Source: Tidjanibacter sp. (GTDB lineage Bacteria; Bacteroidota; Bacteroidia; Bacteroidales; Rikenellaceae). From it: a DNA stretch of 64,000 nucleotides. The notes beneath the pieces are model-generated. The model was not told the DNA's origin, ran no database searches, and saw nothing but the letters and a program-made list of their open reading frames with translations. A program made the position numbers and the translations under genes. Below are positions 1-64,000 of the stretch, one piece after another. How positions within the stretch are numbered: position 1 is the stretch's first letter; each line of letters starts with the position of its first letter. The stretch spans positions 1 to 64,000 of the forward strand of contig JAFTUI010000007.1 of assembly GCA_017466345.1 (NCBI GenBank). Direction: 5' to 3'.

Positions 1-176
1 ATTAGACCAAATTTCTCCGGATTATCCCCCAGTTACGGGTAGGTTGCATACGCGTTACGCACCCGTGCGCCGGTCGCCACCAAATGTATTGCTACATCTT
101 ATGCTGCCCCTCGACTTGCATGTGTTAGGCCTGCCGCTAGCGCTCATCCTGAGCCAGGATCAAACTCTCCATTGTA
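1..176 (-). rRNA. rrs: 16S ribosomal RNA, 5' end (partial)
   Basis: The reverse complement contains the universal 16S start region (AGAGTTTGATCCTGGCTCAG, complement of 150-169), followed by the helix with GCGGCAGGCCTAACACATGC and GACCGGCGCACGGGTGCGTA. The order and wording match the V1-V2 region of Rikenellaceae 16S genes. The gene reads leftward out of the window, so only about 175 nt of the 5' end are present. The mature 5' end is placed near 176 by comparison with the usual Bacteroidota start; the exact processing site cannot be seen. Confidence 0.97.
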
Positions 177-382
177 AAGTAAATTAAAATGTATTGTTAG
201 AGCCTGACTACTTCTTTATCCATTTAAGGAATTGAATTGAACTTGATGAAGTCCTAAGTCTTCATTGCTTCTGCATTCTTTTTCTCTCTGTTAAACCAAT
301 AAATCAAAGAACCTTTTTTGGTACCTCTCCTTCCGAAGAGGCGCTAAAAAAATCGCCGCATTTTCTGAGGCGAACGTGGGTA

Positions 383-414
383 CAAAGGTAAAACCTTTTT
401 TCGTAACCACCAAA
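383..414 (-). promoter_or_regulatory. rRNA operon promoter, proximal copy
   Basis: On the minus strand there is a -7 box TACCTTTG (383-390) and a -33 box TTTG (411-414) separated by 20 nt, an exact Bacteroidota housekeeping promoter. It points at the 16S gene about 200 nt away. The leader between them would be the rRNA precursor spacer. Confidence 0.8.
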
Positions 415-486
415 TTTTTTAGAACTTTTTTTGCTTTTGAGTTTTACTTTGTCGTTTGGGACTCGGTTTCTTCTCAATTGCGGATG

Positions 487-517
487 CAAAGGTAGCGACT
501 TTTTTCAAACCTGCAAG
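487..517 (-). promoter_or_regulatory. rRNA operon promoter, distal copy
   Basis: A second minus-strand -7 box TACCTTTG (487-494) with CTTG at 514-517, spacing 19 nt, lies 104 bp upstream of the proximal copy. The T/A-rich tracts just beyond (536-560) could act as an UP-like element. Tandem promoters are usual for rRNA operons. Confidence 0.7.
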
Positions 518-622
518 CGTTTCGCCAAAAATTTTTCGATTTTTTTGAGGTTTTTTTAGCGCAAGGATGTAAGTGGTTGATTTTGAGGAGGGGTGTAAAA
601 TGGGATAAATGGGAGATATGGG

Positions 623-676
623 ACAGACCTCTCCCCCGCTTTGCGGACCCTCCCTGCTCGGCGAGGACGCCGAGCA
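623..676. repeat. Family B palindrome, copy B1
   Basis: Begins with the family constant ACAGACCTCTCCC, then a small hairpin CCGC-ttt-GCGG (636-646), the constant ACCCTCCC, then a second hairpin TGCTCGGCG-agga-CGCCGAGCA (655-676). The second hairpin differs completely in sequence from that of the other copies but sits in the same place. A related hairpin with CTCCCCT/AGGGGAG arms follows at about 700-721. Confidence 0.75.
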
Positions 677-729
677 CAATTTCGACCACCCCTCCTATCC
701 TCCCCTCATCGTAGGGGAGGAACTTCTTT

Positions 730-778
730 ACAGACCTCTCCCGCCTTCGGCACCCTCCCCTAACTTAGGGGAGGGTTA
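730..778. repeat. Family B palindrome, copy B2
   Basis: Constant ACAGACCTCTCCC, hairpin GCC-ttc-GGC (743-751), constant ACCCTCCC, then hairpin CTCCCCT-aactt-AGGGGAG (755-773). The first stem differs from B1, B3 and B4 with both sides changed together. Confidence 0.75.
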
Positions 779-922
779 TTAGGGAGGATAAGGACATTAA
801 GGACATTAAGGACATTAAGGACATTAAGGTCGTTAAAGCCCTTAAACTCCTTAAATCCCTATAAGCCCTATATGCCATATACGCCCTATAAGCCTTAGGA
901 CTATTGACGTTAGACGTTAGAC
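779..922. repeat. Family A repeat tract
   Basis: A run of short near-repeats: GGACATTAA four times, then GTTAAAGCCCTTAAACTCC-type units, then CCTATAAGCC/CCTATATGCC units, ending in the family A tail AGCCTTAGGACT followed by TTGACGTTAGACGTTAGAC (to 922). The same tail occurs at 5954-5997 and, in altered form, at 44220-44262 and 57290-57318. No coding potential was recognised. Confidence 0.7.
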
Positions 923-929
923 AAAACAC

Positions 930-960
930 AAGGGGCGCCCTTTGCGAGAGCGCCCCTTAT
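930..960 (-). terminator. Terminator hairpin of the 980-1564 gene
   Basis: Arms AAGGGGCGC and GCGCCCCTT (9 bp) lie about 20 nt after the stop codon of the leftward barrel gene. Reading leftward the hairpin is followed by GTGTTTTG, a short imperfect T-run. Confidence 0.6.
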
Positions 961-979
961 ATTATATATAGGTATGGAA

Positions 980-1564
980 TTAGAAGCGGTAGCAAACACC
1001 AAGATTGATAGTTGCCAAGCCATAGCCGAGTTCGAGGTTAGCTGCGAGGTTGTCCGAGAACCAGTAGCGTGCGCCAATCTGGAAACCGTAAACCAAGCCA
1101 GCGGCTGCGGCTGCCGAGCCGGTGCCCGAATACCAGTCGCCCCACTGTTTCGAGGTGCCGATGTTGTAACCCAGAGTGAGGGCTGCATAGGTATCAAGAT
1201 TCTCAACGGGCATCTCCAAGAGGCTCATAACATCGTAGTGAGCATAACCTTTGGCTGCGATGATGATGCTGCTATATTTGTAGCCATACTTCGAGCCATC
1301 ATAGTGTTCCCAAGTATCTTTTGCGCCGGTGTATGCCAAAACGCCACCAACACCAATCGAAAGACCGTCTACTTCCCAAGCGTTCTCCAACAGACCATAC
1401 TCATACGATACGGTAATGGGAGGGAATTTGCTATCGTAGTAGCTGCCATAGACGTTGTTGATAAGACCAATGGTACCACTTACAACCTGTTCGCCAACAG
1501 TAATTTGTGCGTTCATCGAAAGAGCTGCAATCAATGCAGTTGCCAAAAGTACAAGTTTCTTCAT
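980..1564 (-). CDS. Outer-membrane beta-barrel protein
   Basis: A 194-residue protein with a clear signal peptide (Met-Lys-Lys, hydrophobic residues 4-16, likely cleavage after Ala-Gln at 19-20). The mature part has alternating hydrophobic/polar strands rich in Tyr, Gly and Trp and ends in an aromatic residue (Tyr-Arg-Phe), the usual C-terminal signal of barrel proteins inserted by the BAM machinery. The size suggests an 8-stranded porin-family/OMP_b-brl barrel. It is transcribed alone toward the rRNA operon and separated from it by repeats. Specific cargo or role cannot be told from sequence. Confidence 0.75.
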   Translation of the reverse strand: MKKLVLLATALIAALSMNAQITVGEQVVSGTIGLINNVYGSYYDSKFPPITVSYEYGLLENAWEVDGLSIGVGGVLAYTGAKDTWEHYDGSKYGYKYSSIIIAAKGYAHYDVMSLLEMPVENLDTYAALTLGYNIGTSKQWGDWYSGTGSAAAAAGLVYGFQIGARYWFSDNLAANLELGYGLATINLGVCYRF

Positions 1565-1888
1565 AGTTGTATAAGTTTTAGTTGTTAAAAATGTGTGTGC
1601 ATTTTATACTACGGGAGTGTTTTCGCTCTACAAGGTAAGTCAAGATTTTTGTTTTTGCAAACTCCCACCCTTTTTTTGACCAAAACAGCCACCATTTCTG
1701 CCAAAAATCAACAAAGGGGGGGTAAAATTGAACATCGCGGCAGTAAAATTGCACACAAAATTATCAAATTCGACACAACCACACACAACTCGTCTTGGAG
1801 AGCAATGGGTGTTTTGCGACAACTTTGTGCCACAATTGGAAATTTTGGTTATCTTTGCGGTGCCACAAAAAACAAAAATGAGGAAACT
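1565..1888. other. Divergent intergenic region with DUF819 promoter
   Basis: About 320 nt between the barrel gene (leftward) and the first DUF819 gene (rightward). A rightward -7 box TATCTTTG lies at 1850-1857 with TTTG at 1824-1827 (spacing 22 nt), giving a leader of about 25 nt before the ATG at 1889. No convincing leftward promoter was found and nothing else was recognised. A longer in-frame start at 1595 exists but precedes this promoter and encodes low-complexity sequence, so it was not chosen. Confidence 0.6.
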
Positions 1889-3079
1889 ATGGTTTCAAAA
1901 CTACTACTCATCATCTTCTATTTATTGGTTCCCGCAGGAGTGCTCTGGGCGTGTCGCAAGAGCAAAATTCTCAACAAGGTGGGACCTGTTCTAACACTCT
2001 ACATCTTTGGCGTGGTGGTTGCCAACCTCCACATCATCCCCGAAGATTGCTATGGCATTCAGAAGACGCTCCAAGACGTGATGATTCCTTTGGCAATTCC
2101 TATGATGCTCTTTGGTTGCAACTTCAAGAACTTCAATGCAGGCACAACCGTAAGGGCTTTCGTCATTGGTGTTATTGCCACTGCTGCAATGGTGGTCGGT
2201 GGCTACTTGCTGCTGGCAGACCAACTCGGTGCAGACGGTCCAACCATTGGTGCAACCCTCTCAGGACAGTACACGGGTGGTGCGGGCAACTTTGCCGCAG
2301 TTAATATGATGCTTGGCGACAAGGGGCTTACGGGCGAGAAATTCGCACTTGTGAGCACCTGCAACCTTGTGGTGTCGTTCTTCTACCTTATGTTCCTGAT
2401 GGGTGGCGGTGTGCAAATGGCTCGCCGCATTGTCCACGGCAAGAATATCAAAGAGTATAACGACTCTATCAATGCCGAGGAGTATACGGACGAAAACCCC
2501 TACAAGGATTTTGGCAAGAAGAAGAGTATCAAACAACTCGTTAAGGTCTTTGTTGCGGCGGCTCTGGTGGCTGTTACCTCGCTCCTTGTGAGCAACCTCT
2601 TCAAGGAGGGCACGCTGATGTTTGACGTCTTGGGTGGCGACTTCTCGATGGTGGCACTTATCCTCGTTCTTACGACCATCAGCCTTCTGCTGACCAGCTT
2701 CAAGGAGGTGCGCTCGTGGGACAAGAGTTTCGATGCGGGTATGTACCTTATCTATATATTCTGCTTCGCTATGGCAATGCTGGCAGACCTCTCGAAACTC
2801 GACTGGAAGATGGGACTTTGGGTAATCATCTACCAAACCATCATTGTCTTTGGCTCGCTCCTTTTGGCAGTCCTCTTAGCTCGCCCCTTCAAGGTCGATG
2901 CCGACAGTGTAGTCATTACCTCCGACACACTCGTCAATTCGCCCATCTGCGTACCTATGATTGCTGCAACGATGAAGAACAAGGGTGCCATTATGGTCGG
3001 TATTACCAATGGTCTGGCGGGCTATGCTGTGGGCAACTACTTAGGCTATCTGATATTCCGCCTTCTCCTCGTGCTCTAA
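1889..3079 (+). CDS. DUF819 family integral membrane protein (first copy)
   Basis: A 396-residue, very hydrophobic protein with about ten predicted membrane segments. It matches the DUF819 family (Bacillus YjcL type), which looks like a carrier or permease but has no established substrate. Family hallmarks are the small-residue-rich motif with TGGAGNFAA in the middle and the C-terminal TSDTLVNSPICVPMIAA region. The start at 1889 was chosen because it gives the family's usual length and follows the TATCTTTG promoter. A paralogue of similar length follows 221 nt downstream; a strong terminator lies between them, so the second copy may have its own promoter. Confidence 0.8.
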   Translation: MVSKLLLIIFYLLVPAGVLWACRKSKILNKVGPVLTLYIFGVVVANLHIIPEDCYGIQKTLQDVMIPLAIPMMLFGCNFKNFNAGTTVRAFVIGVIATAAMVVGGYLLLADQLGADGPTIGATLSGQYTGGAGNFAAVNMMLGDKGLTGEKFALVSTCNLVVSFFYLMFLMGGGVQMARRIVHGKNIKEYNDSINAEEYTDENPYKDFGKKKSIKQLVKVFVAAALVAVTSLLVSNLFKEGTLMFDVLGGDFSMVALILVLTTISLLLTSFKEVRSWDKSFDAGMYLIYIFCFAMAMLADLSKLDWKMGLWVIIYQTIIVFGSLLLAVLLARPFKVDADSVVITSDTLVNSPICVPMIAATMKNKGAIMVGITNGLAGYAVGNYLGYLIFRLLLVL

Positions 3080-3106
3080 AAGCGCACCCATAGGAGTTTA
3101 ACATAC

Positions 3107-3147
3107 ACACTACGCCCTCCCAAAACGCGGAGGGCGTAGTGTTTTTG
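3107..3147 (+). terminator. Rho-independent terminator after first DUF819 gene
   Basis: Perfect 14-bp hairpin: ACACTACGCCCTCC (3107-3120), 8-nt loop, GGAGGGCGTAGTGT (3129-3142), followed by a T-run (3143-3146). It is 27 nt after the stop codon. Confidence 0.9.
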
Positions 3148-3300
3148 GGGGCAAATGTGGTCGTTTGGGAAAAAATGTTTATATTTGACACGCCACACAC
3201 AAACCATTTTTGGAGTCCGCTCGGCTGTTTTGAGCGCAAGGAGAACCCCTGCGAAGAACAGCAGAAGAACCCAAAAAACAAAAAAAATACACACAAAATT

Positions 3301-4470
3301 ATGGTAGGAAAAATTGCACTTGTGCTATTCTATCTGCTTTCGCCCGCTGTGGTACTGTGGGCGTGCAACAAATGGAAGGTACTCAGCAAAATCGGTCCCG
3401 TACTTTTGCTCTACTTCCTCGGTATCATTGTTGCCAATCTCAACCTCATTCCCGCCGACTGTAAGGGTATTCAGGACACCATCTCTACGATTGCCATACC
3501 CTTGGCACTACCTATGATGCTTTATAGTTGCGACTTCAAGAGGTTTTCAATCAAAACATCGCTCAAAATTACCATCATTGGCGTTGTTTCCGTTGTGATT
3601 ACCGTTGTGGTGGGATTCTTCCTGCTGAGGGGCGGTATGGGCGAAGAGGCTGCCACCATTGCGGGTGCCATTGCGGGCAAGTGTACGGGAGGTACGCCCA
3701 ACTTGGCGGCGTTGAAGGTTATGCTCAATATGGAGAACAGCACCTTCATCATCCTCAACTCGTTCGATATGGTCATCTGCTTCTTCTATCTGGTTATGCT
3801 TATGACCGTAGGTATCAAGTGGGCTCGCAAGGTGCTCGGTAGGGGCAAATACACCACCGACACAGAGCTTACCGCCGAAGATCTCGCCGAGAACAAAAAC
3901 CCCTATAAGGACTTCGCAAAGGGCAAGAGCCTCATCCAGTTGCTGAAAATTTTGTTGCTGACACTCGTTATTGTTGGCGCGGCATTTGGTGTAGCAACCC
4001 TTGCAAAGCGTTACGATGAGAACATCTTTACGGTGGTAATGATTCTTACCATTACTACTCTTGCGCTGCTCTTCTCGCTCTGGAAAGAGGTCAAAAGGTG
4101 GGACAAGAGTTACGATGCGGGTATGTACTTCATCTACATTTTCTCGGTGGTTGTTGCCTCGATGGCAAACTTCCGCACGATGAACTACGAGGGTGCGCTC
4201 TACATCGTGTTGTTCCAGATTTTGGTGGTCTTTGGCTCGTTCCTGCTTACCATTTTGGGTGCAAAACTCTTCAAGGTGGACGGCGATACGGCTGTTATCA
4301 CCTCCAACACCCTCATCAACTCGCCTATCTTCGTTCCTATGATTGCCGCTTCGATGAAGAATAGGGATATGCTGGTTGTGGGCGTTACCATCGGCTTGGT
4401 GGGCTACGCTTTGGGCAACTACTTGGGCTTCTTGGTGTTCAAGATGCTCGGCGGTGTGATACTTATGTAA
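3301..4470 (+). CDS. DUF819 family integral membrane protein (second copy)
   Basis: A 389-residue membrane protein clearly paralogous to the 1889-3079 product: shared YLLxPAxVLWACxK start, TGGTPNLAALK in place of TGGAGNFAAVN, RWDKSYDAGMYFIYIF, and the C-terminal NSPIFVPMIAASMKN. Divergence at the central motif (GTPNL versus GAGNF) suggests the two copies may handle different substrates; this is inference. The ATG at 3301 aligns with the first copy's start; a longer frame from 3139 overlaps a possible TATATTTG -7 box (3180-3187). The Omp85-type gene follows after 25 nt, so the two are probably co-transcribed. Confidence 0.8.
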   Translation: MVGKIALVLFYLLSPAVVLWACNKWKVLSKIGPVLLLYFLGIIVANLNLIPADCKGIQDTISTIAIPLALPMMLYSCDFKRFSIKTSLKITIIGVVSVVITVVVGFFLLRGGMGEEAATIAGAIAGKCTGGTPNLAALKVMLNMENSTFIILNSFDMVICFFYLVMLMTVGIKWARKVLGRGKYTTDTELTAEDLAENKNPYKDFAKGKSLIQLLKILLLTLVIVGAAFGVATLAKRYDENIFTVVMILTITTLALLFSLWKEVKRWDKSYDAGMYFIYIFSVVVASMANFRTMNYEGALYIVLFQILVVFGSFLLTILGAKLFKVDGDTAVITSNTLINSPIFVPMIAASMKNRDMLVVGVTIGLVGYALGNYLGFLVFKMLGGVILM

Positions 4471-4495
4471 TTAATAATAACAGACAGATAATACT

Positions 4496-5770
4496 ATGAA
4501 GAAATTTATCCTCACTTCGCTCCTGTGCGCCGCTATTGCTTTCGGTGCAACGGCTCAGGAGAAGGTAAAAACGGGTTGGAACCTTGGTCCTCTGCCCGCA
4601 GTTAGTTACAACTCCGACCTCGGATTTCAGTATGGCGCCTTGTGCGACTTCTTCTACTTTGGCGATGGTAGCACCTACCCCACCTACCTCCACAAGTTCA
4701 ATGTGGAGCTCTCGCACTACACCAAAGGCGAGACTATAGCACATATGTTCTACGACTCGAAATACCTCATCCCCGGCTTGCGTCTGACGGCTGCGGTGAG
4801 CTACCTCGACTCGGCAATGTCGCCCTTCTATGGCTTCAACGGCTTCGCCTCGCCTATGGATTGGGACAAGACGAGCGGCAGTTCGTGGTACTATATGGAC
4901 CGCACGATGTTGCGCGGTATTGCCGATGTGCAGGGCAGCATCTCCGACAGGCTCACTTGGATGGCAGGTCTTACCTTCTGGAATGTGACCACCGGTGACG
5001 TTGAACTCAACAAATACAAAGACGAACTCTCGCTCTATGAGGTTTACCGCACAGCAGGTCTTATCAGCGATGACGAGGTAGCAGGTACCCACCTCGAACT
5101 CAAAGCGGGTTTGGTTTATGACACTCGCGATATGGAGGCAGCACCTACGCGCGGCTACTGCGCCGAGATTGTGGGTAGTTTCTCGCCCGACCTCTTCGGC
5201 GAGGGCGAAACCTATGGTCGCATTATGGCCACTTGGCGTCAGTTCTTCCCCGTAATGGAGGATAACATAGTGCTCGGCTACCGCATCAATTGGCAGCAGA
5301 CCTTTGGCAACACCCCATTCTACCTCCAACAGACTACCACCCCTCTCTACCTCCGCCAGATTAAGAACGAGGGCTTGGGTGGCAAGAACTCCATCCGTGG
5401 TGTCTTCCAAAACCGCATCTTGGCAGACGGCTACGCTTGGGCAAACTTCGAGGCGAGGGTTAAGGTTGCTCGCTTCCGCCTTATCAACCAGAACTGGTAC
5501 ATCGCTCTCAACCCATTTGTGGATGCAGGCGTCATCACCAAAGCACGCTCCTTCGACAAACAGAAGGGTAGCAACGAGGTGGCAGAACTCGCAAATAAGG
5601 CTCTGGGACTTTATAGCGGCGATGGCTATGGCGGCATCCACGCCAGCGCAGGTATAGGCGTGAAAATAGTGATGAACCACAACTTCATCATCTCGTGCGA
5701 ATACGGCAAACCCTTCGACAAACGAGATGGCAAGGGCGGTCTGAACATCGGTACGAACTACATCTTCTAA
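4496..5770 (+). CDS. Omp85/BamA-TamA family outer-membrane barrel protein, no POTRA
   Basis: A 424-residue protein with a signal peptide (residues 1-21, ending GATAQ) and a barrel typical of the surface-antigen/Omp85 family. Two hallmarks are present: the YDTRDMEAAPTRG strand-loop motif (208-220) and the L6-loop signature with Arg301-Gly302 in SIRGVFQN. It starts straight into the barrel, with no room for POTRA domains, so it is not BamA itself. Such POTRA-less barrels are common in Bacteroidota and of unknown cargo. It follows the second DUF819 gene by 25 nt and ends at a strong terminator, so it may form a unit with that gene. Confidence 0.8.
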   Translation: MKKFILTSLLCAAIAFGATAQEKVKTGWNLGPLPAVSYNSDLGFQYGALCDFFYFGDGSTYPTYLHKFNVELSHYTKGETIAHMFYDSKYLIPGLRLTAAVSYLDSAMSPFYGFNGFASPMDWDKTSGSSWYYMDRTMLRGIADVQGSISDRLTWMAGLTFWNVTTGDVELNKYKDELSLYEVYRTAGLISDDEVAGTHLELKAGLVYDTRDMEAAPTRGYCAEIVGSFSPDLFGEGETYGRIMATWRQFFPVMEDNIVLGYRINWQQTFGNTPFYLQQTTTPLYLRQIKNEGLGGKNSIRGVFQNRILADGYAWANFEARVKVARFRLINQNWYIALNPFVDAGVITKARSFDKQKGSNEVAELANKALGLYSGDGYGGIHASAGIGVKIVMNHNFIISCEYGKPFDKRDGKGGLNIGTNYIF

Positions 5771-5772
5771 GG

Positions 5773-5816
5773 AAAAAAGAGAGAGGGACTCAGTTTTTGA
5801 GTCCCTCTCTCTTTTT
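5773..5816 (+). terminator. Rho-independent terminator after the Omp85-type gene
   Basis: Long hairpin (arms GAGAGAGGGACTCA / TGAGTCCCTCTCTC) with A-tract before and T-tract after, so it could also work leftward. It starts 3 nt after the stop codon. Confidence 0.9.
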
Positions 5817-5997
5817 GTCTAACGTCTAAGGTCTAACGTCAATAGTCGCGGACACTTCGTGTCCGAGATGGGAGTTGTGAGAGGTATGGGAGTAATGGGA
5901 GTAATAAGAGTAATGTGAAATCTATCCCATTTCTCCCATAACTCCCATATCTCCTATAAGCCTTAGGACTTTTGACGTTAGACGTTAGACGTTGGAC
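5817..5997. repeat. Family A large palindrome
   Basis: Imperfect inverted repeat of about 31 nt: left arm 5817-5847 (built on GTCTAACGTC units) and right arm 5967-5997 (built on GACGTTAGAC units). Between them lie a perfect hairpin CGGACAC-ttc-GTGTCCG (5849-5865) and two facing tracts of ATGGGAGTTGTGAG-type and CCCATAACTCCCATAT-type units, which also pair. Almost the whole 181 nt can fold back on itself. Confidence 0.75.
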
Positions 5998-6164
5998 AAA
6001 AAAACGCAGAGAGCGGAGGAAATTTTGTGCCAAACAAGAAGGCGAGGCATCGGAACGATGCTTTTGTGAGGGTGGTACTCCCCACCCAAAAAACGCATAT
6101 AAGCGAGCGGATTTTAGGCGCACAAGAAAACCACCTTCGCAGTTTACTCGTCTGGAACGATAAA
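5998..6164. repeat. Truncated family D fragments
   Basis: From 6013 a 34-nt stretch is identical to the left side of family D copy D5 (51243-51276), but the expected apical loop and right arm are missing. A second half-copy carries TTCGCAGTTTACTCGTC (about 6134-6152), the family D apical left side, again without its partner. These look like decayed or rearranged family D copies. No gene recognised. Confidence 0.6.
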
Positions 6165-6281
6165 ATTCATAGAACGAGATGAATGCAAGGCATACAAGAA
6201 AGCGGGCTCCGCAGTTTACTAAGCGTAAATGAGGAAGCCCGCTTATCGCAGTATAACGCAGCAGTCGCTCGTTATATGAAT
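6165..6281. repeat. Family D nested palindrome, copy D1
   Basis: Outer stem ATTCATAGAACGAG (6165-6178) with CTCGTTATATGAAT (6268-6281); inner stem AAGCGGGCT (6200-6208) with AGCCCGCTT (6236-6244); apical TTTAC (6215-6219) with GTAAA (6225-6229). Linkers ATGCAAGGCATACAAGA and TATCGCAGTATAACGCAGCA are shared with other copies. It ends 3 nt from the ilvE stop codon. Confidence 0.85.
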
Positions 6282-6284
6282 TTT

Positions 6285-7304
6285 TTACAAGCCTTCAATA
6301 AGAGTAGTCCAGCCGTGCTTATCCTCCACACGACCATACTGAATATCCTGCAAGAGGTTGTAGAGTTTCACGCTCACAGGACCTGCCTCAGTACCATACT
6401 CGTAGTATTTCTCGGTCATAGGATCGTAGATGCGACCTACGGGCGAGATAACAGCAGCAGTACCGCAAGCACCGGTCTCCTCGAATGTCGCGAGTTCCTC
6501 AACGGGAATGGGGCGGTTCTCAACCGTCAATCCCAAGTCCTCAGCCAAGGTGCGGAGCGACATATTGGTAATAGAGGGAAGTACCGAAGTAGAGTCGGGA
6601 GTTACATACTTGCCGTCCTTAATACCGAAGAAGTTGGCAGCACCAAACTCGTCAATATATTTCTTCTCTTTGGGATCGAGGTAGAGACAGTTTGCAAAGC
6701 CAGCCTCGTGAGCACGCGAGCCCGAGCCGATAGATGCAGCATAGTTACCACCCACCTTGGTGTGACCCGTACCGTGAGGAGCAGCGCGGTCATAAAGACG
6801 CTCCAAAGTTACGGTGATAGGTTTGAAGCCCTCCTTGAAGTAGGGACCTACGGGAGTTACGAACACCACAAAGGTGTACTCGGTCGACTCCTTAACACCT
6901 ACCTGTGCGCCCGTACCAATCAGCAGAGGACGCAAGTAGAGCGAAGCACCTGTTCCGTAGGGAGGAATGTACTCGGCATTTGCCTTCACAGCCTTCACAC
7001 ACATCTCCTCGAAGAGTTCGATGCTGGGCACCTGCATACGCAGATACTCACCCGAACGCTGCATACGCTTAGCGTTCTCCTCCAAGCGGAAGAAGCGCAC
7101 CTTGCCATCAACGCCACGGAAAGCCTTCATACCCTCGAAGACCTCCTGACCATAGTGGAGGCAGGTAGCTGCCATATGGATAGGGAGGTACTCGCTGTCG
7201 CTTACCTCAACCTTACCCCAAGCACCGTTTTTCCATACGCAACGAGTGTTGTAGTCGGTTTTAACGTAACTAAAACCAAGTTCTTGCCATTTAATGTCTT
7301 TCAT
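6285..7304 (-). CDS. ilvE: Branched-chain amino acid aminotransferase
   Basis: A 339-residue class IV PLP-dependent aminotransferase that interconverts valine, leucine and isoleucine with their 2-oxo acids, using glutamate/2-oxoglutarate, in the cytoplasm. Visible family features: the LHYGQEVFEGMKAFR segment (49-63), the PLP lysine in GHTKVGGNYAAS (Lys183), EFGAANFF (218-225), TSVLPSITN and ETGACGTAAVISP near the C-terminus. Length and architecture fit the larger group II BCAT type. It is a single gene: repeats of families E (5' side) and D (3' side) border it, and the next gene metG reads the same way from further upstream. Confidence 0.93.
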   Translation of the reverse strand: MKDIKWQELGFSYVKTDYNTRCVWKNGAWGKVEVSDSEYLPIHMAATCLHYGQEVFEGMKAFRGVDGKVRFFRLEENAKRMQRSGEYLRMQVPSIELFEEMCVKAVKANAEYIPPYGTGASLYLRPLLIGTGAQVGVKESTEYTFVVFVTPVGPYFKEGFKPITVTLERLYDRAAPHGTGHTKVGGNYAASIGSGSRAHEAGFANCLYLDPKEKKYIDEFGAANFFGIKDGKYVTPDSTSVLPSITNMSLRTLAEDLGLTVENRPIPVEELATFEETGACGTAAVISPVGRIYDPMTEKYYEYGTEAGPVSVKLYNLLQDIQYGRVEDKHGWTTLIEGL

Positions 7305-7360
7305 TTTTTTGATAGTTTTAGGGTTTTATGTTTGTTTACCTTCGTTTTTTATCTCTTTTT

Positions 7361-7450
7361 TCGCACCTTTTTGTAAAAAGGTGCTACCAAAAACTTTTAG
7401 TGTAGCCTTTGCTCTACCCTAATTTTGCATTTTGCATTTTGCATTAAAAA
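7361..7450. repeat. Family E hairpin (E1) plus TTTTGCA microrepeat
   Basis: Hairpin GCACCTTTTTgtAAAAAGGTGC (7363-7384) followed by the family constant TACCAAAAACTTTTAGTGTA. Then a microrepeat of three TTTTGCAT units (7424-7445) runs up to the metG stop codon at 7451. Read leftward, the T-rich hairpin follows metG and could terminate it. Confidence 0.7.
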
Positions 7451-9490
7451 TTATCCCACTTGTGAGCCTACGGGCACTTCGTCCGTAGGAGCCAACAGAG
7501 TGAGTTTACCCGTAGCATCGGCAGACATCAGGATCATACCCTCCGAAGTGATACCTTTCAGTTCGCGGGGCAGAAGGTTTACGAGCACCAAAATCTGGCG
7601 ACCTACAAGTTCCTCGGGAGTGTAGTACTCGGCAATACCAGACACAATGGTGCGGGTGTCGATGCCTGTATCAACGGTCAGTTTGAGGAGTTTCTTGGTC
7701 TTGGCAACCTTCTCGGCAGCCACCACCTTCGACACCCTGATATCCATCTTGCCGAACTCATCGAAGGTAACGCTCTCCTTCTGCTCTGCAACCTTGGCAG
7801 CCGCAGCCTCGTTAGCCCTCTTGGTGTCCTGCAACTTCTGCACCTGACGCTCTATCACCTCGTCCTCAATCTTCTCGAAGAGGAGTTCGGGAGTAGAGAT
7901 GGTGTGACCTGCGGGGATGATGTCGCTTCTGCCAATCATATCCCACTCAATCTTCTCCACTGCGAGCATTCGGCGCAACTTCTCGGCACTGAAAGGCATA
8001 AAGGGCTCGATAGCCACCGTAGTGTTTGCCACAATCTGCAATGCCACATTGAGTATAGTTTTGACTCTCTCGGGGTTGGTCTTCACAACCTTCCAAGGCT
8101 CCGTATCGGCGAGGTATTTGTTGCCCAGACGGGCGATGTTCATAGCCTCTTTGAGTGCTTCGCGGAAGCGATAGTTCTCCAAACTCTCCTCCAAAGCACC
8201 CTTTATGCGGGGCAACTCAGCGAGTATCTCCCTGTCGTAGTCGGTCAGCTCGCCAGCCTCGGGCACCACGCCATTATAATACTTATGAGTAAGTACCAAA
8301 GCCCTATTCACGAAATTGCCGAGCACAGCCACAAGTTCGTTGTTGTTGCGAGCCTGGTAGTCCTTCCAAGTGAAATCGTTGTCTTTGGTCTCGGGAGCAT
8401 TGGCGCAGAGAACATACCTCAACACGTCCTGCTTGCCGGGCATATCCTCCAAGTACTCGTTGAGCCATACTGCCCAATTGCGCGAGGTGGATATTTTGTC
8501 GCCTTCGAGGTTTAGGAACTCGTTGGCAGGTACATTCTCGGGCAGGATGTAACCTCCGTGAGCCATCAACATCGCAGGAAAAACGATGCAGTGGAATACG
8601 ATATTGTCCTTACCGATAAAATGTACCATCTTCGTATCCTCGCTCTTCCAATACTTCTCCCAATCGGGTGTAAGGTCTTTGGTTGCCGAGATGTAGCCGA
8701 TAGGCGCGTCAAACCAAACGTAGAGCACCTTACCCTCGGCACCCTCTACGGGTACGGGGATACCCCAATTAAGGTCACGGCTTACGGCACGGGGCTGCAA
8801 TCCGAGGTCCATCCACGACTTACACTGACCATAGACATTGGTCTTCCACTCCTTGTGTCCCTCCAAAATCCACTCCCTCAGTGCGGGTTCATACTTATCG
8901 AGAGGCAAGTACCAATGGGTGGTCTCCTTCATAACGGGAGCCGAGCCCGAAATCATACTCTTGGGATTGATGAGGTCGGTAGGGTTGAGTGTCGAGCCAC
9001 ACTTCTCGCACTGGTCGCCGTATGCACCCTCTGCCTGGCAGTGGGGGCAAGTACCCATAATGTAGCGGTCGGCAAGGAAGGTCTTAGCCTCCTCATCGTA
9101 GTACTGCTGCGAGGTCGCCTCCGAGAAGACACCCTTGTCGTAGAGTGTGCGGAAGAACTCCGAAGCGGTTTTATAGTGTGTGGGCGAGGTTGTACGCGAG
9201 TAGATGTCGAACGAGATACCCAAACCCTCAAACGAGCGTTTGATAATATCGTTGTATTTATCCACAACATCCTGGGGCGACACACCCTCTTTGCGTGCCT
9301 TGATAGTGATGGGCACACCGTGTTCGTCACTACCGCACACCCATACTACATCCCTATCCCTAAGGCGCAGGTAACGCACATAGATATCCGAAGGAACATA
9401 TACACCTGCCAAGTGACCGATATGCACGGGACCGTTGGCATAGGGCAGTGCCGAAGTGACCAAATATCTTTTATACTCTTTCTTGCTCAT
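7451..9490 (-). CDS. metG: Methionyl-tRNA synthetase
   Basis: A 679-residue class I aminoacyl-tRNA synthetase that charges tRNA-Met. The HIGH signature is His23-Ile-Gly-His26. A CPHC...CEKC zinc knuckle lies near residues 148-164, and a KMSKS variant (Lys-Ile-Ser-Thr-Ser) at about residue 335. The anticodon-binding helical domain follows. The C-terminal ~105 residues (from [11 protein letters not shown]) form an EMAP/Trbp111-like tRNA-binding domain, which usually mediates dimerisation. It is expressed leftward. The YitT-type gene lies 60 nt upstream on the same strand, so the two may share a transcript. Nothing is odd about it. Confidence 0.96.
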
Positions 9491-9550
9491 TAACTTATAT
9501 TGTCTTTAAGTTAAAACCTATTTTTTTATTCCTAACCTATCGAGGGCGAA

Positions 9551-10510
9551 TTAGATGATACCCTCAGTCTTCTTAACAGCTTTGAGTTCCTTGTTGCCGG
9601 CGATTTTATACTTATCGAAGCCCTCGCCATAGACACCCATTACGTTGGCAACCGAGATGAATGCCTTGCTATCGACACTCTTGATTGCTCGCATCATCAT
9701 ACCCATCTCGTTCTTGCGGCATACAATCATCACGATCTTCACATCCTGCTTCGAGTAGTAGCCCGTACCGTTGAGCAGGGTTACACCCCTCTGCAACTTG
9801 GTAGAAACCACATCGGCAATAGCGTTGTAGTCCTTCGAGAAGACAAATATCTGCAAAGACTGTTTGTCGCCCGAGAGCACCATATTGCTTGCATAGCCAA
9901 AGACCGCTGTGGTGATAAAACCATAGATGGTAATCATAATATCGCCACCAAACACAAAGTAAGATGCGCCAATGATAAATATGTCAACAAATACCACAAC
10001 CTGCGAATAACTAACGTTGAGATACCTTGTAACAATCATTGCAATGAGGTCGCTACCGCCCGTAGAGCCTCCCATCAAAAGACAACTTGCCACACCGAAG
10101 CCCATAACAATACCACCCAAGATGGAGGATAGTAGTTTATCCTGAGCCAATGCGGGGAAGATACCCTCGTGGGGCAGTATGCCCTCAAAGAGCGTCATCA
10201 GCACAGAGGTCATCAAAATAGCATAGATTGTCTTTATACCGAATTTTGCACCGAGCAACAGCACGCATATAATTAGGAACACGGCATTGAAGATGAAGAA
10301 AGTAACACCGATGGGCACACCTCCGCCATCAATACCGCCGGTAAGTTCACATACAAGGCGGGCGAAACCGGTCGCACCACCACCCATACCATTTGCGGGA
10401 TTGATTATACCCGTCCAAGCGAATGCATAAATAGCAATACCAATTGTGATAAGTACCAAGTCTTTAACCCAAGTAAAGACACTGCCAAGAGTAGGTTTTG
10501 AGAGTTTCAT
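9551..10510 (-). CDS. YitT family membrane protein (DUF161 plus DUF2179)
   Basis: A 319-residue protein with five to six membrane segments in the first ~205 residues: hydrophobic stretches near 18-38, 65-85, 92-110, 128-150, 165-185 and 187-205. A soluble C-terminal DUF2179 domain with the TLLNGTGYYSKQDVKIVMIVCRK core follows. The GGSTGGSDLIA motif (147-157) is typical of YitT proteins. The family is widespread and has no settled function, though transport has been proposed. The gene is divergent from priA with about 130 nt between the start codons. Reading leftward, TACCTTCG at 10534-10541 is a one-mismatch -7 box. Confidence 0.85.
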   Translation of the reverse strand: MKLSKPTLGSVFTWVKDLVLITIGIAIYAFAWTGIINPANGMGGGATGFARLVCELTGGIDGGGVPIGVTFFIFNAVFLIICVLLLGAKFGIKTIYAILMTSVLMTLFEGILPHEGIFPALAQDKLLSSILGGIVMGFGVASCLLMGGSTGGSDLIAMIVTRYLNVSYSQVVVFVDIFIIGASYFVFGGDIMITIYGFITTAVFGYASNMVLSGDKQSLQIFVFSKDYNAIADVVSTKLQRGVTLLNGTGYYSKQDVKIVMIVCRKNEMGMMMRAIKSVDSKAFISVANVMGVYGEGFDKYKIAGNKELKAVKKTEGII

Positions 10511-10565
10511 TTCCTTTGTGATTATAATTCGTCACGAAGGTACAACCTTTTTCCCGATTTTTGAC

Positions 10566-10573
10566 TATTTTTG
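10566..10573 (+). promoter_or_regulatory. priA promoter (-7 box)
   Basis: TATTTTTG matches TAnnTTTG exactly and lies 72 nt before the chosen priA start at 10645. No good TTTG was found 20 nt upstream. Confidence 0.45.
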
Positions 10574-10644
10574 TGAAGAATTGTTGCCCCCAAAGACGAG
10601 ATATTTTTAACTTTCGCCTACGGCGAGACTTTCTGAGAGAGAAA

Positions 10645-12912
10645 ATGGAACGACTTTTTGCCGACATAATACTTCCTTTGGCACTCCAACCGCTCACTTT
10701 TGAGGTTGGCGAGGAGTTTTATGACTGCGTAGCGGTTGGTTCGGGCGTGTCGGTTCCTCTGGGCAAGAACAAAATCTACACAGGCATAGTCTGTCGTCTG
10801 CACCACAACACCCCACCCTACAAGCGCATACGCCAAATTTCGGGTATTGTCCGCTCGGAGCCTTTGGCGAGCGTGGGGCAACTTGCGCTGTGGGAGTGGA
10901 TGGCGCAGTACTATATGTGCACGATGGGCGAGATTATGCGTTCTGCCCTACCCTCCCTACTGAAACCCTCCGCACAAAATGACGACCTCTTCTCACAAAA
11001 GGTCTTTTCGCTCGGCAAGGAGCAGATGTTAAGGCTCGGCGAGGATGTGCGCACCGAGGAGGCTCTTTCGGTGGCTCTCGAAGCACTCCTACCACGCAAG
11101 AAGGCGCAATATGCCGCTATGATGGAGTTCTGCCAGAAGGTGGGCGAAGAGCATATCTTTGACGGCTCGTTGCCTCGCTCGGCTATGGACGCCTCGCCTA
11201 TGGTGGTGGGAAAATTGCTCGAAGCGGGGCTACTTGCGACCTTCTCTCGCGAGCGTACACCACACTACGACACAGCCCTTCTGCGCCACTCTGCAACACT
11301 CACAGACAGCCAGCAGATGGTGCTCGACAAAATCAGCAGCAGTTTCTCGCGTTACCACACCACCTTGCTCCACGGCATCACTTCGAGTGGCAAGACCGAA
11401 CTCTACATCCACCTCGCCAACAGCATTTTGCAGGAGGGGGGCTCGGTGCTCTACCTCATTCCCGAACTTGCCCTCACAGAGCAACTCATAGGTAGGCTAC
11501 GCAAGGCTTTTGGCGATGGACTGACCGTCTATCACTCGGCAATGACTCCTCGTGCCCGCACCGAGATGTACATCCGCCTGAGTCGTTCGGAGGGTGGCGA
11601 AATTATTGTAGGCACCCGCTCGGCAATACTTCTACCACTACACAATCTGCGCCTCATAATCGTTGATGAGGAGCACGATGAGAGTTTCAAACAGCAAGAC
11701 CCCGCACCCCGCTTTTCGACACGCGATGTGGCGGTGTGGATGGCTCACAATTTGGGCTGCAAGACTCTCTTGGGTAGTGCCACCCCCTCGTTGGAGAGTT
11801 TCTACAATGCCTACACAGGTCGCTATGGTTATGTGTGGCTTGGCGAGCGTTATGGCGAAGGTGTACTCCCCGAAGTTATTGTTTCAAACACCATAAAGAG
11901 TGCCCAGCGTGGCGAGCGCAAAGGTCATATAGGCAAGGAGTTACACGATGCAATACAAGAGGCTCTTGCCAACCACCAACAGGTTATACTCTTTCAGAAT
12001 AGGCGTGGATTTGCCCCCTACTTGGAGTGTCCAACGTGCGGATGGAGCGCAAGGTGCCCACACTGTGGCGTGACGCTCACATATTACAAAAAAGGTAACA
12101 AGTTGCGTTGCAACCTCTGCGGTCACTCCATCGACAGCCCCACCCGTTGCCCCTCGTGCCACTCGGGCGAGCCGCTACCTCAGGGTTTCGGCACCGAGAA
12201 GATTGAGGAGGTCGTTGCCGAGATGTTCCCCGAGGCGAGAGTGGCAAGGCTCGATGGCGATGTTGCTGCCTCGGCAGGGCGTATGCGCTCGGTTATTCGC
12301 TCTTTCGAGAGGGGCGAGACGGACATATTGGTCGGCACAAGGCTCATCACCAAGGGTTTCGACTTCTCGGGGGTGGGTGTTGTAGGTGTTCTCAATGCCG
12401 ACAACCTACTCTCACGCCCCGATTTCAGGGCTGAGGAGCGCACCTTCCAGACTCTTGTGCAGATTGCCGGCAGAGCAGGTCGTGCCGACAACAAAGGGCG
12501 CACCATAATCCAGACCGCCCAGCCCGACAATCACACCATCATACAAGCTGCCCGAGGCGACTATATGGCTATGGCTCGCTCACAGTTGCGCGATAGAGAG
12601 GCTTTTGGCTATCCTCCCTTCACACGCCTTGTGAGGCTCTCGTTGCGCCACACCTCGCCCGAACTTGTGTGGCGAGGAGCAAACACCCTCTCGCAACGCC
12701 TTAGGGAGGTGCTTGGCAGAGGTGTTACCGATGCTCACGCGCCCGCAGTAAGTCACGTTGCCGACAACTACTATATGCAAATTTTGGTGCGCATAGAGCG
12801 TAGCGAATCGCCCACCGACACCAAAGATATTATAAAAGAGTGCCTTAGGGTGTTTGCCAAAGACCCCATCTACCGCAACATTGCCGTTACCATAGACGTT
12901 GACCCGCAGTAG
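10645..12912 (+). CDS. priA: Primosomal protein N' (replication restart helicase PriA)
   Basis: A 755-residue superfamily 2 DNA helicase that recognises stalled or repaired forks and reloads the replisome. Visible features: an N-terminal 3'-end-binding domain, Walker A in GITSSGKTELYIHL, the DEEH box in IVDEEHDESFKQQ, and the zinc-binding insertion with repeated CxxC pairs (CPTC, CPHC, CNLC, CPSC). Motifs GFDFSGVGVVGVLNADNLL and QIAGRAGRADNKG follow. The start at 10645 was chosen because Met-Glu-Arg-Leu-Phe-Ala-Asp aligns with the family N-terminus. The 28-codon upstream extension is basic, lacks family similarity and covers the promoter box. Family C repeats follow the stop codon. Confidence 0.94.
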   Translation: MERLFADIILPLALQPLTFEVGEEFYDCVAVGSGVSVPLGKNKIYTGIVCRLHHNTPPYKRIRQISGIVRSEPLASVGQLALWEWMAQYYMCTMGEIMRSALPSLLKPSAQNDDLFSQKVFSLGKEQMLRLGEDVRTEEALSVALEALLPRKKAQYAAMMEFCQKVGEEHIFDGSLPRSAMDASPMVVGKLLEAGLLATFSRERTPHYDTALLRHSATLTDSQQMVLDKISSSFSRYHTTLLHGITSSGKTELYIHLANSILQEGGSVLYLIPELALTEQLIGRLRKAFGDGLTVYHSAMTPRARTEMYIRLSRSEGGEIIVGTRSAILLPLHNLRLIIVDEEHDESFKQQDPAPRFSTRDVAVWMAHNLGCKTLLGSATPSLESFYNAYTGRYGYVWLGERYGEGVLPEVIVSNTIKSAQRGERKGHIGKELHDAIQEALANHQQVILFQNRRGFAPYLECPTCGWSARCPHCGVTLTYYKKGNKLRCNLCGHSIDSPTRCPSCHSGEPLPQGFGTEKIEEVVAEMFPEARVARLDGDVAASAGRMRSVIRSFERGETDILVGTRLITKGFDFSGVGVVGVLNADNLLSRPDFRAEERTFQTLVQIAGRAGRADNKGRTIIQTAQPDNHTIIQAARGDYMAMARSQLRDREAFGYPPFTRLVRLSLRHTSPELVWRGANTLSQRLREVLGRGVTDAHAPAVSHVADNYYMQILVRIERSESPTDTKDIIKECLRVFAKDPIYRNIAVTIDVDPQ

Positions 12913-12925
12913 GGAATTGAGAGTT

Positions 12926-13036
12926 GAGAATTGAGGCAAATGCGAGTAAGCGAGGGCAGAGGCTGCTTGCAGACTATGCCGAGCGGGAGCATTTTAGAGC
13001 AGCCGAAGGCTGGTCAATTGAGAATTGAGAATTCAA
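12926..13036 (+). repeat. Family C repeat, copy C1, with GAATTGA microrepeats
   Basis: Ninety-six nucleotides (12926-13021) are identical to copy C2 (44092-44187). Foldable parts are GGCA/TGCC enclosing CTGC-tt-GCAG and the short hairpin CAGCC-gaa-GGCTG after the constant GAGCATTTTAGAG-like segment. Short (GA)GAATTGA units flank both ends and begin right after the priA stop codon. Confidence 0.9.
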
Positions 13037-13037
13037 T

Positions 13038-13733
13038 TTGAAGATATTTAGCGACATATTCCACCTATTTGTGCCGAGGGTGTGTCCTGCGTGTGGCAAG
13101 ACGCTTGTGGAGGGCGAGGTAACCTTCTGCACGCTCTGCCGTATGAATGCCCCGCTTACAAACCACCCCACAGAAGCACACAACGCCCTATTGGAGCACC
13201 TGCGCGAGAGCGTTCCCATAGAACGTGCGGCAGCCCTATTGCGCTTCACTAAGGGTAGCGGTTGGAGGCGCACCATTCACGAATTTAAGTACTCGGGCAG
13301 TTGGCGTATAGCCCGCGAGTGTGGCAGGTGGCTTGGCGAGGCGTTGGCTGAGGGCGGACTCTTCTATGGGGTGGATGTGGTTGTTCCCGTACCACTCCAT
13401 AGGCGCAAGACACTACACAGGGGCTACAACCAAGCAGATTACATTGCCGAAGGAGTCGCCACAGCACTCTCTCGTCCCCGCTCGGCTGGCAACCTCATAC
13501 GCCATATCAACAACCCCTCCCAGGCCCGCAAACGCCGCCGAGAGAGATGGGAGAATGTGGATGGTATTTTCAGAGTGCTCCACCCAGAGGAGTTCGAGGG
13601 CAAACATATCCTGCTGGTGGATGATGTCATAACCTCGGGTGCGACCATCTCTTCGTGCGCACAGGCTATCCTTAGCCAAGTCCCTGGCGCCAAAGTCAGC
13701 ATCGCCACCTTCGCCACAGCGATATACAATTAG
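13038..13733 (+). CDS. ComF-like amidophosphoribosyltransferase family protein
   Basis: A 231-residue protein with an N-terminal zinc-finger-like segment (Cys16, Cys19, Cys31, Cys34) and a type I phosphoribosyltransferase fold ending in the PRPP-binding loop HILLVDDVITSGATIS (about 190-205). The PVPLHRRKTLHRGYNQA motif is the ComF/GntX hallmark. ComF proteins are linked to DNA uptake in transformable bacteria; in Bacteroidota the role is unproven. The gene is bracketed by two family C repeats in inverted orientation (C1 upstream, C3 downstream). Confidence 0.85.
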   Translation: MKIFSDIFHLFVPRVCPACGKTLVEGEVTFCTLCRMNAPLTNHPTEAHNALLEHLRESVPIERAAALLRFTKGSGWRRTIHEFKYSGSWRIARECGRWLGEALAEGGLFYGVDVVVPVPLHRRKTLHRGYNQADYIAEGVATALSRPRSAGNLIRHINNPSQARKRRRERWENVDGIFRVLHPEEFEGKHILLVDDVITSGATISSCAQAILSQVPGAKVSIATFATAIYN

Positions 13734-13740
13734 AGTTGAG

Positions 13741-13832
13741 AGTTGAGAAAACTTTGTTTTCTCTAAAATGCTCACGCTCGGCAAAGTGCACGAGTGCCCT
13801 CTGCACTCGCTTAATCGCATTTGCGAAAATTG
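13741..13832 (-). repeat. Family C repeat, copy C3 (inverted)
   Basis: The reverse complement matches C1/C2 backbone segments (GCAAATGCGATTAAGCGAG, TTTGCCGAGCGTGAGCATTT) but carries different hairpins. CGAGTGC-agagg-GCACTCG replaces the C1 central hairpin, and GAGAAAAC-aaa-GTTTTCTC replaces CAGCC-gaa-GGCTG. Confidence 0.8.
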
Positions 13833-13884
13833 ACAGACCTCTCCCGCTGCTTCGCAGCACCCTCCCCTGACTCAGGGGAGGGTT
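13833..13884. repeat. Family B palindrome, copy B3
   Basis: Constant ACAGACCTCTCCC, hairpin GCTGC-ttc-GCAGC (13846-13858), constant ACCCTCCC, hairpin CTCCCCT-gactc-AGGGGAG (13862-13880). Followed by a short GGTTACAAGG/GGTTGCAAGG tract to about 13955. Confidence 0.8.
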
Positions 13885-13955
13885 ACAAGGGTTGCAAGGG
13901 TTACAGGGGTTGCAAGGAGTATTCCCTGTTATCCTTGTTACCCCTGAAACCCTTG

Positions 13956-14173
13956 TATACGAGAAAGCAACTCCGCAGTTTGCTCAGCGCAAATGAGGAA
14001 GTTGCGATGCGCAGTTTGGTGCACAAAGCACCCACAAGGCACACTTGGGCGATTGCGATTTGTGAGGCGAGTAGTAGGCGCACAAGAAAACCACCTCCGC
14101 AGTTTACTCTTCGTAAATGAGGAGGTGGTTTATCGCAGTGCAACGACCTAATCGCCCACAAGGCGCGATCGCC
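13956..14173. repeat. Family D nested palindromes, tandem copies D2 and D3
   Basis: D2: stem GCAACT (13967-13972) with AGTTGC (14000-14005), apical TTTGC/GCAAA (13979-13983, 13989-13993). D3: stem AACCACCTCC (14089-14098) with GGAGGTGGTT (14121-14130), apical TTTAC/GTAAA (14103-14107, 14113-14117). An outer stem GGGCGATT (14047-14054) with AATCGCCC (14150-14157) encloses D3. A last small palindrome GGCGCGATCGCC (14162-14173) touches the GH57 stop codon. Confidence 0.8.
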
Positions 14174-15363
14174 TATTCACTCGCCAAGTCAAGCTCGTTG
14201 GCAAAGTCGGACAACACATTCATATAATTAATGAACGCATTGTATGCCGAATCGTAGGGGTTGAAGTAACTGTGCACATCACCGTCCGAGAACCACTTGG
14301 TAGCCATATAGTAGAAGTGGTCGGAAGCCTTCATAAAGTTCCAAACATAGTTGAAATCCTCGTTATCCAGGGCGCGAACTTTCTCCTGCAAGCCGTAAAG
14401 TTTGCCGAAAGCCTCATTCTGCAACTCGTTGCCGAGCCAAGCCGTCACATCCCTCTCCTCGTCTGCCCACGACATTGCGTGAGTGCAGTAGAGAACGCCC
14501 GTAGGTTGGTTTGCAGCAGCGGTTTCGGTTACGGTGCCAAACTTCAAAGCACCCGTAGCAAGCATAGCCTTAGGCAGTGCTGCCATAAAGTCGAAGATGC
14601 CACTCGAAGCCTTCTGGTGCTCGCCAAAGGTCTCGTAGTCCATAAAGAGGTTTACAACCTCTCCGGTGGTGTTCTCGTCAGCAATCCAGCCTGCATATTT
14701 CTCGGCTGTGAGGGGGTATTCGCCCCAACCCTGATTGGAGAAACGGAAGGCGATGTCGTCCGAGAGTTTGTAGTTACGCAACAAGATGCGCAACTTCTGG
14801 TCGAGGGCGTTGGCATAGACATAGTTGGGACTCTTCCAACCCAAGACGTGGCGTGCTCCTTCGGCGAGCATAGCCTTGAAGCCCATTGCTGCCACCTGCT
14901 CGCCAATCTGGTCGGAGTAGATAAGTTCGGTATTGCGGAACGAGGTGGGTGTATAGCCAAACTCGCTCTTCATAAGTTCAACGTGAGCCTCCACCTCGCT
15001 CTTGAACTCCTCGGGCGAGATGAGCGAAGAGAGCGAGTGGGAGTAGCTCTCTGCCAAAAACTCTACGCAACCCGTCTGGGCCAAGGCACGGAAACTCTCC
15101 AACACCTCGGGGGTGTAGCTGCGGAACTGCTCGATAGCCAAGCCCGAGATAGAGAAAGTCACTTTGAAAGCCCCCTCGTTCTCCTTGATGAGTCTCAGCA
15201 GGAGGTTGTTCATAGGCAAGTAGCACTCGGCAGCCACGCGCTGCATAATCGAGCGGTTGGCACTAACATCCAAGTAGTTGTGGTCCTTGCCCATATTAAA
15301 AAAGCGGTAAGTTTTAAGCCTCAGTGGCTGATGTACCTGAAAGTATAGACAAACTGTTTTCAT
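14173..15363 (-). CDS. GH57 family alpha-glucan-active glycoside hydrolase
   Basis: A 396-residue GH57 protein (alpha-amylase / 4-alpha-glucanotransferase / branching-type family), retaining mechanism, no signal peptide and therefore cytoplasmic. Family regions seen: HQPLR near the start (11-15), the catalytic nucleophile Glu146 in FRNTELIYSD, and the acid/base Asp242 in FMDYETFGEH. It is the last gene of a tight leftward glycogen operon: 5 nt separate it from the GT4 gene. In this context it probably trims or rearranges the alpha-1,4-glucan store. Exact specificity (amylase versus transferase) cannot be told by eye. Confidence 0.88.
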   Translation of the reverse strand: MKTVCLYFQVHQPLRLKTYRFFNMGKDHNYLDVSANRSIMQRVAAECYLPMNNLLLRLIKENEGAFKVTFSISGLAIEQFRSYTPEVLESFRALAQTGCVEFLAESYSHSLSSLISPEEFKSEVEAHVELMKSEFGYTPTSFRNTELIYSDQIGEQVAAMGFKAMLAEGARHVLGWKSPNYVYANALDQKLRILLRNYKLSDDIAFRFSNQGWGEYPLTAEKYAGWIADENTTGEVVNLFMDYETFGEHQKASSGIFDFMAALPKAMLATGALKFGTVTETAAANQPTGVLYCTHAMSWADEERDVTAWLGNELQNEAFGKLYGLQEKVRALDNEDFNYVWNFMKASDHFYYMATKWFSDGDVHSYFNPYDSAYNAFINYMNVLSDFANELDLASE

Positions 15364-15368
15364 ATCGG

Positions 15369-16676
15369 TTAGTTTTTGTTATTCATCTCATTTATAACAC
15401 GCTCGTAGCCCGCTTTGATTTTGGCAGCAGCGTTGTTCCATTTCAGACCATTAACCTCCTCCAAACCTTTGCGAGCAAAGAGTTCGCCGAGTGCAGGATA
15501 GGTAACAAGTCCATAGATTGCATCAGCCATAGCGTCCACATCCCAATAATCCACCTTAACGGCATAATCGAGCACCTCGGCAACACCCGACTGCTTGGAG
15601 ATGATGGTGGGCACATTCGACCTCATAGCCTCCAAAGGCGAGATACCGAAAGGCTCACTCACCGAGGGCATAACATAGACATCGCTCAGCGCAAACATCT
15701 TCTGCACATCTGCGCCCCTTAGGAAGCCCGTAAAGTGGAACCTGTCGGCAATGCCGAGTCGTGCTACACGGCGAATAACGTGGTTCATCATATCGCCGCT
15801 ACCTGCCATAACAAACCTCACATTGGGTGTGCGTTTGAGCACCTTAGCAGCCGCCTCCACAAAGTAGTCGGGACCCTTCTGGTAGGTAATACGACCGAGG
15901 AAAGTGACAATTTTATCCTTCACGCCGCGCTCCTCAACAGTGTCGCTATCGGCAAAACGCACAGCGTTGTGTACCGTTATAACCTTCTCGGCAGGGATAC
16001 CATACTTATTAATAATTATGTTGCGTGTGAGGTTGCTCACAGCCATTACCAAATCTGCCGCCTCCATACCTCCGCGCTCTATGGCATAGGTCTGGGTGTT
16101 GATATTCTCGCCACTGCGGTCGTACTCCGTAGCGTGCATATGGACCACCAGAGGTTTACCCGACACCTCCTTGGCTGCAATACCTGCATAGTAGGTGAGC
16201 CAATCGTGTGCGTGGATAACATCGAACTGTCCCTCCAAGTTGATAGCCACTTGGCGAGCCACAAGTGCATAGCGTGCAACCTCCTCCATCAGATTTGCGC
16301 CATATTTGCCCGAAAAGTTATACCTCTCGCGCCATACATCGCCTTCGTGGTGGATGGTGCCGACCTGCTCGCTGCGGCTACGCTCAGCCTCAAACTGCTC
16401 GGGCGAGATGTAGGGCACCATATTGGAGTTAATCTCCATAAACTTCACGTTGCGCCAAATCTCGCTATCAGCCTCGCCACTACGATAAACAGCATCTACA
16501 TCGCTGGCATTGACAACCCTTATAAATCGCTGGTCCTCATCGCCATACGCCTTGGGGACTACAAAAATCACCTCCACACCATTGCGTGCCAAGCCACGAG
16601 TAAGACCATAGCAAGCCGTACCCAAACCACCGGCAATGTGAGGAGGGAACTCCCAACCAAACATTAATACTCTCAT
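15369..16676 (-). CDS. GT4-type glycosyltransferase (glycogen synthase-like)
   Basis: A 435-residue GT-B glycosyltransferase. The N-terminal nucleotide-sugar loop has PPHIAGGLGTACYGL (Gly-Gly-Leu-Gly at 16-19). A conserved HAHDW sits mid-protein, ITVHNAV and FLGRITYQKGPD start the second Rossmann domain, and the EPFGISPLEAM motif has the E-x7-E signature near the C-terminus. It lies in the glycogen operon, 6 nt after the debranching gene and 5 nt before GH57. A role in glucan synthesis or in making the malto-oligosaccharide primer is likely, but the large fusion upstream already supplies a synthase, so this one may have a distinct donor or product. Confidence 0.85.
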   Translation of the reverse strand: MRVLMFGWEFPPHIAGGLGTACYGLTRGLARNGVEVIFVVPKAYGDEDQRFIRVVNASDVDAVYRSGEADSEIWRNVKFMEINSNMVPYISPEQFEAERSRSEQVGTIHHEGDVWRERYNFSGKYGANLMEEVARYALVARQVAINLEGQFDVIHAHDWLTYYAGIAAKEVSGKPLVVHMHATEYDRSGENINTQTYAIERGGMEAADLVMAVSNLTRNIIINKYGIPAEKVITVHNAVRFADSDTVEERGVKDKIVTFLGRITYQKGPDYFVEAAAKVLKRTPNVRFVMAGSGDMMNHVIRRVARLGIADRFHFTGFLRGADVQKMFALSDVYVMPSVSEPFGISPLEAMRSNVPTIISKQSGVAEVLDYAVKVDYWDVDAMADAIYGLVTYPALGELFARKGLEEVNGLKWNNAAAKIKAGYERVINEMNNKN

Positions 16677-16682
16677 AGTGAC

Positions 16683-18617
16683 CTATTTTTTGTGTTTCTC
16701 AATCATTTCGTTTATACGCAGCAGTGCGCCTACGCTCCAAGCCTGCGAAATGGAGCCTCGTGCATCGTGTGGTGGGTCGCCCTCGTATATCTCCGACACA
16801 GAGCCAATGCCCTTGATGCTCATCTCCTCCTCGAAGTTTTCGAGTATCTCCTCTGCCTTGTAGAGGAAGCCCTCGCCCTGCACATCGAACTTAGCCTTCA
16901 CATAGTGCTCCAAGAGCCATACCCAAACCGTTCCCTGGTGGTATGCCTCGTCACGCTCACGCTGGTTGCCACCATAGCGCCCCTTATAGAGAGGGTTGCG
17001 GGGCGAGAGTGTTCGCAGACCGCGAGGAGTCAGCAAGTGGCGTTTAACCACATCCGACACAGCCTCTTGCTGTACCAACGACAACATCTTATAGTTCATC
17101 GAGCAGGCGATGATTTGGTTGGGGCGTATGAAGGTATTTGCACCCTTATCATCCACATAATCTGCCAAATAGCCTTCCTCCAACCAGAAGAGCCTCAGGA
17201 ACGACTCCTTAGTCAGTGCGGGGAGTTCCTTCCATTCCGCAACAAACTCTTCCTCGCCCGCCTGTGAAGCACATTCCAGAGCGTAGCAAAGTGCATTGTA
17301 CCAGAGTGCGTTAATCTCCACCTGGTAGCCATCCCTGCCCGTTACGGGTTTACCATCCACCACAGCATCCATCCAAGTAATGGCATAGTTGGGGTGCGAA
17401 GCCCACACCAAGCCATTGGTATGGAGTGCAACAACATCGCCAATACCCCTGCGATACGAAGCGAGAATATCTTTGACATACTTACCATATCTCTCCCACA
17501 CAGCCTTGCGACCAATGTGCTCTTCGAGTTGCGAAAGAGTCCACACAAACCACAGCGGAGCATCCACCGAGTTATATGCCGAGCCCACATTGGGGAACAG
17601 ACCATCTTTCATCTCCCTTGTGATGGTGTCGAGCACATCTAAGCAGGCCTGCACATCGCCCTGCGAGAGAGTGATACCGGGCAGCGACACAAAGGTATCC
17701 CTACCCCATCTGCCAAACCAAGGATAGCCTGCCACAACCTCACTCTTGCCACCCGAGCGGATGATAAATTGGTGTGCCGAGTGTCTGAGCAACGATATGA
17801 AGTCAATTTTAGCATTCCTCTCCGAGAGTTCTTTCTCAAATGCTGCCTCCAACTTCTCTGGGTCAATCTCCTCCAACGATGCGGAGAAGACTACGGGTTT
17901 GCCCTTTTCGAGTTTCATCTCGAAATAGCCCGTTGTCATAAGGTCTTCGTGGTGGTCGTAGCCACGCTTAGCCTCCTCGGCATACTCGAAGTCGTAGTAC
18001 CAATCGGGTGCAGCCACAAACTCTGCCATAGGGTCGGAGCACTGCATATAGAGGTAGGGGAACTCATCGTACAAGCGGCACTTAACACCACCCTTCACAT
18101 CCCACGAGTGACCGTTGGCGTACATATTAGCCTTGCTCAGCGCGTGTTTCTCCCTGAATGCCAAGAAGGGGCGCAAACGTAGTGTTGTTTCGCTCTTGGC
18201 TTCGAGCAGCGTGTAGCGAATAAAAAGGCGAGAGTGCGAGGTGTGCTGACGCCAAAGAATCTCCTTTTTCAGGAGCACACCACCCACGCGATAGGTAATC
18301 GTAGGCGTTAGATTATACTCGAAGTCTACAATATACTTGTGACCACGAGGCTCGTAGATTCCAGGGAACCTATGCAGAGCAAGGTTAAAGGGCTGACCGT
18401 GCTGGATAACGGTCTCATCAAGTGACGAGAGGAGCACATAACTCTTATCATCACCCTCTCTGATTGGGCAGACCATAAGTCCGTGATACTTTCGAGTGTT
18501 GCAGCATACAATAGTGGTGCTCATATAACCACCCGTGCGGTTGGTCGAAAGCATCTCGCGTTGGAGCGAGTATTCGAGGTTGCCCAAACTGTTCTTATCA
18601 AATGTCAGTTCTGCCAT
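16683..18617 (-). CDS. Glycogen debranching enzyme (amylo-alpha-1,6-glucosidase)
   Basis: A 644-residue protein with an N-terminal glycogen-debranching (GDE_N-like) domain and a C-terminal (alpha/alpha)6-barrel GDE_C domain. Recognisable segments: LSTNRTGGYMSTTIVCCNTRKYHGL near the start, GYPWFGRWGRDTFVSLPGI in the middle (catalytic region), and YHQGTVWVWLLEHYVKA near the end. It hydrolyses alpha-1,6 branch residues so that phosphorylase can degrade glycogen fully. There is no signal peptide, so it is cytoplasmic. It starts the compact three-gene part of the operon; 445 nt of repeats separate it from the synthase-phosphorylase gene upstream. Confidence 0.9.
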   Translation of the reverse strand: MAELTFDKNSLGNLEYSLQREMLSTNRTGGYMSTTIVCCNTRKYHGLMVCPIREGDDKSYVLLSSLDETVIQHGQPFNLALHRFPGIYEPRGHKYIVDFEYNLTPTITYRVGGVLLKKEILWRQHTSHSRLFIRYTLLEAKSETTLRLRPFLAFREKHALSKANMYANGHSWDVKGGVKCRLYDEFPYLYMQCSDPMAEFVAAPDWYYDFEYAEEAKRGYDHHEDLMTTGYFEMKLEKGKPVVFSASLEEIDPEKLEAAFEKELSERNAKIDFISLLRHSAHQFIIRSGGKSEVVAGYPWFGRWGRDTFVSLPGITLSQGDVQACLDVLDTITREMKDGLFPNVGSAYNSVDAPLWFVWTLSQLEEHIGRKAVWERYGKYVKDILASYRRGIGDVVALHTNGLVWASHPNYAITWMDAVVDGKPVTGRDGYQVEINALWYNALCYALECASQAGEEEFVAEWKELPALTKESFLRLFWLEEGYLADYVDDKGANTFIRPNQIIACSMNYKMLSLVQQEAVSDVVKRHLLTPRGLRTLSPRNPLYKGRYGGNQRERDEAYHQGTVWVWLLEHYVKAKFDVQGEGFLYKAEEILENFEEEMSIKGIGSVSEIYEGDPPHDARGSISQAWSVGALLRINEMIEKHKK

Positions 18618-19062
18618 ATCTCTCTCCTTATTCGTGTTTGTTTATTATTTTAGTTTATTGTTTCTTCTCCTTTGCTTTTTTCGCACCTTTTTACAAAAAG
18701 GTGCTACCAAAAACTTTTCGTGTACCAACCAATCGTGGTGCTACCTATCGTTTTGCTTCGGAGTGGCTTCGGAGTGGCTTCGGAGCATCCCACACCACCG
18801 AAAAAAGACTCCTCTCAAACTCTCCTTGTTATCCTTGTAATCCTTGTCACTCCTGTTACCCCTGTCACTCCCGCAAAAAGACTGACTACCGACCGCTAAT
18901 CACAGCCCCTCTATTTTAAGCGTTAGGGAAATCAGGGAATCTAAGGACTCCGCACACTGCGAACTCCTTAAATTCTCTAACCTCCCTAACCTCTTTAACC
19001 TTATTTATGCCCTAAAACTCCGTTTGGCGAGGCTATTGTGCCAATAGCCCGCCAGAGGAATT
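18618..19062. repeat. Repeat-filled gap with family E copy E2 and family A-like tract
   Basis: E2 (18680-18730) has hairpin GCACCTTTTTacAAAAAGGTGC and the constant TACCAAAAACTTTTCGTGTACC. It continues into three GGAGTGGCTTC-type units (18757-18790) that reappear inverted beside E3/E4. From 18827 a TTGTTATCC/CTTGTAATC-type tract is followed by TTAGGGAAAT and CTCCTTAAAT tracts like family A. No gene seen. If the glycogen genes form one transcript, this is an untranslated spacer. Confidence 0.65.
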
Positions 19063-22000
19063 TTATGCCCATTTCACGAGGGCAAAGTCCATACGATGAG
19101 GCAACTTACTATTCTTGGGATAAACCCTCAGTGCTGCATCGTACGAGCCGGTGTGTTCCATCAGTGCATCCACAGCATAGACCACCTTCGAGCCCTCAAC
19201 GCTCACAACCTCCAAGTCGACTTTCTTGGCGATCTTCACATCGTGACCGCTCTCGATCTGGCTTGCCAGCAAGAGTTCTACGCCAATATCCTCAGGACGC
19301 AAACCGTCAATGTCGAGTGTTGCCTCGAAGCGATATTTGCCGCCCACAACCATAGGCTGTTTGCTCATATCTGCCTGTTTGGTGCTAACAACCCTTACCT
19401 TGTCCCAAGCGGCACTTACTTTGCGTTTCCAAGCCGCAATCTCGCGAGCCAACAGATAGTCGCTCTTGACAATCTCGCGGTGACGCAAGTAGAGGGGGTT
19501 GTAGAATCGCTCCTCGTAGTCGGTGAGCATACGGTTGGTCGTAAAGTTCGAAGCGATGTCGGCAATACAACTCTTCATACTCTTAATCCATCCCAGAGGC
19601 ATACCATTCTTATCGCGGTTGTAGTAGAGGGGAACGATCTCCTCCTCGATGGTGCGATAAATCATCTCTGCATCGAGTTCGTTCTGGTGGTTCTGGTCGG
19701 CATAGGTGCGCTCCATAGGCAGCATCCAACCTGCGCCCTCTTTGTAGCCCTCAACCCACCAACCATCGAGAACCGAGAACTGCATAACGCCGTTCATAAC
19801 TGCCTTCTCGCCGCTGGTACCCGAAGCCTCCAAAGGACGGGTGGGGGTGTTGAGCCAAATATCCACACCTTGTACCATTTTGCGCGAGATGTCCATATCG
19901 TAGTTGGGAAGGAAGAGAATCTTACCTGCAAACTCAGGCATCTGCGAAACGGCAACAATGCGTTTGATAAGGTCCTGACCGGGAATATCCTGGGGGTGAG
20001 CCTTACCTGCAAAGACGAACTGCACGGGACGCTCGGGGTTGTTCACAAGTGCCGACAACCTTTCGAGGTTGGTGAACAAGAGGTGTGCGCGTTTGTAGGT
20101 CGCAAACCTACGAGCAAAACCAATAGTGAGGACATCTGCCTTGAAGTTCTCTTTCACTGCCACCATCTGGCGGGGCGAAGCAACAGCCGAATTAGTTCTG
20201 TCGCTCATAATCTTACCAACGGTCTTGAACAGACGTTGTTTGAGCTCCAAACGAGCAGCCCAGAGTTCTTCATCGGGGATATTATTAACCTTCTGCCAAG
20301 CGGGGATATTATACTGCTCCTCGGAGAAGCCCTCTGCGAAGTACTTAGCATAGAGCCTACGGAGTGTCGATGCGGTCCAAGTGGGGAAGTGTACACCATT
20401 GGTAACATAGCCGATGTGCAACTCGTCCTTGAAATATCCGGGCCACATATCGCCCAAGATATCCTTACTTACCTCGCCGTGGAGCCAGCTCACACCATTG
20501 ACCTCCTGCGAGAGGTTGCAAGCGAGGAAGCTCATAGAGAATTTCTCGGTGGGATCGTTGGGACGAGTCTTACCGAGGTTGATGAACTGCTCCCAAGTGA
20601 TGCCGAGCCTATCGGGATAGTGCGACATATACTGACGAATCATCTGCTCGGGGAATGCATCGTGACCTGCGGGCACAGGAGTGTGGGTGGTGTAGAGCGA
20701 AGAGGAGCGAACAACCTCCAAAGCCTCGCTGAACGAGAGGTTCTTGCCCTTAACATAGTTGTGGATACGCTCCAAGCCGATGAAGGCTGCGTGACCCTCG
20801 TTGCAGTGGTAGATGTCCGACTTGATACCCATAGCGTTCAGTGCGCGGATACCACCAACGCCCAAGAGCAGCTCCTGTTTGAGGCGGTGCTCCCAGTCGC
20901 CACCATAGAGGTGGTAAGTGATGCTCCTATCCTCTTCGATGTTGAGTTCGTGGTCGGTATCGAGGAGGTAGAGGTCGGTGCGACCAACCTCGCATTTCCA
21001 GATGCGGGCAGTCACGGTACGACCGGGCAGTGCCACCTGAATGGAGCACCAGTTACCCATCTCATCACGAGCAGGCGAGATGGGAAGTTTCTGGAAGTTC
21101 TGAGCCTCGTATGCCGCCTCCTGAGCACCCTGCGCCGAGAGTTTTTGTGTAAAGTAGCCATAGCGATAGAGCAGACCTACTGCGACCATTGGCACATTCT
21201 TGTCCGAAGCCTCTTTGATGTAGTCGCCAGCCAAAATACCCAAACCACCCGAGTAGATTTTCAACGAGGAGTGCAAACCATACTCCATCGAGAAATAGGC
21301 AATCCTGGGACCCTTAGCCTCAGCCTTCTTAGCCATATAGGCGCGGAACTGAGCATAGACCTCATCGAGTTTGGCAAGGAATTTCTCGTCCTGCTCCAAC
21401 TCCTTAACCCTTGCATAGGGGATTTTGTCCAAGAGTGCGATGGGGTTTTTGGCGGTTGCGGCCCACAACTCAGAGTCGATAGACTCGAAGAGTTCGTGTG
21501 CGCCGAGAGTCCAACTCCACCAGAGGTTCTTCGAGAGAATCTCCAAGGCACGCAGACGCTCGGGAAGGCTCTTCTCGACCATCAGACGGCTCCACGAAGG
21601 CTGGCTGCTAACGAGTTGTTGGCGCACGAAGTTAACCTGCTCGTTGGTGTTGCCACCATCATAAACAGCCTTGTTGGTACGGGTAATAACCCTATCGAGA
21701 GCCACACCGTATGCCTCGGTGTAGTTGTTTACAAAGTTTTTCCAAAGTGCCGTACGCGAAACCTCGTATGCCGACTGGCGAGCCTCATCGTACTCCTTCT
21801 TGCCCATTGCGGCATAGCGCTCGATGGTCTCTGCAATGGTCTCTGCCACCGACTCGCTATTGGAGTCATTGCGAGTGATAACCGTAACACCCTTGTGACC
21901 GCCCGAGAGGTCATCTACCCACTTACCAAAGCCTGCCAACGAGGTGGTGACGGTGGGAATGGAGAATGCAACACTTTCGAGAGGAGTGTAGCCCCAGGGC

Positions 22001-23316
22001 TCGTAGTAGGATGCAAATACGGTCAAATCCATACCCGACAAGCACTCGTAGTAACCCATCGAGAAGATACCATCAGCACCCTGCAAGTAGGTGGGCACAA
22101 ACAGCACCTTAACCCTCGAATTGACACTATCGAGGACACTACCCGAAACAGCCTTTACGATGGGATCATTCTCGGGATGTGTGAGGTTGTGTGTCACAAA
22201 GCGGGGCTGCGAGGGGTCAATAGGGCTCTTGCCGTCTGCCAAGTGGTTTGCCAAGTCACGGCGGGGACCCTCATTGGCAGCAGGCACAGTGATGAGTGCC
22301 AAAATCTCGCGACCTTCGGGAGCACGCTCTGCCAACTTTTTCAGAGCCTCAACAAAGACATCCAAGCCTTTATTCTTAAACTCGTAACGCCCTGAGGTGC
22401 CTACGATAAGAGGCTCCTTGTCGAATTTCTTGCCATAGCAAGCCTCGGCAGCCTCAATAATGGCCTTGCGAGCAGCCTTGCTACGACTCTCTGCCTCTTC
22501 GCCTTTGAACACAAAATCATCCTCAAAGCCGTTGGGAGTGATAACATCCACCTCCGAACCGAGCAGATACTTACACTCCTTAGCGGTAATTTTGCTTACC
22601 GTACAGAAAGCATCGTGGTTGCGTGCTGCAACTTTTTCGAGCGAGTGTTTAGCCACCACATTGAACTGGCGTGCGTAGTCGTCTGCATTGAACGAGCCCA
22701 AGCCACCATAGAGGGGCAGACCGCTACCTGCAATGCAACGTCCCATAACGGTTGCGTGAGTTGTGAAGACGGTAGCCACATAGGGCGAAGCCGAGCGGAG
22801 GTAAAGACCACCACTTGCAGTCATCCACTCGTGGAAGTGAGCAACAATACGCTCATTCGAGGAGCAGAAGTTGTTTACATAACTCTCTATAACCTTGCCT
22901 GCGGCAAAACCAAAAAGGACAGGCTCAATGTAGTCCCACTGACCACTGATGCTGTCTACCTTGTGATTTTCCCACAAGAATTTCAGAATATCGTCTTTCT
23001 TGCTGATGAGCGAGGAGAAGTCCACGAGCACCACTACGGGCTCGCCCTCTACCTTCCAACGACCAATCTTCACACGATAGCCCTGCGAATAGAGCGATTG
23101 ACGCCACTCGCGAAGCATATTAAGATCCTCTTGGAACTCAGGATTTTCACCCTCGCGGTTAATATCGGGACCAATCAAGATATATTTGTCGCCCATTTCG
23201 CGGGTCATAGTCTGTGCCTTGGTAGAAACCACGGTGTGAATACCGCCCACCTTGTTACAAACCTCCCAACTAACCTCAAATAAGTAATCCGGTTTCTGTA
23301 CTGTTTCGTTTTTCAT
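19063..23316 (-). CDS. Glycogen synthase-glycogen phosphorylase fusion
   Basis: A 1417-residue cytoplasmic protein. Residues 1 to ~545 are a eukaryote-like (GT3) glycogen synthase: FEVSWEVCNKVGGIHTV (13-29), AHFHEWM (159-165) and the E-x7-E pair Glu439/Glu447 in YEPWGYTPLE. Residues ~578-1417 are an alpha-glucan phosphorylase (GT35): ENLWWSW-like KNLWWSW (597-603), SMEYGLHSSLKIYSGGLG, HCNEGHAAF, and the PLP-lysine region with EASGTSGEKAVMNG. One polypeptide thus carries glycogen building and phosphorolysis. This fusion is known in Bacteroidota, and its length fits. A leftward promoter (TATTTTTG, 23497-23504) lies upstream; debranching, GT4 and GH57 genes follow. Confidence 0.93.
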   Translation of the reverse strand: MKNETVQKPDYLFEVSWEVCNKVGGIHTVVSTKAQTMTREMGDKYILIGPDINREGENPEFQEDLNMLREWRQSLYSQGYRVKIGRWKVEGEPVVVLVDFSSLISKKDDILKFLWENHKVDSISGQWDYIEPVLFGFAAGKVIESYVNNFCSSNERIVAHFHEWMTASGGLYLRSASPYVATVFTTHATVMGRCIAGSGLPLYGGLGSFNADDYARQFNVVAKHSLEKVAARNHDAFCTVSKITAKECKYLLGSEVDVITPNGFEDDFVFKGEEAESRSKAARKAIIEAAEACYGKKFDKEPLIVGTSGRYEFKNKGLDVFVEALKKLAERAPEGREILALITVPAANEGPRRDLANHLADGKSPIDPSQPRFVTHNLTHPENDPIVKAVSGSVLDSVNSRVKVLFVPTYLQGADGIFSMGYYECLSGMDLTVFASYYEPWGYTPLESVAFSIPTVTTSLAGFGKWVDDLSGGHKGVTVITRNDSNSESVAETIAETIERYAAMGKKEYDEARQSAYEVSRTALWKNFVNNYTEAYGVALDRVITRTNKAVYDGGNTNEQVNFVRQQLVSSQPSWSRLMVEKSLPERLRALEILSKNLWWSWTLGAHELFESIDSELWAATAKNPIALLDKIPYARVKELEQDEKFLAKLDEVYAQFRAYMAKKAEAKGPRIAYFSMEYGLHSSLKIYSGGLGILAGDYIKEASDKNVPMVAVGLLYRYGYFTQKLSAQGAQEAAYEAQNFQKLPISPARDEMGNWCSIQVALPGRTVTARIWKCEVGRTDLYLLDTDHELNIEEDRSITYHLYGGDWEHRLKQELLLGVGGIRALNAMGIKSDIYHCNEGHAAFIGLERIHNYVKGKNLSFSEALEVVRSSSLYTTHTPVPAGHDAFPEQMIRQYMSHYPDRLGITWEQFINLGKTRPNDPTEKFSMSFLACNLSQEVNGVSWLHGEVSKDILGDMWPGYFKDELHIGYVTNGVHFPTWTASTLRRLYAKYFAEGFSEEQYNIPAWQKVNNIPDEELWAARLELKQRLFKTVGKIMSDRTNSAVASPRQMVAVKENFKADVLTIGFARRFATYKRAHLLFTNLERLSALVNNPERPVQFVFAGKAHPQDIPGQDLIKRIVAVSQMPEFAGKILFLPNYDMDISRKMVQGVDIWLNTPTRPLEASGTSGEKAVMNGVMQFSVLDGWWVEGYKEGAGWMLPMERTYADQNHQNELDAEMIYRTIEEEIVPLYYNRDKNGMPLGWIKSMKSCIADIASNFTTNRMLTDYEERFYNPLYLRHREIVKSDYLLAREIAAWKRKVSAAWDKVRVVSTKQADMSKQPMVVGGKYRFEATLDIDGLRPEDIGVELLLASQIESGHDVKIAKKVDLEVVSVEGSKVVYAVDALMEHTGSYDAALRVYPKNSKLPHRMDFALVKWA

Positions 23317-23621
23317 ACCTGTTTTTCTTGATTGTCGAACATTGTCCTTCGGTCTCCTTGCACTAATCTAACCCATTCGTCCACAAGGCACTCTCGGCAG
23401 AACAACTGCCCAACCAATTTTGCTGTTTTATTGTGTTTTGTAAGTTTAATTTGCTTTTGTTTGTTTGCCTTTGGCAACAAGTAGCCAAAAACGACACAAA
23501 AATACAAATTATTTCCAAACTTACCAATATATTATTTAGAGGGTTATTAAATTTTTTTAATAACTGTCGTTTTGTTAAGACGAACGGCGCTTTTCGGGGT
23601 GCGAGTGGTCGCCTTAGGGGG
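23317..23621. promoter_or_regulatory. Leader and promoter of the glycogen cluster
   Basis: On the minus strand TATTTTTG (23497-23504) and TTG (23525-23527) are 20 nt apart, giving a leader of about 170 nt before the start codon at 23316. The remaining bases up to the hemW stop (23622) are T/A-rich with no recognised element. Confidence 0.6.
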
Positions 23622-24731
23622 TTAGTCGAAAAACTCGGCAATGACTCCATCTGACACCAGCCAATGCTCCTCGGCAAAGGCTACATTTTCGCCCTTTCGG
23701 AGCAGCACACCCGCCCCCACAAAGGGCTCGGCAATGCGCTCAAATTGCGCCCTTTTTGCTATACCAAACTGCTCTTCGAGAGCCACCAAATCGACACCCT
23801 CGGCAGTCCTCAGCGACACCATCACAATCTCCTCGTAACGCTCTTGTGTTGAGAGTATTTCGCTTTCGAGCGAGGAGCCTTCGAGGTACTTGTTTATGGA
23901 TGGCAGGTTCCAACTGCGGGTATTCTTACCATCGAAGGAGTGAGCCCCCGCACCAAGCCCCAAATAGGGCACCCCGTGCCAGTATGCAGAGTTGTGTCGC
24001 GAGCGGTAGTTTGGGCGGGCAAAATTGGATATTTCATAGTGTTCATAGCCCGCCTCGCGAAGCACCTCGCACAGCACCCCATACTCCTTGTCGGAGAGCT
24101 CTTCGGGGGCTGTCGTTATCCCCTTTTTGCCAAAGAGGGTGTTTTCTTCGATGGTGAGGTGGTAGGCGGAGATATGTTCAACGCCCAGAGCCACAGCCCG
24201 CTCCACATTCCCTCGCCAATCCTCCAAAGTGGCAGTAGGCAGACCATAAATAAGGTCTATGGAGATGTTGTCAAAACCCGCCTTGCGAGCCCTCTCCACA
24301 GCCCTCACAGCCTCCTCGGCAGTGTGTCGGCGGTTCATCATCAAAAGGTCTTCATCGCGGAACGATTGGATGCCGATACTAAGGCGATTGACACCCTGCG
24401 ATTTGAGCCCTGCAAGATACTCCTCCGTAAGGTCATCGGGGTTTGCCTCAACGGTTACTTCCTCCACCTCGGAGCAGTCGAAAACCTCCCTCGCACACGC
24501 TACAAGTGCTCCCAACTCTTCGGGGGTGCAGACTGTTGGCGTACCGCCACCGAAGTAGATGGTTTTGAGCACCGTACCCTCCAACATAGTCGCACGCTCG
24601 TGCATCTCGCGAGCCGTTGCAGCCAGCACCTCCGACTTGCGTGCGAGCGACATTGTTTTGTAGAAATCGCAATACCCGCAGAGCTTCTTGCAGAAAGGAA
24701 TGTGTATGTAGAGTGAAGAGGTCGTCATCAT
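23622..24731 (-). CDS. hemW: HemW-like radical SAM protein (coproporphyrinogen III oxidase-like)
   Basis: About 369 residues. Signature: YIHIPFCKKLCGYCDF with the CxxxCxxC cluster that binds a 4Fe-4S and S-adenosylmethionine. It is followed by YFGGGTPTVC, EANPDDLT, NRLSIGIQSF and IDLIYGLPTAT, all family hallmarks. HemW proteins resemble HemN but act as haem-binding chaperones or trafficking proteins; whether this one oxidises coproporphyrinogen is not known. Two adjacent Met codons (24731, 24728) give the usual family start; a longer frame from 24758 adds nine residues without family similarity. A simple (AATTCAAA) microrepeat lies just upstream. Confidence 0.88.
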   Translation of the reverse strand: MMTTSSLYIHIPFCKKLCGYCDFYKTMSLARKSEVLAATAREMHERATMLEGTVLKTIYFGGGTPTVCTPEELGALVACAREVFDCSEVEEVTVEANPDDLTEEYLAGLKSQGVNRLSIGIQSFRDEDLLMMNRRHTAEEAVRAVERARKAGFDNISIDLIYGLPTATLEDWRGNVERAVALGVEHISAYHLTIEENTLFGKKGITTAPEELSDKEYGVLCEVLREAGYEHYEISNFARPNYRSRHNSAYWHGVPYLGLGAGAHSFDGKNTRSWNLPSINKYLEGSSLESEILSTQERYEEIVMVSLRTAEGVDLVALEEQFGIAKRAQFERIAEPFVGAGVLLRKGENVAFAEEHWLVSDGVIAEFFD

Positions 24732-24847
24732 ACCCCAAAGGTCAGCAAAGAAATTCAAAATTCAAAATTCAACATTCAAAATTTTTGGGCGCCCTCCCAT
24801 ATCTCTCATATCTCTCATAAATCACAGCGGGCGGTAGACGCCCCCCC
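24732..24847. repeat. AATTCAAA microrepeat and short tracts upstream of hemW
   Basis: Three to four AATTCAAA/AACATTCAAA units (24753-24782), then a CTCCCATATCTCTCATATCTC tract of family A type, then a C-run. The microrepeat resembles the one at the apbE 3' end (63367-63391). Confidence 0.6.
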
Positions 24848-24967
24848 CAAGTGCATATCGCGGAGCAGATGCAAGGCTTGCGAAGAATGAGGATGCGGAG
24901 TTTGCTGGGCGCAAATGAGCAATCCGAGTCCGAGCGTAACGCAGCAGATGCCCGCGAGATGCACTTG
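24848..24967. repeat. Family D nested palindrome, copy D4 (divergent)
   Basis: Outer stem CAAGTGCAT (24848-24856) with ATGCACTTG (24959-24967) and CGCGG (24859-24863) with CCGCG (24952-24956), separated by a 2x2 internal loop. Linkers ATGCAAGGC and GCGTAACGCAGCAG match D1. The inner part keeps TTTGC/GCAAA, with a short GGAT/ATCC stem. Unlike the other copies it lies upstream of both flanking genes. Confidence 0.75.
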
Positions 24968-24996
24968 GACAAAAATTAATGTAAAGTTTACACTCA

Positions 24997-25031
24997 TTGT
25001 TCACAAAATAACAATAAAGGTATTACCTTTG
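24997..25031 (+). promoter_or_regulatory. pckA promoter
   Basis: The -7 box TACCTTTG (25024-25031) is exact; TTGT at 24997-25000 is a plausible -33 box at 23 nt spacing. Predicted leader of about 58 nt before the pckA ATG. The symmetrical TGTAAAGTTTACA (24980-24992) just upstream could be an operator. Confidence 0.65.
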
Positions 25032-25095
25032 CACTCGGTTAGTTAGAAACAAAATCAAACACAAAACAAACATCAACAATAAAAAGCAGTATTCT

Positions 25096-26703
25096 ATGGC
25101 TACTTTGGATTTGAAAAAGTACGGCATTGAGGGTGCCGAGATTATCTACAACCCCTCCTACGAGCAACTCTTTGAGGATGAGACCAATCCTAACCTCACC
25201 GGTTATGAGAAAGGTCAGCTCACCGAGACCGGTGCAGTGAACGTGATGACCGGTATCTACACCGGTCGCTCGCCCAAAGACAAATTCTTCGTAAAAGATG
25301 CCACTAGCGAGAACACCGTATGGTGGACCAGCGAGGAGTACAAAAACGACAACAAACCCGTTACTCCCGAGGCTTGGAAAGAGCTCAAAAAAATCGCTAC
25401 CAACCAGCTCAGCAACAAGAAACTCTACGTTATGGATACCTTCTGCGGTGCTAACGAGAACACTCGTTTGAAAATCCGTTTCGTAATGGAGGTTGCTTGG
25501 CAGGCTCACTTTGTGAAGAATATGTTCATCCGTCCTACCGAGGAGGAACTCGCAAACTATGGCGAGCCCGACTTCGTAGTGCTTACCGCTTCGAAAGCAA
25601 AGGTTGAGAACTACAAAGAACTCGGCTTGAACAGCGAGACCGCCGTTGTCTTCAACCTCACCGAAAAGATGCAGGTTATCATCAACACCTGGTATGGTGG
25701 CGAGATGAAGAAGGGTATGTTCTCCTATATGAACTACCTCCTGCCCTTGAAAGGTATCGCTTCGATGCACTGCTCGGCAAACACCAACGAGAAGGGCGAG
25801 ACCGCAATTTTCTTTGGTCTTTCGGGTACCGGCAAGACCACCCTTTCGACCGATCCCAAACGCCAACTCATCGGCGATGACGAGCACGGCTGGGATGACG
25901 AGGGTATCTTCAACTTCGAGGGTGGCTGCTATGCTAAGGTTATCAACCTCGACAAGGAGAGCGAGCCCGACATCTGGAACGCTATCCGCCGTGACGCTCT
26001 CTTGGAGAACGTAACCGTAGACGCTGAGGGTCACTGCGACTTTGCAGATAAGAGCGTAACCGAGAACACTCGTGTTTCGTACCCCATCTACCACATCAAC
26101 AACATCGTTAAGCCCATCTCGAAGGCTCCCGCCGCTAAGAAGGTTATCTTCCTCTCGGCTGACGCATTTGGTGTACTGCCTCCCGTGTCGATTCTGACTC
26201 CCGAGCAGACCAAATACTACTTCCTCTCGGGCTTCACCGCAAAACTTGCAGGTACCGAGCGTGGTATCACCGAGCCCACCCCCACCTTCTCGGCTTGCTT
26301 CGGCGCAGCATTCCTCTCGCTCCACCCCACCAAATATGGCGAGGAGCTCGTTAAGAGGATGCAGGCTTCGGGCGCAACCGCCTACCTTGTGAACACCGGT
26401 TGGAATGGTACCGGCAAACGTATCTCCATCAAGGATACCCGCGGTATTATTGACGCTATCTTGGACGGCTCTATCGACAAGGCTCCTACCAAGCAGATTC
26501 CCTACTTCAACTTCACCGTACCTACCGAGTTGCCCGGCGTAGACCCCGCAATTTTGGATCCCCGCGACACCTACGCAGCAGAGGCTGAGTGGACTGTTAA
26601 GGCTGAGGATTTGGCTGGCAGGTTCATCAAGAACTTCTCGAAGTTCACCACCAACGAAGAGGGTAAGGCTCTGGTTGCAGCAGGTCCCAAGTTGGAGAAA
26701 TAG
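25096..26703 (+). CDS. pckA: Phosphoenolpyruvate carboxykinase (ATP)
   Basis: A 535-residue ATP-type PEPCK, interconverting oxaloacetate plus ATP with PEP, CO2 and ADP. In fermentative Bacteroidales it mainly runs toward oxaloacetate on the way to succinate. Features: [10 protein letters not shown] (55-64), the P-loop GLSGTGKT (241-248), the metal/nucleotide motif LIGDDEHGW, and [17 protein letters not shown] near the C-terminus. Length and motifs are standard. Codon usage is strongly biased to C-ending codons, as expected for a highly expressed gene. It is a single gene with its own promoter and terminator. Confidence 0.97.
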
Positions 26704-26724
26704 TCAGAGGTCTGACAATACACG

Positions 26725-26765
26725 AAGAGGTGGTTTCCGCTGATGGGAACCACCTCTTTTTTTGC
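26725..26765 (+). terminator. pckA terminator
   Basis: Hairpin AAGAGGTGGTTTCC / GGGAACCACCTCTT with a 6-nt loop and a run of seven or more T residues, 22 nt after the stop codon. Confidence 0.9.
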
Positions 26766-26822
26766 CCACCACCGACCAACCGCTGCTAATCCCAAGTGCG
26801 CCACCTCTAAAAAAGAACCACG

Positions 26823-26923
26823 CCCCCCACATTCACGGGTATTAAAAAAGATACCTGTGTTCTATTGCTCATCATTCCCCCTCGGAGCGCGGGTATTAAA
26901 AAAGATACCCGAGAATGTGGGGG
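26823..26923. repeat. Family F composite palindrome (two GGGTAT hairpins inside an outer stem)
   Basis: Outer stem CCCCCACATTC (26824-26834) with GAATGTGGGGG (26913-26923), 11 bp perfect. Inside are two copies of the 22-nt unit CGGGTAT-taaaaaag-ATACCCG (26836-26857, with one mismatch, and 26890-26911). Confidence 0.8.
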
Positions 26924-26975
26924 TTGCTTTGTGAGGCTATTTTTTGGTGTGATGCAATGCCCTTTACGGTGAGTG

Positions 26976-27007
26976 TTGTTCGTTTTGCGAAAATTTTTCT
27001 ATATTTG
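26976..27007 (+). promoter_or_regulatory. Promoter of the 27012-27262 candidate RNA
   Basis: TTG (26976-26978) and exact -7 box TATATTTG (27000-27007), spacing 21 nt. Transcription would start near 27012-27015, more than 320 nt before the next start codon, so the first product is a long untranslated RNA. Confidence 0.65.
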
Positions 27008-27011
27008 TGGT

Positions 27012-27262
27012 GTCTAATGGCTTCCGAGCCTACGGACAAACATAATTGAAAGTGTTTTCGCACTGTCCGAGATAAGAAATCTGGAAAATTTCACGAAGTA
27101 AGGACAACGAATAGCACTCATTCCTTGTATATATGCCGTTGGTGTACCCACGCCGATAGTGTATTGTACATAGGTGTGGGGCATTGTATCGTTTATTTAC
27201 TTCGGGCATTCCAGAGCCTCTTATCTGATAAACGAAATCAACTACACACTTTCTTTTTTGTA
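27012..27262 (+). ncRNA. Candidate structured RNA (long interrupted hairpin, 6S-like) or leader
   Basis: Successive nested pairings, from outside in: AGATAAGA (27070-27077) with TCTTATCT (27219-27226); TCTGG (27080-27084) with CCAGA (27211-27215); CGAAGTAA (27094-27101) with TTACTTCG (27197-27204); AACGA (27106-27110) with TCGTT (27189-27193). A separate 5' hairpin pairs CGGAC (27033-27037) with GTCCG (27065-27069) and AGTG with CACT inside. A competing helix TCGTTTAT (27189-27196) with ATAAACGA (27228-27235) cannot coexist with the main stem. A T-rich tract (27250-27259) could end it. The long single hairpin with internal loops resembles 6S RNA, but no family consensus was checked; it may instead be a regulatory 5' leader of the next gene. 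Confidence 0.45.
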
Positions 27263-27335
27263 AATAATCACCGCATAGGAGTTGTACGGTAGTATGTTGT
27301 TTGGTACTAACATGTTAAACTAAATAATTGTTGCT

Positions 27336-30152
27336 ATGAAAAAACTTTTCACACTCTTTGCTGTGCTTGCAATGTTCGCAATGGCGGGCTGCGAGTCGCT
27401 TGGTGATGACAACATCACCGAAGAGACCTATTCCATTAATGGTGCAATTCAAAAAGGTCCCTTTATTCAAGGCTCCTCTATCACCATTCAACCTCTCAAC
27501 AAACACCTTAAACCCAATGGCCAGATGTATACTACGCAGACTACCAACGATGCGGGTATGTTCGAGATGGACGGTGTTAACTCCAAGTATGCGGAGATTA
27601 TCGCAACGGGATATTATTTCGATGAGGTCGAGGGCAAAATATCTGCCGCCCCACTCACTCTTCGCTCCATTGCCGACCTTAAAGACGGAACGCAGACCAA
27701 TGTAAACCTCCTTACATCACTTACATACAACCGTATCAAAAACCTTGTGACAAACGAGGGCAAGGGCATTTCGGAGGCTCAGGAGCAAGCCGAGAAAGAA
27801 CTCTATACGGCATTGGGAATCCCCGCAGAGTTGCAGCCCAATGTTAGTTGTGGTGCTATGAACATTGCTAACAATGGCGAGGGCAATGGTCTGTTGTTGG
27901 CAATATCGGTCATATTACAACATGGTCGTAGTGTAGGAGAACTTTCGGAGTTTTTGGCACAACTAAGCACTGACCTTGCAGATGATGGTAATATATCAAC
28001 TCAACTATTAAACAAATTAACTATCATAAACAACAATGAGTCTATAGATGGTATAAGTAGTTATAGTCAATTGGCTGAGAGCGTGAGAGGGAATTTGTCA
28101 AATAGATACTACGAGCTCGGCATAACCATTTCTCTCCCCACAATCACCTCATATCTTGCACTATTTGATGATGTTGATAATAATGGTATTTGGGATGGTA
28201 AAGAATTTGCCATTCTTGAATATAATCACATTGATTTACCCTTGTCTGCAACGGAGTTTGATTTGCCACTTTTGTCTGACATCAACAAATGTGACATAAG
28301 TGTTGAGAAAGACATTGACTGGGTGTCGCTATCTATCAACGACAACACCTGTACGGTAAGTGTTTCTGCTAATTATACAAATAATGGTCGTAGCGCCACA
28401 ATTATCTTAAAAGATAAGAAAAGCGATGACGCTTTGTTGTTTTCAATTTTCCAAAGTTGCTCCCAAAGCATCATTACTTACACCTACAATCCATCGCAAT
28501 CTAATGGCAAAATCACAATAATTGCATCAGAAGAGAGTGTTGATCAGGTGGCATCAAATGGAAATGGCGCTATTTTCTTTGACAACTCGCCATCAATCAT
28601 TTATTCGGTTAGTGGCAAAATTACAACTATCTCTTTCCCCGAAAGTGTCGTTACCATCAAAAACAATGCATTTCAAGACTGCAAAAGTATCCAAAGCGTA
28701 AATTTAGGAATTAAGACAACGACTATCGAAGACAGTGCATTTTGTGACTGTTCAGAGCTTGAAAATATAAACATTCCCGAAAGCGTCACAACAATTGGCG
28801 ATAGGGCGTTCTATGGCTGTTCTAAACTCAAAAATATCACAATCCACGAGAGAATAACCTCAGTTGGTGCCAACGCACTTTATGGTTGTACAGGTACTCT
28901 CACCATTAATAGTAAAATCATCGAAACAGATTTCGATAGTTATAGCTCTCCATTTATCCACTTAACATTTTCTTCAATTGTCTTTGGAGAAAATATAACA
29001 AAAATAGGAGATATGGCGCTTTATGATTGTCCGAATCTTACAAGCATAACCATTCCCAATAGGGTTACATCGCTGGGAAAAGGTTTTTTGGCACTAACGG
29101 GTCTGACAAATATCACTATTCCAGAAAGTGTTTCTCATATTGGGGAGTCCGCATTCTCCAATTGTCAAAACCTCGAAAGGTTTGATAGCACATTTGCTAG
29201 TGATGATGGAAGATGTCTGATTGTTGATGGGATTCTTACATCCTTTGCTCCCGCAGGACTTACTGAATACACCATTCCCGATGGTATTACAGCAATTGGG
29301 GAAAGTGTGTTCACGGAAAATACACTTTCTCGAATTGACATTCCAAACGGCGTAACATCAATAGGCGCTTATGCTTTCTATTGCTGTAACAATCTTACAA
29401 GAATTGACATTCCTGCAAGTGTTACGCAAATTGGAGAAGGAGCTTTTATTGAATACGATGGCTTAATGAGAGAAATTCACATATCTGATTTGACAGCTTG
29501 GATAAACATCAACTTTTATTCAACTCCTTTTTATGCTCACAATTTGTATCTCAATGGCGAATTAGTTACTGAAGTGATTATCCCCGAAGGAATAACCACA
29601 ATTAAGGGTTTAGTATTTAGTTATTGCACAAATATCACAAAAATTTCTTGCCCCGATAGCGTCACTACGATTGGAGGTGGTGCATTCAATGGTTGTTCGA
29701 GCCTTGCAAGCATAACTATTCCCGGTGGTGTGACTGAGATTGGAGGTGGTGCATTCTATGGTTGTTCGAGCCTTGCAAGCATAACTATTCCCGGTGGTGT
29801 GACTGAGATTGGATGGGGCGCATTCATGTATTGTACAAGCCTTGAGAGCGTAACTATTAGCGAGGGTGTCACTTCGATTGGAGATTTGGTATTCGATGGT
29901 TGCACCTCGCTGACAAATATTACTATTCCTGATAGTGTTACTTCGATTGGAGAGTATGCATTCTATGGTTGTTCGAGCCTTGCAGAAGTTTATTGCAAGC
30001 CCACAACACCGCCAATAGGAGGTGATTTTATGTTCTACGACAATGCTTCGGGACGCAAGATTTATGTGCCCACCGAGAGCGTGGAAGAATATAAGGCTGC
30101 CGAGGGTTGGAACGAGTATGACTACTGCATTGTGGGCTACGACTTTGAGTAG
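27336..30152 (+). CDS. BspA-type leucine-rich-repeat lipoprotein
   Basis: A 938-residue surface lipoprotein. The signal peptide ends in a lipobox (AMAGC, Cys19). Residues ~30-340 form an N-terminal region rich in beta structure plus helices. A BACON-like segment near 325-375 (DWVSLSINDNTCTVSVSA) follows. The rest, from about 385, is a chain of BspA/LRR_5 repeats of 23 residues with the pattern SVTTIGDRAFYGCSKLKNITIP. Such proteins bind host or bacterial surface proteins or polymers; the ligand here is unknown. The gene is visibly more AT-rich than its neighbours, especially from ~27950. It ends with near-identical repeats (29670-29807). Confidence 0.85.
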   Translation: MKKLFTLFAVLAMFAMAGCESLGDDNITEETYSINGAIQKGPFIQGSSITIQPLNKHLKPNGQMYTTQTTNDAGMFEMDGVNSKYAEIIATGYYFDEVEGKISAAPLTLRSIADLKDGTQTNVNLLTSLTYNRIKNLVTNEGKGISEAQEQAEKELYTALGIPAELQPNVSCGAMNIANNGEGNGLLLAISVILQHGRSVGELSEFLAQLSTDLADDGNISTQLLNKLTIINNNESIDGISSYSQLAESVRGNLSNRYYELGITISLPTITSYLALFDDVDNNGIWDGKEFAILEYNHIDLPLSATEFDLPLLSDINKCDISVEKDIDWVSLSINDNTCTVSVSANYTNNGRSATIILKDKKSDDALLFSIFQSCSQSIITYTYNPSQSNGKITIIASEESVDQVASNGNGAIFFDNSPSIIYSVSGKITTISFPESVVTIKNNAFQDCKSIQSVNLGIKTTTIEDSAFCDCSELENINIPESVTTIGDRAFYGCSKLKNITIHERITSVGANALYGCTGTLTINSKIIETDFDSYSSPFIHLTFSSIVFGENITKIGDMALYDCPNLTSITIPNRVTSLGKGFLALTGLTNITIPESVSHIGESAFSNCQNLERFDSTFASDDGRCLIVDGILTSFAPAGLTEYTIPDGITAIGESVFTENTLSRIDIPNGVTSIGAYAFYCCNNLTRIDIPASVTQIGEGAFIEYDGLMREIHISDLTAWININFYSTPFYAHNLYLNGELVTEVIIPEGITTIKGLVFSYCTNITKISCPDSVTTIGGGAFNGCSSLASITIPGGVTEIGGGAFYGCSSLASITIPGGVTEIGWGAFMYCTSLESVTISEGVTSIGDLVFDGCTSLTNITIPDSVTSIGEYAFYGCSSLAEVYCKPTTPPIGGDFMFYDNASGRKIYVPTESVEEYKAAEGWNEYDYCIVGYDFE
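29670..29807 (+). repeat. Two 69-nt coding repeats in the LRR gene
   Basis: Units 29670-29738 and 29739-29807 differ at one base (CAATGG versus CTATGG). Each encodes one 23-residue LRR unit, pointing to recent duplication. Confidence 0.85.
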
Positions 30153-30289
30153 GCGTTAAGGTCATTAAGGGCGTTAAAGTCTTTAAGGTCATTAACGAAA
30201 TCGCTATTTTGCTCGCGGGTATCAAAAAAGATACCCGCGAGTATTTATAAGGCATATAGGGCGTATAAGGCGTATAAGCCTTATAGGCG
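30153..30289. repeat. Family A tract and family F hairpin
   Basis: GTTAAGGTCATTAAGGGCG-type units (30154-30193). Then a 30-nt perfect family F hairpin CTCGCGGGTAT-caaaaaag-ATACCCGCGAG (30212-30241). Then GGCATATAGG/GGCGTATAAGG units ending at family B. Confidence 0.75.
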
Positions 30290-30340
30290 ACAGACCTCTC
30301 CCCCGCTGCGCGGACCCTCCCCTAACTTAGGGGAGGGTTT
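30290..30340. repeat. Family B palindrome, copy B4
   Basis: Constant ACAGACCTCTCCC, hairpin CCGC-tgc-GCGG (30303-30313), constant ACCCTCCC, hairpin CTCCCCT-aactt-AGGGGAG. Confidence 0.8.
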
Positions 30341-30397
30341 AAGAACAGATTTTTCGGGGAGGTGTGAGGCTCTCCGAAGGAGAGTGGCGGGCAAAAG

Positions 30398-30438
30398 AAT
30401 AGCCCTCTCAAACTCGTTTGAAAGAGGGCTATTGTTTT
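30398..30438. terminator. Hairpin terminator between LRR gene and CotH gene
   Basis: Arms AATAGCCCTCT(CAAAC) and (GTTTG)AAAGAGGGCTATT, then GTTTT. It lies 245 nt after the LRR stop codon, between convergent genes, and could serve either direction. Confidence 0.65.
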
Positions 30439-30485
30439 GACAGCCAAGCTATCTGCGAAAGATAGTCACACCTCACCGCAAAGGC

Positions 30486-30645
30486 TGCACTAAAAGTTTT
30501 TGGTTCCGCTTTTTACAAAAAGGCGTCAGAGTGACGCTTTTGTGCAGGTGGCTCCGAAGCCACTCCTAAGCAAAGCGGTAGGTAGTACCACAAAAGGTTG
30601 GTACACTAAAAGTTTTTGGTCCCGCTTTTTACAAAAAGCGGAGAA
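30486..30645 (-). repeat. Family E repeats, copies E3 and E4
   Basis: Two copies of CACTAAAAGTTTTTGGT (30488 on, and 30604 on), each followed by a T/A hairpin: CCGCTTTTTacAAAAAGGCG and CCGCTTTTTacAAAAAGCGG. Between them lie GGCGTCAGAGTGACGC and GGTGGCTCCGAAGCCACTCC palindromes. Compared with E1/E2 (GCACC/GGTGC) the stem closing pairs differ on both sides. E4 ends 11 nt from the CotH gene stop codon. Confidence 0.75.
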
Positions 30646-30655
30646 AAAGCAAAAA

Positions 30656-32554
30656 TCAATCCCAATCGCCGCTATTGAAGGCGTTGTTGATGTCGGCGAG
30701 GCGTTCGGAGTAGATGGTGCGCATACGGGCGACAGCCTCGTTCCAGGGGAGTGCCTCGTCGCCATTCACACCGCCCGTATCTTGTGGGTTCCAGAGTGCG
30801 AAGTTGCGCTGTGCCGAGAGGCTGAGGCGTTCCGCTTCGGAGTCCATAAAGTCGAGTAGCGCGAGCAGGCGTGGGTAGAGTTCTGCCCAACGCTCTTTGG
30901 CGAGAGTGCGCATTGCGGGGTCTTTGAGCAGTCGGTTGTACCATAGTGCACCCGTAAGATAGAGCTTGCCCTTTGCCGAGGTGGAAACCTTGTAGGAGAA
31001 TGTGCCCCAATCGAAGTCCCAGATGGGTCCCGCGGTGAGCCTGCCGCCTCGGTCCTTGTACATATAGACACTTCCGGGGTTGTTTATCTCGTGGTTAAGA
31101 CAGACCTCAAAGACGAGCCAATAGTCTATGAAGGATTGCTGGTCTATGTAGTTTGCGTAGCCACTCTCGGGCGAGAGATAATCCTCCGAGTAGATAAGAC
31201 GCTCCAAAGAGTTGATGTACTCCTGCGCCCAGGCGAATTGCTCCGCCGTAAGGTCCTCCTCATCGGGCGACTTTATGGCAAAGGGGGTGTTGCGCGAGGT
31301 ACGCCACTGCCACTCGTTGTCGAAGTGGAAGTCGAGCTCGAAGAGATAACCGCCCGTAAGAGCCTCGCCAGCGTTATCCTCGGGAGTCATCTCGGTGATA
31401 TTCACACGATTTTCATCTACCTTTATGTGCTCCGTTAGCAGATAACAACCCAAGTGCTTGCCATTGAGGAAGAGTTCTACATACTCATTGCGGGGTGTCC
31501 ACGCTAAGGAGGTCTGCTGGGCGATTTTCAGTGCCATACGATTGCGGAGCATCGTTTTGTCCATAGCGTTTGCCAAGAGCACCCAACGCTTGTGCTTGGG
31601 CATACCGAGCACCGAGGTTTTCTTCTCGAATTTCAGTGCGTAGGGTTTCTTGTTCCAGCCCCAAGTGGTGTTGCCACGACCTCGGATATTGACCTCGGCA
31701 TCCTCCAAGTCGTCATACTGCCCCATACCATTTATGGAGAGCGTTGCGCTCTTCCAATCCTCCTTGGAGGTTACGGGACCTCTATCGGCGGTATAGATGT
31801 GCATTACGGGCAGCCCCGTAAAGTTCGTAAGCCTCACTCGGAACTGCTCCGAGCCGACCGTATATACAACCTCTTGCGAGAAGTCCACAACACTCTCTCC
31901 GCTCTGCTGCACCACTCCTCCGATGGTTGCCTCAGCACTACTCTCGAAACGCGCCACAAGAGCCATATCGGCTAAGGGCTCCTCGGTTGCGCCCGAGAAG
32001 GTGCGAGTTGCGGAGTCGTAGACCATCCACACATCGCCCGAGAGCGCAGGGTTGTCCGCACGCAAGAAACGTAGGTTCCTCAGCGTATATTCCATATTGC
32101 GGCTGCTGACCTCGAAAGGCTCGGTATAGAGCGTTGTTTGCCCATTTGTAACCCTCACTCTTAGGCTCTCGCAAAACTCCCCTATGGGGTTTTTGCGGGC
32201 GAGGAACAAACGCCATCGCCCCTCAGTCTGGGTAGGCTCCGCTTTGCGTAGAGCGAGGTGCTCAGGAGCCGCGTCACTCTCGGCAGCCACAAGCGAAAAG
32301 CATTCTGCCTCAACCTCGGCTGTGGGCTCCTCAATCAGAAGATAGAGAGCCACCTCATCCGAAAAGTCGAGAACATAAGACTCCTGCTCCACACTTACAG
32401 CAAGGAGTTCGCCCTCGGCGGGTTGCTCTATTGGTGGAGGTGTAGGCTCTTCGGGATTAGGGGTTACGGTTGGCTCTTCGGGGGCGGGTGTACAGCCCAC
32501 CATAAGGGCTGCCACCGCTCCCAACAGATATTTTATGTGCTTAGAGAGTTTCAT
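30656..32554 (-). CDS. CotH kinase family lipoprotein
   Basis: A 632-residue lipoprotein (lipobox at Cys21, VGC), a Pro/Glu/Thr-rich linker (22-46), Ig-like N-terminal segments, then a CotH domain from ~290. CotH marks: NRMALKIAQQTSLAWTPRNEY, ELFLNGKHLGCYLLTEHIKVDENRVNI, and the metal-binding IWDFDWGTF near the C-terminus. CotH domains are protein-kinase-like; some phosphorylate coat proteins. In Bacteroidota such proteins are exported and often sit near glycan or adhesin genes. The start overlaps the stop codon of the upstream lipoprotein (shared base 32554), so the two are translationally coupled. Substrate unknown. Confidence 0.88.
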   Translation of the reverse strand: MKLSKHIKYLLGAVAALMVGCTPAPEEPTVTPNPEEPTPPPIEQPAEGELLAVSVEQESYVLDFSDEVALYLLIEEPTAEVEAECFSLVAAESDAAPEHLALRKAEPTQTEGRWRLFLARKNPIGEFCESLRVRVTNGQTTLYTEPFEVSSRNMEYTLRNLRFLRADNPALSGDVWMVYDSATRTFSGATEEPLADMALVARFESSAEATIGGVVQQSGESVVDFSQEVVYTVGSEQFRVRLTNFTGLPVMHIYTADRGPVTSKEDWKSATLSINGMGQYDDLEDAEVNIRGRGNTTWGWNKKPYALKFEKKTSVLGMPKHKRWVLLANAMDKTMLRNRMALKIAQQTSLAWTPRNEYVELFLNGKHLGCYLLTEHIKVDENRVNITEMTPEDNAGEALTGGYLFELDFHFDNEWQWRTSRNTPFAIKSPDEEDLTAEQFAWAQEYINSLERLIYSEDYLSPESGYANYIDQQSFIDYWLVFEVCLNHEINNPGSVYMYKDRGGRLTAGPIWDFDWGTFSYKVSTSAKGKLYLTGALWYNRLLKDPAMRTLAKERWAELYPRLLALLDFMDSEAERLSLSAQRNFALWNPQDTGGVNGDEALPWNEAVARMRTIYSERLADINNAFNSGDWD

Positions 32555-34950
32555 TATTCAGCGCTTTGTGTTACTTTCACTACAAGACAGGGATCGGGGA
32601 TGTTGTAGCCCTCGTATGCCTGACCGGCTGCTGTTGCAGGATGAACGTGGATGTAGCCCACACGACTCTTGCCCGAGGTATTCTCGGTTGCCGAGTAGTT
32701 GAGCCGGTCGCCACCCACGCCTGCCGAGAGCCAATCAATCGAATTACCCTCTGCATCGACATAGGTGTAGGTCATAGCGTGCGCATCATCGCCAAAGGTG
32801 TTGTCACGAGTGCCATCTACCACACCGTCAATAACCTTATAAACCGACATCCAATGAACTCCCACATTGGTTGCACCTACTGCGCCCGTTGTCATCTCCT
32901 TCTGCAAGACGATGTTGTTGGGATCGTTGCCGAAGGTGTAGACAGCCACAGGAGCATAGCTCGAAGCGGGCATCTGAGTAACCTCAATGGTCACTACGGG
33001 GTTGCCACCAACAATCTCCACCTCCGAATCGCTTTCGGGATAAGAGAGTGTTACCACACCCTTGCGCCAATCTGCCTCGGCAGAGGAGTCAGCGGTCAGA
33101 TAGACGTGATTGCCACCTATGCGAGCAGTGAGCCACGAAGCATTACTCTCCACCACGAGCGAAGCGAACCACTTCGAGCCGCCATCATCGGTCTGCGAGC
33201 CATCGACCATAGCAAAGAAGTAGCCCAAATCGCGCTCGGTCAAACCTGCGGGAGTTACCACCAACGATGTAGAGAGATTGGCGGTGGTGTAGTAAAGTTC
33301 GCTCCTTTCGCCCACAGCCTTGCTTGGTTGCTGCACAACCTCAATAGTGAAGGCAGTGTTGTCGGGAGTCATAATGTAGGTTTCGGTGTCGCCCTTGAAG
33401 GTAGCAGTGATGGTTGCCCTGCGCTCCTCGGTGGTCGATGGGTTGGGCTCGATGGCTGCAAGTTCGAGGTTATTGAAGTTGGCACTCACAACAGCCACAG
33501 TACACCAATCGGCATTGGTGGTAACCTCCACCGTCTTGAAGAAGGGCTCGATAGCCTCTGCATCTGCCACAGCGGTAGCCGAGCCATCCAAGTAGGCAAG
33601 GAAATATCCCAAGCCCTTTACGCCACTCTGACCGCCACCGGGGATAGTCACCACAGCATCGCCAAACCATTGGTATGCAAGTGAGTGGGTTGCAGTGGCA
33701 CCATTTTGAGCCACCTCGATAGTGGCAATGACGGGATTTTCGATAGCGTACTCCTTGGTAGAGGGGGTGTAGAGCAGTTTTACGGTTGCGGTGCGTCCCT
33801 CGGTGGAGTCGTTTTTGGCAATGGTCAGCACGGGGTGGTTGTTGTTTACAATCTTTCCGCTTACCCAATCGGCAGCCGCGCCATCTGCGCCCTCAATCTC
33901 AAATGAGATTTGGGTGTAGTAGTCGGCAGTATAGTTGGTGGTATCCTCCACGCCATCTACGCTTGCCAAGTAGTATCCCATATCCTGCTCGCCACCCAAT
34001 GCGCTCATCGAGAGCGAAGTGATGACATTGGCTGCATTGTAGGTCACCACCTTTGTGCCGTGCTCCAAGCGCGAGGTGGCATTTTTGAGGTCGAAATAGT
34101 GGGTATGTACTGCGCCACACTCAAAGGTCAACTCTTGCTCGCCATAGTCGAAGGTATATTTTGCCACATCGGTCTTTACGACAACCTTAGCACCCGCACT
34201 CTTGGCAGGCAGCAACTCCATAAAGATGCCCTTTGCAGTATCCTTGTCGGCACCGACCTCATAGGGGGTATTGAGAGTTGCTACAACACTCTGCGAGGGG
34301 GTTTCGCTTGTCGATACTGCCGAGGTGTTCTTTGCAAGGTCGTAGAGCAGAGTACCCGCAATGGGGGCAGCGGCTTCGAGGGTTACGGAGAGCACTTTCT
34401 CGCCAACGAGAGCCTCCTCAGAGGAGTAGACCACATAGCGAGCCAGCGAGGTTGCAAGAGCCATATTGACCGTAGCCCCGGGTGCGCTAACGGGAGTCAG
34501 CATAGGCTCAGTATCCACGAGAGAGAGGGCAAGCCCCTGAGTGCTACCCGCAGCATTGAGCGTTACCGAAGGTGCAACCCTCACCTGCAACTGAGTGGGA
34601 GTGAGCACATTGGGCGCAAAGAAAGCCCTTGCCGAAGTGGTTTCGTAGGGAATGTCGAACGAGAAGTGTGCCACGCCATTCTCTACCTCCACCGACTTGG
34701 ACTCCACTTGCTGGGCCTCATTGGTAAGCAGCACGAGTTTGCAATTCTGGGGCTCCCAATCGAACTCCATAGCATCCGAGAGCGAAGCCTTCGAGATTGC
34801 CTCAAAGGTTGCTTCCACCTCCAAAGTGCGAATGGTGGGCGTTGGTTCGGGTTCGGGCTTAGGTTGTGGCTGAGGTTCTGGTGTCTCCTCACAAGCAGCC
34901 ATAAAGAGCGTAAGTAGTGCAACTGCACCGAGTTTTAGTAAATTTTTCAT
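32554..34950 (-). CDS. Fimbrillin-like/BACON-repeat lipoprotein
   Basis: A 798-residue lipoprotein: signal peptide with lipobox (FMAAC, Cys19), a proline/glutamate linker, then a fimbrillin-like domain (~30-310). After it come four BACON-like Ig repeats, each opening with a variant of LGYFLAYLDG and closing with TIEV-x-Q (motifs ADWVSG, ADWCTV, ASWLTA, IDWLSA mark each repeat). Ordering matches the lipoprotein at 48055-50574, including the shared KTDVAxYTF segment, so they are paralogues. The start at 34950 was chosen for the signal peptide. The -7 box TAAATTTG (34999-35006, minus) supports it. It is the first gene of the pair with CotH. Confidence 0.82.
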   Translation of the reverse strand: MKNLLKLGAVALLTLFMAACEETPEPQPQPKPEPEPTPTIRTLEVEATFEAISKASLSDAMEFDWEPQNCKLVLLTNEAQQVESKSVEVENGVAHFSFDIPYETTSARAFFAPNVLTPTQLQVRVAPSVTLNAAGSTQGLALSLVDTEPMLTPVSAPGATVNMALATSLARYVVYSSEEALVGEKVLSVTLEAAAPIAGTLLYDLAKNTSAVSTSETPSQSVVATLNTPYEVGADKDTAKGIFMELLPAKSAGAKVVVKTDVAKYTFDYGEQELTFECGAVHTHYFDLKNATSRLEHGTKVVTYNAANVITSLSMSALGGEQDMGYYLASVDGVEDTTNYTADYYTQISFEIEGADGAAADWVSGKIVNNNHPVLTIAKNDSTEGRTATVKLLYTPSTKEYAIENPVIATIEVAQNGATATHSLAYQWFGDAVVTIPGGGQSGVKGLGYFLAYLDGSATAVADAEAIEPFFKTVEVTTNADWCTVAVVSANFNNLELAAIEPNPSTTEERRATITATFKGDTETYIMTPDNTAFTIEVVQQPSKAVGERSELYYTTANLSTSLVVTPAGLTERDLGYFFAMVDGSQTDDGGSKWFASLVVESNASWLTARIGGNHVYLTADSSAEADWRKGVVTLSYPESDSEVEIVGGNPVVTIEVTQMPASSYAPVAVYTFGNDPNNIVLQKEMTTGAVGATNVGVHWMSVYKVIDGVVDGTRDNTFGDDAHAMTYTYVDAEGNSIDWLSAGVGGDRLNYSATENTSGKSRVGYIHVHPATAAGQAYEGYNIPDPCLVVKVTQSAE

Positions 34951-34998
34951 AGGTTTTGGGGTTATTTGATTAGTGAATGTTTTGTGCTGAGTTCTCAA

Positions 34999-35006
34999 CA
35001 AATTTA
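34999..35006 (-). promoter_or_regulatory. Promoter of the fimbrillin/BACON-CotH pair
   Basis: Exact leftward -7 box TAAATTTG, 49 nt before the start codon at 34950; no clear -33 box. Confidence 0.5.
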
Positions 35007-35203
35007 CTAATAATAAGTGCGCTCTGGGCGACCACTCTCTAAAAAAGTGGATTGTGGGCATAAACACACACCACACAACAACCTACCAATCAGCAAATTA
35101 ACACCGAAACACAACCACTCTAAAAGTAGATTATGCGGAGATCGAAATCGCCTTTGGTGGGAAGAAAACACCTTTTAGATTTTTTATTTTAGCAGAAAAT
35201 CCT

Positions 35204-35211
35204 TACATTTG
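35204..35211 (+). promoter_or_regulatory. Promoter of the DUF6377 regulator gene
   Basis: Exact rightward -7 box TACATTTG, 22 nt before the start codon at 35233. The region at -33 is T-rich without TTTG. Confidence 0.5.
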
Positions 35212-35232
35212 TGTAACTACTAATACGGAGCA

Positions 35233-36891
35233 ATGAAACGGTTTACAATAGGTTACATCCTTTTCGCTTGTGCGATGCTTTTTGCAACCGCCTGCAACAC
35301 CCCCAAGGAGGACTCTTTGGCGGTGGCGCTGAGCGAACTCGATGCTGCAATATCTCTGCGCGAGAACTACACACAACTCAAAGAGAGGCGTATTGCGCTC
35401 AAACGCGCTGCGCTCGGCAGCGAGAATATCTCCTACGAGGAGCGATTGTCAATCATTGAGTCGCTCGTGGACGAATACACCAAGTATCAGCTCGACTCCA
35501 CACTTGTGTGGTTAGACCGCGCCACCGAAGTAGCAACCACAGCGGGCGACAGTCGTAGGATGCGCTCTTTCAAACTCCGCACACTCGAACTCTACTCAAC
35601 AGCAGGTTTTTATGGCGATGCAGCAGCCATACTCCACTCCATCGACACACTCCGTATGAGTCCTGCGGAGAAGCGTCAGTACTATCGTGCAGCACACACA
35701 TACCATCGCGAGAGGCGCGAGTACTCCGCAGATGCACAAACACAAGCACTCTCGAAACAGCGGGAGGAGTACTACATAGACCGCCTAATAGCCACCGAGA
35801 GCGACACTCTTGCAAAACACAAACTCCTCTGTACCAAATATAGCAACACCTACGATTGGGAGGGTATGAGTCGCGAGTTGGAGGTCATAATGCCCACGCT
35901 CTCGCCCGTAGAGCAGGAGTTTGCCCTCTACTCATACCTGAAAGCACTCAGCGTAGGCGACAACCGAGGCTCCACCGAGGAGTTTATGATACACTTGGCA
36001 CGCTCGGCTCGTGCCGATATGCTGAGCCTCACAAACGACCACGCATCGCTCTGTATGCTCTCCGAGATACTCTTCCACACCGGCGATATTAAACGCGCCT
36101 TCGAGTATATACAGATAGCTATGGAGGACGCCACATTCTACAACTCGCGCCTACGCCCCTGGCAGGTGGCAACACTGCTGCCCGTAATCGAGAATAGTTA
36201 CAGCAAAGAGAGGGAATCGCAGCGCAAAGACCTCTTCATTGCCATTATTGTCATCTCGCTCTTGTGGGTTGCGCTTGTGGGCTTACTCATTGCCAAGAGC
36301 CGCCAAAATCGCCAAATAGAGCAGGCCAAAACACAACTCGAAGAGATGAATGCCAAGCTCAGCGAGTATGTTGCACGACTCTCGGAGCAGAACAAAATCG
36401 AGCACTCGTTGGCGGCAAAACTGAGCGAGGCTAACGCTGTCAAAGAGCAGTATATAGGACTCTTCCTTGTCATCAGCTCGAACTATATCGACCTGCTGAA
36501 ATCCTACCACAACAACGTGCGCAAAAGGCTCTCGCAAGGTGCCATCGATACCCTCCAAAAGGAGATTGGTAGCTCCACAATCATTGAAGACGCCGAAGAG
36601 GAGTTTTATGCCAACTTCGACAATGCATTCCTGAGCCTCTATCCGACCTTTGTCGAGGAGTTCAACGCACTGCTGAAAGAGGACCAGCAGATTGTGCTGA
36701 AAAATCCTCGCCGCCTGAATACCGAGCTTCGCATCTTTGCCCTAATCAAACTCGGCATTACGGACTCTTCGCGTATTGCTTCGCTGCTACGCTACTCGGT
36801 AAATACCATCTACAACTACCGAGCAGGCGTGAAAAACAAGGCTATCGTAGAGCGCGACAACTTCGAGGATGACGTGCGTAAAATTGGATAG
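35233..36891 (+). CDS. DUF6377-type membrane sensor-regulator
   Basis: A 552-residue protein: N-terminal signal/lipobox-like segment (Cys21), TPR-like helical region to ~325, one membrane segment (about 334-354), a coiled coil (~358-415) and a C-terminal cytoplasmic domain. The C-terminus ends in a helix-turn-helix-like stretch (ALIKLGITDSSRIASLLRYSVNTIYNYRAGVKNKA) resembling the DUF6377 family. Such proteins often sit beside SusC/SusD loci, and the layout suggests sensing in the periplasm with DNA binding inside. Direct neighbours are the divergent lipoprotein-CotH pair and the beta-glucan locus, so it probably controls one or both. This is inferred from position. Confidence 0.82.
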   Translation: MKRFTIGYILFACAMLFATACNTPKEDSLAVALSELDAAISLRENYTQLKERRIALKRAALGSENISYEERLSIIESLVDEYTKYQLDSTLVWLDRATEVATTAGDSRRMRSFKLRTLELYSTAGFYGDAAAILHSIDTLRMSPAEKRQYYRAAHTYHRERREYSADAQTQALSKQREEYYIDRLIATESDTLAKHKLLCTKYSNTYDWEGMSRELEVIMPTLSPVEQEFALYSYLKALSVGDNRGSTEEFMIHLARSARADMLSLTNDHASLCMLSEILFHTGDIKRAFEYIQIAMEDATFYNSRLRPWQVATLLPVIENSYSKERESQRKDLFIAIIVISLLWVALVGLLIAKSRQNRQIEQAKTQLEEMNAKLSEYVARLSEQNKIEHSLAAKLSEANAVKEQYIGLFLVISSNYIDLLKSYHNNVRKRLSQGAIDTLQKEIGSSTIIEDAEEEFYANFDNAFLSLYPTFVEEFNALLKEDQQIVLKNPRRLNTELRIFALIKLGITDSSRIASLLRYSVNTIYNYRAGVKNKAIVERDNFEDDVRKIG

Positions 36892-36992
36892 AAGGGGCTT
36901 AAATTGCCAAAATTGCGCCACTCGACAATCCACTTTTTGCAACTTGGCCAACAAACAGCAAACGGTTTATTATTAGATACTTAACACAAAAT

Positions 36993-37033
36993 AAAAGGTA
37001 TGGAAAATCCACCAAATTTTCTATACCTTTTTT
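36993..37033 (+). terminator. Terminator after the regulator gene
   Basis: Arms AAAAGGTATGGAAAAT (36993-37008) and ATTTTCTATACCTTTT (37016-37031), 16 bp with one G-T pair, followed by more T. It separates the regulator from the glucan operon. Confidence 0.85.
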
Positions 37034-37124
37034 TATGCGCATAAAAAAAGTTAATTTTACTATGAGTTTCGGCCACCGATGGCAGAAAAAAGCAAACTGA
37101 CAAAAAACAAACCAAACCTACAAT

Positions 37125-39350
37125 ATGAATCGCGCACTATCTATCCTCGTGGGAGTTGCAGCTACCCTTCTGGCTGTGGGTTGCTCCTCCGAAAACCAAA
37201 CCGAAAAACGTATCAACGAGCTCCTCTCGCAGATGACGCTCGAAGAGAAAATCGGACAACTCAATCAGGTTACTCACTACACCACCGAACAAATGTTCCC
37301 TGAGGTTGCTGCGGGAAACATCGGCTCCATCCTCAACCTTTCCGACCCCGTAGAGATCAACAAACTCCAAAAGGTCGCCATTGAGGAGAGTCGTCTGGGT
37401 ATTCCTCTGATTTTTGCCCGCGATGTCATTCACGGTTTTAAGACCATCTTCCCCATTCCCCTCGGTCAGGCTGCATCATTCGATGCCGAGATGGTCGAGA
37501 AGGGTGCCCGCATTGCTGCCCAAGAGGCTGTGGCTTCGGGTGTAAGGTGGACTTTCTCGCCTATGGTCGACATCTCGCGCGACTCGCGCTGGGGTAGGAT
37601 TGCCGAGAGCTTCGGCGAAGACCCCTATCTGACAAGCGAACTTGCGGTGGCAATGTTGCGTGGTTATCAGGATAACAAAAAACCCCTTGCTGCGTGCGCC
37701 AAACACTTTGTGGGCTACGGTGCTTCGGAGGGTGGCTTGGACTACGCCCCCATCCACATCACCGAGCGCGAACTGAGGAACTACTACCTTCCTCCCTTTG
37801 AGGCTCTGGCTAAGGCGGGATGTATGACCTTTATGCCCTCGTTCAACGACAACGATGGCATTCCCTCGGCGGGTAACAAATTCCTCCTTAGGGATGTTTT
37901 GCGTGACGAGTGGGGTTGGGATGGCTGCGTAGTGAGCGATTGGGGCTCGGTGGGCGGTATGCTTGCACACGGCTTTGCTGCCGATATGAGGGAGGCCGCC
38001 AAACGCGGTCTTACAGCAGGCACCGATGTGGATATGATGTCCTACGCCTATCTGCCCCACCTGAAAGATTTGGTGGAGAGTGGCGAACTGAGCGAAAAGG
38101 TCATTGACGAGAGTGTTCGCAACGTGCTGAGGCTCAAATTCCGCCTCGGCTTGTTCGAGAACCCCTATGTTGAAGAGGAGAACTATCAGGCAGCCTACTA
38201 CACTCCTGAGGCTTTGGAGGCTTCGCGCGAGGCCGCCGCAAAGAGTGCCGTACTGCTCAAAAACGACAAAAATACTCTTCCCCTCACAGCCAAAACCAAA
38301 CGTATCTTGGTTGCAGGTCCTTTGGCAAAGGCACCCCACGACCAGCTGGGCACTTGGATTTTCGATGGCGAGAAGTCGCACACCGTAACTCCCTTGCAGG
38401 CTCTCTTGGAGAACTATGGCGATCGTGTCAAGGTTGGCTATTCGGATATTCTCTCTTATAGTCGCGAGAAATGCAGTAGCGCCGCACTCTCACTCTTCAC
38501 CGCAAAGGCAGCCACCTACGATGCTGTGGTGCTCTTCCTCGGCGAGGAGTCTATCCTCTCGGGCGAGGCTCACAGCCTTGTAAATCTTGATTTGCAGGGT
38601 AGCCAGAGCGAACTTTTGAAGGCTGCACGCCGCAGTGGCAAGCCCGTCATCGCTGTTGTTATGGCTGGTAGGGCTCTCTCGGTTGGCAAAGACCTCGAAA
38701 ATATGGATGCTCTTATTTGGTCGTTCCACCCCGGCACTATGGGTGGCGTTGCGCTTGCCGAGCTCATCTTTGGCGATGAGGTGCCCAGCGGCAAACTCCC
38801 CATCACCTTCCCCGTTGCGGCAGGTCAGGAGCCCATCTACTACAACGCACACTTCCCCGAGCGTCCCGCAAGTGGCAACGAAATCCTTTTGGACGACATC
38901 GAGTTGGAGGCAGGTCAGACCTCGCTCGGCTGTACCGCCTATTGGCTCGATGCTGGCTTTGGTCCCCTCTACCCCTTCGGCTATGGTTTGAGCTACACCA
39001 CCTTCGAGTACTCGAACATAAAGACCGACAAGGAGACTTATGGCAAGAAGGACGATGTAGTCATCTCGTTCACACTTACCAATAGCGGCAAGGTGGAGGC
39101 TACGGAGGTCGTGCAGGTCTATGTTAGGGACGTTGCAGGCTCGGTTTCGCGCCCCAAGAAGGAGCTCAAAGCCTTCGAGCGCATAACCTTAGGGGCTGGC
39201 GAGAGTCGCGAGTGCACCATCACTCTCCCCGTAGAGAGGCTCGCCTTCTGGAACATTGATATGGAGAAGGTTGTGGAGGCTGGCGAATTCCACCTGTGGG
39301 TGGCTGGCGACAGCGCATCGGGCGAGAGGCTCTCCTTCTGGGTTGAGTAG
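37125..39350 (+). CDS. bglX: GH3 family beta-glucosidase
   Basis: A 741-residue lipoprotein-type GH3 enzyme (lipobox ending Cys20). The (beta/alpha)8 domain shows the substrate-binding KHFVGYGASEGGLDY and the catalytic nucleophile Asp272 in CVVSDWGSVGG. The alpha/beta sandwich domain and a C-terminal fibronectin-III-like domain (EVVQVYVRD) follow. It removes terminal beta-linked glucose from oligosaccharides, here most likely beta-1,3 (or beta-1,6) gluco-oligosaccharides released by the GH16 and GH128-like enzymes downstream. Location is probably periplasm or outer membrane. It is first in the operon, 50 nt before susC. Confidence 0.92.
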   Translation: MNRALSILVGVAATLLAVGCSSENQTEKRINELLSQMTLEEKIGQLNQVTHYTTEQMFPEVAAGNIGSILNLSDPVEINKLQKVAIEESRLGIPLIFARDVIHGFKTIFPIPLGQAASFDAEMVEKGARIAAQEAVASGVRWTFSPMVDISRDSRWGRIAESFGEDPYLTSELAVAMLRGYQDNKKPLAACAKHFVGYGASEGGLDYAPIHITERELRNYYLPPFEALAKAGCMTFMPSFNDNDGIPSAGNKFLLRDVLRDEWGWDGCVVSDWGSVGGMLAHGFAADMREAAKRGLTAGTDVDMMSYAYLPHLKDLVESGELSEKVIDESVRNVLRLKFRLGLFENPYVEEENYQAAYYTPEALEASREAAAKSAVLLKNDKNTLPLTAKTKRILVAGPLAKAPHDQLGTWIFDGEKSHTVTPLQALLENYGDRVKVGYSDILSYSREKCSSAALSLFTAKAATYDAVVLFLGEESILSGEAHSLVNLDLQGSQSELLKAARRSGKPVIAVVMAGRALSVGKDLENMDALIWSFHPGTMGGVALAELIFGDEVPSGKLPITFPVAAGQEPIYYNAHFPERPASGNEILLDDIELEAGQTSLGCTAYWLDAGFGPLYPFGYGLSYTTFEYSNIKTDKETYGKKDDVVISFTLTNSGKVEATEVVQVYVRDVAGSVSRPKKELKAFERITLGAGESRECTITLPVERLAFWNIDMEKVVEAGEFHLWVAGDSASGERLSFWVE

Positions 39351-39400
39351 TGATTTTCGGAACAAACAACTAATAAAATTATAGGTAAAACAGATATACG

Positions 39401-42400
39401 ATGAAACGACTATTGGTAATGATTGCAGCCTTAGTGACTTGTGGCACATTGGCTGCTCAGACCCACAAGGTGGAGGGTACGGTTACCGATGCTTCTGACG
39501 GTTCGGCGCTCATTGGCGTTACCGTAGAGTTGGTGGGCACCTCGACCGTTACCATCACCGACTACTTGGGAAACTACTCGTTGTCGGTACCATTCGGAGG
39601 AGCCTCCTCAAAGAAGGTTACATTCTCCTATATGGGCTATAACGACAAGACTCTCACGGTCACTCCCTCGACCACACGCTTGGACGTGAAGTTGGAGATG
39701 GGTGCCGATGTGATTGAGGACGTGGTGGTTGTGGGCTACGGTACGATGAAACGTAGCGACCTTACGGGTGCTGTGGCTTCGGTGGACTCGGAGGACTTGC
39801 AGCGCACCCCCGTAGCAACCATCGACCAAGCCTTTGCTGGTCGTATTGCGGGCGTTACGGTCAATGCTTCGACAGGTCAGCCCGGTGCCGCTGCCGAGGT
39901 TAGGATTCGTGGTATCGGTACGGTGAATAACTCGGCACCTATCTATGTTGTAGATGGTGTGATTACTGAGGATATTGCCTTTCTCAACGCCAGCGACATT
40001 GCCTCTACGGAGGTGCTGAAAGATGCTTCGAGTACGGCTATCTACGGTTCGCGAGGTGCCAATGGTGTGATTATCGTCACAACCAAGAACGGTGCTAAGG
40101 ACCGCGCACCCCAAATCTCGCTGAGCGCATACGCGGGTGTGCAGAACCGCTGGAACAAACTCGACCTTATGGGGCGTGACGAGATGGCTCAAACTATCAT
40201 CGCCATTGAGGGTGTTGCCTCGCAGCAGAATTTCTACAACAAACACGGCTTCTTGAAGTGGCTCAAAGCCTACCGCCTGGGCAAGTCGCCCTACTACCCC
40301 ACCGAGCTCGACTACTCGACCATCGAGACCGATTGGCAGGATGCGGTATTCAAAGCCAATGCACCCATTCAGAACTACCACCTTTCGGTGGATGGCGGTA
40401 GCCAGAACAGCCAATACTCGTTCAGTGCGGGCTACTTCACACAAGACGGTACTATTATAGGCTCCAACTATGAGCGTCTGACATTGCGTCTGAACTCTTC
40501 GTACAATCTCACGAAGTGGCTCAAAGTGGGCGAGAGCATCTCGTTCATCTCCTCCTCTTCGCGCTGGGCTATGAACAACTCTTCGAGTGCGGGTGCCTCT
40601 ATTCTCTCGGCAGCCCTTGCGATGGCGCCCTGGGACCCCACACACTACCCCGAGGGCTCGGTCAACATCAATGGCGAGGACCTGAGTGGTGCGATTGCCG
40701 CAGGCTCCAACTTCAAAAACGTTACCAACCCCTTCTCGATGGTGGAGCATACCCACCCCAACAACCAAGACCAACGCTTGTTGGGTAATATCTACTTGGA
40801 GGCTACGCTTCTCAAAGGGCTCACGTTGCGCTCTTCGATAAGCATCGACCAGACCACCAGCCTCAACCGCTCCTTCAAGGATAAATACATCCACTCGGAC
40901 TACGACAAGATGGACAAAAACTTCCTCTCTTCGTCTATTGGTATGGGGCGCACGATGTTCTATGAGAATACACTCAACTACTCCTACGAGAGTGGCGACC
41001 ACCGCTTCACCGCAATGATCGGTCAGACCACCGAGGAGTACACCTACTACTCGATTGGCGGTGCCGGTGCTACGATTACCAACCCCAGCGAGAACAACTG
41101 GTACCTGAACCAGACCACCGAGGATAAGACCGAATCGGGCGATTCTGTGGCTCGTACAAGGCGTTTCTCGCTGCTCGGCAGGTTGTTCTATAACTACGCC
41201 GACCGCTATATGGCGACTATCAACTTCCGCGCTGACGCCTCCTCGAAGTTCCCCGAACACCTGTGGGGCTACTTCCCCTCTATGGCGTTTGCTTGGAGGC
41301 TCTCGGAGGAGGAGTTTATGGAGAATGCTGAGGCTTTCGACAACCTCAAACTCCGCTTTGGCTGGGGACGCATCGGTAACGATAAGATTGCCGAGGGCGC
41401 CTTCACACAAACAGTTCATCAGGACCACCTGACCTTCACGGGCTATCCCTTTGGTGCTACGGGCGAACTCGCAACGGGTGCAACAGTCCTCACCTATGTA
41501 AATAGTGGCGGTAAGTGGGAGACCACCGAGCAACTCAACCTCGGTTTGGATTTCAGCCTCTGGAACAATAAGTTCTATGGTACTGTGGACCTCTTCGAGC
41601 GCAACACCTACGATATGCTCCTCTCGGTGACCGCTCCCGCACACGTTGGCAACCGCTACTCGCCTACGGCAAATGTGGGTACGGTGCAGAATAGGGGTAT
41701 CGAGCTTACTTTGGGTCACAGCGGCACCATCGGCAACGGCTGGGAGTACGATGTGAACATCAACGGCTCGGTAATCTCCAACGAGCTGACCAAACTCAAT
41801 GGTGGCGAGAGGGTTTATGGTGCCTACACCATCTGTGACGAGGGTCTGCCCCTCTACTCCTTCTGGGGCTACGAATACGAGGGTATCTACCAGAGCAACG
41901 AGGAGGTTTCGGAACACCAATGGGGTGTTGCTACCCCCACCGAACATTGGGGCGATGCACGCTACAAAGACCAGAACTCCGATGGTATAATCAACAATGA
42001 CGACTTGGTGGCCATCGGCAACCCATTCCCCTGGCTGACCTACGGTGCCAACTTCTCGCTCCGCAAGAGCGGCTGGGATGTAAGCCTCTTCTTCCAAGGC
42101 GTCTATGGCAACCAAATCTACAATGCTGTAAGGCTGCGCACCGAGGGTGCAGGCGTGGAATCTACGCTGAGCACCACTATGCGCAACGCTTGGACCAAGA
42201 GCAACACCAACGGCACTATTCCCAACGCAGGTCCTTCGGGCTCTTCGCGCAACAAGGAGGCTTCGAGCCGCTTTGTGGAGGACGGCAGCTACCTGAGGCT
42301 CAAAAACCTCCAAGTGGGCTACACCCTGCCTCAGGGCTTCTCGAAGAAGATTGGCATTTCGAGTTGCAGGCTCTATGTTACTATGGGCAACCTGCTGACC

Positions 42401-42505
42401 TTCACAAACTATACGGGCTATGACCCCGAGGTGGGCGGTGGTGTTGATTGGGGCAACTACCCCCAGTCGCGCACAATCACTTTTGGTACAAACATCAACT
42501 TCTAA
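39401..42505 (+). CDS. susC: SusC/RagA-type TonB-dependent outer-membrane transporter
   Basis: A 1034-residue outer-membrane transporter. Features in order: signal peptide (1-20, ending LAAQ), carboxypeptidase-regulatory-like domain (~22-100), the TonB-box/SusC signature DVVVVGYGTMKRSDLTGAV, a plug domain with ITEDIAFLNASDIASTEVLKDASSTAIYGSRGANGVI, and the 22-strand barrel ending in a terminal Phe. It imports oligosaccharides with the SusD-like lid. The gene is followed by susD after 17 nt. Context indicates a beta-1,3-glucan oligosaccharide as cargo. Confidence 0.97.
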   Translation: MKRLLVMIAALVTCGTLAAQTHKVEGTVTDASDGSALIGVTVELVGTSTVTITDYLGNYSLSVPFGGASSKKVTFSYMGYNDKTLTVTPSTTRLDVKLEMGADVIEDVVVVGYGTMKRSDLTGAVASVDSEDLQRTPVATIDQAFAGRIAGVTVNASTGQPGAAAEVRIRGIGTVNNSAPIYVVDGVITEDIAFLNASDIASTEVLKDASSTAIYGSRGANGVIIVTTKNGAKDRAPQISLSAYAGVQNRWNKLDLMGRDEMAQTIIAIEGVASQQNFYNKHGFLKWLKAYRLGKSPYYPTELDYSTIETDWQDAVFKANAPIQNYHLSVDGGSQNSQYSFSAGYFTQDGTIIGSNYERLTLRLNSSYNLTKWLKVGESISFISSSSRWAMNNSSSAGASILSAALAMAPWDPTHYPEGSVNINGEDLSGAIAAGSNFKNVTNPFSMVEHTHPNNQDQRLLGNIYLEATLLKGLTLRSSISIDQTTSLNRSFKDKYIHSDYDKMDKNFLSSSIGMGRTMFYENTLNYSYESGDHRFTAMIGQTTEEYTYYSIGGAGATITNPSENNWYLNQTTEDKTESGDSVARTRRFSLLGRLFYNYADRYMATINFRADASSKFPEHLWGYFPSMAFAWRLSEEEFMENAEAFDNLKLRFGWGRIGNDKIAEGAFTQTVHQDHLTFTGYPFGATGELATGATVLTYVNSGGKWETTEQLNLGLDFSLWNNKFYGTVDLFERNTYDMLLSVTAPAHVGNRYSPTANVGTVQNRGIELTLGHSGTIGNGWEYDVNINGSVISNELTKLNGGERVYGAYTICDEGLPLYSFWGYEYEGIYQSNEEVSEHQWGVATPTEHWGDARYKDQNSDGIINNDDLVAIGNPFPWLTYGANFSLRKSGWDVSLFFQGVYGNQIYNAVRLRTEGAGVESTLSTTMRNAWTKSNTNGTIPNAGPSGSSRNKEASSRFVEDGSYLRLKNLQVGYTLPQGFSKKIGISSCRLYVTMGNLLTFTNYTGYDPEVGGGVDWGNYPQSRTITFGTNINF

Positions 42506-42522
42506 ACTCAGTGCAGAGGACT

Positions 42523-44073
42523 ATGAAAAAGACCTTATATATTATAATGGTGGTTGCTATGGCAACCGTGCTGACGGGTTGTAACGATTGGCTCCGCGAG
42601 GATGCACCCGGTAGCACCAAACTCGAAGATTTCTTTACGGACGGCACCACCGCTTTGCAGTCGGTCAATGCCTGCTACACACCTCTGATGTGGGAGTTGC
42701 AGGGCACCTACTTCTCGGAGTGGTTTGTGGGCGATATTGCCTCGGATGATGCCGTGAAGGGTGGCGAGCACATCCTCGATATGGCTGCGGCATACGACAT
42801 CGAGAACTTCAAGACCGTGGCGAGCAACGAACTGCTGTTGCAATTCTACCGCGCACAGTATCAGGGCATTGCAAGGTGTAACTTCTCGCTTGCGAATGTT
42901 CCCGATATGCCCGTAGATACGATTATGACCGCACCTCTGAAAGACCGCTACGTTGGCGAGGCTAAGTTCCTGAGGGCATACTACTACTTCCGCCTTGTGA
43001 GGATGTTTGGTGGCGTGCCTAAGGTCGATTTTGTTGTCGACTCTTCGGACAAATGGAAACAGCCCCGCGCAACTGCTGAGGACATCTACACCTTCATCCT
43101 CAGCGACTTGGAGGATGCTGAGCAGAAACTGCAACTCAAAAGCGAGATGGCTCCCGAGGACCTCGGCAGAGCTACCAAAGGCGCAGCGCAGGCGATGCTT
43201 ATGAAGGTTAACCTCTATATGAAGAACTACGACAAGGCTCGTCAGTGGGGCGAGAAGGTTATCGCAAGTAGCGAGTACGACCTCAACCCAGAATACTACA
43301 CCAACTTCCTCATCGAGGGCGAGAATGGCATTGAGTCTGTTTTTGAGGTGCAGTACGTTGACGACCCCACGAGTGACTACGGCGAAGGCAACGGCTTCTC
43401 GCGCGGCACCTTCACAACCATTCTCACACGCTCACGCTCCACAACCCTCACGGGTGGCAAGGCAGGCTGGGGCTTCAACAAACCCTCGCAAGACCTCTAT
43501 GACGAGTACGAGGAGGGCGACCCCCGTAGGGACCTTACGATCATCAACCCCTCGGATGCCCAAATCGAAAACCGCGAGCAGGAGATTCCCCTTGGTTGTC
43601 GCTATCTGAACCGCAAATATGCCAACCTCGATGCTTCGGGCAGCTACCTCGCACTCTCTCACCAGAGTCGTGGCGAGCAGAACCGCAGGGAGATACGCTA
43701 CTCGGATGTTCTGCTGATGTATGCCGAGGCGTGCTTGGAGAGCGGTGTGGACCTCGACAAAGGCAAGGAGGCACTGAACAGGGTGCGCTCGCGCGTGGGC
43801 TTGGGCGAGGTGGAACTCACCGAGGAGAACTTGCGCCACGAGCGTAGGGTGGAACTCGCAATGGAGGGACACCGCTGGTTTGACCTCTGTCGCTGGGGCA
43901 TTGCAGGCGAGGTTATGAACGCTTATAGAGTGAAATATGGAGCCGACAACGCTAATGGCAACATCGAGGGTAGCCATATGGAGCCCTTCGTGGTGGGCAA
44001 ACACGAACTTATGCCCATCCCTGCCGAGGAGGTAAGACTTAGCGAACTCTCGCAGAACGAGGGATACTATTAG
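42523..44073 (+). CDS. susD: SusD/RagB-type outer-membrane glycan-binding lipoprotein
   Basis: A 516-residue lipoprotein (lipobox at Cys20, LTGC) with TPR-like helices and the RagB/SusD C-terminal pattern (RRVELAMEGHRWFDLCRWG). It is the surface lid that hands sugars to SusC. The start at 42523 was chosen because it yields the signal peptide and follows susC by 17 nt; a longer frame from 42448 overlaps susC. A 96-nt family C repeat (C2) begins right after the stop codon. Confidence 0.96.
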   Translation: MKKTLYIIMVVAMATVLTGCNDWLREDAPGSTKLEDFFTDGTTALQSVNACYTPLMWELQGTYFSEWFVGDIASDDAVKGGEHILDMAAAYDIENFKTVASNELLLQFYRAQYQGIARCNFSLANVPDMPVDTIMTAPLKDRYVGEAKFLRAYYYFRLVRMFGGVPKVDFVVDSSDKWKQPRATAEDIYTFILSDLEDAEQKLQLKSEMAPEDLGRATKGAAQAMLMKVNLYMKNYDKARQWGEKVIASSEYDLNPEYYTNFLIEGENGIESVFEVQYVDDPTSDYGEGNGFSRGTFTTILTRSRSTTLTGGKAGWGFNKPSQDLYDEYEEGDPRRDLTIINPSDAQIENREQEIPLGCRYLNRKYANLDASGSYLALSHQSRGEQNRREIRYSDVLLMYAEACLESGVDLDKGKEALNRVRSRVGLGEVELTEENLRHERRVELAMEGHRWFDLCRWGIAGEVMNAYRVKYGADNANGNIEGSHMEPFVVGKHELMPIPAEEVRLSELSQNEGYY

Positions 44074-44187
44074 AATTGAGAATTGAGAATTGAGAATTGA
44101 GGCAAATGCGAGTAAGCGAGGGCAGAGGCTGCTTGCAGACTATGCCGAGCGGGAGCATTTTAGAGCAGCCGAAGGCTGGTCAATTGA
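44074..44187 (+). repeat. Family C repeat, copy C2, with GAATTGA microrepeats
   Basis: GAATTGA units (44074-44100) lead into the 96-nt core (44092-44187) identical to C1. A family A tail (AGCCTTAGGACTCTTGAC and later) follows at 44220-44262. The rest of the gap to the next start holds nothing recognised. Confidence 0.9.
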
Positions 44188-44315
44188 AAGCTGAAAGTTG
44201 AAACAATCCCATATCTCTCATATCTCTCATAAGCCTTAGGACTCTTGACATTAGAGATTAGACAAAACAACCATACAATTCACTTATACATTAACCTATT
44301 AAAACACAAAAGACT

Positions 44316-45167
44316 ATGAAAAAATTTCTTAGCATTTTCGCAGCGGTAGCATTGGTATTTGCTATGGCTTCGTGCGAGGAGCCCGTAGAGGAGCCCAACA
44401 ACAATGGCGGTGGCAACAACACCGAGCAGCCCGGCGGTAACGAGGGCGGCGGCAACACCGAGCAGCCCGGCGGTAACGAGGGCGGCAACACCGAGCAGCC
44501 TGGTGGCAACGAGGGTGGCAACACCGATAGCGACTACGCTTGCCTCAATGGTAGCGACTACTATCTTATCAGCATGGATGCTGTAACTTACGAGAGCATC
44601 AAGAATAAGGTTGTTGCTGACATTCGTACTGATGACTACAACACTCACCTCTGGATTTGGGATAACACCTATGTTGCAGGGTCTTGCTCGGGTCCCAACT
44701 ACTTCGGTGAAGTTGAGGGTTGGATTAGTCTTAACGTAGGTACAATTGGTTGGTCGGGTGCAGGTTTCTGCTGCTACAACGCAGACACTCTTGCCAAACT
44801 TACTACCATTACCACTTCTCCCGCAGACTACACTTTCCACATTGCTCTCAAATCTCAGGATGACGCAGTTCACACTCTTGTTTTTTATAGCAACGATGGT
44901 TCTGAGTCAAAGATTGAGATTGGTACTCCTACCAGTGGTCACGTTTACAACTACGAGCGTAACGGCGAGTGGTGCGAGATTGAGGTTCCTATGACATACC
45001 TCACTGGTCAGGGTCTGCTTTGGGCTCCTGGTCTTGGCGCAGGTTCTGTAGCTGGTGACAATGTTACCACAACTCCTACTGGCGGTCACAATGTTATGGC
45101 TGTGCTCAGTGGTGCAACTGGTGCACTCAACCTCGATGCTTGCTTCATCTACAAACCCGCAAAATAA
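44316..45167 (+). CDS. Putative surface glycan-binding lipoprotein with PGGNEGG-repeat linker
   Basis: A 283-residue lipoprotein (lipobox Cys20, MASC). After the lipobox come ~50 residues of low complexity made of PGGNEGG units (four repeats of NTEQPGGNEGG type). A ~200-residue beta-rich domain of no recognised family follows. Position directly after susD fits a surface glycan-binding protein (SGBP). The flexible linker would hold the binding domain away from the membrane. No catalytic motif was seen. The linker is shared with the next two proteins. Confidence 0.6.
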   Translation: MKKFLSIFAAVALVFAMASCEEPVEEPNNNGGGNNTEQPGGNEGGGNTEQPGGNEGGNTEQPGGNEGGNTDSDYACLNGSDYYLISMDAVTYESIKNKVVADIRTDDYNTHLWIWDNTYVAGSCSGPNYFGEVEGWISLNVGTIGWSGAGFCCYNADTLAKLTTITTSPADYTFHIALKSQDDAVHTLVFYSNDGSESKIEIGTPTSGHVYNYERNGEWCEIEVPMTYLTGQGLLWAPGLGAGSVAGDNVTTTPTGGHNVMAVLSGATGALNLDACFIYKPAK

Positions 45168-45311
45168 GTTTTCCGTATTTCTCAAATGCGGAACTGCCCA
45201 ACTCGAAAGTGTATTAATAAATAATAGAGCTTAGGCAGTTTAGGCTCGGAGGGTTTGAATGCACCCTTCGGGTCACAACAAAAAAAGTAATTAAAACAAA
45301 GGACACAGAGT
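45168..45311. other. Spacer between lipoprotein gene and GH16 gene
   Basis: 144 nt with several weak hairpins (for example CCGTATTTCTCAAATGCGG) but no T-run terminator, so transcription may continue into GH16. No promoter box recognised. Confidence 0.4.
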
Positions 45312-46415
45312 ATGGCAAAGAAGACTGCACTTATCATTATGCTCGTGGCAGCAATGACTGCTTGTGGCGAACTTTCGTTTAACATCAACCCCGGCGGTGG
45401 CAACAACACCGAGAACGAGGGTGGTAACGGTGGCGAGAACAACGGTGGTGGCGAGAACAACGGCACCGAAAATGGCGGCACCGAAAACGAAGGTGGTAAC
45501 AACAACGAGAACGAGGGTGGTGGCGAGAACAATGGTGGCGGCACCACTCCCGAAACGCCCACCTATCCCGCACAAGAGGGCTCGGGCGAGAGCAACGGAT
45601 ACAAACTCGTATGGCAGGACCTCTTCGATGGCGAGGTGCTCGATGAGAGCGTGTGGAACATAGAGGTAAATGGCAACGGAGGCGGCAACAACGAGTCGCA
45701 GTACTACTGCCGCGAGAATGTGAGCATCTCCAAAGAGCCCACAAGCGGCAGAAGTTGTCTGACACTCACCGCACGCCGCGAGTCCTATGGTGGCAAGTCC
45801 TTCACATCGGGCAGAGTGAACTCGATGGGCAAAAAGTACTTCACACACGGCAAGGTGGAGGCTTATGTATGCCTTCCCAAGACCGCCAACGGCTTGTGGC
45901 CTGCATTCTGGATGATGGGCAACGACTATCCTGAGGTTGGCTGGCCCCGCTGTGGCGAGATAGACATCCTCGAAATGGGTAACGCTGGCGGCATCTCCTC
46001 GGGCACCCAGGAGAGCTTTATGAATGGTGCGTGCCACTGGGGCTTCTACAAAGATGTCGGAGGCGGCAACTACGCCTATCCCAACTACGGCAAGCACTCC
46101 AACGCCCCCTACTCGGTGCAGGATGGCGAGTTCCACCTCTTTACGCTCGTGTGGGACGAGGCGATGATTCGTATGTACCTCGACTTAGACAAATACCCCA
46201 ATGTGCAGCCCTACTACGAGATGGGCATTGAGGGTACGGATGACGAGTGGGCAACGGGGCTGTACTTCCACCACGACCACTTCATCCTCTTCAACCTCGC
46301 TGTGGGCGGACACTTCACAGGCATTGTGAACAACCCCGCAGGCATTACGGCACTCCCCGAAGAGGGCTCCGAGGCTAAGATGTATGTAGATTTTGTGAAA
46401 GTTTATCAGAAATAG
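45312..46415 (+). CDS. GH16 endo-beta-1,3-glucanase (laminarinase-type) lipoprotein
   Basis: A 367-residue lipoprotein (lipobox at Cys18) with a ~60-residue Asn/Gly/Glu-rich linker (24-88). The GH16 beta-jelly-roll follows. The catalytic motif is GEIDILEMG with nucleophile Glu216, Asp218 and acid/base Glu221. The enzyme cleaves beta-1,3 (or mixed beta-1,3/1,4) glucans internally. The extra residue in the E-I-D-I-L-E motif and the WPAFW segment (196-200) fit the laminarinase-like subgroup. The linker suggests display at the cell surface. Confidence 0.9.
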   Translation: MAKKTALIIMLVAAMTACGELSFNINPGGGNNTENEGGNGGENNGGGENNGTENGGTENEGGNNNENEGGGENNGGGTTPETPTYPAQEGSGESNGYKLVWQDLFDGEVLDESVWNIEVNGNGGGNNESQYYCRENVSISKEPTSGRSCLTLTARRESYGGKSFTSGRVNSMGKKYFTHGKVEAYVCLPKTANGLWPAFWMMGNDYPEVGWPRCGEIDILEMGNAGGISSGTQESFMNGACHWGFYKDVGGGNYAYPNYGKHSNAPYSVQDGEFHLFTLVWDEAMIRMYLDLDKYPNVQPYYEMGIEGTDDEWATGLYFHHDHFILFNLAVGGHFTGIVNNPAGITALPEEGSEAKMYVDFVKVYQK

Positions 46416-46427
46416 CACATAGCGACT

Positions 46428-47816
46428 ATGAACAGAGCAAAGATTTTTATTGCAGCCCTTGCGGCAGTGATGATGGCGGGCTGCGAACTGCTCCCCACCC
46501 CACAGCCCAACGGTGGCAACAACAATGGTGGCGGTAACAACACCGAGCAGCCCGGCGGTAACGAGGGCGATGGCAACATCGAGGACCTCACGATGGAGTA
46601 TGTGGTGCGCCAGAGGCGTAGCTCAAAGAGGGGTTTGAGCGGTCATCCGCAAATCGAGAGCGACATCACGATGATTGCCCCAGGCGTGGCTTGGGTTTAC
46701 AATTGGGGCGCAACGGCACCCTTCCCCGAGTTGATGCAGCAGGGCAATATGCTCTTCCTCCCTATGGCGTGGAATGCCAACTTTGGTGCCGACCAGATGA
46801 GGGCTTACAAGGCTGCCAACCCCTCGGCAGAGTATATCCTCGCCTACAACGAGCCCAACCTTACCGACCAAGCCAATATGACTCCCGAGGTGGCGGCTTC
46901 GCATTGGGGCGCACTCAAAGCGGTGGCTCAGGAGTTGGGTATGAAGCTTATCTCGCCCGCTGTGAACTACGGTACGCTGGCAGGTTATAGCGACCCCATA
47001 AAGTGGCTCGATGAATTCTTCGCCTGTGAGGGCGTGAGTCTTGACGATGTGGCAGGTATTGCTGTGCACTGCTATATGCCCTCGGGCGAGAGCCTCAAAT
47101 CGTTCATACGCAGGTTCGACAAGTATGGCAAACCCGTCTATATGACCGAATTTTGCCACGCCAACAACAGCATCACCAACAACGAGGCAACCCAGCAGAA
47201 CTATATGTCGGACGTGCTGAACTATATGGAGTGTGACGATAAGGTGGGCGGCTATGCGTGGTTTATGCTGCGTGGCTCGGGCAACTGGAAAGCCATCAGC
47301 CTTGTAAACACCTCCGCAAAGGAGCCCGCGCTGACCAACCTCGGCAAGGAGTATGTGTGGTTCTCCTCGTTCGACAAGGAGTGCTACTACCCCACCGAGG
47401 AGGCGTTCCCCGCAGCGCACTACCGCTCCAACAACGCCGAGGAGGTAGCCGAGGGTACGGAGTGGAAATATGCACCCAAAATCAAGGCTTCGACCGACTC
47501 TACGGGCGAGGTTATGCTGACCGACTTTTACAGCACCGAGATGTGGGTTGAGTATGGCGTGGAGGTCGAGGAGGCTGGCGAGTACGAACTCTTGGTGCGC
47601 TACTCCACCTTTATGGACTCCACCTACAAGTTCGCCATAGACGGCAACGAGGTGGAGCACACCTTTGCTAAGTGCTACGAGTTGGGCGGCACGGAGGTGT
47701 GGAAGACCACCCGCGTGGAGGGTTTGAACCTCTCGGAGGGCAAGCACACGCTGCGTATGTCGCTCACTCAGGGCAGGGGCAGCTTCAACTGGATGTGCCT
47801 GCGCAAAGCCAAATAG
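46428..47816 (+). CDS. GH128-like glycoside hydrolase with C-terminal carbohydrate-binding domain
   Basis: A 462-residue lipoprotein (lipobox at Cys19) with a short NNTEQPGGNEG linker (37-47). The TIM-barrel domain (~55-320) has the GH128 (Glyco_hydro_cc) pattern: KRGLSG at its start, AYNEPN with acid/base Glu142, and YMTEFC with nucleophile Glu241. A C-terminal ~120-residue beta-sandwich (330-460) resembles CBM6-type or trimeric-repeat sugar-binding modules. GH128 enzymes are endo-beta-1,3-glucanases, matching the GH16 neighbour 12 nt upstream. The N-terminal linker again matches the PGGNEGG family of its neighbours. Confidence 0.8.
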   Translation: MNRAKIFIAALAAVMMAGCELLPTPQPNGGNNNGGGNNTEQPGGNEGDGNIEDLTMEYVVRQRRSSKRGLSGHPQIESDITMIAPGVAWVYNWGATAPFPELMQQGNMLFLPMAWNANFGADQMRAYKAANPSAEYILAYNEPNLTDQANMTPEVAASHWGALKAVAQELGMKLISPAVNYGTLAGYSDPIKWLDEFFACEGVSLDDVAGIAVHCYMPSGESLKSFIRRFDKYGKPVYMTEFCHANNSITNNEATQQNYMSDVLNYMECDDKVGGYAWFMLRGSGNWKAISLVNTSAKEPALTNLGKEYVWFSSFDKECYYPTEEAFPAAHYRSNNAEEVAEGTEWKYAPKIKASTDSTGEVMLTDFYSTEMWVEYGVEVEEAGEYELLVRYSTFMDSTYKFAIDGNEVEHTFAKCYELGGTEVWKTTRVEGLNLSEGKHTLRMSLTQGRGSFNWMCLRKAK

Positions 47817-47863
47817 GAGAAATATACCAATACATTAATTAACCAATAAACACAATCTATTCA

Positions 47864-48019
47864 ATGAAAAAGCAAACTTACACCAGTCCGGAGATTGTCG
47901 AGATGCAATGCTCCGTAGAGAGTGGAATCGCTGTAAGCGGCGATACCATACTTTGGTACGAACAGGGCGGTCAGGGCGACTTTACCTACGAAGTAACCAA
48001 TGACGAGACTTGGGGTTAA
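47864..48019 (+). CDS. Small 51-residue protein of unknown function
   Basis: An ATG-to-TAA frame of 51 codons starting Met-Lys-Lys-Gln-Thr-Tyr-Thr-Ser-Pro-Glu. The pattern MKKxxYxSPEIVEMQ...IAVSG is common in short Bacteroidota proteins near lipoprotein or fimbrial genes. The start codon lies 47 nt after the GH128-like stop, in the same direction, and the next lipoprotein start is 35 nt downstream, so it is probably in the same transcript. One Cys (residue 16); no signal peptide or membrane segment. It may be a leader-type or processed peptide, but no function is assigned. Confidence 0.6.
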   Translation: MKKQTYTSPEIVEMQCSVESGIAVSGDTILWYEQGGQGDFTYEVTNDETWG

Positions 48020-48054
48020 ACCAAACCACTGTTAAATTAAAACTAAAAAAGACT

Positions 48055-50574
48055 ATGAAAAAGATTTTTAAGATGATGTTTGCAGTGGTAGCAGGCGTAG
48101 CCGCACTCACTGCTTGTACAAACGAGCCCGAAGAGGGCGTAACACCCGACAACACCCAAGAATACTGCATCGTTAAGGTTGGTATGAGCGATGCAACCAA
48201 AGGCTCGCTTACCGATGCCGAGGGTATCAAATGGGAAGTTGGCGACCAGATTAAATATGCCGGTGGTGTTGAACTTGTTTCGGAGGCTCTTACCGCTGAG
48301 GATATTGAGGACGATGGCTACACCGCCAACTTCAAATTTGCCGCTTCGCTCAACGAAGTAGACCGCACAGGTTGGTTTGTTTCCACAAAATGCCACCCCG
48401 GCAACTACAATGAGGTTGAGTTTACTTTGGGTACCGTGGGTTGCAATGTTTATTCGCAGGCAGTTGCAGGCGAGATGAACAGCCGTTACCTCTTCCTCCA
48501 CTCGGGCACTGGTCTTGTTAATATCACCCAAGGCGAGGGTCCCGTTGTAAACATGGATATTGCTGGTGCTATTTTCCGCATTATGCCCTATACCGAAACA
48601 TACAACGATGAGAAAATTCAGTATGTTGAACTTACTGGCAAAAATACCAACGGCATTGTTGGTACCGTTGCTTACGACCGTGGAGCAGGTACTTATAAGG
48701 GTTCAAATGACATCAACTGGCGAAACTACAACTTTGTTCGTATCAACCTTGATGAGCCTTTCGCTCTTACCAATGCCAACTCGCGCGAGAGCAGCAAGGG
48801 TATTTATATGGCAATTGCCCGTACCACCGAAACCAACCCCATCGTGGGCTACACCATTACTGTTAAGACCGATGTAGCAACCTACACCTTCTCTTCGGAT
48901 GAAAACCTCGTAGTTGGAGATAATGAACTTAGGAATGTATATCTCAAACTCGAAAATGGTAGCCGAGTGGACGATACTATACAAAAAGGCATCTTGACTT
49001 GGGAGGAGACTTTGCCAGAGAATGTTACTCTTGGCGCATCGGCTGTAACCGACCAAAACATTGGTTACATATATGTCAAGACGCAAGATCTTGGTTCAAG
49101 CGATTGGGTTAAACGCGACAAGAATGCCGCAAACTCCGTTTACTATGAGGGTATCACCTTCGAGACCTCGGAGGATTGGCTGACAGTCGGTTATGCCGAG
49201 AACAACGACAACATCTTGGTTGATGCAGAGGCTAACCCCAATGCTGAGGAGCGCACCGCAACCCTCACCGTAACCTTTGCCGATGCAAATGGCTACTTGG
49301 TAGATGACGCAAACTACTCCTTCACTGTAACCTTCACTCAGGCTGCCGCTGGCTCGGCAAAAGAGATTAAGGTAAATAATCTGGCTGGTCTGCCACGCAA
49401 CTTCAAGTTATCTCACCAAGCATTACAAGATGTAAACGTAAGTGAAGTGGTTGATGAAAATGTAAGTGCTAAAATAGGCAACTGCTGGTTGGTATTAGAA
49501 GTTGATGGAATGAAGTTGGAGGGTGACGCTTTCTGGGGAAAAGAGGAGACCAATACCGTCTATAAGAGTGTTGATTTCTTCTGCCACCAGACTCTTAGCG
49601 CTGCTGCCGAAAGAGCAGATTGGATTTCTATCTACTACCCAACCGATGCAAGTGGCAACATCAACAATGCTTGGCCCCGCATAACTGTTGAAGCAAACAC
49701 CTCTGGTGTACAGCGCCAATCTCTCGTAAGAGTTCTTCTTACCGTTCCTGAGGGTTATATCTTCAAAGGTAAAGAAGCAGGCGAAACAGAACTTGTTTTT
49801 GGTCAGTTTGAGATTACTCAGGAGGCTTACAGTGCAGAGATTGTTGCTACTTTGAACGATGTTTATGCCGGCACCGTAAGTTACGAGGGCGATGATATTA
49901 CCGTTGGTACGTTGGCTCTTACTGCCGATGGCGATGCTGTGGCTGATGCTAACGAGTTCTGCAACGTAGCCATCAATGGTGGCGCAAGCGTTGTTTTGGC
50001 TGCCAATGGCACCATCACTGCCACTATTCCCGCAAATGCTTCCATTGAGGCAAAAGAGTACACCGTTACTATCAAAGACAAATCGGGCAACAAACTCGTG
50101 GAGGATGTAACAATCAACCAAGAGGCTAACCCCGAAGGTGGCGAGGTGGTAGAGCCCGAGCACACTTTCTCGTATACAATCAATGTTCATCGCAATGGCG
50201 ATAAGGTTCCTGTTGGTGGTGGTCAAATTGGACATTATTTTAACTTCCAAAACATAACCATTGATGGCACAACATATACGCCAGGGGATGGAATTACAGA
50301 GTTGTACAATAACACTTCTCTTATGTCGGCGTTGATCGCACACGCTTTTGAGTTCGCAGAACTAACTACTGACGACCTAATCCATGCAACTGATAATCTT
50401 ACCACAAATCCTAGTGAGTTTACATCTTTCTACTCATGGACTGATGGAGGTGCAGCTATCTATATTGGTGTTGAATTCGCAACAAACACGACTGGCGCAG
50501 GCAGAACTGTAAAAGTTGTGGCTAAAAATGCAGATGGTAGCACAGCGGGTTATACAATTTTCCGACAGGATTAA
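48055..50574 (+). CDS. Fimbrillin-like/BACON-repeat lipoprotein (second paralogue)
   Basis: An 839-residue lipoprotein (signal peptide and lipobox, LTAC). It has a fimbrillin-like domain (DATKGSLTDAEGIKWEVGDQI, typical of the family) to ~320, then BACON-like repeats (SEDWLTVGYAEN, ADWISIYYP) and further Ig-like segments to the C-terminus. It shares architecture and the KTDVAxYTF segment with the 32554-34950 lipoprotein. The start at 48055 was chosen for its signal peptide; a longer frame begins 45 nt earlier. As last gene of the beta-glucan operon it may be a surface glycan-binding or adhesion protein. Confidence 0.8.
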   Translation: MKKIFKMMFAVVAGVAALTACTNEPEEGVTPDNTQEYCIVKVGMSDATKGSLTDAEGIKWEVGDQIKYAGGVELVSEALTAEDIEDDGYTANFKFAASLNEVDRTGWFVSTKCHPGNYNEVEFTLGTVGCNVYSQAVAGEMNSRYLFLHSGTGLVNITQGEGPVVNMDIAGAIFRIMPYTETYNDEKIQYVELTGKNTNGIVGTVAYDRGAGTYKGSNDINWRNYNFVRINLDEPFALTNANSRESSKGIYMAIARTTETNPIVGYTITVKTDVATYTFSSDENLVVGDNELRNVYLKLENGSRVDDTIQKGILTWEETLPENVTLGASAVTDQNIGYIYVKTQDLGSSDWVKRDKNAANSVYYEGITFETSEDWLTVGYAENNDNILVDAEANPNAEERTATLTVTFADANGYLVDDANYSFTVTFTQAAAGSAKEIKVNNLAGLPRNFKLSHQALQDVNVSEVVDENVSAKIGNCWLVLEVDGMKLEGDAFWGKEETNTVYKSVDFFCHQTLSAAAERADWISIYYPTDASGNINNAWPRITVEANTSGVQRQSLVRVLLTVPEGYIFKGKEAGETELVFGQFEITQEAYSAEIVATLNDVYAGTVSYEGDDITVGTLALTADGDAVADANEFCNVAINGGASVVLAANGTITATIPANASIEAKEYTVTIKDKSGNKLVEDVTINQEANPEGGEVVEPEHTFSYTINVHRNGDKVPVGGGQIGHYFNFQNITIDGTTYTPGDGITELYNNTSLMSALIAHAFEFAELTTDDLIHATDNLTTNPSEFTSFYSWTDGGAAIYIGVEFATNTTGAGRTVKVVAKNADGSTAGYTIFRQD

Positions 50575-50610
50575 ACATATATAGCCCCTCCGCTATAAAC
50601 CTTTAAGCAC

Positions 50611-50647
50611 AGAAGCCCGACCGATTGGTCGGGCTTCTTGTTTTTTT
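50611..50647 (+). terminator. Terminator at the end of the beta-glucan operon
   Basis: Hairpin AGAAGCCCGACC-gatt-GGTCGGGCTTCT followed by TG and seven T residues, 36 nt after the stop codon. Confidence 0.92.
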
Positions 50648-50894
50648 GGGGGGTGGTGGTGGATTGTGGGAGGGATGAGAGATATGAGAGGGATGAGAGA
50701 TATGGGAGTTATGGGAGTTATGGGAATAATTTTTGGTGAAAACAGTTGGGGGTTTGAGGGAAATGCGAGTCGGGCGAGAGCATTTTAGAGTAGCCGCAGG
50801 CTGGTCAGATATGAGTAACTGCTTGTGTCTCTCATTCTTCCTATCTTTCTTGCAGGGGTAACAAGGATAACAGGGATAACAGGAATTGCAAAAA
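50648..50894. repeat. Family A-type tracts and family C copy C4
   Basis: GGGATGAGAGATATGGGAG-type units (50674-50725), then a short family C copy (50759-50808) with AAATGCGAGT, GAGCATTTTAGAG and hairpin TAGCC-gca-GGCTG. A GGATAACAGGGATAACAGG tract follows at 50860-50885. Confidence 0.65.
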
Positions 50895-51003
50895 GCAACC
50901 CCCACCCCATCGGACAGCAACCCCTCCACGTCGGGCAACAACCCCCACCATATCGGGCAGCAACCCCTCCACAAAGTTAGGGCAACATCCCCATAATCAG
51001 GGA
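50895..51003. repeat. Degenerate 22-bp tandem repeat (about five units)
   Basis: Units of the form GCAACCCCTCCACatcGGGCA start near 50895, 50917, 50938, 50960 and 50982. The spacing is 21-22 bp, close to two helical turns. No spacers and no palindromic repeat, so not CRISPR. Confidence 0.65.
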
Positions 51004-51146
51004 GCGGAGAACTATGTTCGGAGCGGGGTGGGTGGGGTGCGCGGAACGCGCACAAAAAAAAGAGCGGTAGATGCCAACCGCCCACATCACGGTGGTCGTG
51101 GCAAGACGGAGTTTTACAACCCCTATTCCCCACAGCCCCCTAACCT

Positions 51147-51172
51147 CACGGGTATTAAAAAAGATACCCGTG
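51147..51172. repeat. Family F hairpin, perfect copy
   Basis: CACGGGTAT-taaaaaag-ATACCCGTG, 9-bp stem around the same 8-nt loop seen at 26836, 26890 and 30212 (one loop base differs there). Confidence 0.8.
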
Positions 51173-51240
51173 AACAAGGGGGGGGGTACATTGTGTGTTG
51201 TGGTGGTCGCAAAGCTGCACTCGTGGGCAGTGAGTGAGTA

Positions 51241-51343
51241 TTGCGGAGGAAATTTTGTGCCAAACAAGAAGGCGAGTCCGCAGTTTACTCGGGCGTAAAT
51301 GAGGAACTCGCCTATCGCAGTGCGGTGCAAAATTTACCCGCAA
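51241..51343. repeat. Family D nested palindrome, copy D5
   Basis: Outer stem TTGCGG (51241-51246) with CCGCAA (51338-51343) and AAATTTTG (51250-51257) with CAAAATTT (51328-51335). Inner stem GGCGAGT (51271-51277) with ACTCGCC (51306-51312). Apical TTTAC/GTAAA (51284-51288, 51295-51299). It ends 3 nt from the GDPD stop codon. Confidence 0.85.
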
Positions 51344-51346
51344 GAC

Positions 51347-52105
51347 TCACTCACTATATAATGTCATCGCCACCTCAGGATAGTCGGTAGTAAGATAGTC
51401 GAGGGCGTGGGCGGCAAGCCACTTCATAGTGCCACGCTTATTGACTGTCCAAGCGTTAGACTCCAAGCCCAGGGCGTGGAGGCGTTTTATGAGGCGTGGT
51501 TGGAAGCGGTAGAGGAAGTGGTTATAGTCGGCACCCGCAAAGCCCAACTCCTGCAACTCGCTTGCCGAGAGTTCGCCATTGAGGTAGTAGACCTTTGCCT
51601 CGGGAGCAGCAGCGATGAACCCCAAGCACGCCTCCTTCGAGAAGCTGATGTAGTCGGTGCGGTCGGCAAGTCCCAGAGCCTCGACCATAGCCACCGAAGC
51701 CTGCACAGCCTTGCGCTCTTGCGTCTTATTGTTGTGGGGTTTGAGCTCGAAGACAAGGTGCAGCTCGGGGTACTCCTGCGCCACACGCAAAAAGTCCTCC
51801 AACAAGGGCAGAGGTTCGCCATTTTCGAGGGTGTGGTGTTGCAGTTCGGCGAGCGAGAGTTCCTCCACCCTGCGCCCCTCGAACTCGTCATCGTGGTAGA
51901 GCACAAGGTGGTCGTCTGCCGTAAGCCACACATCGAACTCCGAGCCCCAGCAGCCCAACTCGCCCGCCGCGCGGAGCGATGCTACGGAGTTTTGTGCCGC
52001 ACCCTCGGCACGCCAATAGCCCCTATGGGCAATAACTTTCGGTTGGGCAGATGCGCCCCACAGTGCAGATAAAATCAGGATAGCGGATAAAAAAATCTGT
52101 TTCAT
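51347..52105 (-). CDS. Glycerophosphodiester phosphodiesterase family protein
   Basis: A 252-residue exported protein (signal peptide 1-20, ending GASA) with a TIM-barrel GDPD domain. The HRGYW start of the domain (His27, Arg28) carries a catalytic His. GSEFDVWLTADDHLVLYHDDEF contains the metal-binding Glu/Asp pair and the second catalytic His, and VFELKPH closes the core. It hydrolyses glycerophosphodiesters to glycerol-3-phosphate and an alcohol, probably in the periplasm. The leftward -7 box TATATTTG (52133-52140) lies 28 nt upstream. Confidence 0.9.
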   Translation of the reverse strand: MKQIFLSAILILSALWGASAQPKVIAHRGYWRAEGAAQNSVASLRAAGELGCWGSEFDVWLTADDHLVLYHDDEFEGRRVEELSLAELQHHTLENGEPLPLLEDFLRVAQEYPELHLVFELKPHNNKTQERKAVQASVAMVEALGLADRTDYISFSKEACLGFIAAAPEAKVYYLNGELSASELQELGFAGADYNHFLYRFQPRLIKRLHALGLESNAWTVNKRGTMKWLAAHALDYLTTDYPEVAMTLYSE

Positions 52106-52132
52106 ACACCCATTATTAAATTTATAGTTCTA

Positions 52133-52169
52133 CAAATATAACTATTCTCGCACAAAAAGCGTACATTTG
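52133..52169. promoter_or_regulatory. Back-to-back promoters of GDPD and DUF4015-type genes
   Basis: Leftward -7 box TATATTTG (52133-52140) and rightward -7 box TACATTTG (52162-52169) lie 21 nt apart, each an exact match, so the two genes share a very short regulatory region. Confidence 0.65.
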
Positions 52170-52203
52170 CCTTTGTAACCGAACACCTAAACAAAAAAAG
52201 AGT

Positions 52204-53901
52204 ATGAAAACCACAAAATACATCGCACTCGTGGCTCTGGCTGCGGCACTCTTCGGCTGCAAGGACCCCGAACTGACCGAAATACGCTATCTCGCCTCTG
52301 CAACAACCACCGCAAGGCTCTACACACTCAACGAGGAGGGTACTGCCCTCGACCCCGCAGGCGACTTTGCGAGGGGCACAAGCGTGGTGGCATATCCCAA
52401 CAGCTACAAGAAGGCGGGCGAGGATCGTTATATAAAGGTGCTCTTTGAGGGCTCGGAGTTCTACGTTCACGAGAGTGCATTGGCACTCACGCCCCGCGAG
52501 GTTGTCAGGGAGCAGAGCATTTGGGTGCGCACTCCCGCAACCCTCATTGCCGACCCCGAGCGTTCGACCATTGCGGGTTTTGCGGACAAAAACACCCAAC
52601 TCACCGTTCTCGGCTACGACTCGCTGAGGGCAGACGGCAGTGTTGCAACCTACCGCGTGAGGGTTGGCGAGAGTGGCGAGGGTTACATCTACGGCAAATA
52701 CACCGTCTTTACTCCTGAGGAGGCCGCCAAGCGCTACAAAGCCGACCTCTACGACCCCATACACAGCAAGGTCAAAAACTCCTTCGGTGGTGGCAAGGCT
52801 ATCGGTTGCGACTTCTACCCCGTAGAGAAGCCCGCCTTCGAGCACAACCCTATGCCCAAGGCGTGTTATTCGCTCTATCTGAATGCGGGCACCAATGTGC
52901 TGAAAAACATTGAGGCTTACATTGCCCTCGCCAAAGAGAGCAAGATAAATACCTTCGTAATAGACATCAAGGACAACGAGAGTCCCGGCTACAAGGCAGA
53001 TGCTATGGCTACCTACTCGCCCACCAACCACAAGCGTGCGGGCGACAAGGAGGCCCTCTATCGCAAGGTGGTCAGCCGTCTGCACGAGGAGGGTTTCTAT
53101 GTCGTTGGTCGTATCACTTGTTTCAAGGACTCCTATTTCGTTAAGGACAACCCACAATGCGCCATCACCGAGAAGGCTACGGGCGAGCCCTTCAAGCACA
53201 ACAAAGCCTATTGGCCCAGCGGTTTCGACCGAAGGGTTTGGGAGTTCAATGTGGCTCTGGCTAAGGAGTCGGTGGAGAAGTTCGGCTTCAACGAGATAAA
53301 CTTCGACTATGTACGCTTCCCCGACCGTATGAGCAAGGTGGAGGATATTGTCGACTACCACAACCGCTATGGCGAGAGCAAGGTGCAAGCAATACAGCGT
53401 TTTGTGCAGTACGCCTGTGACGAGATACACAAGGTGGGTGCCTACGTCTCGATTGACGTCTTTGGCGAGAGTGCCAACCCCGGCTACACCACCGCCTACG
53501 GTCAGTATTGGCCCGCCATCAGCAACGTGGCAGATGTGATTAGCGGTATGCCCTACCCCGACCACTTCTCCAACGGCTACTATGGCATACAGAAGCCCTG
53601 GAACAACCCCTACGAGATACTCTACGAGTGGGGTAAGCGCGTGCAGGGCAGGCAGCAGGTAACGCCCACGCCAGCCGTTGTGCGCACCTGGGTGCAGGCA
53701 TACAATGTGATGCGCCACGTTGATAAGAACGGTATTGCTTATGATGCCGAGAACGTAGAGAAGGAGATTAGAGGTCTCTACGATGCAGGTCTTACGGGTG
53801 GCTACATCACTTGGCTCGCCTCATCGAACATCGAGAAATATCGCCAGCAACTCGGTGCCTTCCAGAAAGACTACTACGCCGAGTGGCACCAAGAGGAGTA
53901 A
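52204..53901 (+). CDS. Putative glycoside hydrolase (DUF4015-like) lipoprotein
   Basis: A 565-residue lipoprotein (lipobox at Cys19, FGC). The N-terminal ~150 residues contain SH3-like segments (RVRVGESGEGYIYGKY). The DUF4015 TIM-barrel (~205-550) follows, with motifs FVIDIKDNES, YVVGRITCFKD, EINFDYVRFPD (likely catalytic or substrate-binding acids) and SIDVFGESAN. The family is predicted to be a glycoside hydrolase related to GH13-fold barrels, without a defined substrate. It is a single gene, divergent from GDPD and outside the beta-glucan operon. Confidence 0.78.
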   Translation: MKTTKYIALVALAAALFGCKDPELTEIRYLASATTTARLYTLNEEGTALDPAGDFARGTSVVAYPNSYKKAGEDRYIKVLFEGSEFYVHESALALTPREVVREQSIWVRTPATLIADPERSTIAGFADKNTQLTVLGYDSLRADGSVATYRVRVGESGEGYIYGKYTVFTPEEAAKRYKADLYDPIHSKVKNSFGGGKAIGCDFYPVEKPAFEHNPMPKACYSLYLNAGTNVLKNIEAYIALAKESKINTFVIDIKDNESPGYKADAMATYSPTNHKRAGDKEALYRKVVSRLHEEGFYVVGRITCFKDSYFVKDNPQCAITEKATGEPFKHNKAYWPSGFDRRVWEFNVALAKESVEKFGFNEINFDYVRFPDRMSKVEDIVDYHNRYGESKVQAIQRFVQYACDEIHKVGAYVSIDVFGESANPGYTTAYGQYWPAISNVADVISGMPYPDHFSNGYYGIQKPWNNPYEILYEWGKRVQGRQQVTPTPAVVRTWVQAYNVMRHVDKNGIAYDAENVEKEIRGLYDAGLTGGYITWLASSNIEKYRQQLGAFQKDYYAEWHQEE

Positions 53902-53933
53902 TACTCACAAATTGTGCCGCAACAATCGCAATC

Positions 53934-53969
53934 GGAAGCCCAAAGAAAATAAATTTTCTTTGGGCTTCC
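53934..53969. terminator. Perfect 16-bp palindrome (possible terminator)
   Basis: GGAAGCCCAAAGAAAA-taaa-TTTTCTTTGGGCTTCC, 32 nt after the stop codon. No T-run follows the outer stem, so it could act by folding alone or in both directions. Confidence 0.6.
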
Positions 53970-54038
53970 GCCATTTATAGGGCACAGGGTTTGCACATCC
54001 AAGAGTGTAAAGAATAAACTCTCACTAAAAACACTCTA

Positions 54039-54668
54039 ATGATTATGAAACGGATCTTTTTACTCTTGGTCGGCACACTGCTGACCGTCTGGGCGGCAGA
54101 CGCTCAGCTCTTGGGGTTTGGTGCTCGCATTGGCATAGGCACCGGCTCCTACGAATTTGACTCAGTAAGCATCGAAGGTGGTTCGCTCGAACCGGCAGGC
54201 GACAGAGTCGGAGGCTATCAGGCAGCACTCTTTATGAGGCTCTCCATCCCCACATTCCTCTTCATTCAGCCCGAAGTACAATTCTCGCAGAGGGAGTACA
54301 TCTTCGGCGTTAAGTATCCCTCGCTCCCAAAAGAGTACAAAACCATACGCACCTACCGAGTGGATGTACCATTGCTGTTGGGTTTCAAGTTGGGCAACGT
54401 AAGGCTTTTTGGTGGCCCTGTATGGCGAATTGGTGCGAGGCAGTATGCCAAAGGTGGTGGCAGCACACCCTTCGACATAGTCTTCAACGACAACGATATT
54501 GCAGCGATGGGAGGTGCTGGTGTGGAGTTCGATGGTGTGTTCCTCGAAGTGCGCTATACGAGCTATCTCGAACAAACCACCTCGGAGGTGATGGTTGCCA
54601 ACCAAAAGGAGCACCTGAAAATCAACCACGATGGCACCGTTCAGATAAACTTCGGAGTCTTCTTCTAA
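54039..54668 (+). CDS. Outer-membrane beta-barrel protein (PorT/OMP_b-brl-like)
   Basis: A 209-residue protein with a signal peptide (to ADAQ, ~22) and barrel strands FLFIQPEVQFSQREYIFGVKY and DVPLLLGFKLGNVRLFGGPVW. The mix of 'VPLLLGFK' and 'GPVW' strands resembles PorT-type OMP_b-brl_2 proteins, and the final residues are Val-Phe-Phe. The frame also has an ATG at 54045, giving Met-Lys-Arg. PorT proper belongs to the type IX secretion system, but no other type IX genes are in this window, so only the family is called. Confidence 0.7.
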   Translation: MIMKRIFLLLVGTLLTVWAADAQLLGFGARIGIGTGSYEFDSVSIEGGSLEPAGDRVGGYQAALFMRLSIPTFLFIQPEVQFSQREYIFGVKYPSLPKEYKTIRTYRVDVPLLLGFKLGNVRLFGGPVWRIGARQYAKGGGSTPFDIVFNDNDIAAMGGAGVEFDGVFLEVRYTSYLEQTTSEVMVANQKEHLKINHDGTVQINFGVFF

Positions 54669-54692
54669 CCGACCAACCCCTCAACTCTAAAC

Positions 54693-54722
54693 AAAACCTA
54701 CTCCTTTTAGGGAGTAGGTTTT
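54693..54722. terminator. Bidirectional terminator
   Basis: AAAACCTACTCC-ttttag-GGAGTAGGTTTT between two convergent genes, 24 nt after one stop codon and 2 nt before the other. A- and T-ends make it work both ways. Confidence 0.85.
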
Positions 54723-54724
54723 GC

Positions 54725-56182
54725 TTAGAACAGCGGTCCGAGCAGACGAGCTACGGGTTCCATAATTTTGCTCATACGCGAGCGGCTTTGCCACTTCTCG
54801 TGAGTAACCTCTTCGGCATCCTCCAAGTCGGCAAGGAATATATCGCGCATCTGGCAAGTGGTGGCGTTGTCGTAGATGAGGGCCTGCACCTCGAAGTCAT
54901 CGTTGAAGGAGCGGTAGTCGAGGTTGGCAGAGCCTACGGTGCAGAGTTCGTCATCAATGACTATGAATTTGGAATGGTTGAAGCCCTTGCGGTAGAGATA
55001 GACCTTAACACCCGCATCCAAGAGTGCATCAACATAAGAGTAGCCCGCCCACGCAACCACCAAGTTGTCGCCCCTGACGGGTATGAGAATACGCACATCG
55101 ACACCGCTGAGTGCTGCCACACGCAAGGCTGTAAGCATAGCATCATCGGGCAGCAAGTAGGGGGTAGAGATGTAGGCATATCGTTTTGCCTTACCGAGGG
55201 CCGCAAAGTATGAGTGTTTGATGGCTGCATATTTTGAGTCGGGACCCGAAGTGGCAATCTGCACGGGGCACAACTCCTCCACATCTGAGGGTGGGAAATA
55301 GCGCATATCATCGAGCGTCATACCCTCAGTCACAAACGCCCAATCTGCCACAAAGACGGTCTGCATCATCGCCACAGCCTCGCCCCTGATGCGGATATGC
55401 ACATCGCGCCAAATGCCTCCCCTGACGCCATCGACATATCTATCGGCAATGTTCATACCGCCCGTATAGCCCACCTCGCCGTCTATGATAACGATTTTGC
55501 GGTGGTTGCGGTAGTTGGCAAGAGTCGAAAAGCGAGTGAAGAGGACCGGCATAAAGCTCCTTGTGTCAATACCCGCGTCTTTCATACGTTTTATGTCCCT
55601 ATTGCGCAGCGCCCTACCGCCTACGCTGTCGTAGATAACCCTAACCTCCACCCCTTGGGCAACACGCTCGGCGAGTATGGGAAACATCTGCTCGAAGAGT
55701 TTGCCACTCTCTATGCCAAAGAACTCTATGTGCAAGAATTTCTCGGCACGAGCCATATCCTCAAACAAGCGGGGGAAGCACTCCTCGCCATTGTTGAGTA
55801 TATCCACCTGGTTGTGGAGCGTCAGTGCCGAGCGGCTATTGTTGAGCATAAGGGTAATAAGACTACGGTCTGAGTCCTCAAAATCGACACCTTGGGGCAA
55901 CGCTCGGAGTTGGTCGCCACAAAGTTTAACGATAAGTTCGTGGTCGAAGAGCTCCTTCTGCATAAAAGTGCGCTCCTTGCGGTGGTTGCGACCGAACATA
56001 AAGAAGAGTATCATACCGCCCACGGGGAACATCGTAATAACCATAATCCACGCCAGCGTCTTGATGGGCTCACGCCTATCGGCAACCACCGCCAAGACGG
56101 TCAGCACAACAAAAACGGTGTATGTGAACGATATTATCGTCCATACGTCCGTAAAACCAAATGTACCGTTGTTCAGAAACAT
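54725..56182 (-). CDS. cls: Cardiolipin synthase (phospholipase D family)
   Basis: About 485 residues from the chosen start. Two N-terminal membrane segments (FGFTDVWTIISFTYTVFVVLTVLAVV and the WIMVITMFPVGGMILFFMFG region) anchor it in the inner membrane. Two HKD motifs of the phospholipase D family follow: HRKIVIIDG and HSKFIVIDD. It joins phosphatidylglycerol units to make cardiolipin. The start at 56182 gives the usual family N-terminus; the longer frame from 56263 adds 27 residues that overlap a possible leftward -7 box (TAAATTTG, 56209-56216). Confidence 0.9.
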   Translation of the reverse strand: MFLNNGTFGFTDVWTIISFTYTVFVVLTVLAVVADRREPIKTLAWIMVITMFPVGGMILFFMFGRNHRKERTFMQKELFDHELIVKLCGDQLRALPQGVDFEDSDRSLITLMLNNSRSALTLHNQVDILNNGEECFPRLFEDMARAEKFLHIEFFGIESGKLFEQMFPILAERVAQGVEVRVIYDSVGGRALRNRDIKRMKDAGIDTRSFMPVLFTRFSTLANYRNHRKIVIIDGEVGYTGGMNIADRYVDGVRGGIWRDVHIRIRGEAVAMMQTVFVADWAFVTEGMTLDDMRYFPPSDVEELCPVQIATSGPDSKYAAIKHSYFAALGKAKRYAYISTPYLLPDDAMLTALRVAALSGVDVRILIPVRGDNLVVAWAGYSYVDALLDAGVKVYLYRKGFNHSKFIVIDDELCTVGSANLDYRSFNDDFEVQALIYDNATTCQMRDIFLADLEDAEEVTHEKWQSRSRMSKIMEPVARLLGPLF

Positions 56183-56224
56183 AGCGTTGGGGTTTATGAT
56201 ACTTTCGACAAATTTAGCACAAAT

Positions 56225-56255
56225 TTTGTTTATTTGAAAAAGATAATTACCTTTG
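56225..56255 (+). promoter_or_regulatory. greA promoter
   Basis: TTTG (56225-56228) and TACCTTTG (56248-56255), spacing 19 nt: an exact Bacteroidota promoter. Leader of about 125 nt to greA. Confidence 0.8.
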
Positions 56256-56386
56256 TGACACATTTAAGGGCAATTGCGCAAAAAAGGTATTGGGTTTCGA
56301 CCTCCACAGGTCGGAATTCATCTTTTTTTTCGCTCCTGCCAAAGCGGCAAAAATTATTAAATACTAACATAAAAAAAGTGATTTCT

Positions 56387-56863
56387 ATGGCAAACGAAAC
56401 AATTGTTCTGACCAAAGAGGGTTACAACAAACTAAAAGCCGAATTGGACCAGTTGCGTATTGTTGAGCGACCCAAAGCTGCCGAGGCTATCGCCGAAGCA
56501 CGCGACAAAGGCGACCTCTCGGAGAACGCCGAATATGACGCAGCAAAAGAGGCTCAGCGCAACCTCGAAGAGAAGATTATGCGTATGGAGATGATGCTCG
56601 CCAACGCACGACTCATTGACGAGTCGCACCTCGATATGAGCAAGGTGCAAATCCTCAACAAAGTGCGCATCCGCAATACTAAGACAGATGCCGAAATGGA
56701 GTATACACTCGTGGGCGACCACGAAGCAAACCTTATGGAGGGTAAACTCTCGGTAGAAACCCCCATCGGCCACGCACTGCTCGGTCACAAAAAGGGCGAC
56801 AAAGTGGAGGTGCAGGTGCCCGTAGGTATTATGGAGTTTGAGATTCTCGACATCTCCATCTAA
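56387..56863 (+). CDS. greA: Transcription elongation factor GreA
   Basis: A 158-residue Gre factor. The N-terminal coiled coil carries the tip motif DLSENAEYDAAKEAQ, whose acidic residues enter the RNA polymerase secondary channel. The C-terminal FKBP-like globular domain (IGHALLGHKKGDKVEVQVPVG) follows. It rescues arrested polymerase by stimulating transcript cleavage. The start at 56387 gives the family N-terminus (Met-Ala-Asn-Glu); the same frame stays open to 55892, which is accidental read-through. Own promoter and terminator. Confidence 0.95.
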   Translation: MANETIVLTKEGYNKLKAELDQLRIVERPKAAEAIAEARDKGDLSENAEYDAAKEAQRNLEEKIMRMEMMLANARLIDESHLDMSKVQILNKVRIRNTKTDAEMEYTLVGDHEANLMEGKLSVETPIGHALLGHKKGDKVEVQVPVGIMEFEILDISI

Positions 56864-56887
56864 ACCCACCCTCTTACCTACACAAAT

Positions 56888-56922
56888 AAAAAACTCGACA
56901 CAAAATGTCGAGTTTTTTGTTT
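56888..56922 (+). terminator. greA terminator
   Basis: AAAAACTCGACA-caaaa-TGTCGAGTTTTTT with a following T-rich tract, 25 nt after the stop codon. Confidence 0.9.
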
Positions 56923-57020
56923 TTGTAAAACACTGCCAAACAAGCACTTAGTTGTCGCTAAGAGAAAAAATCAAAAAAATTATTAGCACCCGTGCAACGT
57001 TTTGCCCCACTTTTGCATCT

Positions 57021-57150
57021 ATAAGTCAAGGAGGTCGCCTTTCTCTCCCTTTGGTGACCAGCCTACCAACTTCTAATAAGATATGTGTGATGTGTGGCGC
57101 ACATATCAGTTAAAAGAGCCCGTTTTGTCTTAAACGGGCTCTTTCTTTTG
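57021..57150 (+). ncRNA. Candidate small RNA with intrinsic terminator
   Basis: Preceded by a near-consensus promoter (TTAG at 56983-56986; CACTTTTG at 57008-57015, spacing 21). Contents: a hairpin GGTCGCC with GGTGACC (57033-57059 region, one G-T pair), a hairpin GATATGTG with CACATATC (57090-57117 region), and a strong terminator AAAGAGCCCGTTT-gtct-TAAACGGGCTCTTT plus CTTTT (57113-57149). The next gene is on the other strand, so this is not a leader. No known RNA family was recognised. Confidence 0.45.
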
Positions 57151-57410
57151 GCTAACCTGCCAAGAATGGACATCCACTACTCTCCTGAGAAGGGATGATA
57201 GATATGGGAGTTATGAGTCTTTTGGGAGATTAAGATCGTTAAAGCCCTTAAAGTCATTAAACACCTATAAGCCCTATATGCCCTATAAGCCTTATAAGCC
57301 TTATAAGCCTTAGGGCTATTGACGTGAGGCGAATAGTAGGCGCACAAGAAAATCCCCTCCGCAGGCGTCAGAGTGACACATTTGTGCAGGGAAGCCCCAC
57401 AACAGTAAAA
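57151..57410. repeat. Family A tract and E-like fragment
   Basis: GTTAAAGCCC, CCTATAAGCC and CTTATAAGCC units (57238-57314) end in TTAGGGCTATTGACG, a decayed family A tail. At 57363-57390 GGCGTCAGAGTGACAC and TTTGTGCAGG resemble the spacer of the E3/E4 composite. No gene recognised. Confidence 0.65.
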
Positions 57411-57412
57411 CG

Positions 57413-57522
57413 AATAGAACGCGATGGATGCTAGGCATACGAGAAAGCGGAGTCCGCAGTTTACTTGACGTAAATGAGGACTCCGCTTATCGAAGTATAA
57501 CGCCGCAGACGCGCGTTATATT
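57413..57522. repeat. Family D nested palindrome, copy D6
   Basis: Outer stem AATAGAACGCG (57413-57423) with CGCGTTATATT (57512-57522). Inner stem AAGCGGAGT (57445 region) with ACTCCGCTT (57479 region). Apical TTTAC/GTAAA. Linkers GATGCTAGGCATACGAGA and TATCGAAGTATAACGCCGCA match D1 with few changes. It ends 4 nt from the stop codon of the leftward TPR gene. Confidence 0.85.
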
Positions 57523-57526
57523 AGTT

Positions 57527-59281
57527 TTACATAGTCTGCATCAGCTCATAGAACTCAATATCATTCTCAGCCTTAGCCTTCAACTCAGGTTTGGCAGCGA
57601 TAGCAGCTTTGAGGTAAGCAGTAGCCTTCTCTACATCGCCCTCGCGGTTTGCGATGATAGCGCGAACGTAGTCAGCGTCAGCACCTTTAACCTCAGCGAT
57701 AGCAGCCTTAGCACCCTCGATGTTGTTGTCGCAAAGCTCAGCAACTGCAAGGTTGTAGCCATTGAGTTTGGTCTTAGCCTCCTGGTAGTTACCCTCAGCA
57801 AGTGCGAGAGCACCCTCGGTAGCCTTCACAGCCTCAGCGTCAGCGCTTGCGAGATACTTCTTAGCCTCTTCGAGGTCGCCCATTGCGAGCGAAACAGCTG
57901 CAAGGTTGCCAGCAACTGCGGGCTCAGCCTCAGCTTTTGCGAAAGCATCTTTTGCCTCAGCGAGTTTGCCAGAGAGAGCGTAGCAAACACCCAAGTTGTT
58001 GTATGCGCGAGCGTCACCATATTTGGTAGCAGCCTTCTCATAGATAGCGGTCTTCTCAGCAACATTGTTGGTGAGGGTTGCAGCGTGCAAGAGGTGCTCT
58101 ACATCGAGGCAGTCGCAACCTTTCTTAGCAGCCTCCAAGATCTCCTCATCGGTAAGACCTGCGTAGGTAGCCTCAACAGCGAAGCGGGTGCGGCGCAACT
58201 GGGGAAGAATCTCCTCTGCCAACACTTTGAATACTGCGCTCATATTCTGAATCTCCTGGTCGCGCTCAACGGGCGAAGAGTACATTGCAAGAACATTGAG
58301 GATGAGGTCTTTGTCCTCGATGTCGGAGTTCTCAACCAAAGTTTTGAAACCATCCCAGTCCTCGCCATAGGAAGCAATCTCGTAGTTCAAGCCCTCGATA
58401 CCTTTGAGCTCTTTCTGCATAGCCTTAGCACCAGTTTTACTACGCTGCTCGGAGAGTTTGTTGTTGAACTTCTCAGGACCATCGGGCGAAGCGTAACCCG
58501 AAGCGTATACATTGCCGAGGGTGGTACGCTCTGCGGCGCTGTTAGCAGCTACGAACTCTTTGAAGAGGGTGATCTGCTCAGCGGTGAGCTGGCTCTTGCG
58601 AACATTCGAAGAGTTGATGAGGTATTTGATCTCAGCCTCAGCATTCTTCACCGAGCTACGCTCGAAATTAGCCTCCGACATAGTGTAGTGACCGTTGTTA
58701 TCGGTAGTAACTTTACCCTCTACAACCTCAACAGCCTCAACAACCTCTACAGGAGCATCCTCAACAACTGCGGGAGTAGCACCAACGCCCTGTGCCAACG
58801 ACTGAACAGCGCTGATACCCTTAGCAACTGCGATGGTTGCCCAAGGAGTGAAGTCGGGCATCTCGCGGCACTCGTCAAAGCATTTAGCCTCTACGCGCAA
58901 CTCCAAAGTACCCACAACGCCTTTGTCGAAGGGGAAGGAGATGTGCTGGGTGTAGGAACCACCCTCGAAACGACTGATGGCGGTGTAGTTACCTACAACG
59001 TCCTCGCCCTGAACATATTTGGGAGCGCAAGCAATCTCCTCCGAACCGTAAACGAATACGGGAGTGATTTTCAAGATAGTCTCCTCGTCAAAGAACATCT
59101 CAGGGAAAGTAACAGTAATGTCAGCCTCAACGGTCGAACCTTTGAGGGTCAATACCTCTGGAACGCAAGTTACCTGAACCTGGTCCTGTTTTTTCTGCAT
59201 TTTCTCGTAGCACTCACCACAGCCAACCAACATAGTTGCAACCATCGAAAGTACCAGACTTACAGTAGCCAATCTTTTCAT
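57527..59281 (-). CDS. TPR lipoprotein with OmpA-like segment
   Basis: A 584-residue lipoprotein (lipobox at Cys21, LVGC). After the lipobox lies a Cys-containing beta-rich region (~22-150), a Val/Glu-rich linker (172-190), an OmpA-like segment (YASGYASPDGPEKFNNKLSEQRSKTGAKAM, which resembles the peptidoglycan-binding NxxLSxxRA motif), and a C-terminal run of TPR-like helices rich in Ala/Glu/Lys (~400-580). It may anchor an envelope complex to peptidoglycan. Leftward -7 box TATCTTTG (59400-59407) implies a leader of about 110 nt. Confidence 0.75.
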   Translation of the reverse strand: MKRLATVSLVLSMVATMLVGCGECYEKMQKKQDQVQVTCVPEVLTLKGSTVEADITVTFPEMFFDEETILKITPVFVYGSEEIACAPKYVQGEDVVGNYTAISRFEGGSYTQHISFPFDKGVVGTLELRVEAKCFDECREMPDFTPWATIAVAKGISAVQSLAQGVGATPAVVEDAPVEVVEAVEVVEGKVTTDNNGHYTMSEANFERSSVKNAEAEIKYLINSSNVRKSQLTAEQITLFKEFVAANSAAERTTLGNVYASGYASPDGPEKFNNKLSEQRSKTGAKAMQKELKGIEGLNYEIASYGEDWDGFKTLVENSDIEDKDLILNVLAMYSSPVERDQEIQNMSAVFKVLAEEILPQLRRTRFAVEATYAGLTDEEILEAAKKGCDCLDVEHLLHAATLTNNVAEKTAIYEKAATKYGDARAYNNLGVCYALSGKLAEAKDAFAKAEAEPAVAGNLAAVSLAMGDLEEAKKYLASADAEAVKATEGALALAEGNYQEAKTKLNGYNLAVAELCDNNIEGAKAAIAEVKGADADYVRAIIANREGDVEKATAYLKAAIAAKPELKAKAENDIEFYELMQTM

Positions 59282-59399
59282 AATGTTTTGATTTTCAGAT
59301 GTTTATTGTTATTATTACTAAATTTCGTTCTCTCGAACCTCTCTTTGTGCCGATAGTGGTTTAGCCTGACAAAGTCATTCTACCCCACTATACGACTAA

Positions 59400-59407
59400 C
59401 AAAGATA
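59400..59407 (-). promoter_or_regulatory. Promoter of the TPR/OmpA-like lipoprotein gene
   Basis: Exact leftward -7 box TATCTTTG; it lies between the stop codon of pnp (59461) and the lipoprotein gene, so the two are separately transcribed or read-through is supplemented. Confidence 0.5.
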
Positions 59408-59460
59408 TATGTTTTTTTCAATATAACGTCTCTTTCGAGCGAAAAAACAGCAATTTAGTG

Positions 59461-61680
59461 CTATTTTTTCTCCCTACGCTCAGGACGATGACCACCTTTG
59501 CGGTCGCCCGAACGCTCACCACGGGGGCGAGCAGGACGCTCAGCAGGCTCTACATAGCCCTCAGGCTTTTCGAGTAGCACTTTGCGCGAGAGTTTGAGTT
59601 TGCCGGTTTTGGGGTCGCTGCCGATGAGTTTAACCTCAATCATATCGCCCTCCTGCAAACCGGTCTCTTCCATAGTCTCGAAGCGTTTGTAGTCAATCTC
59701 CGAGATGTGCAACAGCGCGTCCTTACCGGGGAGTATCTCAACAAACGCACCAAACGCTACGATAGAGCGAATTTTGCCATTGTAAATCTCGCCAATCTCA
59801 GGAACAGCTACGATGCCATTGATGCGTGCCAAAGCTGCGTCCATACCCTCTTTGTCGGTACCGAAGATGTCAACAATACCTTTGCCATCTTTCTCGGTGA
59901 TGGTGATGGTGGTATTGGTGGTCTTCTGGATGTCCTGGATAACCTCGCCACCCTTGCCGATAACTGCGCCAATCGAGTCCTGGGGGATGATAATCTGAAC
60001 GATGCGGGGCACGAAGGGACGGAAGTCCTCGCGAGGCTCAGCGATGCACTCGGTGAGTTTGCCGAGGATGTGCATCCTACCCTGGCGAGCCTGCTCCAAA
60101 GCCTTAGCCAGCACCTCATACGACAGACCGTCAACCTTAATATCCATCTGGGTTGCGGTGATACCGTCAGCAGTACCGGTAACCTTGAAGTCCATATCGC
60201 CCAAGTGGTCCTCATCACCAAGAATATCCGAGAGGATTGCATACCTGTCGCCCTCCGAGATAAGACCCATAGCGATACCCGAAACGGGTTTTTTCATCTT
60301 CAAGCCCGAATCCATAAGTGCCAAAGTACCGGCACATACGGTAGCCATCGAAGAGGAGCCGTTCGACTCCAAGATGTCGCTCACTACGCGCACTGCGTAG
60401 GGGTTATCCTCGCCCACGGGAACCATAGGTTTCAGAGCCCTCCAAGCCAAGTTACCGTGACCAATCTCGCGGCGCGAGAGGCTGCGTGCGGGGCGAGCCT
60501 CGCCTGTGGAGAAGGGAGGGAAGTTATAGTGGAGAACGAACTGCTCGCTACCCTGAGTGAGTACCTCGTCAATCATCTTCTCATCGAGTTTGGTGCCAAG
60601 GGTTACGGTCGAGAGCGACTGAGTCTCACCGCGAGTGAAGACAGCCGAGCCGTGAGCGCAGGGAAGAACACCAACCTCGCACCAGATGGGGCGAATCTCG
60701 TCGGTCTTACGACCATCCAGACGCTTACCCTCATCGAGAATCATATTACGCATAGCCTTCTTCATAACCTCATCGTGGAAGTAGCGGTGAATCATACCCT
60801 TCTTCTCTTCCAACTCTTCCTCGGTGAACTGCTCGCAGAACTCAGCCTCCAATGCTTCGAAAGCCTCGCTACGCTCGTGTTTTGCGCTACCTGCGGTAGC
60901 AATGGCGTATGCTTTATCGTAGGTCTCGGCAACAACTTTTGCCTTCAACTCCTCGTCATTTACCTCGTGGCAGTACTCCCTCTTGACATCCTTGCCGAGT
61001 TCTTTTGCCAACTCAATCTGAGCCAAGCACTGGGGTTTGATAGCCTCGTGAGCAAACTTAATAGCCTCCAACATATCTGCCTCGCTAACCTCTTTCATCT
61101 CACCCTCAACCATAAGGATGTTGTCGTAGGTTGCACCAACCATAAGGTCGATATCGGCATTCTCATTCTGCTCGAATGTGGGGTTAATCATCAGCTCGCC
61201 ATTTACCCTTGCTACCCTCACCTCGGATATGGGGCACTCGAAGGGGATGTCCGACACTGCAAGTGCAGCCGAAGCAGCCAAACCTGCCAAAGCGTCGGGC
61301 TGAATATCTTTTGCAGCCGAGATAAGGTTTACGGTCACGAACACCTCTGCGTGGTAGTTCGAGGGGAACAAGGGGCGCAATGCGCGGTCGATAAGCCTTG
61401 CTACCAAAATCTCGCTATCCGAGGGGCGAGCCTCACGTTTGAGGAAACCGCCGGGGAAGCGACCTGCTGCTGCATACTTCTCGCGGTACTCCACCGAGAG
61501 GGGCATAAAGTCACAATCATCCTTTGCATCCTTTGCTGCTACTACGGTAGCGAGCAACATTGTGTCACCTTGCTGAACGATTACCGAACCGTCAGCCTGT
61601 TTGGCATACTTGCCAGTCGAAATGGTAATTTCGCGCTCTGCATCGAGCTTAATTACCTTCTTGATTTCGTTGTACAACAT
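59461..61680 (-). CDS. pnp: Polyribonucleotide nucleotidyltransferase (PNPase)
   Basis: A 739-residue phosphorolytic 3'-to-5' exoribonuclease. It has two RNase PH-like domains (first with [34 protein letters not shown], second with the catalytic [21 protein letters not shown]), then KH ([12 protein letters not shown]) and S1 ([12 protein letters not shown]) RNA-binding domains. A short basic tail ends the protein. The start at 61680 was chosen for the family N-terminus (Met-Leu-Tyr-Asn-Glu); the longer frame to 61749 is not supported. The rpsO-pnp order is conserved in many bacteria; the genes are 114 nt apart. Confidence 0.96.
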
Positions 61681-61794
61681 CTTTTTTTCGTCTAATATAA
61701 TTGCATCCAAAATTGTAATTTCCAAACGCAAAGCAAAGGCAAGTACCATAATGGGACATTGCCTTTGCTGTTACACCTCTCCTTTGCGTGGGGA

Positions 61795-62067
61795 TTATTT
61801 GCGGATACCAAGAGCCTTGATAATAGCCCTGTAACGCTCAATGTCCACACGTTTGAGATAGTCGAGCAACTGACGGCGCTTACCTACCAAACGGAGGAGT
61901 GCGCGCTGTGTACCGTAGTCGTGACGGTTCTGTTTCATGTGCTCGGTAAGGTGGTTGATACGGTAGGTAAAAAGTGCTACCTGGCTCTCAGGCGAACCAG
62001 TATCTACTTTCGAAGCACCGTACTGACCGAAAAGCTCTTGCTTTTTCTCTGCGTTCAAATAACTCAT
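61795..62067 (-). CDS. rpsO: Small ribosomal subunit protein uS15
   Basis: A 90-residue protein with the S15 pattern: DTGSPESQVALFTYRINHLTEHMKQNRHDY followed by LRLVGKRRQLLDYLK. It binds the central domain of 16S rRNA. In Escherichia coli S15 represses its own mRNA; no matching structure was recognised here. A leftward -7 box TATTTTTG (62142-62149) is 75 nt upstream. Confidence 0.97.
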   Translation of the reverse strand: MSYLNAEKKQELFGQYGASKVDTGSPESQVALFTYRINHLTEHMKQNRHDYGTQRALLRLVGKRRQLLDYLKRVDIERYRAIIKALGIRK

Positions 62068-62141
62068 TGTTTTGTAAAAATTTAGTTATGTTCCACTTTG
62101 CGGCGAATCCGCCTTATCCCGAATATCGCCAAAGCGTGGCG

Positions 62142-62149
62142 CAAAAATA
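62142..62149 (-). promoter_or_regulatory. rpsO-pnp promoter
   Basis: Exact leftward -7 box TATTTTTG. The -33 position lies within an ATTGAAA microrepeat (62157-62186). Confidence 0.5.
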
Positions 62150-62156
62150 CAAATAA

Positions 62157-62342
62157 AATTGAAAATTGAAAATTGAAAGTTGAAATTTATTGAAAATAAG
62201 TGAAAAAAGGGGGTCAACAACTCACTTTGATGGTCGAGCAGCAACCAACAACCTACTCAAATTGCCGACTCCCCTATGACTCCAAGACCACTAAATTTAT
62301 TTTATCAATTTTCAATTCTCAATTTTCAATTTTCAATTCTCC
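62157..62342. repeat. AATTGAAA/TTTTCAATT microrepeats in the rpsO-apbE gap
   Basis: AAAATTGAAAATTGAAAATTG (62157-62178) and, in the opposite sense, TTTTCAATTCTCAATTTTC units (62307-62338) form an inverted pair about 130 nt apart. The rest of the gap shows nothing else. Confidence 0.6.
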
Positions 62343-62346
62343 CCTC

Positions 62347-62354
62347 TATCTTTG
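62347..62354 (+). promoter_or_regulatory. apbE -7 box
   Basis: TATCTTTG ends only 4 nt before the apbE ATG at 62359, so the transcript would start at or next to the start codon. Confidence 0.45.
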
Positions 62355-62358
62355 TGGT

Positions 62359-63810
62359 ATGAAACACTCGAAACTCATACTCCCCCTTGTGTTGGCTGTC
62401 GCTGTGGTGGCGCTTTTGGTTGTGGATTGCCGCCGCAACCCCGCCCACAAAGAGGTGCAACCCTCTGTGACTCTGCGTGGTGAGGCTCTCGGCACGCTCT
62501 ATCAAATCACAGCCCTCGGCTCGCTGCCTGACGATTTCGGGCAGAGGTTGGACTCGCTCTTCGAGGTTGCCAACCGTTCGATGAGCATCTTCGACCCCCA
62601 ATCACTGTTGAGTCGCATCAATCGTGGCGAGGTGGAGGAGGCTGACGAGCACATCGCCCACTGCTTGGCTATGGCGCAAAGGGTAAGCCAAATTTCAGAT
62701 GGTGCGTATGATGTTACCATCAAGCCTTTGGTAGAGGCTTTTGGCTTTGCGGGCAAAAACCCCGACTACAAGGTCAATGTAGACTCGCTGTTGCAATTTG
62801 TGGGCTACGAGAAGGTGCGGGTAGAGGGCTCCAAAATCATCAAGAGCGACCCACGCACAACCATAGACCTCAACTCCATAGCCAAAGGTTATACGGTTGA
62901 TTTGGCAGCCAGACTCTTGGAGAGCGTGGGTTGCACCGACTACCTTGTGGACATCGGTGGTGAGATTTACTGCCGAGGCACCAACCCTCGTGGCGAGAGG
63001 TGGGGTGTGGGCATAGAGACGCCGTTTGAGGGCAATTTTTCACTCACGGGCGAGCATATCACTACCGTTGTGAGGGTGTCGGAGGTGGGTATGGCTACCA
63101 GCGGCAACTACCGCAACTACCGCACCGACTCCGAGGGCAACAAGTACACACATATTATAGACCCGCGCACGGGCGCGAACACAACCTCTTCGCTCCTGTC
63201 GGCTACGGTCTTGGCGGAGAGTTGCGCCCTGGCAGACGCCTATGGAACAATGTTCATAGCCCTCGGCTTGGAACGCTCGCGCGAGATTGCCGAGAGGGAG
63301 AACATCGCCGCCCTTTTCATCTACGATGACGGAGGCAAGATGAAGGTGTGCAAAAGCAGTGCTTTTGAATTCAAAATTCAAAATTCAAAATTAGGGAGTC
63401 GAAATGACAGCAGAAGAGATAAAGATATTGCAGGGGCTGAACCCTGCTCAGGAGGCAGCAGTGAGGGACTATACCTCCCCTTCGCTCATTGTGGCAGGTG
63501 CGGGGTCGGGAAAGACCCGTGTGCTAACGTGTCGCATTGCGTGGATGATTTCGCAGGGTGTGGCTCCCTACAACATTATGGCTCTCACGTTTACGAACAA
63601 AGCAGCCAAAGAGATGAGGGAGCGTATAACTGCTATGGTGGGCGAGCAGAAGGCTCGCTACATTTGGATGGGCACATTCCACTCCATATTCCTCAAAATA
63701 CTCGCACGCGAGGTGCAACACATAGGCTACGAGCCCAACTTCACAATCTACGACACTTCGCAAACCGAGAGCCTTTTGAAGAGTATCATCAAGGAGATGC
63801 AACTGAGTGA
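62359..63810 (+). CDS. apbE: ApbE-type flavin transferase with out-of-frame C-terminal extension
   Basis: Residues 1 to ~337 are an ApbE flavin:protein FMN transferase, exported as a lipoprotein-like protein (Cys24). Motifs seen: GEALGTLYQI, NRSMSIFDPQSLLSRIN, TIDLNSIAKGYTVDLAARLLES, YLVDIGGEIYCRG and HIIDPRTG. It attaches FMN to Thr/Ser of Rnf/Nqr subunits. Normal family members end near here (~330-350 aa). In this gene a run of AATTCAAA units (63367-63391) sits where a stop is expected. The frame then continues 407 nt, overlapping the helicase gene in another frame, to 63810. The C-terminal ~145 residues are therefore probably not functional protein. Confidence 0.85.
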   Translation: MKHSKLILPLVLAVAVVALLVVDCRRNPAHKEVQPSVTLRGEALGTLYQITALGSLPDDFGQRLDSLFEVANRSMSIFDPQSLLSRINRGEVEEADEHIAHCLAMAQRVSQISDGAYDVTIKPLVEAFGFAGKNPDYKVNVDSLLQFVGYEKVRVEGSKIIKSDPRTTIDLNSIAKGYTVDLAARLLESVGCTDYLVDIGGEIYCRGTNPRGERWGVGIETPFEGNFSLTGEHITTVVRVSEVGMATSGNYRNYRTDSEGNKYTHIIDPRTGANTTSSLLSATVLAESCALADAYGTMFIALGLERSREIAERENIAALFIYDDGGKMKVCKSSAFEFKIQNSKLGSRNDSRRDKDIAGAEPCSGGSSEGLYLPFAHCGRCGVGKDPCANVSHCVDDFAGCGSLQHYGSHVYEQSSQRDEGAYNCYGGRAEGSLHLDGHIPLHIPQNTRTRGATHRLRAQLHNLRHFANREPFEEYHQGDATE

Positions 63811-64000
63811 CGAGGTCTACAAGCCTCGCGATGTGCGCTCACGCATATCTCTCGCCAAGAACAACCTTGTGACTCCCGAGTCCTACGAGGCAAACGGAAC
63901 ACTCATAGAGGAGGACAAAAAGCGCCGTCAGCCACAGTTCTACCAGCTCTACAAGAACTACGCTACTCGTTGCCGCCAGAACAATGCAATGGACTTTGAC
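63404..64000 (+). CDS. uvrD: UvrD/PcrA-type superfamily 1 helicase (N-terminal part)
   Basis: An open frame starting with Met-Thr-Ala-Glu-Glu runs off the window (199 codons visible). The first helicase motifs are clear: NPAQEAAV (Q motif, 13-20), Walker A AGAGSGKT (31-38), ALTFTNKAAKEMRER (motif Ia) and GTFHSIFLKIL (motif Ib). UvrD/PcrA unwinds 3'-to-5' in repair and removes proteins from DNA. It overlaps the extended apbE frame, and a 12-nt gap separates the apbE microrepeat from its ATG. Confidence 0.93.
   Translation, partial: MTAEEIKILQGLNPAQEAAVRDYTSPSLIVAGAGSGKTRVLTCRIAWMISQGVAPYNIMALTFTNKAAKEMRERITAMVGEQKARYIWMGTFHSIFLKILAREVQHIGYEPNFTIYDTSQTESLLKSIIKEMQLSDEVYKPRDVRSRISLAKNNLVTPESYEANGTLIEEDKKRRQPQFYQLYKNYATRCRQNNAMDFD

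What the first reader, a model, noticed from the sequence alone, without database searches (positions are those of the whole stretch)
6165..6281. Family D: nested intergenic palindromes with conserved loops and covarying stems
At least six copies (6165-6281, two in 13956-14173, 24848-24967, 51241-51343, 57413-57522) share the apical module CCGCAGTTTAC...GTAAATGAGG and the linkers (GATGnATGCAAGGC; TATCGCAGTATAACGC). Their stems differ: inner stems AAGCGGGCT, GCAACT, AACCACCTCC, GGCGAGT and AAGCGGAGT, each with its exact complement on the other side. Outer stems change likewise (ATTCATAGAACGAG, AATAGAACGCG, CAAGTGCAT). Paired compensatory change across unrelated sites is strong evidence that the fold, in DNA or RNA, is selected. 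No transposase or known element was recognised.
Basis: seen in the sequence. Interest (0 to 1): 0.78.

Follow-up and report, generated by a model that had tools for sequence, protein, structure and literature searches.

The report
Cross-phylum relatives of ERIC repeat hairpins
The repeated hairpins in this gut bacterium belong to a family of tiny, probably mobile DNA elements in at least two bacterial phyla that appears to include the well-known ERIC repeats of E. coli; they share one folded core while their ends differ, which gives a new handle on where ERIC comes from.

Summary
In detail: six copies in the window, about 100 in the 1.8-Mb Rikenellaceae genome. The family is wider: a structural model (R1) built from 45 cores of Bacteroidota and Pseudomonadota, no ERIC among them, matches 47 of 395 Bacteroidota and 135 of 369 gammaproteobacterial genomes. 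A second model (R2, also without ERIC), run on four 50-kb stretches of E. coli K-12, one chosen for a known ERIC, gives two matches at E<=10, both ERIC elements (E=8.8e-8 and 0.3). Stems covary (512 double changes, 147 in shuffles) and the fold is strand-specific. Outer ends are not shared: relatives show target duplications of 4, about 5 or 8 bp, and in one lineage the ends of an IS5-family insertion sequence. So this is a superfamily of MITE-like elements with a conserved folded core and exchangeable ends. In the window's genome no duplication is demonstrable, but copies abut stop codons in one orientation (53 of 90; 2.2 expected) and are polarised along the chromosome. No RAYT transposase was found there. 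What reads the fold is unknown.

The parts
6160..6287 (+). Copy 1, complete element, core 6177-6268; its right end runs into the TAA stop codon (6285-6287) of the aminotransferase gene 6285-7304(-)
   Evidence: model R1 73.5 bits (not in the training set)
13960..14045 (+). Copy 2, partial: inner stem GCAACT/AGTTGC and apex present, left outer arm replaced by a 9-bp tandem repeat
   Evidence: model positions 29-64 only, 37.0 bits
14046..14175 (+). Copy 3, core 14065-14155, ends at the TAG stop codon of the GH57 gene 14173-15294(-)
   Evidence: 69.0 bits (in the training set)
24848..24967 (+). Copy 4, core 24863-24951, between divergent genes (radical SAM 23622-24758(-) and PEPCK 25096-26703(+)); not at a stop codon
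   Evidence: 84.8 bits (in the training set)
51241..51356 (+). Copy 5, variant type A core 51256-51327 without the AAGGC/AACGC loop; [quoted passage not shown]
   Evidence: 36.6 bits
57408..57529 (+). Copy 6, core 57422-57512, ends at the TAA stop codon of gene 57527-59245(-)
   Evidence: 66.5 bits (in the training set)
6000..6150 (+). Two half copies in tandem (left arms of types A and C) left of copy 1
   Evidence: by eye; (families D6, D15) for the second
57324..57400 (+). Half copy (type C left arm) joined to a GCGTCAGAGTGACAC hairpin
   Evidence: by eye; (family D15, 93% over 41 nt to copy 3)

Best explanation
The copies are the Rikenellaceae branch of a cross-phylum superfamily of miniature, MITE-like palindromes to which ERIC also belongs. 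Shown: the members aligned here share a core of about 89 nt that folds on one strand: an outer helix, an AAGGC/AACGC internal loop, variable inner stems, and a capped hairpin between G.AG and TGA. Stem sequence changes freely as long as both sides change together. Type A copies in the window's genome, such as 51241, deviate at the internal loop. Shown in some other lineages but not in the window's genome: the ends behave like insertion-sequence ends, with target-site duplications and, in one lineage, the same 16 terminal letters as a resident IS5-family element. Inferred: IS transposases move the elements by their ends, and the core is a conserved cargo that some DNA- or RNA-handling factor reads as a folded single strand. 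In the window's genome copies are kept (or inserted) immediately behind stop codons, so that the abutting gene's mRNA would carry the complement, the less stably folding strand; 45 of 101 copies have A-run/T-run ends like an intrinsic terminator. They are also polarised along the chromosome, which suggests a link with replication.
For: Copies: 97 in the genome, 0 for the reversed pattern. Covariation: A1 196 double-change cells against 55, A2 512 against 147, 0/500 shuffles each. Strand: RNAalifold -14.0 against -5.2 kcal/mol for the complement; 85 of 89 MFEs with DNA parameters; ERIC copies show the same strand preference, 6 of 6. Kinship with ERIC: best match in each of 6 enterobacterial loci with R1 and with R2, filters off; in 200 kb of K-12 R2 matches two places, both ERICs. 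Ends: 4-bp duplications in 9 of 11 anchored copies against 7.3% of swapped flanks (f19); 5 bp or more in 5 of 14 against 0 (G160) and 8 bp in 2 of 8 against 0 (G167). IS5-family IS with the same ends (NF033581 275.7 bits against cut-off 140). Gain, loss or exchange at one site: the ilvE 3' end carries an element of three types in 7 of 12 close genomes and a plain terminator in 5 of 12. Stop abutment 53 of 90 against 2.15 expected. Polarity 0.803 against a mean of 0.576 and a maximum of 0.716 in 1000 trials.
Against: In the window's own genome no terminal target duplication is demonstrable: 4-bp repeats are in excess (21 of 101 against 3.7%), but on inspection they are scattered, the commonest being palindromic pieces inside outer stems (GTGC, TGCA). 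No IS with matching ends was searched for there. The IS5-family element itself has no exact 4-bp repeat at its flanks (TTAA against TTAT). R1 with default filters missed an E. coli ERIC, R2 with default filters missed 2 of 6, and a plain pattern for the joint core fits 3 of 6 ERIC loci. The E. coli locus L376 and the K-12 match in L451 are the same ERIC in two strains. A window copy has no nucleotide-level match in the plasmid collection. Within Bacteroidota the model's hits are patchy: 41 of 47 genomes lie in one family, f19. Stop abutment is absent in Anaerophaga (G163) and Flavobacteriales (G160) copies. Stop codon choice does not differ from background (TAA or TAG to TGA 75:2 against 29:1), so a TA target cannot be inferred from it. 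Half copies and a hybrid with unlike halves persist. Sequences are related, so counts are not independent events, and A2 was fitted to the model.
Confidence: 0.78

Rival explanations
1. The elements are cis-acting 3'-UTR or terminator RNA structures. They are selected in the mRNA of the abutting gene and spread by gene conversion, not by transposition.
For: Exact abutment to stop codons, A-run/T-run ends in 45 of 101, elements in place of plain terminators at ilvE, mixing of outer and core types, no demonstrable target duplication in this genome.
Against: The better folding strand is the one opposite to that mRNA; copies in other genomes lie away from stop codons and show target duplications.
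Confidence: 0.12
2. Arm complementarity is kept by quasipalindrome (template-switch) repair without selection on the fold.
For: Arms within one genome are closely matched while their sequence varies.
Against: Internal loops and mismatches stay unpaired and conserved across phyla; the G.T over A.C bias is strand-specific; repair would tend to erase both. A hybrid copy with unlike halves persists (L048:4113).
Confidence: 0.08
3. REP/BIME-type elements moved by a RAYT (Y1 HUH) transposase acting on single-stranded DNA.
For: Strand-specific fold, high copy number, chromosome-scale polarity.
Against: No Y1_Tnp match in the genome, which is 95.6% complete; 4 of 151 family genomes have one while 55 have the pattern. 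Target duplications as seen in relatives are not made by Y1 enzymes (established knowledge, not a call).
Confidence: 0.05
4. The likeness to ERIC is convergence on a similar hairpin, and ERIC is unrelated.
For: No nucleotide-level match of a window copy where ERIC has hundreds; single ERIC copies score as low as 10.9 bits, no better than the best chance match.
Against: AAGGC, the GAG-hairpin-TGA apex and AACGCA in register over 89 positions; E=8.8e-8 in 200 kb; same better-folding strand; a Fukatsuia (Enterobacterales) plasmid copy with the non-ERIC apex.
Confidence: 0.1

Closest known systems
ERIC / IRU / RU-1 (enterobacterial repetitive intergenic consensus)
   Same: 89-position core with AAGGC loop, GAG-hairpin-TGA apex and AACGCA; total length about 120-127 bp; intergenic, multi-copy; same better-folding strand. 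In 3 of 6 fetched ERIC loci a stop codon lies just right of the element in the same orientation as here (L376, L380, L381). For Yersinia, overlap with stop codons in one orientation is recalled from De Gregorio 2005; PMC10969869 and PMC2229807 (passages) cite that work for ERICs at 3' ends and for an orientation effect
   Different: different sequence, ends, apical loop length (5 against 4 nt) and host phylum; the TA ends and duplication of ERIC (PMC2229807 table; recalled) are not demonstrable here; other relatives have duplications of 4, about 5 and 8 bp. ERIC locus L378 has its near stop codon on the other side
IS-derived MITEs (for example RUP with IS630-Spn1 ends, PMC2229807 passage)
   Same: ends shared with an IS5-family element in the f19 lineage, target duplications in relatives, too short to code for a transposase
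   Different: the interior is not decayed IS sequence but a structured core conserved between lineages with different ends
YPAL / RU-2 of Yersinia (PMC2229807 passage)
   Same: palindromic mobile repeat with target duplications of varying length (3-26 bp) next to dyad symmetry
   Different: its core sequence was not compared here
REP / BIME / REPIN with RAYT transposases
   Same: high-copy intergenic hairpins
   Different: much longer, nested fold; no RAYT found in the genome; target duplications in relatives

Membership tests
ERIC-type superfamily (shared core) | core structure AAGGC / GAG-hairpin-TGA / AACGCA in register | tested here: met
   Models built without ERIC have their best match on the ERIC in 6 of 6 loci (filters off) and two matches, both ERIC, in 200 kb of K-12; window copies 36.6-84.8 bits
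ERIC proper | nucleotide-level similarity to the ERIC consensus | tested here: not met
   window copy 1 has no blastn match in the plasmid collection, where an ERIC query finds 332 records
ERIC proper | insertion at TA with TA duplication | tested here: inconclusive
   TA on both sides in 12 of 45 A/T-run copies, as many as independent frequencies give (12.1; counted by hand from the table)
ERIC proper | host in Enterobacterales or Vibrionaceae | tested here: not met
   family f1 holds a contig of 333979 bases (L096) like SUZC01000001.1, titled Rikenellaceae
MITE | target-site duplication | tested here: inconclusive
   Seen in relatives: f19 9 of 11, G160 5 of 14, G167 2 of 8, G164 3 of 11 with 5 bp or more. 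Not demonstrable in G000, G163, G161, G168, G169; G165/166 2 of 6 with 4 bp only
MITE | ends shared with an autonomous IS | tested here: inconclusive
   Met for f19 with an IS5-family element; not tested for the window's genome
REP with RAYT | Y1_Tnp (PF01797) transposase in the genome | tested here: not met
   0 in G000; 4 of 151 family genomes
Known structured RNA | match to an Rfam 15 family at gathering score | tested here: not met
   the window gives only a 16S rRNA fragment
Intrinsic terminator | terminates transcription of the upstream gene | not testable with these tools
   position and T-run are suitable in part of the copies; no expression data

The most novel reading that the evidence does not exclude
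The core is an ancient, portable module, read as a folded single strand, that rides on the ends of whichever insertion sequence is active in each lineage. It is a hitch-hiker on transposons across at least two phyla; ERIC is one of its vehicles, and in Rikenellaceae its placement is tied to stop codons and to the direction of replication.
Probability: 0.4. Interest if true: 0.88.

Novelty: new variant of a known kind. Interest (0 to 1): 0.75.

Why it matters
ERIC repeats have long been used for typing (general knowledge), yet their mover and origin are open: PMC2759123 says it is not known how these sequences evolved, and PMC2229807 that there is no experimental support for transposases moving such elements (passages read). 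If ERIC's core is shared with many elements that have other ends in other lineages and another phylum, the question moves from the ends to the core. It also supplies lineages (f19 with its IS5-family partner, Flavobacteriales with clear duplications) in which movement and the role of the core can be tested directly, and the strand bias tells which strand to look at. In the listings of eight literature searches (five of them about ERIC) I saw no report of ERIC relatives outside Gammaproteobacteria. That library holds open-access papers only.

Tried and rejected
Tried without result. Paper searches with motif letters found nothing useful. Clustering of ORFs in 113 genome-contig loci gave no cluster with more than 5 loci; the two clusters that I looked at were ABC ATPases and dehydrogenases in unrelated places, the rest were not identified. 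GC skew did not orient contigs of the window's genome (mean -0.02, 41 of 101 positive). TA-target insertion as the cause of stop abutment could not be supported. The outer-by-core table left 56 of 101 copies with outer type 'other', so it supports mixing of modules only qualitatively. Window copy against plasmids and a gamma copy against phages: no match. Considered and rejected: RAYT/REP; an attC-like site (from knowledge, no model run); a known Rfam RNA. Unanchored TSD scripts gave 8 of 25 against 8% (f19) and 3 of 19 against 6.1% (gamma) with 4 bp or more: the gamma result is not convincing.

Selection effects. The 45 cores of A1 were found with a pattern that fixes AGGC, G.AGTTT, AAATGAG and AACG, so the invariance of those letters is by construction; stems were free, and the pattern allowed 71-100 nt where 87-93 were found. 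From 173 distinct cores 45 were kept after clustering. The f19 TSD count uses 11 of 28 loci, those in which both end motifs were recognised; the motifs were written after reading the sequences, a shift of one base was allowed, and L401 and L403 look like one site in two genomes. For ilvE a regex recognised 5 elements; two more (G080, G086) and all types were read by eye. In one search, 13 of the 55 genomes have a single match, and the reversed control gave single matches in 8 genomes, never two; 42 of 151 is the safer count. Model searches of genomes scored at most 11 candidates each, so copy numbers there are lower bounds. Of the four K-12 stretches one was chosen because it holds cusCF; the others were taken by round coordinates, though I vaguely recalled an ERIC near uvrD, which lies at the edge of one; the match there is at metR-metE.

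Full report
What is there. The apical pattern occurs 4 times in the window and never in 100 shuffles; it occurs 97 times in the 1.82-Mb genome and never when read backwards. From stretches round these I collected 101 distinct copies. They fall into several linker types (A to E) combined with several outer stems. Some are half copies, and at least one (L048:4113) joins a left half of one type to a right half of another.

Where they sit. In the orientation of the finding, the right-hand neighbour of 93 of 101 copies is a predicted gene on the opposite strand, and in 60 of these 93 its stop codon lies 59-68 nt from the centre of the apex. For the 90 copies with both neighbours in view, 53 abut such a stop codon against 2.15 expected from uniform placement in the same gaps. 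In tandem arrays only the proximal copy abuts the stop. At the ilvE gene 7 of 12 close genomes (89% or more identity) carry an element that begins at the stop codon, of three types (A in three, B in two, C in two, by eye), while 5 have an ordinary terminator some 15-30 nt behind it; in the 11 more distant genomes none was recognised within 230 nt. Copies are therefore gained, lost or exchanged at a fixed place. Element orientation agrees between copies 3-60 kb apart in 80% of pairs; gene strands agree in 50-56%, and giving each element the strand of a nearby gene yields 57.6% (maximum 71.6% in 1000 trials). I could not establish the direction of replication.

How wide the family is. The apical pattern occurs in 55 of 151 genomes of the family (42 with two or more). 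Of 19 such genomes, 18 hold the longer pattern with TAACG. From all loci I drew 173 distinct cores and kept 45 diverse ones, 87-93 nt long. Named plasmid copies were seen in Halomonas sp. PA16-9, Pseudomonas veronii and Candidatus Fukatsuia symbiotica (82.7, 74.7 and 31.6 bits with R2).

The fold. On the 45 cores 93.2% of cells pair (shuffles 72.7%; slid partners at most 41.4%), with 196 double-change cells against 55; the number of pairs with a double change, 15 against 13.1, is reached by 33 of 500 shuffles. On 93 model-aligned matches the figures are 96.1% and 512 against 147, and the apical helix, nearly invariant in the first set, now varies with every counted cell still paired. The fold is strand-specific. 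In mostly Watson-Crick pairs G.T outnumbers A.C 52 to 15 (A1) and 80 to 24 (A2); the consensus energy is -14.0 kcal/mol against -5.2 for the complement; single sequences fold better on the finding's strand in 70 of 89 (RNA) and 85 of 89 (DNA parameters). This speaks for one folded single strand, RNA or DNA, and against a symmetric cruciform. In the window's genome it is the strand opposite to the mRNA of the abutting gene.

Kinship with ERIC. I recalled that ERIC has a similar centre and fetched real copies. R1, built without ERIC, has its best match in each of six enterobacterial loci on the ERIC, in register (24.7, 24.2, 23.2, 17.4, 12.4 and 10.9 bits with filters off; the best other match is also 10.9). 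With default filters it missed the one locus tried. R2, built from A2, again without ERIC, gives 31.1 to 14.2 bits with filters off (best other 10.6); with default filters 4 of 6 are found. In 200 kb of E. coli K-12 R2 has two matches at E<=10: the metR-metE element (40.7 bits, E=8.8e-8) and the cusC-cusF element (16.1 bits, E=0.3), both ERICs by their central sequence. The stretch with cusCF was chosen for its ERIC, which is the same one as in L376; the others were taken by round coordinates. ERICs fold better on the same strand (6 of 6). In three of the six loci a stop codon lies just to the right, in the same orientation as here (L376, L380, L381), in one (L378) just to the left, and in two none is near.

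The ends. Outer ends differ between lineages. In Flavobacteriales G160 they are GAGACC...GGTCTC with direct repeats of 5-7 bp (5 of 14; 0 in swapped flanks), and the related G162 has two with 7 bp (of 14). In G167 they are GGCG...GCC with 8 bp (2 of 8; 0 in swapped flanks; a third by eye). In G164 three of 11 have 5 bp or more (control 3.7%; all). In f19 GGGC...GCCC has 4-bp repeats in 9 of 11 anchored copies (control 7.3%). In G221 of f19 an element of 1290 bp (L446:3497-4786) has at both ends the first 16 letters of a core element of the sister genome G342 (L447, the copy also held as L394); the G221 copy L406 agrees from the second letter. Its 349-aa protein is an IS5-family transposase (PF01609, PF05598; NF033581, 275.7 bits). 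R2 finds no core in it, and its own flanks show no exact duplication. In the window's genome no terminal duplication is demonstrable. ERIC itself is reported to duplicate TA (recalled; the table in PMC2229807 lists a duplication and TA at its termini).

Reading. The simplest account of a conserved core with unlike ends is a superfamily of MITE-like elements in which ends have been exchanged, or cores transferred, while the core stayed under selection as a folded single strand. That IS transposases use the ends is supported by duplications and by one IS partner in other lineages, and is inferred for the window's genome. Exact stop-codon abutment is seen in the window's genus and in two other Bacteroidota MAGs (6 of 6 copies at 61-64 nt in G165/G166, probably only four independent sites), not in all members. 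A possible reason is retention: in this orientation the mRNA carries the weaker-folding strand and keeps its stop codon, and the T-run can end the transcript. A targeting mechanism is equally open. What reads the fold is the open question.

Novelty. ERIC is known, so the kind is known. The cross-phylum superfamily, the exchangeable ends, the strand-specific selection and the stop-codon and chromosome polarity did not appear in the listings of the eight searches of an open-access library. From the literature I saw only search listings and passages of PMC10969869, PMC2229807 and PMC2759123; De Gregorio 2005, Wilson and Sharp 2006 and Zo 2011 were not read.

Noticed in passing
window 792-925, 5855-5990, 13923-13956, 18814-18874, 24795-24829, 30147-30297, 50671-50734, 57191-57331: Several families of 9-bp tandem repeats (TATAAGCCC, TCCCATATC, ATTAAGGAC, CCTTGTTAC types), mostly in intergenic regions, sometimes replacing one arm of the palindromes (13956, L023, L040).
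   Followed up: no
window 26823-26923, 30203-30249, 51136-51182: Four copies of a hairpin like CGGGTATTAAAAAAGATACCCG with varying flanks.
   Followed up: no
window 18689-18774 and 30552-30637; 12914-13036 and 44080-44202: Longer dispersed repeats (86 nt inverted, 83%; 123 nt direct, 94%) that were not compared with the family studied.
   Followed up: no
window 5812-5847, 5967-6002, 899-931 and flanks of several copies: GACGTTAGACGTTAGAC-type repeats lie directly beside several elements and continue their distal flank.
   Followed up: no
L346, L349, L358, L361, L366, L372 (genome G162): Small hairpins like CCCTGACGC..CGGTCAGGG are inserted in the arms of the core elements, in several copies in both arms.
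   Followed up: no
L325-L329, L336-L338, L345 (genomes G168, G169): Many copies lie at contig ends, so these repeats probably break metagenome assemblies and are under-counted.
   Followed up: no
L011:1763, L016:1501, window 57364-57391: Alternative right halves with a CGTCAGAGTGACG-like hairpin followed by TTTTGTG or similar recur in half copies.
   Followed up: no
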